Origin: Alkalicoccus chagannorensis DSM 18086
GTDB taxonomy: Bacteria > Bacillota > Bacilli > Bacillales > Salisediminibacteriaceae
DNA length: 32,850 nucleotides
NCBI RefSeq assembly: GCF_000429725.1
Contig: NZ_AUCK01000034.1
Coordinates: 1 to 32,850, forward strand
Reading direction: 5' to 3'
The notes below the pieces were generated by a model. The model made no database searches. It was given only the letters and a program-made list of their open reading frames with translations, and was not told the DNA's origin. A program made the position numbers and the translations under genes. Shown piece by piece: positions 1 through 32,850 of this stretch (the first letter of the stretch is position 1; every line of letters begins with the position of its first letter).

Positions 1-15
1 AGTTCTTCCATGCAT
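1..15 (-). CDS. Start of an unidentified gene, cut by the window edge
   Basis: Only the first five codons (Met-His-Gly-Arg-Thr) lie inside the window. The support is a near-perfect ribosome binding site, AAAGGAGG at 22-29, six bases upstream of an ATG, placed just after the stop codon of the acetyltransferase gene. It would be the third gene of the DUF2332-GNAT operon. Nothing can be said about its product. Confidence 0.5.
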
Positions 16-36
16 CCTCTGCCTCCTTTGCTGCTG

Positions 37-591
37 TCAGTGAACGGGATTCTTTCCCGCAGTCTTCTGCCACTCTTCGCGCAGCACGCCCATGCGGATC
101 GAATCGTAGTAGTCCCCATCGTAGTACCGCACTTGTCGAATGCGGCCTTCGAGCTTCATGTTCATTTTTTCTGCCACGCGCATCATGCGCTTGTTGCCGG
201 ACCATGTCGTGATTCCTGCACGGACGAGGGGAAGCGTCGCAAACAAGTGATCCAGCCAGAGCCGCAGCGCGATGGTGCCGACGCCCTGGTTCCATCTGCT
301 GGATTCATGCAGGATGATGCCTGCCTCGAGCCAGTTCCGCTGCACGTCTTCATAATAATACGAGACCGTGCCCATGACGGTACCATCGACATCAATCACC
401 CACGTATCCTCTCTGCCGATCCACGCCTCCGCGTTCTTCTGAAAAGCCGCCCAGGACATCGGCTCGTGGCGGAAGTAGGGCGCGTCCCATTTTTTCCATT
501 CCGGGGCTTCCTCTTTGTAAATGAGCTCCCACAGTCTGTAAAGGTCTTTCTCTTCAATCGGTCTGATGGTTACTTCTGCCTGCTGATGCAA
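37..591 (-). CDS. GNAT-family N-acetyltransferase, RimJ/RimL type
   Basis: Predicted 184-residue cytosolic acetyltransferase that would move an acetyl group from acetyl-CoA to an amine; the substrate is unknown. The acetyl-CoA loop is visible as NQGVGTIAL in the middle of the protein, following the strand WLEAGIIL, and the C-terminal half has the EKMNMKLEGRIRQ segment typical of RimJ/RimL relatives. The reading frame is open further upstream, but I chose the TTG at 591. It has AAGGAGAGG five bases before it, and the conserved fold begins at VTIRPIEEKDL right after it. The gene overlaps the 3' end of the DUF2332 gene by 38 bp, so the two are probably cotranscribed and translationally coupled. 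The family call is firm; the substrate cannot be judged. Confidence 0.85.
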   Translation of the reverse strand: MHQQAEVTIRPIEEKDLYRLWELIYKEEAPEWKKWDAPYFRHEPMSWAAFQKNAEAWIGREDTWVIDVDGTVMGTVSYYYEDVQRNWLEAGIILHESSRWNQGVGTIALRLWLDHLFATLPLVRAGITTWSGNKRMMRVAEKMNMKLEGRIRQVRYYDGDYYDSIRMGVLREEWQKTAGKNPVH

Positions 592-1642
592 TCGATCCTC
601 TCCTTCGTCCTTCGTCTGATATTCTCCACTCGAACCAGCGCCCGTGCCCGTCCACGTTTCCAATGGTGTGTTCATGCCGCTGTCCGTCTACGTAATAATC
701 CACATGCAGCAGCTTGTCCTGCATGTTGTTGTAAATATGACAGATGTCGCGCTCTGTGCCAAGCGACGCAATGAGGTGAAATAAATCTGCTTTCGCCTCC
801 TCCGTCATCTGATTCGCCACGTGTGTATGAAAAACACAGAGGCAGTGTGTTTCTGGAATAGCAGCTGCTGTCTCGTGCAGTACCGAGACGGCGTCCCCTT
901 CGATCAGATGCAGCTCGTGCGCTGCAGCGCAGGCGGCGGCCTGTTGAAACAGCTCCCTGCGGTCGTGGTGCTCCGGCCAGATCAACGCCGTCAGCCAATC
1001 TACATCTTCTTCCTTCGTCACATCCATGGTATGGAGATCGATGCCTGTACGCGAGGCCACAGGAGGCAGCTCACGAGGCAGGATGGGAAGTGCATCTCCC
1101 CGCACGTCTGCTTCAATATGGACTGGGGAATCTCGTTTCCCGCCTTCTCCACCGGGATAATAGGTGTACCGGTACTGATCCCAGAGCAGCTGCAGCCCGG
1201 CACTCGTGCCGATCTCCACCAGTGCGAGCGGCTTCTGTATCCGTTCATACACATAGCTGAATACGGGGAATAAGTACGAGCAGCGCCTGACTTCGTTCGT
1301 CTGCACTCTCTTTGTCTGCAGAAGCGTGATAAGGTTTTCACGGTAGTTCCTGCAGAAATCCTGAAAAAGGACGTATGCCTCCTCATAATCCTCTTCCGGC
1401 TGCTTCACAACACTCGGATAATGCCTGCGGAGCGGATGCGACGCGCCCTGCAGCAGCAGATAGTGCACCGCACCGAATAACAGGTTCGGCACCGGCTGGC
1501 CGGCCCCGGCGTGCGCGGCCAATTCCAGCAGCGGAGGATCGTCAGCTGTCTTTTCGGATAACGATGCATAGAGCGCGCTCGATCCGCGGCATTCGTTCTC
1601 CGCAAAGCGGCGGAACGCCTCGGATAACAGTTGATTGGACAT
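554..1642 (-). CDS. DUF2332 family protein
   Basis: Predicted 362-residue soluble protein of the DUF2332 family (no function established that I know of). Features I take as typical of the family are the N-terminal CRGSSALYASLSEKTADDPP region, the central ALVEIGTSAGLQLLWDQY segment, which resembles a nucleotide- or SAM-binding glycine turn, and the VFHTHVANQ segment near the end. The ATG at 1642 is chosen over the TTG at 1648 because AAGGGG ends at 1649, giving a six-base spacer to the ATG and none to the TTG. The last ~20 residues are rich in Arg, Gly and Ser and overlap the acetyltransferase gene in another frame. It is the first gene of a minus-strand operon that runs off the left edge. A methyltransferase-like role is only a guess from the glycine-rich turn. 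Confidence 0.8.
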   Translation of the reverse strand: MSNQLLSEAFRRFAENECRGSSALYASLSEKTADDPPLLELAAHAGAGQPVPNLLFGAVHYLLLQGASHPLRRHYPSVVKQPEEDYEEAYVLFQDFCRNYRENLITLLQTKRVQTNEVRRCSYLFPVFSYVYERIQKPLALVEIGTSAGLQLLWDQYRYTYYPGGEGGKRDSPVHIEADVRGDALPILPRELPPVASRTGIDLHTMDVTKEEDVDWLTALIWPEHHDRRELFQQAAACAAAHELHLIEGDAVSVLHETAAAIPETHCLCVFHTHVANQMTEEAKADLFHLIASLGTERDICHIYNNMQDKLLHVDYYVDGQRHEHTIGNVDGHGRWFEWRISDEGRRRGSIASAGRSNHQTD

Positions 1643-1931
1643 AAGCAACCCCTTTTTTCGCAGTCAAGATTCCACCGGCCGCCCGGAGCGGTGTACTTCT
1701 TCCCCGGGAAGGATCCCCCCGAGAGCAGACTCCTCTGCTGAGGACTACCCTTTTCCTTGATCTTAACAAGATCCGACTTCATTAACAATATCTGTATGAT
1801 TCTCTTGTTCATGCCGCAGCTGCTTCCGTCAAGCACGAGGAACGCCAAACTTCCGCTGGTGATGCACTTTTTTCTGGAAATTCATGATAAGCTGTAGGCA
1901 GTAAAGATATACACAATTGGGAGGGATTTCG
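1643..1931. other. Divergent intergenic region with a GC-rich leader for the DUF2332 gene
   Basis: This 289-bp gap lies between the minus-strand DUF2332 gene and the plus-strand amidase gene. The part next to the DUF2332 gene (about 1660-1790) can form several hairpins on the minus strand: GGATCTTGTTAAGATC, then CTCAGCAGAGGAGTCTG, then GGATCCTTCCCGGGGAAG. It does not match any riboswitch consensus I can recall, and no T-box sequence is present. No gene was found here. Confidence 0.4.
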
Positions 1932-3434
1932 ATGAAAGGTTTTCGGTATGAAACCTATGATGCAACGGGCTTGGCCGCCTTGGTGCGGTCCAGAGAAGTC
2001 ACGGAAAAAGAAGTGCTGCTGCAGGCCGTCACCCGCATAGAGGGAATGAATCCTGCGCTGAACGCCGTCATCGACAAGGCGTATGACACTGCGATGCAGA
2101 CTGCGGAGCAGAACAATGCAGGCGGCCCTTTTACAGGGGTGCCCCTCCTGCTCAAAAACATCAATCAGGAATCGCAGGGACTGCTGGCATCTGAGGGATC
2201 CAAGGTACTCCATTCCTACCGTCCCAAAACAGATGCCACGTACACACGATTGCTCAAGCAGGCTGGGATGAACATCGTCGGGGTCACCAATGTACCGGAG
2301 TTTGCGCTTATGGCAGTTACGGAACCTGCCGCCTATGGCCCGACGAAAAATCCGTGGAATATCCACGTCACTCCCGGCGGTTCCAGCGGCGGATCGGCCG
2401 CCGCGGTCGCTTCGGGGATGGTGCCCATTGCCGGGGCCAATGACGGCGGCGGATCGATTCGCATCCCGGCAGCCTACTGCGGCTTGTTCGGCCTGAAGCC
2501 GACCCGTGGGCGAACGCCGATCGGTCCCGCCCGCGGACGCGCCTGGCAGGGAGCATCCGGAGACCACATTGTATCTAAAACGGTTCGCGACAGCGCGGCT
2601 GTTTTAGACCTGCTTGATGGAAAAGAGACGACCGGTGCATTCCGGGCCCCGAAGCAGGAAACCCGTTTTGCGGATATGCTTAAAAAGCCGGAACAAAACC
2701 CGCTGACGATCGCTTATTCGCTGGAGTCACCGATCGGCTCTGCCGTAGACGAGGAGTGTAAACAGGCGGTCCTCCGCACCGTGCGATGGCTGGAAGCGCA
2801 GGGCCACCACGTGGAAGAACAGGCTGCCCCGGTGGACGGGAAACGCATCGCAGCAAGCTACATGTCGCTGTATTACGGAGAAGTTGCCGCGAGGGTAAAG
2901 GAAATCGAATCGATGATCGGCAGAAAAGTGACGAGAAAGGACGTGGAGCCTGTCACCTGGCTGTTCGGCATGCTCGGGAAAGCCCTCTCTGCCGAAGCTT
3001 TTGTCCTGCAGCTCCGAACGTGGGACGAGGCAGCCATCCGCATGGCCGCCTTCCATGAGACGTATGACCTTTACCTCACGCCGACCACGGCGATGCTTCA
3101 GGCTCGGATCGGCGAGCTGCAGTTAAAGAAAATAGAAGAACTGCTGCTTCAGCTGGTCTCCATCACCAACGCCGGGAAGCCCCTCTTGAAATCCGATATG
3201 CTCGATCAGATGGTCATGCAGAGTCTGGAGAGAACACCATTCACGCAGCTGGCCAACCTGACCGGCCAGCCGGCGATGAGTGTCCCGCTGCACCAAACGG
3301 CTTCCGGCCTGCCGGTCGGTGTCCAGTTTCTTGCTGCAAGGGACCGGGAGGACGTGCTGTTCCAATTAGCCGCGGTACTCGAGCAGTCCGATCTGTGGGT
3401 GGATGTTCATCAAAATCCGTTTATGAAACTTTAA
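1932..3434 (+). CDS. Amidase signature family hydrolase (GatA-like amidase)
   Basis: Predicted 500-residue cytosolic amidase that hydrolyses a carboxamide. The Ser-cisSer-Lys triad of the amidase signature family can be placed: Lys75 in GVPLLLKN, the cis-Ser at 151/152 in the [14 protein letters not shown] motif, and the nucleophile Ser175 in [12 protein letters not shown]. The usual FGLKPTRGR segment follows. The ATG at 1932 has GGGAGGG at 1919-1925; an in-frame start at 1917 would overlap that site. No gatC or gatB lies nearby, so this is more likely a stand-alone amidase, such as the 6-aminohexanoate/aryl-amidase-like enzymes, than a subunit of the tRNA amidotransferase. It is a single-gene unit ending in its own terminator. 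The substrate cannot be read from the sequence. Confidence 0.9.
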
Positions 3435-3459
3435 CCTCTGGGTTGAAGTTTCTTTTTTT
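3425..3459 (+). terminator. Rho-independent terminator of the amidase gene
   Basis: The arms GAAACTTTAACC and GGTTGAAGTTTC form a long stem around a short loop, followed by a run of seven T. The stem overlaps the amidase stop codon. Confidence 0.9.
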
Positions 3460-3559
3460 CGTAGGGGACGTTATCGTTCGCTGCTGATTTTCCTTCGCTT
3501 TCGTTAGAAGCCTGCTCAAGGGGATTAGGAATGTCGTGTGTTTATGGATAGAGACGGCG

Positions 3560-3781
3560 CCGGCGCCAGAGACGGCATCAGCGCCGAATGCCCGCTCGGC
3601 CTTCGTGAGTGTCCGCTGGCTGCTGCCGAACGTCCGAGCCGCCCTACGGAGTGTCCGCCCAGCTCCTGAAGCGCCGCTTTCCCTTTCCTAACGACTGCTC
3701 CAGATCGTCCAGCGACCGCCCGCAGCTGCGGAGTGTCCGAGCCGGCGGTGTGAACGTCCGAGCCGCGCCACGACCACATAC
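3560..3781 (+). repeat. Degenerate 21-bp tandem repeat array, locus 1
   Basis: About ten units follow one another at a strict 21-bp spacing. The conserved part is roughly GAGTGTCCGCCC or GAACGTCCGAGCC, and the other nine or ten bases vary. Units can be read starting at 3574 (GAATGCCCGC) and then every 21 bases to about 3780. Read on the minus strand, the units give heptapeptides around Leu-Gly-His-Ser or Gly-Gly-Arg. The same unit recurs at 9.1-9.6 kb and 24.7-24.9 kb. Confidence 0.8.
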
Positions 3782-3808
3782 ACGATCAAACACGAAGCCC
3801 ATGATTCC

Positions 3809-3852
3809 TTCGTTTCAGCGGCTGCTACGGCAGCCGTAAACCAGAAGGGCTT
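3809..3852 (+). repeat. Conserved hairpin core beside the 21-bp array, copy 1
   Basis: A 44-bp block containing GCGGCTGC, four bases and GCAGCCG (a hairpin), followed by AACCAGAAGGGCTT. The same block, with only a few substitutions, lies at 9301-9343, also next to 21-bp arrays and in the same orientation. Surrounding sequence is not alike, so the core is conserved on its own. Confidence 0.75.
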
Positions 3853-3908
3853 CAGGTAACGTATGGTTGATGGCTTCAAGGTGGGGATCCGATACAGGGG
3901 CGGCCTGC

Positions 3909-4032
3909 GTGGCGCAAAATCCGAAAACAGTTTCGAGATTGACAGCAGAAGTGGCTCAAAACGATCGCCAGGTGGCTCAAAAACAGCAACGTGGCGCAAA
4001 AATAGTTGGAAGTGACGCGCTGGCGGCGTCAC
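3909..4032 (+). repeat. Second type of 21-bp tandem repeat
   Basis: GTGGC(G/T)CAAAA recurs at 3909, 3951, 3972 and 3991, with a diverged unit at 3930. Most spacings are exactly 21 or 42 bp and one is 19 bp. On the plus strand the units would read as heptads beginning Val-Ala-Gln. The unit differs from that of the array at 3560-3781. Confidence 0.65.
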
Positions 4033-4239
4033 ACCGCCCGCTTACCAGGACGAAGAAGCCCAAAAATTCGCTGAAGTGACTCGCATTCGGCTTCAACCCG
4101 GCAAAAGCTTCGATGAGTTGGATTGTGCGGCTGCCCGTAGCAGCCGGGGAATGAAAAAGACGGGGCGGCCCAGCCGTACGACCGTACTTGCCGCCCGCTC
4201 TTTCCTTACGTCCGCCGGCGTCTGTCGAACGTCCGAGGC

Positions 4240-4270
4240 GCCGTCGCCCTGTATGAGAACCTATACATTG
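4240..4270 (+). repeat. 3' fragment of the ~140-bp dispersed repeat
   Basis: The stretch GCCGTCGCCCTGTATGAG and the bases AACCTATACATTG after it match the 3' end of the full copies at 18719-18857 and 7208-7353. The head and the central hairpin are missing. Confidence 0.6.
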
Positions 4271-4343
4271 AAGATGGAAATGCCACAGCTCTTGGCATAC
4301 TCAGCCTTAGCACCTCTTGAATTTTATGCTTTCTTTTCCTGTC

Positions 4344-4372
4344 ACAAAAAACCGCCTCCCAAAGGGAGACGG
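4344..4372 (-). terminator. Rho-independent terminator of glmS
   Basis: On the minus strand CCGTCTCCC, a TTT loop and GGGAGGCGG are followed by six T, about 15 bp after the glmS stop codon. Confidence 0.9.
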
Positions 4373-4386
4373 TCAGATTCGTTTCT

Positions 4387-6189
4387 CTATTCCACTGTCA
4401 CGGATTTCGCGAGGTTACGAGGCTTGTCCACATCGCAGCCGCGGTGCAGGGCTGCGTAGTACGAAATCAGCTGCATTGGCAGTACGCTTACGAGTGGAGT
4501 AAGGTACGGATGGATTTTTGGAATGACGATCGCGTCGTCTTCCTCTTCCATGCCTTCCATGCTGATAAAGCACGGGTTCGCGCCGCGTGCAACGACTTCC
4601 TTCATGTTGCCGCGGATGTTCAGGTTTACGTCCTTCTGCGTTGCGAGGCCGATCACCGGCGTGCCCTCTTCGATCAGGGCGATCGTGCCGTGCTTGAGCT
4701 CACCGCCGGCAAAGCCTTCCGCCTGAATGTAGGAGATTTCCTTCAGCTTCAGCGCGCCTTCCATGCAGACGTAATAGTCGATGGATCGGCCGATAAAGAA
4801 GGCGTTCCGGCTGACAGAAAGATACTCCTGTGCAGCTTCTTCCATGAGGTCTTTTTTCTCCGTGAAAATCTCCATCGCATTCGCGACGATCGCGAGCTCC
4901 TGGAGCGGGTTGAAATCAATTTCGACGCCGCGCGCCTGGGCTGCGTCCACAGCGAGAATGGCAAATACCGCCATCTGCGCCGTATACGCCTTCGTGGAAG
5001 CGACCGCAATCTCCGGACCGGCGTGCGTATGCAGCGTATAGTCTGCTTCACGCGACAGTGTTGATCCCGGTACGTTCGTGATCGTTAAGGATGGGTGGGC
5101 CATCTGCCGGACGTTCACGAGTACGCCGCGCAGGTCTGCGGTTTCTCCGCTTTGAGAAATGAAAATGAACAGCGGATTATCGCTCAGGAGCGGCATGTTG
5201 TAGAGAAATTCACTCGCAATATGCGTCTCCACCGGAATACCGGCAATTTTTTCGATCATTTCTTTCCCGACCAGGCCAGCGTGATAACTTGTACCAGCGG
5301 CAATGATATAGATGCGGTCGGCCTGGGTTACTGCTTGACGAACGTCTTCATCGAGCTTGATGCTCTCGTCGTCCGCTTTGTACTTCGAGATAATGTTACG
5401 CATCACAAACGGCTGCTCATCGATCTCTTTGAGCATGAAGTGTGGATACGTTCCCTTCTCGATATCGGTGGAGTCCAGCTCAGCGATGTAGCTGCCGCGG
5501 TCCACTTCGTCCCCGTTGAGCTTTTTGATCTGTGCCTGCTCGCGGGTGACAATCACGATCTCTTTATCTTCAATTTCCACGAATTCGTTCGTGACCTGCA
5601 GCATGGCCATCGCATCACTCGCGACGACGTTCACGCCATCTGCAAGTCCGATCAGAAGCGGGCTTTTATTCTTACCGACATAGATTGTTTCCTGATCCTG
5701 ATTGTCGATGAGTGCTGTCGCATAGGAACCCTGCAGCTGGCTGAGGGTTTTACGGAACGCCTGCTCGGTGGTCAGCCCGTCTTTTGCAAAGCTATCCACC
5801 AGCTGCACAATGATCTCGGTATCCGTCTCCGACACCATGTTCACATGCGGCAGAAATTCGCGGCGGAGCTGTTCGTAGTTCTCGATGACGCCGTTGTGTA
5901 CAATCGTATAGCGGGAAGTCGCACTCTGATGCGGGTGGGCATTTACCTGGCTCGGCGGTCCGTGCGTCGCCCAGCGCGTATGTCCGATCCCGACAACACT
6001 CTCTTCGGACGTGTCCACCACGTCACGGAGCGCTGCAATGCGGCCCTTCTCCTTATACACATGTACTCCTCGTTCGTTGGCAATCGCAATACCGGCAGAG
6101 TCGTAGCCCCGGTACTCGAGCTTTTCCAGTCCGCGCAGGAGAATCTCCTTCGCATCCGCAGTTCCAATATATCCGACAATTCCGCACAT
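4387..6189 (-). CDS. glmS: Glutamine-fructose-6-phosphate aminotransferase (isomerizing)
   Basis: Makes glucosamine-6-phosphate from fructose-6-phosphate and glutamine, the entry step to cell-wall amino sugars. The 600-residue length is that of the family. Cys2 after the initiator is the glutaminase nucleophile (MCGIVGYIG). [18 protein letters not shown] and HNGVIEN mark the Ntn glutamine amidotransferase domain (about residues 1-230). Two SIS sugar-isomerase domains follow, with [20 protein letters not shown] and STKAYTAQ, and the protein ends in KSVTVE as usual. The ATG at 6189 is fixed by the conserved N-terminus and by GGGAGG at 6198-6203. The gene has its own promoter, a glmS ribozyme in its leader and its own terminator. 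In many Bacilli it follows glmM directly; here about 4.7 kb of other DNA separates them. Confidence 0.98.
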
Positions 6190-6235
6190 AATAGTGTCCT
6201 CCCTTGAACAAGGGCAGGTGTGCTTTTCAGGGCAT

Positions 6236-6417
6236 TCCTGCCCCGCTCCGTCAATTTTAGTAGGTTGGTTGCATCTGTCAGCTGAAGTGCTTTTGTCCAC
6301 CAGGTCACCCTGCTGTTTTGGCTCTTCATTGCGGCTGTGACAGGCAGCCGGGAGGCATCCGCCGATAACTCGATAACCTCCTCCTCGTCAACTGCCTACT
6401 CCGGCAGTTCAGGCGCT
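6236..6417 (-). ncRNA. glmS ribozyme/riboswitch (glucosamine-6-phosphate-activated)
   Basis: Self-cleaving RNA in the 5' leader of glmS, which cuts its own mRNA when glucosamine-6-phosphate is bound and so gives feedback control. Conserved core segments read on the minus strand are AAGCGCCTGAACTG at the cleavage site, GTTGACGAGG, GGTTATCGAG, CGGCGGATGCCTCC and the closing GGGGCAGGAA. By analogy with known glmS ribozymes, cleavage falls between A at 6417 and G at 6416. About 45 bases separate the ribozyme from the glmS start. In that linker CCCTTGTTCAAGGG forms a hairpin overlapping the GGGAGG ribosome binding site. The exact 3' edge is approximate. Confidence 0.95.
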
Positions 6418-6472
6418 TTGGGTTTTCCTTTTTATGGACCGCGGTCCTCCTTCCACACATAAGAATAGAATC

Positions 6473-6502
6473 ATTCTACTACATCTTTTCCAGTCAGGTC
6501 AA
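6473..6502 (-). promoter_or_regulatory. Likely sigma-A promoter of glmS
   Basis: On the minus strand TTGACC (6497-6502) and TAGAAT (6473-6478) are separated by 18 bp. The predicted start, near 6466, is about 50 bases upstream of the ribozyme cleavage site, which fits the layout of glmS leaders. Inferred from consensus only. Confidence 0.55.
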
Positions 6503-6840
6503 TGTGGTGCCGGTAAAAGCTTAGGATGCTGTTTCCTTTATCCTTCATTCTGTTTCTCGACCCAACCTTTACAGGTGCTATGTTCTCCTGCGCTGTATTG
6601 GTCGCTCTTCTCTGCTGAATGTTACAGGAGAGATTATGAAAAATTGAAGAAATACCTTCCCGCGGTTCCTTTCTCCGGAAAAAAGCCAGGCTTCCCTGGA
6701 ACCTTACGGGAGACATACAGCGGCGGAATCCATCGTACGTCCTGCGGGCCGTTGTGACTATCTTGAATTAAACGCTTATTTCCAACAGATTCGGGTATAG
6801 AAGCAGGAACGGCCAGATCGGACAGGAAGGAGTGCTGCTG
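6503..6840. other. Intergenic region between glmS and a small membrane protein gene
   Basis: This ~340-bp stretch separates two divergent genes. I find no convincing gene. A GGAGAG site at 6627-6632 is followed by ATG AAA AAT TGA, only three codons. A minus-strand hairpin, CCAGG, GAAG, CCTGG, then CTTTTTTC (about 6674-6698), looks like a terminator but has no gene feeding into it. Confidence 0.4.
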
Positions 6841-7080
6841 TTGGATACGCTCCGAGCACGCTACCGTATGCATTCAACGATCATGGCAGTATCCATTCCG
6901 ATTGCCGTCATTCTCGGACTGGACCCCTGGATTTTCATGTTTACGACCGGCTTCATTCCCACGATTTCCATCCTGATTCTGCCGATTTTTCTGGCATTGG
7001 CTATCTTTTCCGGGTTTCATGCCGTTCAACGGAAAAAGGAAATGCATCAAAAAGAGGCCGAAGGAGATTCTTCCTCCTGA
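6841..7080 (+). CDS. Small two-segment membrane protein, unidentified
   Basis: A 79-residue protein with no family I recognise. Two hydrophobic stretches are likely membrane helices: MAVSIPIAVILGLDPWIFMF (about residues 15-34) and a second one from FIPTIS to about FSGFHAV. A basic segment (QRKKEMHQK) and an acidic tail follow, suggesting both ends face the cytoplasm. The TTG at 6841 is chosen because AAGGAG at 6827-6832 sits eight bases before it; the GTG at 6832 overlaps the binding site. It is a single gene, divergent from glmS, with a terminator at 7171-7206. Its reality rests on the ribosome binding site, the membrane pattern and the terminator. Confidence 0.65.
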   Translation: MDTLRARYRMHSTIMAVSIPIAVILGLDPWIFMFTTGFIPTISILILPIFLALAIFSGFHAVQRKKEMHQKEAEGDSSS

Positions 7081-7170
7081 AGCTGCCGATTCAGGACCAG
7101 CAGACAGGACCGGCTCTGCTGCTGGCGGATAACTGGGGAAGCCGTCGTCTTCTATACTGCCCCTTCTCCA

Positions 7171-7206
7171 AAGCGCGTACCCTTCCACGGGGCACGCGCT
7201 TTTTTT
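7171..7206 (+). terminator. Rho-independent terminator after the small membrane protein gene
   Basis: AAGCGCGT and ACGCGCTT arms enclose a C/G-rich loop and are followed by seven T on the plus strand. Confidence 0.85.
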
Positions 7207-7207
7207 G

Positions 7208-7353
7208 AAATATAAGAATGAAGACGTTCTCATACAGGGTGACGGCGGCTCTGTCAGCTGCTCGGGAAGCATGAAGAACCTATGCTTCCCTCTAAAGAAC
7301 CAGCAGCGACGACGCACGCCGTTCCGAACAAAAGGCGCTGCGCGCTTTTTTGC
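7208..7353 (-). repeat. ~140-bp structured dispersed repeat, full copy 1
   Basis: Full-length minus-strand copy lying directly downstream of the cytidine deaminase-like gene. It has the head hairpin (AAAAGCGC, then GCGCCTTTT), the TTCGGAACGGCGTGCG segment, the central hairpin GGGAAGCAT...ATGCTTCCC with a nine-base loop, the GAGCAGCTG segment, and the GCCGCCGTCACCCTGTATGA tail. See the copies at 16421, 18719 and 32490. Confidence 0.85.
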
Positions 7354-7361
7354 CCTGGGTT

Positions 7362-7766
7362 CTATGTTCCGCGGTAGGCATCGTACCAGTGATATGGCTG
7401 CAGCTCCCTGAGCGTTTTGAAAACGAGCGCATTTTCCGGATTCGTGACGGCTGCCTGAACGTCTTCTCCCCAGTAGAAAAGTCGCTCCTGACAGACGCCG
7501 CACGGAGTGAGGATCACCATCGGAGCCTCGGGTTCTTCCCGTGCCAGGCAGAGTGAATGCGTCACACGCGTGTCGAGCTTGTGCGCTTCCAGAAACGCGC
7601 CGGTTTCGATGCAGAGCTCGGTCGAAGCATTTAACACGTCCGGCGCCACGCTAGTGATGAGGTTCCCATCTTCCGTATACACCGCTGCTGCCCCACCCCA
7701 GCCGGATGGGTATCGCTGCTCGATTAACGCGGCAGCGGCGTCATACAGCTGTTGTTCGATCGTCAT
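7362..7766 (-). CDS. Cytidine deaminase-like zinc hydrolase
   Basis: Predicted 134-residue cytosolic enzyme of the cytidine/blasticidin-S deaminase family, which removes an amino group from a pyrimidine nucleoside with a zinc-bound water. The zinc ligands and general acid are visible: Cys52 and Glu54 in STELCIETGAF, and Cys89 and Cys92 in TPCGVCQERL. The Cys-x-Glu form is that of homotetrameric bacterial cytidine deaminases and blasticidin-S deaminases. The C-terminus is longer than in a minimal Cdd and carries an aromatic tail (LQPYHWYDAY). The ATG at 7766 follows GAGGGGGAA. It stands alone, away from the usual dgkA-cdd-era neighbourhood, so this is probably an accessory paralogue and not the main salvage enzyme. 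Substrate not certain. Confidence 0.85.
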   Translation of the reverse strand: MTIEQQLYDAAAALIEQRYPSGWGGAAAVYTEDGNLITSVAPDVLNASTELCIETGAFLEAHKLDTRVTHSLCLAREEPEAPMVILTPCGVCQERLFYWGEDVQAAVTNPENALVFKTLRELQPYHWYDAYRGT

Positions 7767-7863
7767 GTTCGATTCCCCCTCTTTCCTCATGGATCGTATC
7801 GTGCTGACGCCGCTCCTTTCTGCTATGCTGAAGCTAGTAGATGTTGGAGAGGAGGTTACCTTG

Positions 7864-8064
7864 TTGGATATTCTGCTAGGAGTCTGTTTTTTCCTGCTTG
7901 GCTCGTTTCTTGTCAAAGCCCCAAATACGCCTGCAGGCATGCTCAGCCCGAACCGGGAGGACGGCCCTCCCCGCGGCCTGATTCTATTCTTTAAAACTGT
8001 CGGTTATTTCATTTTATTTCTCAGCGGTGTCTATATTGCGAGCGGCGTCATGGCGCTGCTGTAA
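7864..8064 (+). CDS. Small two-segment membrane protein, unidentified
   Basis: A 66-residue protein that begins with a hydrophobic helix (ILLGVCFFLLGSFLV), has a polar middle (NTPAGMLSPNREDGPPRG) and ends with a second helix (TVGYFILFLSGVYIASGVMAL). No family recognised. Two adjacent TTG codons, at 7861 and 7864, could start it. GGAGG at 7851-7855 leaves five or eight bases, so I chose 7864. The gene is divergent from the deaminase gene and only 59 bp upstream of the methyltransferase gene on the same strand, so the two may be cotranscribed. Confidence 0.6.
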   Translation: MDILLGVCFFLLGSFLVKAPNTPAGMLSPNREDGPPRGLILFFKTVGYFILFLSGVYIASGVMALL

Positions 8065-8078
8065 GTGTATCATACGTT

Positions 8079-8104
8079 TATCCCCGGAGAGGATGTTTCT
8101 CCCG
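8079..8104 (+). other. Hairpin in front of the methyltransferase gene
   Basis: CCCCGGAGA and TCTCCCGGG form a strong stem with a seven-base loop between the small membrane protein gene and the methyltransferase. No T run follows, so it is not a classical terminator. It lies about 10 bp upstream of the ribosome binding site and could affect mRNA stability or initiation. Confidence 0.4.
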
Positions 8105-8123
8105 GGAGCAAAGGAGATGCAGT

Positions 8124-8882
8124 ATGCTCGGTTACTACAACCGCCTATCCGCAGAAGTATATGACCTGGACAAGTATATCGGCCGCTCCTTCGGTGATGT
8201 CGAGTTCTACACGCAACGGCTCGCTTCCTGTACGGGCCCCATTTTGGAACCAGGTGTGGGCAATGGCCGCATGTTGATTCCACTCCTTGAACAAGGCCAT
8301 GAGGTCGACGGCTTCGACCTTTCCCCGGACATGCTGCGCCTCTGCCGCCACCACTGCAGCGAACGAGGGTTCCAGCCTCATGTATGGGAAGGAAACATGG
8401 CCTCGATCGATTTGAACCAATCGTACGAGGCCGTCATCGTGCCGGCTGGGACGTTCCTTTTGCTGCATGAGCGCAGGACGTCGATCGCGGCGCTGCAGCA
8501 GTTCCATCACCACCTGCAGCCCGGAGGACGACTGCTCGTGGACACGTTCCTTCAGCCGGGCCACACACGGAACGAACCAGTCACAAGCACGTGGGAAGCG
8601 GAAGACGGCTCGGTCATCACGCTGGAAGCGAAGACGACGGACATCGATGCTGTTCATCAGTACACCATTTCGCATCACCGCTACGAAAAATGGAAGCAGG
8701 GCCGGCTCGTCCAGACAGAACTGGAGCGGTTTCCCCTCCGCTGGTACGGCGTGGAAGAATTCAGTCTCCTGCTCGAACAGGTCGGCTTCACGGACATCAC
8801 GATTTCCGCCGATTACCAAAACGGAACGTATCCCGTCGACGCCGGCAGTGTCATCACATATGAAGCCGTCGTTCGAAAGTAG
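8124..8882 (+). CDS. Class I SAM-dependent methyltransferase
   Basis: Predicted 252-residue cytosolic methyltransferase using S-adenosylmethionine; the substrate is unknown. Motif I is PILEPGVGNGRMLIPL (about residues 40-55), with the acidic residue of motif II in VDGFDLSPDML. Motif III/IV lies around SYEAVIVPAGTFLLL and the post-motif segment is LQPGGRLLVDTF. The N-terminus (LGYYNRLSAEVYDLDK) and the C-terminal beta-rich part resemble small-molecule methyltransferases of Bacilli. The ATG at 8124 follows AAAGGAGAT. A terminator ends the unit at 8931-8965. Confidence 0.88.
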   Translation: MLGYYNRLSAEVYDLDKYIGRSFGDVEFYTQRLASCTGPILEPGVGNGRMLIPLLEQGHEVDGFDLSPDMLRLCRHHCSERGFQPHVWEGNMASIDLNQSYEAVIVPAGTFLLLHERRTSIAALQQFHHHLQPGGRLLVDTFLQPGHTRNEPVTSTWEAEDGSVITLEAKTTDIDAVHQYTISHHRYEKWKQGRLVQTELERFPLRWYGVEEFSLLLEQVGFTDITISADYQNGTYPVDAGSVITYEAVVRK

Positions 8883-8930
8883 AGGGACGGCTTTCCGGAG
8901 AACATCGGATCGTCGCCAGTCTTCTGGCGG

Positions 8931-8965
8931 AAAAGCTGTCGGAATGCCTTCCGTCAGCTTTTTTC
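8931..8965 (+). terminator. Rho-independent terminator of the methyltransferase gene
   Basis: AAAAGCTG-T-CGGAA pairs with TTCCG-T-CAGCTTTT around TGCC; the T run follows directly. Confidence 0.9.
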
Positions 8966-9074
8966 CTATTCTTTATCGTAAAAAGGGGAAACCCTTCGAA
9001 GAGCCCGGCGCAGCAGGTACAGCGCCCTATCTCGATGCGTATGTCACCCTTTGACGATTACGCTCCTCAACACG

Positions 9075-9262
9075 GTGTGACCGCCTGGCACCGATGAGTG
9101 ACTGCTCTGCCACACCGAACGTCCGCTGCGTCCGGCCGAGTGACCGCCCAGCGCCGGTATGACCGCTTGTCCGCTTCTAGCGACTGCCCGCTGCCGCCTT
9201 GCGACCGCCCACCGCCGCTCTGCGTCCGAGCCGGCGCCGCGAGTGACCGCCCAGCACCAAAA
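9075..9262 (+). repeat. Degenerate 21-bp tandem repeat array, locus 2, first array
   Basis: About nine units with a consensus near GAGTGACCGCCC plus nine variable bases. Spacing is 21 bp throughout except for one 19-bp step at about 9138-9157. Unit starts include 9075, 9096, 9117 and 9138. The unit matches those of locus 1 and locus 3. Confidence 0.8.
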
Positions 9263-9300
9263 GAATACCACGCCGAAAAACCTCCAGCCCACCATCCACC

Positions 9301-9343
9301 TCGTTTCCGCGGCTGCCCCGGCAGCCGTAGACCAAAAGGGCTT
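9301..9343 (+). repeat. Conserved hairpin core between the 21-bp arrays, copy 2
   Basis: Matches the 44-bp block at 3809-3852: GCGGCTGC, four bases, GCAGCCGTAG, then ACCAAAAGGGCTT. Read on the minus strand, both copies give Lys-Pro-Phe-Trp-x-Thr-Ala-Ala-x-Ala-Ala-Ala-Glu-Thr. The four loop bases and several third-codon positions differ. Confidence 0.75.
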
Positions 9344-9389
9344 GGGTGACTGGAGGGATTTTGGTTTTTTCCATCTGCTGTTCTTCGTC

Positions 9390-9578
9390 GAATGACCGAG
9401 CCGCCTTTCGCTGAGTCCGCGGAGCGCTGTCGTACGTCTGCTGTGGTTCGTCGAGCGTCCGCCCAGCACCCGAATGGCCGCTGAGCCTGGCGTAGCGACT
9501 GCTTTGACCGACCGTGCGTCCACCCACGGCTGCGCTGCGTCCGAGCGGCCTGCCGATGCGTCTGCTCCTTCACGTAAC
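9390..9578 (+). repeat. Degenerate 21-bp tandem repeat array, locus 2, second array
   Basis: Nine consecutive units of exactly 21 bp (189 bp in all), for example GAATGACCGAGCC, GAGCGTCCGCCC and GCGTCCGAGCGG at their starts. Each unit keeps a G(A/C)(G/A)(T/C)G(A/T)CCG-like core; the rest is variable. Confidence 0.8.
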
Positions 9579-9641
9579 GAGACCCATACACCCAGCATCT
9601 CCGCAGCCTGGGTCTTCAACATGCACTTCTTTCCTAGACAG

Positions 9642-9673
9642 AAAAAAAGCAGCCAGGAGTTATCCTGACTGCT
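9642..9673 (-). terminator. Rho-independent terminator of the membrane/coiled-coil gene
   Basis: On the minus strand AGCAGTCAGGA, TAAC, TCCTGGCTGCT, then seven T. The stem overlaps the 3' end of the coding region. Confidence 0.9.
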
Positions 9674-10616
9674 GTTCGTTATGCCGGCGGGATTGTTCCC
9701 GGTGGCGCTTTTCCAGGACGAGCAGCTTCCGCTCAAGGCTGCTGCGCAGCGCTTCCTGGTCTGCTTCCGGATCGCGCCGATCGGAGACGGTTTCCGTGTG
9801 GGCTGTTTCTTCCGCAGAAGGCGTCTCCTGCAGCGATTCAGCGCCGCTGCGAAGCTGGCTCATCTCTCTGCGGATGCGTGCCGTTTCACTGCGGCGTTCC
9901 AGCTCCTGTTCTTCAAGGGACCGGCGCCGCATGTCGTGCTGCAGCTGCTGATAGTCGGCTTCCAGTTCCCGGATCTGTTCATCCGCCTCATCTGCCAGCC
10001 GCTTCAACAGCGCAGCCTCCTGCTCAAAGGCAGTGGCATCCTGCACGGCATAATCGGCCAGCTCCGGCTCCTCTTCTTCCTGTGCCAGCAGTGCCTGTTC
10101 CCGGCGTGATGCCGCTTTGTCTGCTGCCTCCTGCTGGTGAATCCGGAGCCGGTCGGCGGCCCGCTGCTGTTCGTCGAGGCGCTCCCGCAGCTCCTCCAGA
10201 CTGACGCCTTCCCCTTCAGCGGAGGGAGTTTCCTGCAGATCCGAAGGACGGGAGGACTGCTGCCGCATCTCGCGCTTCTTCCCGCGCAGTTGGACCAAAT
10301 CCTCTCTCACCGTGTCCGAAAATCGGGTGCTGAGCGAAGATCCATCGGCTGAGGGGCTCCAGCTGCGAAACATGACATAGAGGAAGTAGACAGCGGCGAT
10401 GCCGACGAGAGCTTCGGTGTTGGCGGCGAGCATCAAGATGAGGAAAACGCCGACGACGCCCCAGAGGATGCGGGATCCGGTGGAGTCAGCTGCGGCCCAC
10501 TGCTTGATGACAAGCCAGAAAAGCCAGAGGAACAAACCGAACATCACGATGGATAAAATACTGCCGAGGGCGATCATCAGGGCAAGGACGACGGCGGCGG
10601 CTGCGAGAATTTTCAC
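9660..10616 (-). CDS. Membrane protein with long coiled coil (LiaI-like anchor plus PspA-like helix)
   Basis: A 318-residue protein with two clear parts. Residues 1-85 are hydrophobic and hold three or four membrane helices, with the linker AADSTGSRILWG that I associate with small membrane partners encoded next to pspA/liaH genes in Bacilli. Residues 95-318 are rich in Glu, Arg, Gln and Leu, with heptad patterns such as EALLKRLADEADEQIRELEA, so a long cytoplasmic coiled coil is likely. The GTG at 10616 follows GGGAGG with an eight-base spacer. A role in envelope-stress response is inferred from the architecture and from closeness to sigW-controlled envelope genes; it is not shown. It is a single-gene unit between glmM and the accessory block. 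Confidence 0.7.
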   Translation of the reverse strand: MKILAAAAVVLALMIALGSILSIVMFGLFLWLFWLVIKQWAAADSTGSRILWGVVGVFLILMLAANTEALVGIAAVYFLYVMFRSWSPSADGSSLSTRFSDTVREDLVQLRGKKREMRQQSSRPSDLQETPSAEGEGVSLEELRERLDEQQRAADRLRIHQQEAADKAASRREQALLAQEEEEPELADYAVQDATAFEQEAALLKRLADEADEQIRELEADYQQLQHDMRRRSLEEQELERRSETARIRREMSQLRSGAESLQETPSAEETAHTETVSDRRDPEADQEALRSSLERKLLVLEKRHREQSRRHNEQQSG

Positions 10617-10730
10617 GGGTAACGCCTCCCTTCTACCTGTATCTTACCGCAGTCGATGCGAAAAAGAAATATCCGGCGTCCCGTCCCCCGTCTTTTTCGC
10701 AACGTATCCTGGAAGCCTTCCGCCGGGTCG

Positions 10731-10812
10731 TAACAAAAGAGAGGCGCGCCTTTTGATCGGAGCGGCGTGCGGCTGCGCTGTCACTCTGTATGAGCACGTA
10801 TAATTTCTTATA
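10731..10812 (+). repeat. Shortened copy of the ~140-bp dispersed repeat
   Basis: Has the head (AACAAAAG...CGCCTTTTGATCGGAGCGGCGTGCGG in two pieces) joined straight to the tail (GTCACTCTGTATGAGCACGT and the AT-rich end). About 60 bp with the central GGGAAG hairpin is missing. It lies between the coiled-coil gene and the glmM terminator. Confidence 0.7.
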
Positions 10813-10816
10813 CTTC

Positions 10817-10859
10817 AAAAAAAGCTGCCCGGTCGTCTGAATCAGACGCCGGACAGCCG
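10817..10859 (-). terminator. Rho-independent terminator of the cdaA-cdaR-glmM operon
   Basis: On the minus strand GGCTGTCCGGCGTCTG, ATT, CAGACGACCGGGCAGC, then seven T. The stem is long and nearly perfect. Confidence 0.95.
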
Positions 10860-10867
10860 TTCCGTTT

Positions 10868-12229
10868 CTATTCGAGAGAGCCGAGCTCCTGTTTGACGAT
10901 GTCCACGACTTTGTACACGTACGTGTCACAGACATCTTCCGATGGAGCTTCTGCCATGACACGCACGAGCGGCTCCGTTCCGGAAGGACGGACGAGGATA
11001 CGGCCTTCTCCCTGCATTTCCTGTTCGACCGCGCGGATCTCGTCGGCGATCACGACGCTGTTGTGCAGCTGATGCTTATCCTGCACGCGGACGTTGATCA
11101 ACTTCTGCGGGTACTTCGGCATTTCCGCTGCCAGTTCAGACAGCTTCCGGCCGGTCTGCTTGAGAATCTGCGTCAGCTGCAGGGCAGACAGAAGCCCGTC
11201 TCCTGTGGTCGCATAGTCCAGGAAGATCAAGTGGCCGGACTGTTCGCCGCCGAGGCTGTAGCCGTTCTCCCGCATTTCTTCCATGACGTAGCGGTCTCCG
11301 ACAGCCGTCTGCTGGGTTTCGATCCCCTCGCGTTCAAGTGCTTTGTACAGGCCGAGGTTGCTCATGACCGTTGTGACAAGCGTGTTGTCCTTGAGACGTC
11401 CACGTGAGTTCAAGTACTTGGCACAGATGAACATGATTTTATCGCCGTCCACGATGTCCCCATTCTCATCCACGGCAATCAGACGGTCGGCATCGCCATC
11501 GAAGGCCAATCCAATATCCGCCTTCTTGTCTTTCACCAGCTCGACGAGCGCTTCTGGGTGGGTGGAGCCGACTTGATCGTTGATGTTCTTTCCATCCGGA
11601 GAAGCACCGATGCAAAAAATATCCTCTGCTTCGAGATCTGCAAACAGGTGATTCGCCAGCGGGGATGCGGCGCCGTGTGCACAGTCGAGGGCAATACGAA
11701 GCCCTTCAAAGTTTGTATCAATTGTCTGCTTCAAGTAGCGGAGGTATTTCTGGCCGCCTTCGAAGTAGTCACTCACATTGCCGAGTTCGCCACCGGTTGG
11801 ACGCGGCAGATCATCTTCCATGTCATCTTCCTTGTGCAGCAGCGCTTCGATCTCATTTTCCTGCGCATCGATCAGTTTAAAGCCGTCGGAACCGAAAAAC
11901 TTGATCCCGTTGTCCGCCACTGGATTGTGCGAAGCGGAGATCATCACGCCGGCATCCGCGTTCAATGCTTTCGTTAAATAGGCTACCCCCGGAGTCGAAA
12001 TCACGCCGAGACGCATGACTTCCGCCCCCATGGAGAGAAGACCTGCGACAAGCGCGCTTTCCAGCATCGGACCGGATATCCGTGTATCCCGTCCAATTAA
12101 AATTTTCGGGTTGCTTGTTTCTTTGGTCAGTACATAACCGCCGAAGCGGCCGAGTTTAAAAGCGAGTTCGGGTGTCAGCTCCTTGTTGGCTACACCGCGT
12201 ACACCGTCCGTTCCAAAAAAAGTTCCCAT
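10868..12229 (-). CDS. glmM: Phosphoglucosamine mutase
   Basis: Converts glucosamine-6-phosphate to glucosamine-1-phosphate for UDP-GlcNAc and peptidoglycan synthesis. The 453 residues match the family. The phosphoserine loop ISASHNP puts the catalytic Ser at position 100. The Mg-binding loop is AFDGDADR, the sugar-binding loop is GGEQSGH, and the phosphate-binding loop near the end is [13 protein letters not shown]. The N-terminus [11 protein letters not shown] is the usual one. The ATG at 12229 follows AAGGAG at a slightly long spacing. It is the last gene of cdaA-cdaR-glmM, 20 bp after cdaR. In Bacillus and Listeria GlmM binds and inhibits CdaA, so the operon links wall precursor supply with c-di-AMP level. 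Confidence 0.98.
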
Positions 12230-12249
12230 CGAAAGTTACGCTCCTTCAT

Positions 12250-13728
12250 CTAAGTATCGTCCTGTTCCCTATCTATCGCCTCGTCCTCGCCTTCATCCGG
12301 CTGCTGCTCTGCAATACCGGCTTCCGGAACGTCGTCCGCTTCCTCTTCTTCTTCGACGACCGAGGTGCTGTTCTCATTTTCTTCATTTCCGTTTTCTTCG
12401 TTATTGTCGTTATTCTCGTTGTTCTCCTCGTTCTCGTTCTCTTCATTGATGTCTTCTTCCGGTTCCTCGTTCGTTTCTACCGCGGCATCTTCCCCTCCGC
12501 TGAGAACGACGCTGATGTCGGATCCCTGCTGTGGAAGACGAATATTCTGTGGTCCGTTCAATTCCAGCGGCACATTGTGCGCCCCTTCGGACAGACCTCC
12601 CAAATCGACGACAGCCTCAAAATCCTCCCGGCTGACGCGGTCGAGTTCATTGATGCTCGCCTGAGCAATCAGCGTGAAGGTACCGTTCTCATTCGTCGGA
12701 AAATCGACTTCCATTCCGTCCGGAACGTTTTGAGCCTCAATCGGAAAGTCGACGAACTCCCGGTCCTCTTCGGCAGTTGTATCCACGTTGACCGTGACAG
12801 TGTCCGGTTCGACCCGTTCCGCCCCTTCCGGCAGCGGAACCTCTGCTTCAAACGAACTGTCGCCGTTCACTTGGCCCAGATCCACATCATCAATATCGAT
12901 GAACGAGATCTCATTAAGCACTTCTACCGGCCCGAAGACGGTAACCATCTCCGGGTCGGTGCTGATGCCATTGAGTGCCATGCCTTGATTGAGTTCTCCG
13001 CTCCGGCCGACCCGGACGGGCACTTCGATGTTCGGGCTCGTAATAGGAACCGTCACATCGACAGCCGGCGGATCTGCAGTAACATCAATCTCGTTGCCTG
13101 TTTCATCCAAGAGATCGACCGAAGCGGACGTACTGATGTTGTCTTCAGCGCCGCCGACATCCACGACGACCCGGGCCGTGCTGATCTGATCGATCACGCC
13201 AGAAGCCCCGGTAACGTCAATGGAGGCTGGTTCGACGAGCGGTTCTCCCGGCACATAGCCCTCTGCCACATCGTCTTCATTCACGAGCTCCACCTCTACC
13301 GGAAAAGAGGAAGTGACCCGCTCCTGCAGCGTGACGCTGACCGTCATCGGTACAATCGAGACGCGCAGATCTGTCGGAAAACCGGCGTGTTCAATACGTT
13401 CATAGTGCGTGCCGGCTTCGGCATCCTCCAGGTCGATGAACACTTCCTGCTGCCCCTGTGTAATCTGAGATACGGTCAGCACGTTCTGCGGTCCGCGCAT
13501 CGTCACCTGAACGGTTTCCGGCGCTTCGGTCAGGACATAATTATCTTCATCGTAATACACGTTCAGCGGCACATCTTCCTCTACGCGCTCCCCGTCCGTA
13601 ATCCCGGGAAGGCCGCCGCCTGCCTGGTTGATCTGCTGGTTTTCCATGTTGACCATCAAAAACAGCATCACAGCAATCGCGACGGACGACAGCTTGATAA
13701 ACCAGCTTTTATTAAATAATTTATCCAT
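12250..13728 (-). CDS. cdaR: CdaA regulatory protein CdaR (YbbR domains)
   Basis: A 492-residue membrane-anchored regulator of the diadenylate cyclase CdaA. The N-terminus (MDKLFNKSWFIKLSSVAIAV) leads into one membrane helix, and about four YbbR domains follow on the outside (residues ~50-400). The ATG at 13728 is chosen over an in-frame upstream start because GGAGGT lies seven bases before it; it overlaps the end of cdaA by 8 bp. An unusual part is the last ~80 residues, a low-complexity tail of Glu, Asn and Asp followed by a segment rich in Glu and Asp. I recall no such tail in B. subtilis CdaR. It fits the acidic exported proteins elsewhere in this window. Confidence 0.95.
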   Translation of the reverse strand: MDKLFNKSWFIKLSSVAIAVMLFLMVNMENQQINQAGGGLPGITDGERVEEDVPLNVYYDEDNYVLTEAPETVQVTMRGPQNVLTVSQITQGQQEVFIDLEDAEAGTHYERIEHAGFPTDLRVSIVPMTVSVTLQERVTSSFPVEVELVNEDDVAEGYVPGEPLVEPASIDVTGASGVIDQISTARVVVDVGGAEDNISTSASVDLLDETGNEIDVTADPPAVDVTVPITSPNIEVPVRVGRSGELNQGMALNGISTDPEMVTVFGPVEVLNEISFIDIDDVDLGQVNGDSSFEAEVPLPEGAERVEPDTVTVNVDTTAEEDREFVDFPIEAQNVPDGMEVDFPTNENGTFTLIAQASINELDRVSREDFEAVVDLGGLSEGAHNVPLELNGPQNIRLPQQGSDISVVLSGGEDAAVETNEEPEEDINEENENEENNENNDNNEENGNEENENSTSVVEEEEEADDVPEAGIAEQQPDEGEDEAIDREQDDT

Positions 13729-14542
13729 TCTTCCGACCTCCCAGCTGCCAGAGGGACCCGGTTCCACCACTGTCTTTTTTCAGCAGTTCTTCCTCGAGCA
13801 TGTTCCGAAGGCCGTCTGCTTCCAGATTCCGGTGTATCTCTCCATTTTTCGTAATGGAAATACCGCCTGTTTCTTCGGATACAGCAATGGTGATCGAATC
13901 CGTCACTTCACTGACGCCGAGCGCAGCCCGGTGTCTCGTACCAAGCTCTTTTGAAATGAAAGGATTCTCCGACAGAGGCAGATAACAGCCTGCTGCGGTG
14001 ATTTCGTTATTTTTGATGATGACCGCACCATCGTGCAGCGGCGCATTCGGGATGAAAATGTTGATCAGCAGCTCCGATGTCAGCCGCGCATGCATCGGGG
14101 TGCCGGTTTCGATATAGTCGTTCATTCCTGTTTCCCTCTCGAGGGAAATCAGTGCCCCGATCCGGCGTTTCCCCATGTACTGGGCCGCAGTAATAATTTG
14201 TTCGATCGACCTTTTCGCTTCTTCTTCCTCCGCGCTCGTGCTGGATTGGAAAAAACGTCCCCGGCCGAGCTGCTCCAGGGCACGCCGCAGCTCCGGCTGG
14301 AAGATGATTATAATCGCGAGCAGCCCGTATGTGACCGCCTGCTGCATGATCCACTGTAATGTATTCAGACCGAGCCATCCGCTGGCAAACCAGACTCCCA
14401 GGATGACCGTAATCCCTTTAACCAGCTGGACGGCCCGTGTTCCGCGGATGATCATGATCAATTTATATATAACAAACGCAACCAGCGAGATGTCCACGAT
14501 GATTGCAAGTAATTCCAGTAAAGTTAAATCATCCCACATCAT
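13721..14542 (-). CDS. cdaA: Diadenylate cyclase CdaA (c-di-AMP synthase)
   Basis: Makes cyclic di-AMP from two ATP; c-di-AMP controls potassium and osmolyte balance and wall homeostasis. The 273 residues hold three N-terminal membrane helices (about 8-30, 38-58, 65-82), a short coiled-coil linker and the DisA_N/DAC domain. The catalytic DGA motif is at 171-173 (LHDGAVII) and the RHR motif at 203-205 (GTRHRAALG). Two adjacent ATG codons open the frame; 14542 has the better distance (nine bases) to GGAGG. First gene of the cdaA-cdaR-glmM operon, about 215 bp after rsiW. Confidence 0.98.
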   Translation of the reverse strand: MMWDDLTLLELLAIIVDISLVAFVIYKLIMIIRGTRAVQLVKGITVILGVWFASGWLGLNTLQWIMQQAVTYGLLAIIIIFQPELRRALEQLGRGRFFQSSTSAEEEEAKRSIEQIITAAQYMGKRRIGALISLERETGMNDYIETGTPMHARLTSELLINIFIPNAPLHDGAVIIKNNEITAAGCYLPLSENPFISKELGTRHRAALGVSEVTDSITIAVSEETGGISITKNGEIHRNLEADGLRNMLEEELLKKDSGGTGSLWQLGGRKNG

Positions 14543-14595
14543 GATGAGGAGCCTCCAACACAGTATTTTCCTCTTTCTTTATTCACAACGACTTC

Positions 14596-14604
14596 ATTAT
14601 ATCA
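14596..14604 (-). promoter_or_regulatory. Extended -10 promoter candidate for cdaA
   Basis: On the minus strand TGATATAAT, a perfect extended -10, lies about 54 bases upstream of the cdaA start. No good -35 is seen at the usual distance. Just upstream, CGTGAGAAAGTCTCACG (14653-14669) is a short inverted repeat that could be an operator or the trace of a hairpin. Confidence 0.5.
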
Positions 14605-14694
14605 TACCCGGCACACGAAATTAGTGGGTTCTCGTGGGATTTCTCCGAGATTCGTGAGAAAGTCTCACGACAGCGGCGGCCTGCGGCTGACAAA

Positions 14695-14732
14695 ACAGAA
14701 AGAAGCCGCCTCCCATTCCTTTGGAGACGACT
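14695..14732 (-). terminator. Probable terminator of sigW-rsiW
   Basis: On the minus strand GTCGTCTCC and GGGAGGCGGC pair around AAAGGAAT, followed by an interrupted T run (TTCTTTCTGTTTT). Weaker than the other terminators, so read-through into cdaA is possible. Confidence 0.6.
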
Positions 14733-14756
14733 CCCTGGGTCTGGATACCCGTTTCC

Positions 14757-15383
14757 TTACTCCTCATCGCTGCCGGACGGAATCAGGTCGGCAGTGAAGC
14801 TCCGTACCTGAAACCAGATCTGCTCCAGCGCATCGTTGATCTCTTCGATCTCTCCGGCTGCACCGGAAGCGGATGCCTGCAGATGCTGACCGTTGACGAC
14901 CGTTACGGTGCCGGTGACCTCTCCATTGATTTCAATGTCTCCATTGCGGATCGTTAAATCGCCATCAACGGTGCTGCCTTCGGGTATGATGACGAGGTTC
15001 TGTTCCCGGTCAAGCAGGAACTGCCCCTCTCCTTCGACGACCATCTCCTGGCCGTCTCCCATCCCGCCGGCCATGCTCATCACGAAAACGAGCAGGAAGG
15101 CGGCAGCGGCTACAATCAACGGGTTCCGCCGGATGCGGTGTTTCCATTTCGTCCGCGCCGGCTGCTCCGGGAGCCGGTTCATCACGCCTTCGGTAAAATG
15201 CCTTGGTGCCTCGAAATGGGACGCGCTCTGGATAATAGCAACAGACCGCTTTAGTTCCTGCAGATGCTGCTCGCAGCTTTCGCACTCATAGATGTGTGCT
15301 TCCAGCTGCTTCGCTTCGAGCAGCGTCAGCTCTTCATCCAGGTACGCGTCGAGCAGCTCCCTTTTTTCCTGGGTACAGGCCAT
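14757..15383 (-). CDS. rsiW: Anti-sigma-W factor RsiW
   Basis: A 208-residue membrane protein that holds SigW inactive until it is cut by site-1 and site-2 type proteases. The N-terminal zinc-binding anti-sigma domain shows His30, Cys34 and Cys37 in HIYECESC. One membrane helix follows the basic segment KWKHRIRRNP (about residues 88-108). The outer part has repeated short strands (GDLTIRNGDIEINGEVTGTV) of a bactofilin-like type, as I recall for B. subtilis RsiW. The start lies 23 bp after the sigW stop, so the two genes are cotranscribed. Confidence 0.95.
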   Translation of the reverse strand: MACTQEKRELLDAYLDEELTLLEAKQLEAHIYECESCEQHLQELKRSVAIIQSASHFEAPRHFTEGVMNRLPEQPARTKWKHRIRRNPLIVAAAAFLLVFVMSMAGGMGDGQEMVVEGEGQFLLDREQNLVIIPEGSTVDGDLTIRNGDIEINGEVTGTVTVVNGQHLQASASGAAGEIEEINDALEQIWFQVRSFTADLIPSGSDEE

Positions 15384-15406
15384 GATCCCATCTCTCCTTT
15401 CTCCTG

Positions 15407-15964
15407 TTAGTTCAACCGTTTACGAAGCGCTTCCCGCCCCCGGTGTATACGTGTTTTCACGGTTGCTTCCGGCAGGTGCAGGATCTCGCTGATTTCTTTA
15501 ATAGACAGGTCTTCCAAGTATTTGAGAATCACCGCCGAACGGTACTTCGGAGGAAGACGCATGATCTCCTCCTGAATCCACTGCTGCATTTCCAGCTTGA
15601 CGATCTGATCCTCCGGCAGTTCGACATCGTCGGCGAACTGCGAATGGTAATCCAGATTTTCCGTGCCTGACACACGATCTTCCAGATGAAAGTCAGGCTT
15701 CTTCTTGCGGATCCGGTCAATCGTCAGATTCGTTGTGATCCGGTAGATCCACGTAGAAAATTTCCGCTCCTCATCGTACGATTCAATATTCATATAGGCC
15801 CGCAGGAACGCTTCCTGCGCAATATCCTGAGCTTCATGGGTGTTGCCGATCATCCGGTAGGAAACATGATACACTTTATCTTTATAGAGCTCGACCAGCT
15901 CCGAAAAAGCTTCCTGGTTCCCCTTTTTCACCTCTCGGACAATTTTTTTCACCACGATATCCAT
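15407..15964 (-). CDS. sigW: ECF RNA polymerase sigma factor SigW
   Basis: A 185-residue ECF sigma factor that drives the response to antimicrobial peptides, alkaline shock and other envelope stress. Region 2 runs from about residue 18 to 90 (AFSELVELYKDKVYHVSYRM, DIAQEAFLRAY, FSTWIYRITTNL), and region 4 from about 125 to 180 (LPPKYRSAVILKYLEDLS, EISEILHLPEATVKTRIHRG). The ATG at 15964 matches the N-terminus expected for SigW; the preceding binding site, GGCGGGGGG, is weak. A promoter of ECF type lies upstream, so the gene is probably autoregulated. It is followed by rsiW. Confidence 0.96.
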   Translation of the reverse strand: MDIVVKKIVREVKKGNQEAFSELVELYKDKVYHVSYRMIGNTHEAQDIAQEAFLRAYMNIESYDEERKFSTWIYRITTNLTIDRIRKKKPDFHLEDRVSGTENLDYHSQFADDVELPEDQIVKLEMQQWIQEEIMRLPPKYRSAVILKYLEDLSIKEISEILHLPEATVKTRIHRGREALRKRLN

Positions 15965-15999
15965 TATGAACCCCCCGCCGGATGCGGTTATTATAGTCA

Positions 16000-16026
16000 T
16001 ACGTTATTCATGCCGTCCCGGTTTCA
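16000..16026 (-). promoter_or_regulatory. SigW-type autoregulatory promoter
   Basis: On the minus strand TGAAAC (16021-16026) and CGTA (16000-16003) are 17 bp apart, matching the B. subtilis sigma-W consensus, about 36 bases in front of the sigW start codon. Confidence 0.85.
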
Positions 16027-16528
16027 CTTGCCCTCATTTTATTTTATCACTTCGATTGTGAAAAAACACCATGACACCAGATAACATATTTACTATTTTT
16101 TGGTTTGTTCAGAATAGGCCATCCGAGGACCAGCAGCGCAGAGCGCCTTTTGACTGGATCGGCGGACGAACGGTCAGATGCCGTTTTTCGTCTTGGCAGG
16201 CGTGGCTCAACCCGCGGAACGGACCGTCACAAAACGGCCGCCGCGTGGCGTGTTTCGGTCGTCCACCGGCTCCATTTCAAGCCGGCGGCTCCTTTTTTCT
16301 TCAGGGCGTCCCACCTGCGTCCAGTACCCGCCCGTTTCAGGCAGGCGGGCGTCTTCTTTTTTCCGTAAAGCGACCCGCTTTCCGGCGCTGCCATCTTCGG
16401 CAGCGTACCTCCTGCCTGCGAGAACAAAAGTGCGGAGAGCTTTTGTTCGGAACGGCGTGCGGCGTCACTGCAGGTTCTTTGAGGGAAGCATCGGTTCTTA
16501 TGCTTCCCGAGCAGCTGACTTATACGAT
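16027..16528. other. Repeat-filled intergenic region between sigW and the tRNA cluster
   Basis: No gene is supported. The overlapping plus-strand open frames translate repeat DNA that occurs again, inverted, at 24.3-24.6 kb. From left to right the region holds a head-only fragment of the ~140-bp repeat (about 16125-16175, with CGCAGAGCGCCTTTTGA), the ~220-bp repeat, and a nearly full copy of the ~140-bp repeat. Confidence 0.6.
16176..16392 (+). repeat. ~220-bp dispersed repeat with twin terminator-like hairpins, copy 1
   Basis: Matches the reverse complement of 24346-24570 over its whole length. Landmarks are GGCAGGCGTGGCTCAA, CGGTCGTCCACCGGCTCCAT, TTCAAGCCGGCGGCTCC followed by TTTTTTC, AGGGCGTCCCACCTGCG, then CCCGCCCG...GGCGGGCG with a second T run, and AAGCGACCCGCTTTCCGG. 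Both hairpins have the form of rho-independent terminators. Confidence 0.85.
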
Positions 16529-16532
16529 GAAA
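16421..16532 (+). repeat. ~140-bp structured dispersed repeat, copy 2
   Basis: Head hairpin ACAAAAG...CTTTTGT, the GGAACGGCGTGCGG segment, and central hairpin GGGAAGCAT...ATGCTTCCC with an eight-base loop. Then GAGCAGCTGACTTATACGAT, where the tail is shortened. It runs into the terminator of the tRNA cluster. Confidence 0.8.
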
Positions 16533-16567
16533 AAACACTCCAGACGGAAGTCACGCGTCCAGAGTGC
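16529..16567 (-). terminator. Terminator of the tRNA-Glu to tRNA-Ala cluster
   Basis: On the minus strand CACTCTGGACG and CGTCTGGAGTG arms (mostly paired) are followed by TTTTTT, about 12 bp after the tRNA-Ala 3' end. Confidence 0.8.
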
Positions 16568-16578
16568 TTAGGTATGTA

Positions 16579-16654
16579 TGGTGGAGCCTAGCGGGATCGA
16601 ACCGCTGACCTCCTGCGTGCAAAGCAGGCGCTCTCCCAGCTGAGCTAAGGCCCC
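16579..16654 (-). tRNA. tRNA-Ala (anticodon TGC)
   Basis: A 76-nt cloverleaf with encoded CCA. The acceptor starts GGGGCCT, the anticodon stem-loop is CCTGC TTTGCAC GCAGG, and the T arm contains GGTTCGATCCCGC. Last tRNA of the cluster before the terminator. Confidence 0.97.
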
Positions 16655-16673
16655 TTTCGCGGGATATGTAACT

Positions 16674-16749
16674 TGGTGAGCCATGGAGGATTCGAACCTC
16701 CGACCCTCTGATTAAAAGTCAGATGCTCTGCCAGCTGAGCTAATGGCTC
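16674..16749 (-). tRNA. tRNA-Lys (anticodon TTT)
   Basis: A 76-nt cloverleaf with encoded CCA. The acceptor GAGCCAT pairs with ATGGCTC; the anticodon stem-loop is TCTGA CTTTTAA TCAGA; the T loop is TTCGAAT. Confidence 0.97.
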
Positions 16750-16758
16750 CCGTCTGAA

Positions 16759-16958
16759 TTGGCGATAAGCGGCGAATCTCTTCGGCTCCTTCGCTTCGTT
16801 CCTTTTGTCACGTACTCCTGTACGCTCCAACGTCTCTCTGCTCGGTTTCTCGACCTTCTTGCTTCTCCCCAATCAGATGCATGGGGCTACGTGCAGTCGA
16901 CCGGGCGGCGATAAGCGGCGAATCTCTTCGGCTTCTTCGCTTCGTTCCTTTTGTCACG
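16759..16958 (-). repeat. Repeated tRNA-spacer element, copy A
   Basis: The ~200-bp spacer between tRNA-Gln and tRNA-Lys is closely similar to the spacer at 18071-18264. Each copy has two internal ~50-bp direct repeats, here at 16761-16812 and 16907-16958. They start GGCGATAAGCGGCGAATCTC and end CGTTCCTTTTGTCACG. Between them lie the small hairpin CGTACTCCTGTACG and the CCCAATCAGATGCATGG segment. It would be transcribed as part of the tRNA precursor. Confidence 0.85.
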
Positions 16959-16979
16959 CTGATCCATCCGTATATGAAA

Positions 16980-17054
16980 TGGCAGGGCTAGCAGGATTCG
17001 AACCTGCGAGTCACGGAATCAAAATCCGATGCCTTACCGCTTGGCTATAGCCCT
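16980..17054 (-). tRNA. tRNA-Gln (anticodon TTG)
   Basis: A 75-nt cloverleaf with encoded CCA. The acceptor AGGGCTA pairs with TAGCCCT, the anticodon stem-loop is CGGAT TTTGAT TCCG, and the D arm has GCCAAGCGG as usual for Gln. Confidence 0.96.
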
Positions 17055-17061
17055 GCGTGGA

Positions 17062-17137
<76 letters not shown>

Positions 17138-17138
17138 A

Positions 17139-17213
17139 TGGTGACCCGTACGGGATTCGAACCCGTGTTACCGCCGTGAAAGGGCGGTGTCTTAACCACT
17201 TGACCAACGGGCC
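17139..17213 (-). tRNA. tRNA-Glu (anticodon TTC)
   Basis: A 75-nt cloverleaf with encoded CCA, and the first gene of its cluster. The anticodon stem-loop is CCGCC CTTTCAC GGCGG; the T arm contains GGGTTCGAATCCC. Confidence 0.97.
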
Positions 17214-17247
17214 TGAAATTTGTCGGCGTAGCTGCTGACAAGAATGA

Positions 17248-17276
17248 ATATTATCAAACCCGGCCCCTTTTGGCAA
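17248..17276 (-). promoter_or_regulatory. Sigma-A promoter of the tRNA-Glu to tRNA-Ala cluster
   Basis: On the minus strand TTGCCA (17271-17276), 17 bp, then TAATAT (17248-17253), about 30 bases upstream of the tRNA-Glu 5' end. Confidence 0.7.
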
Positions 17277-17395
17277 GACTTTTAAACCACTTTTTTCGGA
17301 AAAGAAAAAGGTCGGAATTTTCACTTCTTCGAAAGCGTTTTCCCCTCTGTGTTATGATGGAAATCACACCAATCTTTGATAGGAGGAATCCCCGT

Positions 17396-17857
17396 ATGTG
17401 GACACCCGAGACGGCATTCGCTGCTCTCCGCGACGTATATGATGAGGAACTGATGATCGAGGAAAAACGAAAAGTCATGCTGGATCTGCAGCGTCAGCTG
17501 GAAGAGCGGCTGGACGACATGGCCCTCCGTCATCTTATGCCTCCGGAATTGGACGAGCAGCTCTCCCGCTACAAGATATCCACCTTCATGTCCGGCGACA
17601 ATATTTTTCAGTCCATGCGCCATGTTTTTTTAATTGCGCGGGGGGAACCTCAAGGATCCCGTCAGGAAACAGAGGCTCACTTGCAGCGAATCTACCGGAC
17701 GCTTTTCCAGCCGGCTGCACGACGCAACCCGGTTATTCCGGACAGCTTCTGGCGCACCCCGCTTGGGACCGCCTGTCTTGTTGCAGACAAAGGAATCGAA
17801 GCCGCCTACCCCATTCTGGACGAAGTACGCGCGGTTCAAACAGAAGAGAAGCTGTAA
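17396..17857 (+). CDS. Hypothetical protein, embedded between tRNA clusters
   Basis: A 153-residue soluble protein that I do not recognise. The first half (to about residue 65) is charged and probably helical (DVYDEELMIEEKRKVMLDLQ). The second half contains RGEPQGSRQETEAHLQRIYR and the segment VIPDSFWRTPLGTACLVADK. No signal peptide, membrane helix or catalytic motif is seen. The ATG at 17396 follows AGGAGG with a nine-base spacer, and TGTTATGAT at 17350-17358 is an extended -10 candidate. It is the only plus-strand gene in a block of minus-strand RNA genes. A DNA-modification or tRNA-linked role cannot be inferred from position alone. Confidence 0.75.
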   Translation: MWTPETAFAALRDVYDEELMIEEKRKVMLDLQRQLEERLDDMALRHLMPPELDEQLSRYKISTFMSGDNIFQSMRHVFLIARGEPQGSRQETEAHLQRIYRTLFQPAARRNPVIPDSFWRTPLGTACLVADKGIEAAYPILDEVRAVQTEEKL

Positions 17858-17888
17858 AAAAAGGCAGGGTCCCAAAAGGGTCCCTGCC
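17857..17888 (-). terminator. Terminator of the 5S-tRNA-Asn-tRNA-Thr unit
   Basis: GGCAGGGACCC, TTTT, GGGTCCCTGCC, then seven T on the minus strand. On the plus strand it can also close the upstream coding gene as a stem without a T run. Confidence 0.9.
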
Positions 17889-17903
17889 TGTAACTGTTTA
17901 AAA

Positions 17904-17979
17904 TGGAGCTTCCTACCGGACTCGAACCGGTGACCTCATCCTTACCATGGATGCGCTCTACCAACTGAGCTAAGGAAGC
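17904..17979 (-). tRNA. tRNA-Thr (anticodon GGT)
   Basis: A 76-nt cloverleaf with encoded CCA. The acceptor GCTTCCT pairs with AGGAAGC; the anticodon stem-loop is CATCC ATGGTAA GGATG. It is the second Thr isoacceptor in the window. Confidence 0.96.
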
Positions 17980-17984
17980 GGAAA

Positions 17985-18059
17985 TGGCTCCACCGGTAGG
18001 ATTCGAACCTACGACCCATCGGTTAACAGCCGATTGCTCTACCACTGAGCTACGGTGGA
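17985..18059 (-). tRNA. tRNA-Asn (anticodon GTT)
   Basis: A 75-nt cloverleaf with encoded CCA. The acceptor TCCACCG pairs with CGGTGGA; the anticodon stem-loop is ATCGG CTGTTAA CCGAT. Confidence 0.97.
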
Positions 18060-18070
18060 ATAATCTCTGA

Positions 18071-18264
18071 TTGGCGATAAGCATCGAATCTCTTCGGCTC
18101 CTTCGCCTCGTTCCTTTTGTCACGTACCTTTGTACGCTCCAACGTCTCTCTGCTCGGTTTCTCGACCTTCTCGCTTCTCCCCAATCAGATGCATGGAGCA
18201 GCGTGCAGTCGACCGGGCGGCGATCAGCATCGAATCTCTTCGGCTCCTTCGCCTCGTTCCTTTT
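18071..18264 (-). repeat. Repeated tRNA-spacer element, copy B
   Basis: Spacer between the 5S rRNA and tRNA-Asn, closely similar to copy A. Its two internal direct repeats (18073-18124 and 18219-18266) both carry AGCATCGAATC and TTCGCCTCG, where both repeats of copy A carry AGCGGCGAATC and TTCGCTTCG. The small hairpin here is CGTACCTTTGTACG. Confidence 0.85.
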
Positions 18265-18285
18265 CCTATCTACATAAAAAAGTTG

Positions 18286-18402
<117 letters not shown>

Positions 18403-18427
18403 TTATGTCATTTTACCGACATTTTGT

Positions 18428-18457
18428 ATCTTACTACATTATCCTTCTGATTGGCAA
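18428..18457 (-). promoter_or_regulatory. Candidate sigma-A promoter of the orphan 5S rRNA
   Basis: On the minus strand TTGCCA (18452-18457), 18 bp, then TAAGAT (18428-18433), about 25 bases in front of the 5S 5' end. The -35 is the same hexamer as in the other tRNA promoter. Confidence 0.55.
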
Positions 18458-18718
18458 GGGATGTTTCAAATTTTTCTTCTTTTCATTTTCCAGCATGATC
18501 TGAGTGCTGACACTGTTTTTGCTGTGGGAACGAGGCGAACCAAGCCACCAGCATTGGTGTAAAGGAAAACCACTGTCTGCCTTTAAGACCTCCAGCCTTC
18601 ATATACATTTAATTTCCTGCTCTCACTAAGTCAGTATGGTATGCTGAAAGCAGATTTCACAGTAGATGAAAAAAACATTATCCGGGCAGGCACAACATTC
18701 GACTGGCCTGATTTGTGC
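18458..18718. other. Intergenic sequence without a recognised feature
   Basis: No gene, rRNA remnant or clear repeat is seen between the 5S promoter and the dispersed repeat copy. Confidence 0.4.
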
Positions 18719-18857
18719 ACAAAAGCGCAAAGCGCCTTTTGGTCGGAACGGCATGCGGAAGCGCTGCAAGCTTTCTGAGGGAAGAAAACGTTCTTTGTTT
18801 CTTCCCGAGCAGCGCATGGAGCCGCCGTCACACTGTATGAAAACTTATACATTCCTA
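18719..18857 (+). repeat. ~140-bp structured dispersed repeat, full copy 3
   Basis: Full copy. The head hairpin is CAAAAGCGC, AAA, GCGCCTTTTG. GGTCGGAACGGCATGCGG follows. The central hairpin pairs GGGAAGAAA with TTTCTTCCC. Then come GAGCAGCGCATGGAG and the tail CCGTCACACTGTATGAAAAC with ATACATTCCTAT. It ends about 25 bp upstream of the following small gene, close to its ribosome binding site. Confidence 0.85.
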
Positions 18858-18882
18858 TCATGCGAAGAAATGGAGGCCCTTC

Positions 18883-19116
18883 ATGCTAAAAATCAAAATC
18901 CACCCGGTTCTGATTGCCGCTCTATGGATCGGGAGTATCACCTGGCTTTACTATGCTTACCAGAGCTTTACTGCAGGAAACACCGGACAGACGCTGTTCT
19001 TCCTCGGCCTGGCTGCCTTCATGGCCTGGCTTGCAGCCACAGGCATGGCAGGAAACAAAGACGAAAAAACATCCTCAGGGAAAGACGAAGACACAGCAGA
19101 CGACCGAACTAGATAG
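18883..19116 (+). CDS. Small two-segment membrane protein, unidentified
   Basis: A 77-residue protein with two likely membrane helices (VLIAALWIGSITWLYYAY and LFFLGLAAFMAWLAATGMA) and a charged tail rich in Asp, Glu and Lys (KDEKTSSGKDEDTADDRTR). No family recognised. The ATG at 18883 follows GGAGG with a six-base spacer. Convergent with kbaA and closed by a terminator. In B. subtilis, as I recall, pdaB (ybaN) and an rRNA operon lie at this position. Confidence 0.7.
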   Translation: MLKIKIHPVLIAALWIGSITWLYYAYQSFTAGNTGQTLFFLGLAAFMAWLAATGMAGNKDEKTSSGKDEDTADDRTR

Positions 19117-19142
19117 CCGCCTCCCCTGAAACGTGCCCCATC

Positions 19143-19203
19143 AAAGCCGCTCCGGCAGTCAGCTCCCCGATTTGGGCGTGAGCAGCTGCAGGAGCGGCTT
19201 TCT
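19143..19203 (+). terminator. Terminator of the 77-residue membrane protein gene
   Basis: AAAGCCGCTCC and GGAGCGGCTTT form an 11-bp stem around a long, partly structured loop. The following T run is short (TTTCTGTCTGTC). Confidence 0.65.
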
Positions 19204-19249
19204 GTCTGTCCTAGCGGAGGAGGCTTCAGCTTCTCGCTGACAGCCAAAT

Positions 19250-19281
19250 CAAAACCGCCCCTCCTGGAAGGAAGGGCGGTG
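19250..19281 (-). terminator. Rho-independent terminator of kbaA
   Basis: On the minus strand ACCGCCC and GGGGCGGT pair around a C/T-rich loop, followed by TTTTG, close behind the kbaA stop codon. Confidence 0.8.
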
Positions 19282-19291
19282 AAGCAATGCG

Positions 19292-19996
19292 TTATTTTTT
19301 CTTCTTTTTCTTTTTCTTCTGCGACTGTTTCTGCTTGGTGTTCGTCGTAATCGTACGGTCTCGTTCCTGTTCCTGCGCGACCGTCGGCTGCCGTCCGTTC
19401 GGCTGCGCATGCAGGCGGTGGAGGATCAGAATCTGGTACGTGTTAGCTACGAGAAGCGGAACGATCGCATTGATGATATATTCCATGTCATTGCCGGTGA
19501 ACGACGGAATCCACTCAATCATCGTCACGACAACCATGAAGAACAAGGTCGGTACAAACGCCTGGCGATTCGTATCCCGGGCTTTGATTTCAGCGACAAT
19601 CCAAGCGTAAGCCAGCAGCATGAGCGGCATGATGGCATAGCCGAGCAGCGATTCGCCTTCTTCAGCAAAGAAGAAATGGCGGAAAAACATCAAATCGAAA
19701 AGAGCAAAAGCGATGATCACGACCTGAACTTTGTTCCAGAGCCGGACGGACTTAAATATGCCGAGCCCGAACCGGTGAATGGTTAAATACGCGAAGAACC
19801 CCATCTGGGCAATAACCGTCCAGAGAGAGGCGATGACCACGATGACAAACAGACCGCCGATCCCCTGCATGAAGCCGAGTTCACGGAAAGCGAAGATGAC
19901 CTCATCATAGCTTTGAATCAAAGCCATCAAGGAGCCGGCAGCGGTACCTATAAGAAGCGTCGACCAGAATAAGAAGACGACTTTTCTACTATTCAC
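19292..19996 (-). CDS. kbaA: KinB-signalling pathway activation protein KbaA
   Basis: A 234-residue integral membrane protein with about six helices. In B. subtilis KbaA is needed for full activity of the sporulation kinase KinB. Identification rests on the overall hydrophobic layout, segments such as GFMQGIGGLFVIVV and FRHFFFAEEGESLLGYAIMP, and the position next to salA, as I recall for Bacillus. The GTG at 19996 is chosen because AGGAGG lies seven bases before it; the longer frame has no such site. The tail after about residue 205 is unlike the rest: polar, then KQKQSQ and a run of eight or nine Lys at the very end. A terminator separates it from salA, and a TGCTACAAT extended -10 lies upstream at 20032-20040. 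Confidence 0.85.
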   Translation of the reverse strand: MNSRKVVFLFWSTLLIGTAAGSLMALIQSYDEVIFAFRELGFMQGIGGLFVIVVIASLWTVIAQMGFFAYLTIHRFGLGIFKSVRLWNKVQVVIIAFALFDLMFFRHFFFAEEGESLLGYAIMPLMLLAYAWIVAEIKARDTNRQAFVPTLFFMVVVTMIEWIPSFTGNDMEYIINAIVPLLVANTYQILILHRLHAQPNGRQPTVAQEQERDRTITTNTKQKQSQKKKKKKKK

Positions 19997-20031
19997 GAGC
20001 GTTCCTCCTAACGCAGTTGTATCCATCGTCC

Positions 20032-20040
20032 ATTGTAGCA
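20032..20040 (-). promoter_or_regulatory. Extended -10 candidate for kbaA
   Basis: TGCTACAAT on the minus strand, about 35 bases upstream of the kbaA start; no clear -35. Confidence 0.35.
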
Positions 20041-20116
20041 GAAGAAGCAGGGGCACCGCCACGGTTTTCACCGGCCTGTCACAGGTACAGGCGTGGGATG
20101 CGAAGGCTTCCCAACA

Positions 20117-20152
20117 GAAAAGTCCCTCCCCGGAATGAGCCCGGGAAGGGAC
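20117..20152 (-). terminator. Rho-independent terminator of salA
   Basis: GTCCCTTCCCGG, GCTCATT, CCGGGGAGGGAC, then TTTTC on the minus strand directly after the salA stop. Confidence 0.9.
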
Positions 20153-20158
20153 GGATGC

Positions 20159-21220
20159 TTAGGCGTCTTCGGTCTTTTTCGTTTTTTCCATGACAGAAGC
20201 CGCAATCTCATCATAAATCTGCCCGATAGGATCCGTTTCATTGTACACGGACGGTGCAAACAGATCGCGGTCGTAGTCCGGCTGACCGAGTGGAATCTGA
20301 GCGAGCACTTCCGACTGCAGCTCTTCTGCAAGCTTCGGACCTCCGCCTTTGCCGAAGACATATTCTTTCTCTCCGGTAGACTGGCTCTGGAAGTAAGCCA
20401 TGTTCTCGATGATACCGAGAATCTCATGCTCTGTTTTCAGCGCCATCGCACCGGCTCGGGCCGCAACGAACGCAGCCGTGGCGTGCGGTGTCGTCACGAT
20501 GATTTCCTTCGACTGCGGCAGCATGGAGTGGATATCGAGCGCCACATCCCCTGTTCCCGGCGGAAGGTCGAGAATGAGGTAGTCGAGATCATCCCACTCC
20601 ACTTCATTGAAGAAGTTGTTGAGCATTTTCCCGAGCATCGGTCCGCGCCAGATGATCGGCGAGTTGTCCTCGACGAAAAAGCCCATCGAAATGACCTGGA
20701 CGCCGAATCGTTCTACAGGATAGATCCGTTCATTTTCGACGCGGGGACGCTCTTCGATGCCCATCATGTCGGGCACGCTGAACCCGTAGATGTCCGCATC
20801 GATGATACCGACTTTCTTCCCTTGGCGTGCCAGGGAGACGGCCAGGTTCACCGAGACGGTCGACTTCCCGACGCCGCCTTTCCCGCTCGTCACCGAGATG
20901 AACGTCGTCTTGTCCGTCCGGTCCAGAAGGGATGTCGACTCTTCTTCCTGCGCCATGTCGAACTTCGCAATGACGTCATCCGGAAGCTGTTCAAAACGCA
21001 GGCCGACCGAATCGGCGCCGGCTTCTTTCAGCGCGGTCACAATCTGCTGCTGCAGCTGCATCTGCTCTCCCGTCCCCGGCTGGGCAATCGCCAGCTTGAG
21101 GCTGAGGAGCTTATCTTTAATTTTCACCTCTTTGATGGAACCAAGTTCCGCCAAAGGTGTATGGAGATGAGGGTCTTCGATCTCCCCCAGTATTTCATGA
21201 ACTTTCTCTTCGGTAATCAT
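20159..21220 (-). CDS. salA: Mrp/NBP35-family ATPase SalA
   Basis: A 353-residue P-loop ATPase. In B. subtilis SalA represses scoC and so raises exoprotease expression; other Mrp/ApbC relatives carry Fe-S clusters. An N-terminal MIP18 (DUF59)-like domain covers residues 1-85. The deviant Walker A is GKGGVGKS (113-120), followed by DADIYGFSVPDMMG and the switch segment LILDLPPGTGDVALD. The CPxC motif that cluster-carrying Mrp proteins have after ENM is absent; NMAYFQSQSTGEKEYVFG stands there, arguing for the SalA-type role. The ATG at 21220 follows AAAGGA. Here gerD, which I recall between salA and kbaA in Bacillus, is missing. Confidence 0.93.
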   Translation of the reverse strand: MITEEKVHEILGEIEDPHLHTPLAELGSIKEVKIKDKLLSLKLAIAQPGTGEQMQLQQQIVTALKEAGADSVGLRFEQLPDDVIAKFDMAQEEESTSLLDRTDKTTFISVTSGKGGVGKSTVSVNLAVSLARQGKKVGIIDADIYGFSVPDMMGIEERPRVENERIYPVERFGVQVISMGFFVEDNSPIIWRGPMLGKMLNNFFNEVEWDDLDYLILDLPPGTGDVALDIHSMLPQSKEIIVTTPHATAAFVAARAGAMALKTEHEILGIIENMAYFQSQSTGEKEYVFGKGGGPKLAEELQSEVLAQIPLGQPDYDRDLFAPSVYNETDPIGQIYDEIAASVMEKTKKTEDA

Positions 21221-21266
21221 ATGAGCACCGTCCTTTATCTGCGTGAATTCGATTACACCATGTATC

Positions 21267-21275
21267 ATTATAACA
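21267..21275 (-). promoter_or_regulatory. Extended -10 promoter candidate for salA
   Basis: TGTTATAAT on the minus strand, about 47 bases upstream of the start codon; the -35 region (TCAAGG) is poor. Confidence 0.5.
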
Positions 21276-21544
21276 CAGGCGCCCCGGTCCCTTGAAAGCT
21301 TCCCCTCTTATTTCCAACAGGGAATTTTCATGGCGGCACAAAAGACCATCTCAGGCATGCTCAAACTCGTTTCACATGGCAAAAAGGAAAAACAATCACG
21401 CACCCTTTCCAGGAGGGAAGGGAGGCGACGCCAGAGAACAGCCCCCCTTAGCAGACGTCCGCCTAAAACGGAAGCAAGGGTTTTCTCTCTTCACACCCAG
21501 CCGGCTTGGCCGTCTCCTTGTATCAGCACTTTCTTAAACTATGA
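21276..21544. other. Intergenic region between salA and signal peptidase I
   Basis: A plus-strand frame from the ATG at 21330 is very basic (RREGRRRQRTAPLSRRPP), has only a poor ribosome binding site and looks spurious. A weak tail-like fragment of the ~140-bp repeat (GGCCGTCTCCTTGTATCAG) is at 21508-21527. Nothing else is seen. Confidence 0.4.
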
Positions 21545-21577
21545 CAAAAAAACGCCTCCAGCTTCATCGGAGACGTT
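21545..21577 (-). terminator. Rho-independent terminator of the signal peptidase gene
   Basis: On the minus strand AACGTCTCC and GGAGGCGTT pair around GATGAAGCT, then seven T. Confidence 0.9.
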
Positions 21578-21583
21578 CTTCTT

Positions 21584-22096
21584 CTAGTTTGTCAGCTGCA
21601 AGTTCGACATCGGGAAAAAGACGACCGTCGAGCGGCCGAGGACATCATCCTCTTCGATCAGTCCGAGCCCGTTGCGACTGTCCAGACTGTTCCCGCGGTT
21701 GTCTCCCATGACGTAATATTCATCGTCGTCCATCGTGACTTCTTCAATAGATTCGACGTAATCCTCAAGCTCATTCACGTAAGGCTCGTCAATTTCTTCT
21801 CCGTCAACAAGAAGCATTCCCTCTTCCATGGAAATCGTTTCTCCCGGCATCGCAATCAGCCGCTTCACGTAATGACGGTTGTTCTCTTCGATAATGACAA
21901 TATCGCCACGGTCAAACTCCCCGAGCCAGGTCGGGATTTTATTCACAAGAATTCGGTCGCGGTCTTCCAGAGATGGCTCCATCGACGCCCCTTCCACCAC
22001 GTACGGTGCCATGATGAACGACCGTACAATCAGCGCCACTGCCACCGCCGCCACAATCGGCACAAGCCAGGACCCTTTTTTCTTTTCTTCCGCCAC
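21584..22096 (-). CDS. lepB: Type I signal peptidase
   Basis: Cuts signal peptides from exported proteins at the outer face of the membrane. The 170-residue length is that of Gram-positive SipS/SipT enzymes. One N-terminal membrane anchor (WLVPIVAAVAVALIVRSFI) is followed by the catalytic Ser38 in VEGASMEPSL and the general base Lys78 in HYVKRLIAMPGE. The conserved MGDNRGNSLDSRNGLG box lies near the end. The start is the GTG at 22096, eight bases after GGAGG. A single-gene unit with its own extended -10 and terminator. Confidence 0.96.
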   Translation of the reverse strand: MAEEKKKGSWLVPIVAAVAVALIVRSFIMAPYVVEGASMEPSLEDRDRILVNKIPTWLGEFDRGDIVIIEENNRHYVKRLIAMPGETISMEEGMLLVDGEEIDEPYVNELEDYVESIEEVTMDDDEYYVMGDNRGNSLDSRNGLGLIEEDDVLGRSTVVFFPMSNLQLTN

Positions 22097-22131
22097 AGTG
22101 GCATCCTCCTTATCAAACCTCAGTCTCCAAC

Positions 22132-22140
22132 TATTTTAGC
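22132..22140 (-). promoter_or_regulatory. Extended -10 promoter candidate for lepB
   Basis: TGCTAAAAT on the minus strand, about 36 bases upstream of the GTG start; the -35 region is weak. Confidence 0.45.
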
Positions 22141-22216
22141 ATAATACTCCCCTCGGAACACCCCCGGCCCTTCCATGATCTATGTAATTTTATGGCGGTG
22201 TCCCGTTTGACGGAAT

Positions 22217-22246
22217 AGAAAATCCCGGCAGTCGTTGCTGCCGGGA
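22217..22246 (-). terminator. Rho-independent terminator of the 22-residue peptide gene
   Basis: CCCGGCAG, CAACGA, CTGCCGGG, then ATTTTCT on the minus strand, 18 bp after the peptide stop codon. Confidence 0.85.
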
Positions 22247-22264
22247 CAGTTCCTTGTATGAGTT

Positions 22265-22333
22265 TTAGAGCATAGAAAAGATAAAGCTGATAACGACAAG
22301 AAGTCCAATAACCATGAGAATCGTTCGGAGCAT
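22265..22333 (-). CDS. 22-residue hydrophobic membrane peptide
   Basis: A very short gene encoding a peptide that begins MLRTILMVIGLLVVISF and ends IFSML. Apart from one Arg near the start, it is a single membrane helix. Support comes from the AAAGGGGA site seven bases before the ATG, the stop codon and a strong terminator close behind; the unit is neatly framed between lepB and the lipoprotein gene. Small single-helix peptides of this kind often act on membrane complexes or kinases, or as type I toxins. I see no antitoxin RNA, and no function can be assigned. Confidence 0.65.
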   Translation of the reverse strand: MLRTILMVIGLLVVISFIFSML

Positions 22334-22411
22334 ACAAGCATCCCCTTTCAAAAGAATCTGCTTGTCTTTTCCTTTTTCCGGGAAGTATTAAACCTAAATC
22401 CAGGACTTTCG

Positions 22412-23236
22412 TTAATTCACGTCAAACAACACCTCTTCATGCTCATGAATGTCCTCGTCTTCCGCATGAATCACCACATGGTACTCTGCTGCCTCAGTAA
22501 ACGTATAGGCAGCTTCGTACCTGCCGTCTCCCGCCTCTTCCATGTCGATCCAGTCGCGCACCTCATCGCCATGCGTCCAGATTTCCAGGCGGACGTCACC
22601 ATTTTCCCAGCCTTCTTCCTCCAGAGCCGCATCGACCTGCAGCAGGACCTCTTCCCCGGCATTCGCTTCCGTTTCTGCCAGGTTCAAGGTAAGCTCATCC
22701 GTATGGTCATCTTCGTGATTGCCGTGGTGATGGTCGTCGTCTTCCCCGCCGTGATGATCGTGATCATTCATGTCCTGATGATTCTCGTCCTCATCCTCCA
22801 GCTCCTCGATATCAGGATCACCCACGATGACCTGTTCTACCGGCATAACATGCGTCCCACGGGCCGTCGTGTGCGGCTGTATATAGTAGACTGCTTCCTC
22901 CTCAAACGTATAATCGATATCATAGACACCTTCTACCCCCGGTCGCCCAGCTTCGATCATGTCGCCGCTTTCCCCTTTTTCGCCATCTTTCCAGATTTCA
23001 AACAGGACTTCCTCGGCATCGTCGACGTGTTCATCCCCCTGGGTCAGCTGGGCACCAAGCGTCACTTCTTCTCCAGGATCAACGGCATCAGGCGCCTGCA
23101 CCTCGACCTCCAACGGCTCCATGTTGACGTCCTCGATGCTCACCGCTCCTCCGGTATCATTGCTGTTTTCTTCCTCTGTGCCGCATGCAGCAAGTGCGAG
23201 CACCGCCGCGGCTGTCAGCAGACCTGCTTTCTTCAT
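22412..23236 (-). CDS. Lipoprotein with two YtkA-like domains and a His-rich linker
   Basis: A 274-residue exported lipoprotein. The signal peptide ends in the lipobox LAAC, so Cys18 is the lipid anchor. Two similar beta domains follow, at about 36-138 and 180-274; compare VLFEIWKDGEKGES with VRLEIWTHGDEVRD, each followed by a short acidic stretch and GVYDIDYTF or RYEAAYTF. They look like the FixH/YtkA-type domain of Bacillus. Between them residues 153-178 hold nine His mixed with Asp and Glu (DHDHHGG, DDDHHHGNH), a likely metal-binding linker for copper or zinc. The whole protein is very acidic. The ATG at 23236 follows GGGGAGGAA. A metal-chaperone or metal-storage role is inferred from composition only. 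Confidence 0.85.
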   Translation of the reverse strand: MKKAGLLTAAAVLALAACGTEEENSNDTGGAVSIEDVNMEPLEVEVQAPDAVDPGEEVTLGAQLTQGDEHVDDAEEVLFEIWKDGEKGESGDMIEAGRPGVEGVYDIDYTFEEEAVYYIQPHTTARGTHVMPVEQVIVGDPDIEELEDEDENHQDMNDHDHHGGEDDDHHHGNHEDDHTDELTLNLAETEANAGEEVLLQVDAALEEEGWENGDVRLEIWTHGDEVRDWIDMEEAGDGRYEAAYTFTEAAEYHVVIHAEDEDIHEHEEVLFDVN

Positions 23237-23451
23237 CGTCTCTTCCTCCCCTGTATGCTCTCTCCTTTGTAGTTTACGCCTCTTTGTCTAAAAATTGAAG
23301 TGAAGGTCCTGTGAACGAAAAAACGCACAGAGCGCCCTTCGTCAAAACAGTGCGCGGAGGATACAGCCGGCACTTCCCTGCCCGGACGAAGGTTTGGAAT
23401 CCCTTTTTTTGGGAATGGAGAATGAGAGACAACCGATGGGAGGAACATGCC

Positions 23452-24195
23452 GTGAAAACATTCATCCTGCTCACTGCAGCCGCAGCCACCGCTGCAGGAT
23501 GCAGCGCCGAAAACGAAAACACAGACGAAGAGACGGTACCGGACCAAGACGTCAACGACAATAGGGAAGAAGAAGCGGCACCCGCGCAGGAAACTCCAAG
23601 TGCCGAGGAGCTGCTGGAAGCGGCTGCCGGCGCATATGAAGATCAAGACTATTACCAGGAAAGAACCGTGACAACAGAAGCGGATGACGGTGAAGCCGGA
23701 GACGACGAGAATGTAATAGAAGAGTATTACTGGGAATATTACAGTGAAGACGGCCTCCTGACGCGCACCGAATACCACGATGAACATGGACCGACGGAAT
23801 ACGAAGTCGTCATCGAACCAAATCAAGCTGTCCTGCACTACACGGAAGGCGACGAAGAGGCGTCGATTGAAGACCCGGATCACGGTCATGGATCGTCCCG
23901 ATCTACCTCATTGCAGCGGATGCTGGACGAGGCGGATGACGATGCTCCTCGTGAAGTGGACTCGTCGGAGATAGACGGAGAAGAGGCCTATAAGCTCACA
24001 ACCGCCGGCAACGACATCTGGTTCCGCGCAGAGGATTACGCGGAAATCCGCACCGAAGGACCAACGGACGATTACACGGTAGAGGTCAGCACCCACGAGT
24101 GGAACCCGGAGTTCGACATAGACTTATTTGAAGAAGAAGCGATTCTTCCGGACGACGTCACCCTCATCGACCGCCGCGGCTCGGATACCGACTGA
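23452..24195 (+). CDS. Acidic lipoprotein, possibly LolA/DUF6612-like
   Basis: A 247-residue exported lipoprotein that I do not firmly recognise. The GTG at 23452 is chosen because GGGAGG lies eight bases before it and the frame then opens with a signal peptide (KTFILLTAAAATAAGC) with Cys17 as lipid anchor. An acidic, disordered linker rich in Glu, Asp and Asn comes next, then a domain starting about residue 58 (SAEELLEAAAGAYEDQDYY). Its alternating strands (EYYWEYYSEDGLLTRTEYH) and C-terminal part with NDIWFRAEDYAEIR resemble LolA-fold lipoproteins of Bacilli. Ligand unknown. Divergent from the His-rich lipoprotein gene, with about 215 bp between them. Confidence 0.75.
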   Translation: MKTFILLTAAAATAAGCSAENENTDEETVPDQDVNDNREEEAAPAQETPSAEELLEAAAGAYEDQDYYQERTVTTEADDGEAGDDENVIEEYYWEYYSEDGLLTRTEYHDEHGPTEYEVVIEPNQAVLHYTEGDEEASIEDPDHGHGSSRSTSLQRMLDEADDDAPREVDSSEIDGEEAYKLTTAGNDIWFRAEDYAEIRTEGPTDDYTVEVSTHEWNPEFDIDLFEEEAILPDDVTLIDRRGSDTD

Positions 24196-24217
24196 ACGCC
24201 AACCCTTTTACCAGCTC

Positions 24218-24254
24218 TGCCCCCTCTGCCCCCTGCCGGCAGAGGGCTTTTTTC
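24218..24254 (+). terminator. Rho-independent terminator of the acidic lipoprotein gene
   Basis: GCCCCCTCTGCC and GGCAGAGGGC pair around a C-rich loop, followed by TTTTTTC. Confidence 0.85.
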
Positions 24255-24284
24255 TGTTCTGCCGTCCGGCCGGAAAGCCTGCGA

Positions 24285-24330
24285 GGCAGGCATGCCAGCG
24301 TCCTGCTTCTGTATGTATTCTTGGATGCTT
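24285..24330 (+). repeat. ~46-bp direct repeat, left copy
   Basis: Begins with the palindromic GGCAGGCATGCCAGCG and continues to TTCTTGGATGCTT. By hand alignment about 37 of 46 bases match the copy at 24634-24679. The two flank the ~220-bp repeat. Confidence 0.7.
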
Positions 24331-24345
24331 CCGCTGGCCGGAGTC

Positions 24346-24570
24346 GGTGGCAGCGGCGGAAAGCGGGTCGCTTCACGGAAAAAAGGGGACGCCCGCCTCC
24401 CGGAAGCGGGCGGGTACCAGGCGCAGGCGGGACGCCCTGAAGAAAAAAGGAGCCACCGGCTTGAAATGGAGCCGGTGGACGACCGGAACACGCCGCTCGG
24501 CAGCCATTTTGAGACGGTCCACTCCGTGATTTGAGCCACCCCTGCCAACAACACAAACGGCAACTGACCG
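24346..24570 (-). repeat. ~220-bp dispersed repeat with twin terminator-like hairpins, copy 2
   Basis: Inverted relative to copy 1 at 16176-16392. Read on the minus strand it has GTGGCTCAA, CGGTCGTCCACCGGCTCCAT, an AGCCGGTGGCTCC stem with TTTTTTC, AGGGCGTCCCGCCTGCG, then CGCCCGC...GCGGGCG with CCCCTTTTTCC, and AAGCGACCCGCTTTCC. Several differences between the copies lie in loops or form new pairs in the stems. Confidence 0.85.
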
Positions 24571-24633
24571 GCCGTATGCCACGCTGGAAAAAGAGCAGGG
24601 TATGCGGCTTTTCGGCGCGCCCTCGCCCGATGC

Positions 24634-24679
24634 GGCAGGCATGCCAGCGCCCTTCTTCCGCACCCATTTTTGGACGCTT
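24634..24679 (+). repeat. ~46-bp direct repeat, right copy
   Basis: Partner of 24285-24330, same orientation, beginning GGCAGGCATGCCAGCG and ending TTTTTGGACGCTT. Confidence 0.7.
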
Positions 24680-24732
24680 ATGGAGAGGATCGGCTGAAGG
24701 TTGTTGATCCTGTGTCCGTCGATTTAGTCCGG

Positions 24733-24899
24733 AGCGGTCACTCAGGTCGCTCGAGCGGTCACTCAGCCGCCAGGAGCGGTCTGACGGCGGACGAAAGCGG
24801 TCGCTCAGAGAAGAAAAGCAGTCATTCACCTCCTCAGCGGTCATTCAGAGGACCGCAGCGGTCGTTCCGCTCATCAAAACGGTCACTCAGTCGGAGCCG
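24733..24899 (-). repeat. Degenerate 21-bp tandem repeat array, locus 3
   Basis: Eight units with the consensus AGCGGTCACTCAG on the plus strand, which is CTGAGTGACCGCT on the minus strand, plus eight or nine variable bases. Spacing is 21 bp except for one 19-bp step (24818 to 24837). On the minus strand the units read as Leu-Ser-Asp-Arg heptads, but the 2-bp step changes frame in the middle. Orientation is opposite to loci 1 and 2. Confidence 0.85.
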
Positions 24900-24954
24900 G
24901 CAGACACAAAGCCCCCTCCTCCTTTTCCCTCCTTTTTGCGAGAAGATGCTCCCC

Positions 24955-25037
24955 CGTTTTCGTCGAACGGCGTCCGCCGGCTGTTTCCCGGACATCGCAT
25001 GAAGCCGCCGCCCCCCCTGTATGAAAACTTTCCTATC
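24955..25037 (+). repeat. Shortened copy of the ~140-bp dispersed repeat
   Basis: Has TCGAACGGCGTCCG, the GCGCATGAAGCCGCCG-like join and the CCCTGTATGAAAACTTTCCTAT tail in two pieces. The central GGGAAG hairpin is lost. It leads directly into the terminator of the carrier gene on the other strand. Confidence 0.65.
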
Positions 25038-25042
25038 CTGCG

Positions 25043-25074
25043 AAAAAACCGCCCTCCCCATTCGGAAGGCGGCT
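25043..25074 (-). terminator. Rho-independent terminator of the allB-carrier operon
   Basis: GCCGCCTTCC, GAAT, GGGGAGGGCGG, then TTTTTT on the minus strand, just after the carrier stop codon. Confidence 0.9.
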
Positions 25075-25084
25075 TTGTTTCTTA

Positions 25085-26530
25085 TTAAAATGGTCCCCAG
25101 CCGATAAAGTGAGCTGTCAGCAGGTAGACCATCCCGATCAGCGTCCACGCAATCAGCAGCGGGATGATGAATTTCGTCCACTTCCACCACGAGATGCCGG
25201 CTGCGGCGATCGTCGCCATGAAGTAGCCCGATGTCGGGAAGAGAATGTTGGAAATGCCATCGCCGAGCTGGAAAGCGAGGATCGCCGTCTGGCGCGTCGT
25301 CCCTACTAAGTCCGCAAGCGGAATCATGATCGGCATCGTGATCATCGCCTGTCCGCTTCCGGAAGGCACGAAGAAGTTAAAGAACCCTTGGCTTCCGAGC
25401 ATGCCGAGTACGGTGATCGACTGCGGCAGCTGACTGACGACGGTCGAGAGGGCGAAAATAATTGTGTCGATGATCTGACTTTCTTCCATCACGACAGCCA
25501 CACCACGGGCAATCCCGATGATCATCGCGCCCATCAGCACCTGGCGGAATCCATTATTGAAGGCTTCACTCAAGCCTTCGCCGGACAGCCCGGCGACGAG
25601 ACCGACGACCACACCCATCGCAAGGAAGTACCCTGCCAGCTGCACGAAATCCCACTGGAAGGTGAGCACCCCGATAATCATGCCAAGGAACATGACGATC
25701 GCCGTGATGCCCGCTGCTTTCCCCCGTCTGGACAGGTTGACGGCTTCCGGCACACCGCCGCCAGCTTCCTCCAGCTCCCGACGGTCTGCTTCCACCAGCT
25801 CCGGATTCCGCTCAAGCTTTTTGGCGTAATACATCAAGAAAAGAATACCCGCGAGAATGATCGTCGACAGGACGAGCGCCCGGTAAAGCGCACCGGAATA
25901 CATCGGCAGCTCCGCCAGTTCATGCGACAGCCCTACGGTACCCGGGTTCGTGATCGATCCAAGGAACCCACCCGACGTTGCAATCAGCGCAATACCGGCT
26001 GCCATCAGTTTATTGTAGCCGAGCTGAATCATCAGCGGAATCAGAATCGGCACGTACAGCAGACTCAATTCCGGTGTTCCGACAAAGGCCGCAATCGACG
26101 CGAACGCCGTGACGAGAATCGGAATGATGAGAATCCGGCGGTGCATGAAGGTCCGCGTCAGGCGGTCGACGCCGAAGTGGATCAGCCCCGCTGCCTGCAT
26201 CACCATGAACACGCCGCCGATCATGAAGGTAAAGAACACAACTGCACTCGCATCAATCAGACCGTTTGGCACAGCCGTCAAAAACTCCATCAGCCCAATC
26301 GGTGCTGCGTCAATGAACTGGAAGGCTTCCGGGTCAATCATCTCCTGCCCGTCCGGTCCTTCCACCGTGCCGTATTCTCCGGCCGGAATGATATAGGAAA
26401 GGACACTCATCAGCGCAATCAGGCCGACCAGCAGCACGTAAATGTGCGGAAATTTAAATCTTGACGGAGCCACTTCCTCCTGCGGCTCGGACTCCCACTG
26501 CCTCTCCAGCTCTTCCTGTCGTTTTGCCAT
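25085..26530 (-). CDS. YfcC/DcuC-family membrane carrier, in an allantoin operon
   Basis: A 481-residue integral membrane protein of the YfcC branch of the DcuC-like carriers (often named C4-dicarboxylate or basic amino-acid carriers). About twelve helices are visible after a charged N-terminal ~25 residues. Typical segments are LSYIIPAGEYGTVEGPDG near the start, the ATSGGFLGSITNPGTVGLSHE turn read in two halves, and VPSGSGQAMITMPIMIPL with FPTSGYFM near the end. The ATG at 26530 follows GGGGAG and lies one base after the allB stop codon, so translation is coupled. The operon with allantoinase makes a ureide or its breakdown product the likely cargo; that is inference. It stands where other Bacilli use an NCS1-type allantoin permease. 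Confidence 0.88.
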   Translation of the reverse strand: MAKRQEELERQWESEPQEEVAPSRFKFPHIYVLLVGLIALMSVLSYIIPAGEYGTVEGPDGQEMIDPEAFQFIDAAPIGLMEFLTAVPNGLIDASAVVFFTFMIGGVFMVMQAAGLIHFGVDRLTRTFMHRRILIIPILVTAFASIAAFVGTPELSLLYVPILIPLMIQLGYNKLMAAGIALIATSGGFLGSITNPGTVGLSHELAELPMYSGALYRALVLSTIILAGILFLMYYAKKLERNPELVEADRRELEEAGGGVPEAVNLSRRGKAAGITAIVMFLGMIIGVLTFQWDFVQLAGYFLAMGVVVGLVAGLSGEGLSEAFNNGFRQVLMGAMIIGIARGVAVVMEESQIIDTIIFALSTVVSQLPQSITVLGMLGSQGFFNFFVPSGSGQAMITMPIMIPLADLVGTTRQTAILAFQLGDGISNILFPTSGYFMATIAAAGISWWKWTKFIIPLLIAWTLIGMVYLLTAHFIGWGPF

Positions 26531-26531
26531 G

Positions 26532-27845
26532 TTATCGCTCTCCCCCATGTGAAAATGTAAGATCATAAACTTGTTCGCCGCGGCAGTAGACACTGCTCAC
26601 ACGCCCTTGAAACGAGGCTCCGATATACGGGGTTTCTTTATGTCTCTGGAACAAATCGTCTTCCTTCAATGTCCACGCTTCCTCAAGATCAAGCAGCGTG
26701 ATGTCCGCCGGTCCTCCCGGTTCCAGCCGGCCACCATCAAGGTCAAAGCACGCTGCCGGTTTTGACGTCACCCAACTGATCACTTCCTCCAGCGGAAGCC
26801 CCCTGCGGTGCACGCCTTCCGTCAGCAGGACATCGATCGTCTGCTGGGCACCGGCGATGCCGCCCCAGCTCTCGAGCACGGTCCCTTCCTTTAACGAAAA
26901 CGGAGCAGGGGAGTGATCCGAGCTGACGAGGTCCAGCACTCCGTTCTGCAGCGCCTGCCAGAGATGTTCCCGCTCCGCCGCATCCCGCAGCGGCGGGGCA
27001 CATTTTGCTGTCGGACCGATCCGTGCTGCATCGTCGAGAGTGAAATATAAGTAGTGGGCGCAGGTCTCCGCGGTGACATTCACCCCGCGTGCCTTCGCCT
27101 CTGCGATCACGTTGACAGCATCCCCGCAGCTGACGTGGCAGATATGTACCGGACAGCCGGTCCATTCTGCATAAAGAAGGATCCGGCGCACGGCTTCTAC
27201 CTCGGCTGCCTTCGGTCGCGTCTGTTCATACTCGTGCATCGACGTCTTCCCAGCTTCCGCGGCTCGTTTGGTCAGCCAGTGGATCAGCATATCCGACTCG
27301 GCGTGAACAGCCAGCCGGCTGCCGAGTGCTGCGATTTTCTCCATGCCGTACAGAAGCGTTTCATCTTCCGCATGCTCAAAGTCCGGCGTTCCTGCCCGCG
27401 ACATGAACGCCTTGAAGCCGATGACGCCAGCTTCGTGCATCGCTTCCAGATCTGCCAGGTGCCCCGGCATCAGTGCTCCCCACCAATGCGTGCGGATCAG
27501 TGATTTCTCCGCGGCAATCGCCCGCTTCTCCTCCACTCTGGAGGCCGTCGCGGTCGGCGGCTTCGAGTTCAGCGGCATGTCGAACAGCGTTGTCACACCG
27601 CCGGCAGCCAGTGCCCGTGTTCCGGTTGTCATGCCTTCCCAGTCTGTACGTCCCGGCTCATTGATATGCACATGAACATCAATCAGTCCGGGAACGGCTG
27701 TCTTTCCCCGGCCGTCCTCGATCACGTCTCCCTCTGCCGTACCGGCTGCCTCGATGGATGCGATGCGCTCTCCCTGCATCACGATATCGCGCTCCTGCCA
27801 GCTTCCTTCATAGAAAAGTTGAATGTGCTGCAGTACTTTCTGCAT
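26532..27845 (-). CDS. allB: Allantoinase
   Basis: Opens the hydantoin ring of allantoin to give allantoate; the B. subtilis name is pucH. The 437-residue cyclic amidohydrolase has the expected metal-site residues: His58 and His60 (DVHVHINEPG), the Lys that is carbamylated at 145 (GFKAFMS), His181 (VHAES), His237 (HICHVSC) and Asp310 (SSDHSPAP). DMPLN and KCAPPLRD segments are those of allantoinases as opposed to dihydroorotases. The ATG at 27845 follows AGGGGGG. First gene of a two-gene operon with the carrier; pucR lies upstream on the same strand, and pucF-pucG are beyond it. Confidence 0.96.
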   Translation of the reverse strand: MQKVLQHIQLFYEGSWQERDIVMQGERIASIEAAGTAEGDVIEDGRGKTAVPGLIDVHVHINEPGRTDWEGMTTGTRALAAGGVTTLFDMPLNSKPPTATASRVEEKRAIAAEKSLIRTHWWGALMPGHLADLEAMHEAGVIGFKAFMSRAGTPDFEHAEDETLLYGMEKIAALGSRLAVHAESDMLIHWLTKRAAEAGKTSMHEYEQTRPKAAEVEAVRRILLYAEWTGCPVHICHVSCGDAVNVIAEAKARGVNVTAETCAHYLYFTLDDAARIGPTAKCAPPLRDAAEREHLWQALQNGVLDLVSSDHSPAPFSLKEGTVLESWGGIAGAQQTIDVLLTEGVHRRGLPLEEVISWVTSKPAACFDLDGGRLEPGGPADITLLDLEEAWTLKEDDLFQRHKETPYIGASFQGRVSSVYCRGEQVYDLTFSHGGER

Positions 27846-28101
27846 CGCCCTGCCCCCCTGTTGTCTTGGATGCGTTCAGTTTATCGCCCCGCTGCTCGGA
27901 CGGCATTGGGCATTGCGCACAATCAAAACAGGCAAAAACACACAATACGCACAATGAAATCAACGCACCGTGGATGGTTTCATCCAAACAAGAGGAAGAC
28001 CCTGTGGCTGCCTCTTCAACAAAAGACCTTTTTCCTTCGTCTCCGAACAGCGGACGAATCCGCCGTCTCCTTTCTATGAAAACTTTTACATTCCTAACCA
28101 G
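27846..28101. other. Leader and promoter region of allB
   Basis: Holds the candidate operator repeats at 27916-27955 (separate entry) and a degenerate copy of the ~140-bp repeat (about 28017-28096, with CAACAAAAG, CGCCGTCTCC and TATGAAAACTTTTACATTCCT in parts). No clear sigma-A promoter can be fixed. No gene is seen. Confidence 0.4.
27916..27955 (-). promoter_or_regulatory. Candidate regulator binding repeats upstream of allB
   Basis: On the minus strand ATTGTGCG occurs at 27948-27955 and 27916-27923, with a related ATTGTGTG at 27939-27946 in between. Spacing is 9 and 23 bp. They lie 70-110 bp upstream of the allB start, where an activator such as PucR could bind. Not matched to a known PucR box. 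Confidence 0.35.
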
Positions 28102-28145
28102 CAAAAAGGACAGTGCGTCCGCCTGTACGCGGATCACACTGCCCT
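28102..28145 (-). terminator. Terminator of pucR
   Basis: On the minus strand GGCAGTGTGATCCGC and GCGGACGCACTGTCC pair around GTACAG, followed by TTTTT. Confidence 0.8.
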
Positions 28146-28201
28146 GCCGGGTTCTTTTTCCTTTCGGAGAAAGAGGTGTCACATTTCATGACACAGTTTT
28201 T

Positions 28202-29818
28202 CTATTTTTCTGTTTTTTCTTCTGCAGCTGCCTCCAGGCGCGCATGCAGATGCAGGGCAAGACGAAGTTCGAGGGAGGTCGCAGGCGCTTTGACATCCGT
28301 GCCGAGCAGGTCTTCGCATTTGCGCAGCCGGAACAGCACCGTATTCCGGTGGACGTGGAGCGCCTCGGCGGTCCGGGCAATATGTGTCTGCTGGGCCAGG
28401 TATTCCTGCAGCGTCTCCAGCAGTACCCTGCGCTCTTTTTCCTGATCGACCTGCAGAAGCGGCTGGAGCCGATGCTCTACGAAGGAACGCTGATTTTCAT
28501 CGGGCACCATATTAAGGAGTTCCTGCATCCCTTTCGTGCGGCTCGTCTGAATAAAGGAGCCCTGATACAGCTGCAGTCCGGCGTGCAGCGCCTCGACCGC
28601 TTCCTGCCACGTTTTCGATAATTCCACCAGCTGATACGCAGCGTGGCCGACGCCGAACGAGACATCGGCCTGCAGCTCCTGTCGGCAGAGCGTCTGCAGA
28701 TCGGCCAGTCCGTCGGTGAACTGCTGCTCGACCTCCTCATGAAAAAAGTGAATCCCGACGAGCAGCACGAACAATTCCCCTTTCGAGAACAGGACGTGAT
28801 GCGGAAACACTTCGGGCAGCAGCGCCTCCATATAGTCATACACATCGTTCTTCCGCTCATAGAGCACCCGCTCACTGACCGTCGTTCCACTCGTATCCAC
28901 CTGCGCCGCTGCCGTTAAGTACAGCGTATCCTCTTCCAGGCCGTAAAACTTCCCCCTCGATAGAATTTCCGCATTCGTCTGAAAGCTCCCTTCCAGCACG
29001 TCGTTGAAAAACGCGTTCCGCATCATGCGCTCATGCTGGTGCACCGCCTGCTGTTTCATGAGTTCGAAGGAAATGACGTTGGCCGCCTGGGATAAAAACA
29101 ACGCAGACCCATGATCAGACGGCAGCTCTCCTTCGACAATGAAAAGCCCACTGCGCCGGCTTCCGACTTGAATCGGATACGTCGAATAGAGCCTGCCGCT
29201 TTCCGACCGGCGTACGGCCAGCTGCTGCTGTCCTTCCAGTGGCCGCAGCCGGACCCAGTCCTCCTGATTGGCTTCCTTCTTCGTATAAAGAACTGCGCCG
29301 CGGTGATCCATTAAGGAAATGCTGCGGCGGACTTTTTTCTCGATTTCACGCATGACAATCGTCAGGCCGTCTTCCTGATGCAGCAGCCGGCTGAGGCGCT
29401 CGTGGAAATCTTTGGACTCCTGGAGTTCGGTTTCTTTGCTCTGCAGGATCAAGGCCAGCGTCTCATGGACCAGGTCCCCGAGCGCCGTTTCTTCGCTCAA
29501 TTCCAGCAGCGGCAGCCCGTGCTCCTCCGCTGCCTCCACCGCTTCCTGCGGCAGTGCCTGCAGGAAGCGGCCCGGCTTCAGACCGAGGCCCGCACAGCCG
29601 ATCCGGGCCATCGCAGCAATCAGTTTCGGCAGACGTTCCGGTTCTTCTTTCATCGAATACCCGGTCGTCAAAAGAAGCTGCCCTTCTTTTAAGTACCGTT
29701 CAATGTCCGGAGCGTCCATCATGTTGACGGACTGTACCGGAGTATCCAGCCCCCGCCGGCCGGCGCGCACCCGTGCTGTACGCAGGGCCGACTGCTGCTG
29801 CAGTTCAGATAACAGCAT
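28202..29818 (-). CDS. pucR: PucR-family transcriptional regulator of purine/ureide catabolism
   Basis: A 538-residue cytosolic regulator. The N-terminal PucR domain spans about residues 1-125 (MLLSELQQQSALRTARVRAG, then LKEGQLLLTTGYS and LGLKPGRFLQALP). The middle is GAF/GGDEF-like. The C-terminal PucR-type helix-turn-helix is EYLAQQTHIARTAEALHVHR followed by NTVLFRLRKCEDLLG. In B. subtilis PucR controls uric acid and allantoin genes and responds to allantoin, allantoate or ureidoglycolate. The ATG at 29818 follows AGGAGGG. It lies between allB-carrier and the divergent pucF-pucG, so it probably regulates both. Confidence 0.93.
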   Translation of the reverse strand: MLLSELQQQSALRTARVRAGRRGLDTPVQSVNMMDAPDIERYLKEGQLLLTTGYSMKEEPERLPKLIAAMARIGCAGLGLKPGRFLQALPQEAVEAAEEHGLPLLELSEETALGDLVHETLALILQSKETELQESKDFHERLSRLLHQEDGLTIVMREIEKKVRRSISLMDHRGAVLYTKKEANQEDWVRLRPLEGQQQLAVRRSESGRLYSTYPIQVGSRRSGLFIVEGELPSDHGSALFLSQAANVISFELMKQQAVHQHERMMRNAFFNDVLEGSFQTNAEILSRGKFYGLEEDTLYLTAAAQVDTSGTTVSERVLYERKNDVYDYMEALLPEVFPHHVLFSKGELFVLLVGIHFFHEEVEQQFTDGLADLQTLCRQELQADVSFGVGHAAYQLVELSKTWQEAVEALHAGLQLYQGSFIQTSRTKGMQELLNMVPDENQRSFVEHRLQPLLQVDQEKERRVLLETLQEYLAQQTHIARTAEALHVHRNTVLFRLRKCEDLLGTDVKAPATSLELRLALHLHARLEAAAEEKTEK

Positions 29819-30018
29819 CTTCTATCCCTCCTGTCAGATAATCTCCGCCGCCGCTGTTTCCGGCGTCTTCGTCTTCTCCCATTATGTCCGACAACCTGCG
29901 GGAGTGATTGAGCATGATTATACAATATCACCGCACTCATTGTACAATCTGCCTAATGCTTTTTTCTGGTGTTCTGGTAGCATGAGAGACATTCAACGTC
30001 TATTCAGGAGGGGTGCAC
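29819..30018. promoter_or_regulatory. Divergent pucR/pucF control region
   Basis: On the minus strand TATAAT (29918-29923) is a good -10 for pucR, with TTGTAC-like sequence 18-19 bp upstream. On the plus strand TTATACAAT (29918-29926) and TTGTACAAT (29940-29948) are near-identical nonamers 22 bp apart, two helical turns, and the second is within a palindrome. They may form an operator shared by both directions. The pucF promoter itself is not clear. Confidence 0.4.
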
Positions 30019-31248
30019 GTGCTGAAAACAAAAGAAAACATCCACGAAAAACTCAACTGGCTCGCCACCTTCAGCGATCCCGGCGAAGGAATCACCCGGC
30101 TGCTCTTTACAAAAACGTGGCAGCAGGCGCGGGAGGCGCTGCAAGCGTATATGGAGGAACTCGGTTTTGACGTACGCGGGGATGCCGCCGGGAACCTGTA
30201 CGGCCGTATTCCCGGCCGAAGTCCACGCGTCGTCATGACCGGCTCGCATCTGGACAGCGTCCGCTCCGGCGGCCGCTACGACGGCGCCTACGGCGTTCTC
30301 GCCGCCATCCACGCGGTCTACCATACGTGGTGCCTGCACGGCACACCAGAAAAAACCATGGAGGTCGTTGTCTTCAGTGAAGAAGAGGGCAGCCGGTTTC
30401 CTTACGCCTACCTCGGCTCCCGCTATGTGACCGGTCAAGTAGATCCAGAACGGCTGGAGAACGCCGCAGACGGTGCAGGTGTCACCATCGACGCGGCGCG
30501 GATCGAAGCCGGTATCACAGAGGCGTGGGACGACACCCCGAGAACGGACATCGACCAGTTTCTTGAAATCCATATCGAGCAGGGCCGGCAGCTCGAGGCT
30601 GCCGGCGAGTCGATAGGGATTGTCGATGCAATCGTCGGACAGCAGCGGTTTTATTTCACGGTGTCCGGCCAGGCGAATCACGCCGGTACAACGCCGATGC
30701 CGCTTCGGGCTGATGCGATGGAAGCGGCAGCGGCCATGATCCATCGACTACTGGAGGAAACGCGCCGACGCGGTGATCCGCTGGTAGCCACCGTCGGCCA
30801 GCTGGACGCTTCCCCTGGGTCGGTCAACGTGATCCCCGGCAGCGTCACCTTCTCCCTCGACGTCCGTCATCCGGATGACGAGGCGCTGCAGGCAGCTGTA
30901 GCAGCCGTCTCCGGTATCTGCCGGGATACGGCCGAAGCGTACGGCGTCTCCCTGCACATCGATCCGTTCATGACGATCGATGCCGTACCTATGTCTCAGG
31001 CGATGTGCCATGACCTCGATCACATCTGTTCCCGCGACGACATCGCCTATCGGCGCATGTACAGCGGCGCGGGCCATGATGCACAGGTAATGGGACGCCA
31101 CTGCCCCTCCGCGCTGCTGTTCGTCCCCAGTACCGACGGCATCAGCCACAACCCGAAGGAGTACACCGAACCCCAGTACCTCGATGAAGGCATCACCGTC
31201 ATGCAAGAGGCCCTAACGATCTGGGCATACAAGGAGGAATCATCATGA
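30019..31248 (+). CDS. pucF: Allantoate amidohydrolase
   Basis: Hydrolyses allantoate to ureidoglycine, ammonia and CO2. The 409-residue M20-family metallohydrolase shows the two-metal ligands: His77 (TGSHLDSV), Asp88 (GRYDGAYG), Glu122/123 (FSEEEGSRF), His185 (EIHIEQG) and a late His in SGAGHDAQVM. It resembles N-carbamoyl-L-amino acid hydrolases, so a hydantoinase-type carbamoylase is the alternative, but the neighbours settle it. The GTG at 30019 is chosen: AGGAGG at 30006-30011 lies seven bases before it, while the GTG at 30013 overlaps the binding site. It overlaps pucG by four bases (ATGA). Confidence 0.93.
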   Translation: MLKTKENIHEKLNWLATFSDPGEGITRLLFTKTWQQAREALQAYMEELGFDVRGDAAGNLYGRIPGRSPRVVMTGSHLDSVRSGGRYDGAYGVLAAIHAVYHTWCLHGTPEKTMEVVVFSEEEGSRFPYAYLGSRYVTGQVDPERLENAADGAGVTIDAARIEAGITEAWDDTPRTDIDQFLEIHIEQGRQLEAAGESIGIVDAIVGQQRFYFTVSGQANHAGTTPMPLRADAMEAAAAMIHRLLEETRRRGDPLVATVGQLDASPGSVNVIPGSVTFSLDVRHPDDEALQAAVAAVSGICRDTAEAYGVSLHIDPFMTIDAVPMSQAMCHDLDHICSRDDIAYRRMYSGAGHDAQVMGRHCPSALLFVPSTDGISHNPKEYTEPQYLDEGITVMQEALTIWAYKEESS

Positions 31249-32486
31249 ATCGTTTCATCCCACCACGCCGGACTATCATGACGCCCGGCCCCGTCGAAGC
31301 CGATCCTCGCGTCCTGCAGGCAATGAGCAGTCCCATTGTCGGTCAGTTCGACCCTGCTTTCACCGATTTGATGAATGAAACCATGACGCTGACCCGACGC
31401 CTCTTTCATTCAGACAACCACTGGGCCTTTCCGATCGACGGGACGTCCCGCTCCGGCATGGAAGCGGTCATGGTCAGCCTGATCGAGCCGGGGGACCGTG
31501 TGCTCATTCCGATCTACGGCCGCTTCGGCTGGCTCCTCACCGAAATTGCCGACCGCTGCGGCGCGGAGATCATCACGATGGAAACCGAATGGGGCAGCGT
31601 CTTCGCGCCGGAGGACGTCATTGCCCGCATCGAGGAAGAACAGCCGAAAATCACGGCCATTGTCCACGGCGAAACGTCTACCGGCTGCCTGCAGCCGCTC
31701 GAAGAGATCGGCCGTGCCGTCCGCAGTCAGGGGGGACTCTTCCTCGTCGATGCTGTCGCCACGATCGGCGGCGTTGCTTTTCACATGGATGACTGGCACG
31801 TCGATGCGGTCGTCGGCGGAACGCAGAAATGTATCTCCGGACCGTCTGGTTCTGCTCCTGTCTGCTACAACGACCGGGTGGAACGTACCCTGGCGCCACG
31901 AAGGCAGGTGGAGCGCGGCATCCGGGCAGAGGGAGATGAAGATGCCGCATCCGCGCCGATCCGCAGCAACTATTTTGACCTGACCCAGCTGCAGGATTAC
32001 TGGAGCCCGCGCCGGCTGAATCATCATACGGAGGCGACGTCGATGCTGTATGCGTTGTATGAGTCGCTCCGGGTGGTGCACGAAGAGGGGCTGGAGGCGC
32101 GCTGGGACCGGCATCTCCTGCATGAGCGTGCGATTGTGGAGGGGATCCGGGCGATGGGGCTTGATCTCTACAACGATCATGCGAATAAGCTGCCGGTGGT
32201 GACGTGCATTCTTGTGCCGGACGGTGTGGAGGAAACGCCGGTACGGCAGATGATGCTGGAGGAATTCGGCGTGGAGATCGCTGCTTCCTTCGGGCCGCTC
32301 CAGGGACTGATCTGGCGCATTGGCGCGATGGGCTATTCGGCGCGGAAGGAAAACGTGTATCACGTCCTGTTTGCTTTTGAAGCCGCGCTCATGGCGCACG
32401 GCGCGTCGATTCATCCAGGTGCCGCTGTTCAGGCCGCCCGGCGCGTCTATGAAGACGCCCGCACGGCAGCCGCTGCTCCCAGCTGA
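31245..32486 (+). CDS. pucG: (S)-Ureidoglycine-glyoxylate aminotransferase
   Basis: A PLP enzyme that transfers the amino group of ureidoglycine to glyoxylate, giving oxalurate and glycine; the B. subtilis enzyme is PucG. The 413-residue class V aminotransferase has the start TPGPVEADPRVLQAMSSPIV, the FPIDGTSRSGMEA loop, VDAVATIGG with the Asp that contacts the PLP ring nitrogen, and the PLP Lys195 in GGTQKCISGPSG. A serine-glyoxylate or alanine-glyoxylate aminotransferase would look alike, but the four-base overlap with pucF and the locus favour PucG. The last ~15 residues are Ala-rich. A repeat copy, not a plain terminator, follows. Confidence 0.94.
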   Translation: MNRFIPPRRTIMTPGPVEADPRVLQAMSSPIVGQFDPAFTDLMNETMTLTRRLFHSDNHWAFPIDGTSRSGMEAVMVSLIEPGDRVLIPIYGRFGWLLTEIADRCGAEIITMETEWGSVFAPEDVIARIEEEQPKITAIVHGETSTGCLQPLEEIGRAVRSQGGLFLVDAVATIGGVAFHMDDWHVDAVVGGTQKCISGPSGSAPVCYNDRVERTLAPRRQVERGIRAEGDEDAASAPIRSNYFDLTQLQDYWSPRRLNHHTEATSMLYALYESLRVVHEEGLEARWDRHLLHERAIVEGIRAMGLDLYNDHANKLPVVTCILVPDGVEETPVRQMMLEEFGVEIAASFGPLQGLIWRIGAMGYSARKENVYHVLFAFEAALMAHGASIHPGAAVQAARRVYEDARTAAAAPS

Positions 32487-32489
32487 CAG

Positions 32490-32634
32490 AACAAAAGCGC
32501 AAAGCGCCTTTTGATCGGAACGGCGTGCGGAAGCGCTGCAAGCCTTTTGAGGGAAGAAGACGTTTTTGTTTCTTCCCGTGCAGCGCATGAAGCCGCCGTA
32601 CCCCTGTACGAAAACGTATACTCCCTCTTTCTAC
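32490..32634 (+). repeat. ~140-bp structured dispersed repeat, full copy 4
   Basis: Full copy starting four bases after the pucG stop codon. The head is CAAAAGCGC, AAA, GCGCCTTTTG, the same as copy 3. ATCGGAACGGCGTGCGGAAG and CGCTGCAAGCC follow. The central hairpin pairs GGGAAGAA-AC with GTTTCTTCCC with one bulged base. The tail is CCGCCGTACCCCTGTACG and AAAACGTATACTCCC. Confidence 0.85.
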
Positions 32635-32780
32635 TTTTTCAAAAGCGCAGTATCTTCATATATCTTCGAATTACTCTACCGGCCGTTTAAAATAAAGCTT
32701 TCTCACAAACTGTTTTTTTCATTTTTAGGATTATGTGGTAAATAAGGGTCCATCCGATGACTCATGGTTAAAAATACCAA
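32635..32780. other. AT-rich intergenic sequence at the right edge
   Basis: Markedly more AT-rich than the rest of the window (for example TCACAAACTGTTTTTTTC). No gene or hairpin is firm. The composition break may mark the edge of a transferred segment or of an insertion sequence. Confidence 0.35.
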
Positions 32781-32850
32781 TTATTTCTCTGACCTATGGT
32801 CGCACATGTGGATCTCCACGCTGCTCACGGTGGTGTACCCTCCCACGTCT
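32781..32850 (-). CDS. Possible 3' end of a gene cut by the window edge
   Basis: One minus-strand frame is open from the edge to a TAA at 32781-32783 and ends DVGGYTTVSSVEIHMCDHR-Ser-Glu-Lys. It could be the last 22 residues of a gene, maybe a transposase, but 70 bases are too few to identify it or to exclude a chance frame. Confidence 0.25.
   Translation of the reverse strand, partial: DVGGYTTVSSVEIHMCDHRSEK

What the first reader, a model, noticed from the sequence alone, without database searches (positions are those of the whole stretch)
18719..18857. Dispersed ~140-bp repeat with a covarying hairpin: candidate undescribed structured RNA or mobile element
Four long copies (7208-7353 minus, 16421-16532, 18719-18857, 32490-32634) share the order head hairpin, GGAACGGC(G/A)TGCGG, central hairpin, GAGCAGC, tail CCGTCACCCTGTATGA. 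The central stem is GGGAAGCAT/ATGCTTCCC in two copies and GGGAAGAA(A)/(T)TTCTTCCC in the other two. Two base pairs change on both sides together while the loop keeps TTCTT. That is the pattern of selection on a folded RNA or on a foldback DNA element. All copies are intergenic. I know no Rfam family that fits; Bacillaceae-1 has a different loop consensus.
Basis: partly seen in the sequence, partly recalled or inferred. Interest (0 to 1): 0.75.

Follow-up and report, generated by a model that had tools for sequence, protein, structure and literature searches.

The report
Short mobile element behind gene terminators
A structured piece of DNA about 145 bases long is present at least 150 times in one bacterial genome, mostly lying just behind the "stop" signals of genes and almost always on one strand relative to DNA replication, which makes it an unusual kind of tiny mobile element whose helper enzyme is still unknown.

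Summary
The repeat is real and part of a family with at least 150 significant end-to-end model matches in this 3.5 Mb genome (all 150 scored). No Rfam family matches. Its fold is conserved: 141 double-change cells against 46 in shuffles and at most 71 in slid controls. Neither strand is favoured as RNA. It is mobile: paralogous empty sites show insertion without target duplication. Copies lie behind intrinsic terminators: 84 of 150 by a strict test, against 0-3 of 150 at control sides. Their strand follows replication (141 of 150; 27 of 28 at bidirectional hairpins). Each copy ends in its own terminator-like hairpin and is itself a target; 25 abutting pairs. This targeting equals that of group IIC introns, which are present here (3 of 3 behind terminators), but the element lacks intron hallmarks and its target bases differ. 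Best reading: a non-autonomous element inserted into single-stranded lagging-strand template. The enzyme is unresolved: HUH transposase, group IIC machinery or another. The same tail next to A-tracts marks other repeats in some related genomes.

The parts
18717..18862 (+). On the minus strand its 5' end is CATGATAGGAATG and its 3' end is the head hairpin plus GTGC.
   Evidence: R2 166.4 bits; BLAST
18721..18740 (+). Head hairpin AAAAGCGC/GCGC(C)TTTT with one bulged base; on the minus strand it reads like an intrinsic terminator
   Evidence: helix 1, double changes at all 8 pairs
18748..18828 (+). Central compound hairpin: ACGGC/GCCGT, GC/GC, GCGCTGC/GCAGCGC, GGGAAGAAA/TTTCTTCCC
   Evidence: helices 2-5
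18834..18851 (+). Tail hairpin TGTATGA/TTATACA
   Evidence: helix 6, 83% of cells paired, double changes at 6 of 7 pairs
18852..18862 (+). Terminal tail TTCCTATCATG; the end that abuts the terminator in most copies, though not in this one
7208..7353 (-). Whole copy of the CAT/ATG subfamily; its tail abuts AAAAAAA plus a GC hairpin (terminator of the opposite strand)
   Evidence: R2 145 bits
16422..16522 (+). Copy without tail
   Evidence: R2 78 bits; nhmmer model positions 1-103 of 145
32489..32633 (+). Whole copy with diverged tail
   Evidence: R2 153.7 bits
10731..10815 (+). Internal-deletion derivative that keeps head and tail; next to an A-tract
   Evidence: R2 44.5 bits; (I3)
28017..28101 (+). 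Weak short copy (tail half)
   Evidence: R2 15.8 bits; nhmmer 36 bits
24982..25036 (+). Tail-half fragment next to A-tract and hairpin
   Evidence: nhmmer 24.8 bits
21468..21531 (+). Fragment followed by an A-tract and a GC hairpin
   Evidence: nhmmer 19.5 bits
4235..4269 (+). Tail fragment
   Evidence: nhmmer 20.1 bits

Best explanation
It is a short non-autonomous mobile element. Its 3' end is its own terminator-like hairpin plus, in most copies, TTTTGTTC. Insertion makes no target duplication and uses the terminator hairpin exposed on the lagging-strand template at the fork. Because the element carries such a hairpin at its end, each copy is a new target, which builds tandem arrays. Shown: mobility, target, spacing, strand, self-targeting. 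Inferred: that the target is single-stranded DNA, and that an enzyme acts in trans. My leading single candidate for the enzyme is an HUH (Y1, IS200/IS605-type) transposase recognising the two subterminal hairpins (about 0.4); group IIC intron machinery about 0.3; something else about 0.3. The confidence below is for the class-level mechanism, not for the enzyme.
For: 150 of 150 scored candidates significant, best other copies 97-99% identical. Paralogous empty sites: C21:25729 and C1:170664 against two C19 places (exact on the left, ambiguous by one T/A on the right), C7:97209 against C19 and C20 places (exact on both sides), no duplication. Strict terminator at the tail end in 84 of 150, controls 0, 2 and 3 of 150. 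75 of 150 insertions lie 7-9 nt past the last G-C pair, mode 8; T at -3 in 99 of the 100 sites with a hairpin below -9 kcal/mol at 4-12 nt, 76 of 77 non-tandem. Strand: 141 of 150, 137 of 150 by local skew, against 274 of 436 ORFs; 27 of 28 bidirectional hairpins. 25 abutting pairs, gap 0 in 20; the higher-scoring (younger) copy lies on the host-terminator side in 11, on the own-terminator side in 11, undecided 3. Double changes occur in both terminal hairpins. Copies cut at the tail are not in excess (14 no-tail, 27 no-head of 199 local matches), which argues against simple reverse transcription from the 3' end. IS200-like elements can show the same target taste: 4 of 4 in G049, by eye.
Against: No autonomous partner with matching ends was seen, but I looked only at the resident Y1 and RT loci (R2 finds nothing in L040 or L162), not through the genome. 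The only Y1 gene here belongs to an IS with other ends. I know of no HUH element that needs a hairpin in the target. No pairing rule between element 5' end and target emerged (96 tests, lowest permutation p 0.004). Leading strand was inferred from GC skew of held DNA, and the C1 switch at 220 kb was set by me after seeing the data. The number of pairs with double changes (24) is matched by slid controls (13-26).
Confidence: 0.78

Rival explanations
1. A SINE-like retroelement: the element's RNA (minus strand, ended by its own terminator) is inserted in trans by the group IIC intron ribonucleoprotein and its reverse transcriptase, borrowing the intron's terminator-hairpin and lagging-strand targeting.
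For: Same target, orientation and strand as class C introns (PMC8919778 passages) and similar spacing (5-10 nt in 8 introns of relatives). The only RVT_1 match in the genome is a group II intron RT closest to GsI-IIC RT; its intron shows three 5' ends, all behind terminators. Introns of relatives lie behind terminators in 8 of 9 loci and 20 of 20 by eye. Genomes with the tail pattern carry such an RT in 9 of 10 cases against 8 of 25 without it, Fisher 0.0027; species are not independent.
Against: No GTGYG start, no domain V, no Rfam hit. Resident intron targets read TTCGTG, TTTCGTC, TTTTTCTC (3 sites) and lack the T at -3 found in 99 of 100 element sites. Without a ribozyme core the joining step has no known catalyst. 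No excess of tail-cut copies.
Confidence: 0.3
2. IS200/IS605-type element (PATE-like) moved by a Y1 TnpA as single-stranded DNA.
For: Hairpins with double changes near both ends, no target duplication, lagging-strand template bias as in IS608 (PMC6006769, abstract in the listing). Y1 genes occur in this genome and in all five genomes with several tail places. G049 IS200-like copies lie behind terminators in 4 of 4 by eye; the resident IS lies behind one too (by eye).
Against: Y1 genes occur in 26 of 35 family genomes, so presence says little. The target has no fixed tetranucleotide: -1 and -2 vary. IS200-like copies in G021 (1 of 6), G045 (0 of 3) and G002 (0 of 1) lie mostly elsewhere (the four G015 copies were not resolved). 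Ends and hairpins differ from the resident IS.
Confidence: 0.4
3. Functional 3'-end RNA element (for example mRNA-stabilising or terminating) kept behind terminators by selection rather than placed there by insertion preference.
For: Conserved fold, terminator-proximal position; bcr repeats of B. cereus are often parts of UTRs (PMC3446304 passages).
Against: 97-99% identical copies at unrelated loci, empty paralogous sites, tandem arrays, and a 27 of 28 strand choice at bidirectional hairpins. G-U and A-C mismatches balanced apart from one consensus G-U pair.
Confidence: 0.07
4. Selection, not targeting: insertion is random, but only copies behind terminators survive.
For: Spaces behind terminators are harmless places (inference; no call).
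Against: Half of the insertions lie within 7-9 nt, T at -3 is near invariant and the strand choice at symmetric hairpins is 27 of 28. Selection for harmlessness does not predict these.
Confidence: 0.05

Closest known systems
Group IIC (bacterial class C) introns, e.g. GsI-IIC
   Same: Insertion immediately behind intrinsic terminators, 5' end at the T-tract, lagging-strand template
   Different: About 145 bp and non-coding (even the resident intron copy without ORF is about 0.6 kb), no GTGYG end, no domain V, no RT, different target bases from the resident intron
PATEs and other non-autonomous IS200/IS605 derivatives (features recalled)
   Same: Hairpins near both ends, no target duplication, lagging-strand bias, non-coding
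   Different: No cognate TnpA with matching ends seen; no fixed target tetranucleotide; target has a hairpin
bcr1-bcr3 repeats of the Bacillus cereus group
   Same: Short intergenic repeats in many copies, mobile, lineage-specific; a T-rich TTTAT motif (PMC6542083 passages)
   Different: Sequence not available to compare here; no terminator or strand rule in the passages I saw
REP/BIME with RAYT
   Same: Palindromic extragenic repeats, possible Y1 enzyme
   Different: About 145 bp and composite; the resident Y1 protein fits the IS200 model (147.5 bits) and not the REP model (24.2 bits, cut-off 80)

Membership tests
Group II intron | Domain V / intron core | tested here: not met
   No match at gathering score in the window for this repeat; at E up to 10 on 18600-18950 only CRISPR-DR30 at E 0.88; the resident intron does match RF00029
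Group II intron | GTGYG 5' end | tested here: not met
   5' end on the inserted strand is NNNNATAGGAATG; introns of relatives and of this genome start GTGYG
Group II intron | Insertion behind terminators on lagging-strand template (class C) | tested here: met
IS200/IS605-derived (PATE) | No target-site duplication | tested here: met
   empty sites
IS200/IS605-derived (PATE) | Subterminal hairpins at both ends | tested here: met
   helices 1 and 6
IS200/IS605-derived (PATE) | Fixed short target sequence at the left end | tested here: not met
   -1 and -2 variable, only -3 is T in 99 of 100
IS200/IS605-derived (PATE) | Ends shared with a TnpA-bearing element | tested here: not met
   single Y1 locus L040 has other ends and no R2 match; other strains not testable
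MITE of a DDE transposon | Terminal inverted repeats and target-site duplication | tested here: not met
   GAAC...TATCATG ends, no duplication
REP/BIME | RAYT-type transposase | tested here: not met
   the only Y1 protein scores 24.2 bits against a REP model cut-off of 80
bcr repeats | Sequence identity to bcr1-bcr18 | not testable with these tools
   consensus sequences not held
Structured cis-RNA | Strand-specific G-U tolerance | tested here: inconclusive
   168 G-U against 169 A-C cells without one consensus G-U pair; 283 against 169 with it

The most novel reading that the evidence does not exclude
Bacteria have a SINE-like class: tiny non-coding elements that reach the terminator and lagging-strand target of group IIC introns by using the intron's ribonucleoprotein in trans. 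Related genomes carry their own element bodies behind one common 5' motif (TAAGAATGTATAA on the inserted strand), and each element supplies the next target with its own terminator.
Probability: 0.25. Interest if true: 0.88.

Novelty: new variant of a known kind. Interest (0 to 1): 0.62.

Why it matters
Small interspersed repeats are common in bacteria and their movers are often unknown. This family gives a measurable rule (hairpin, T-tract, mostly 7-9 nt, one strand) that predicts insertion sites and ties a non-coding repeat to replication forks and terminators. If the mover is a group IIC intron, it would be a bacterial counterpart of SINE and LINE parasitism; if it is an HUH enzyme, it would show hairpin-directed target choice for that class. 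Either way it explains where such repeats accumulate and gives a test for other unexplained repeats.

Tried and rejected
Rfam families, including Bacillaceae-1: no hit to the repeat. DNA pattern in genome contigs and viral contigs: none. BLAST of the young copy in 39 related genomes: none. Model R1 was built with helices shifted by one column through my error and never used; R2 replaced it. The covariance model hits G006 once (L070, E 1.1e-11, credible) and G004 twice (best E 5.8e-5; a longer different repeat, not claimed as members). Guide-to-target pairing: nothing survives 96 tests. A test of Y1 presence did not separate the rivals. A viral-contig search with a neighbouring protein gave nothing. 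Paper searches for a described terminator-targeted short repeat, or for its motifs, showed none in their listings; the library is open-access only and I saw listings, not all the papers.

Weaknesses of my own tests: the terminator finder is home-made, and its unoccupied sites (454 of 869 on the leading-coding strand) include false positives and come from DNA chosen around copies. The covariation alignment A3 is fitted to the model; on it the count of pairs with double changes (24) is no higher than in slid controls (13-26), while cells (141 against 34-71) and score (0.115 against 0.021-0.059) are; on A2 the pair count does not beat shuffles (4 against 3.3) but the cell count does (13 against 5.1). 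End-to-end model matches include at least one copy that really lacks its tail (16422). The RT association treats related species as independent. Single pattern hits in G008 and G011 look like ribosome-binding sites; the reversed pattern also hits once among 35 genomes. One search listed only GTG sites with five or more T in the 14 bases before. Positions behind terminators were judged by eye.

Full report
WHAT IS THERE. A covariance model from 14 copies (R2) finds it at 166 bits together with 32489-32633, 7208-7353 (minus) and 16422 onward, plus five shortened or weak matches in the window, the weakest perhaps chance. In the whole genome 150 of 150 candidates scored are significant, from 174 down to 78 bits; since all scored ones passed, 150 is a floor, although the end-to-end matches include at least one copy (16422) that lacks its tail. 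By local matching, 156 of 199 matches in held DNA span both ends. In six small contigs not chosen for copies there are 2 matches in 53.8 kb. BLAST alone gives 57 places, the best at 97-99% identity over about 145 bp. The four-copy description needs two corrections: the 16421 copy has no tail, and the loop is not always TTCTT.

FOLD. A head hairpin (AAAAGCGC...GCGC-C-TTTT, one bulged base), a long central compound hairpin and a weak tail hairpin are predicted for the + strand, and much the same for the - strand. On 143 distinct copies there are 141 double-change cells against 45.9 (sd 5.4) in shuffles and 34-71 in slid controls; 90% of cells pair against 34-58% in slid controls. The number of pairs with a double change, 24 of 38, beats shuffles (12.7) but not slid controls (13-26). 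That alignment was fitted to the model and leans towards it; the 14-copy MAFFT alignment gives 13 double-change cells against 5.1. A prediction on an untrimmed MAFFT alignment of 22 copies recovered only the central stem, 6 pairs, 2 of them covarying. Apart from one pair that is G-U by consensus, G-U and A-C cells are equal, 168 and 169 (283 and 169 with it). The fold is therefore conserved in the lineages that spread, without a sign of which strand, or whether RNA or DNA, is the folded form. No Rfam family matches.

IT MOVES. Paralogous repeats in the same genome supply empty sites. C21:25729 and C1:170664 are filled versions of two C19 places; the left join is exact and the right one ambiguous by one T/A. 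C7:97209 is a filled version of C19 and C20 places; there the flanks read ...GTCT|CGAAA... in the empty site and ...CTCT|GAAC...CATG|CGAAA... in the filled one. The left boundary is GAAC, the right boundary TATCATG or TATACTT; there is no target duplication.

WHERE IT GOES. The right end commonly abuts 1-4 bases, an A-tract and a GC hairpin, which is an intrinsic terminator of the opposite strand. With a strict home-made test this holds for 84 of 150 copies, against 0 of 150 for the same side on the other strand and 2 and 3 of 150 for the left side. Measured on the inserted strand, 75 of 150 insertions lie 7-9 nt behind the last G-C pair, mode 8. Of the 100 sites with a good hairpin at 4-12 nt, 99 have T at -3, while -1 is free. 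Among the four long window copies only the one at 7208 passes the strict test, and the 66 copies that fail include young ones.

WHICH STRAND. Strands are uniform along many contigs (13 of 13 on C2, 11 of 11 on C13, 8 of 8 on C7 and on C17). Taking the G-rich strand as leading, the inserted strand equals the coding strand of leading-strand genes, that is the lagging-strand template, in 141 of 150 (with a switch on C1 set by me at 220 kb); local skew alone gives 137 of 150. ORFs of 150 codons or more in the same DNA are 274 of 436. Where a hairpin has T-tracts on both sides, so that both strands offer a terminator, the copy sits on the predicted side in 27 of 28. This separates replication-coupled insertion from a mere echo of gene direction.

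SELF-TARGETING. On the inserted strand the element ends in its own hairpin and, mostly, TTTTGTTC. In 25 abutting pairs (gap 0 in 20, 1 in 4, 2 in 1) the junction is tail to head. By score the younger copy is on the host-terminator side in 11, on the own-terminator side in 11, undecided in 3 (53 rows copied by hand from the 145). Every insertion keeps the old target open and adds a new one.

WHO MOVES IT. The genome has one RVT_1 match, a group II intron RT, closest in the Protein Data Bank to GsI-IIC RT. Its intron shows three 5' ends, one belonging to a copy of about 0.6 kb without room for the ORF, all behind terminators. Class C introns are described as inserting just behind intrinsic terminators on the lagging-strand template (PMC8919778 passages; PMC4424553 passages, for terminators), and introns of related genomes do so here in 8 of 9 loci and 20 of 20 by eye. 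The element shares this rule but has no intron start, no domain V and no RT, and the three resident intron targets lack the T at -3. The genome also has one Y1 transposase, in an IS with TTAC/TCAA ends (this reading rests on IS608 as I recall it), itself 8 nt behind a terminator by eye. IS200-like copies of one relative sit behind terminators in 4 of 4, others rarely do (1 of 6, 0 of 3, 0 of 1; four in G015 unresolved). HUH elements of this family target the lagging-strand template and recognise subterminal structures (PMC6006769, abstract in the listing), which fits the two end hairpins and the lack of a ribozyme. I put HUH slightly ahead (0.4), group IIC machinery next (0.3) and leave 0.3 for something else.

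HOW FAR IT REACHES. Relatives lack this sequence family by BLAST (0 of 39 other genomes); the covariance model finds a credible divergent copy in one of seven other congeners and doubtful ones in another. The terminal tail next to an A-tract (TATACATTCYTA N3-8 AAAAA) occurs at 49 places here and 24 in congener G002 (overlapping rows merged by hand), none in six other congeners, none in the reversed control of those eight genomes. In G002 the body of the element is different and longer. In the family 10 of 35 genomes match, the reversed control 1 of 35. The one place read in each of G043, G045 and G048 lies before a terminator hairpin; those in G008 and G011 look like chance. Genomes with the pattern have a group II RT in 9 of 10 cases, those without in 8 of 25 (Fisher 0.0027); for the five genomes with several places 5 of 5 against 12 of 30 (0.019). 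Species are not independent, and Y1 genes are also in all five.

NOVELTY. Terminator-seeking, lagging-strand insertion is known for class C introns, and small non-coding repeats are known (bcr, REP, PATE). I saw no description of a small non-intron element with this target rule in the listings (open-access papers only). I rate it a new variant of a known kind. The nearest named relatives by the window's GlmM are Salipaludibacillus and Evansella (78-79% identity among the 80 loci kept; very near genomes may be left out there), so the host is probably a Bacillales species near them.

Noticed in passing
6273-6428 (-): glmS ribozyme upstream of glmS (Rfam RF00234, 110.7 bits)
   Followed up: no
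3583-3746, 9116-9550, 24729-24893: Families of degenerate short direct repeats (GTCCGAGC..., AGCGGTCACTCAG... with 21-base spacing) at several places
   Followed up: no
16161-16393 and 24348-24580: A 233-bp inverted repeat pair, 86% complementary: a second repeat family
   Followed up: no
16582-18402 (-): Seven tRNA matches and a 5S rRNA, with no 16S or 23S match in the window, and a 195-bp duplication at 92% (16758-16952, 18070-18264)
   Followed up: no
L165:957-1573: Copy of the resident group IIC intron of about 0.6 kb, without room for the ORF, behind a terminator
   Followed up: partly
L232-L235: IS200-like copies in relative G049 behind intrinsic terminators in 4 of 4, by eye
   Followed up: partly
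L071:1501-1585 and L072:1501-1585: Two nearly identical structured repeats in G004 with weak similarity to the model (best E 5.8e-5 per genome); a different, longer repeat
   Followed up: no
L172-L190 and L166: G002 carries a longer composite repeat with the same tail next to terminators, in part in tandem
   Followed up: partly
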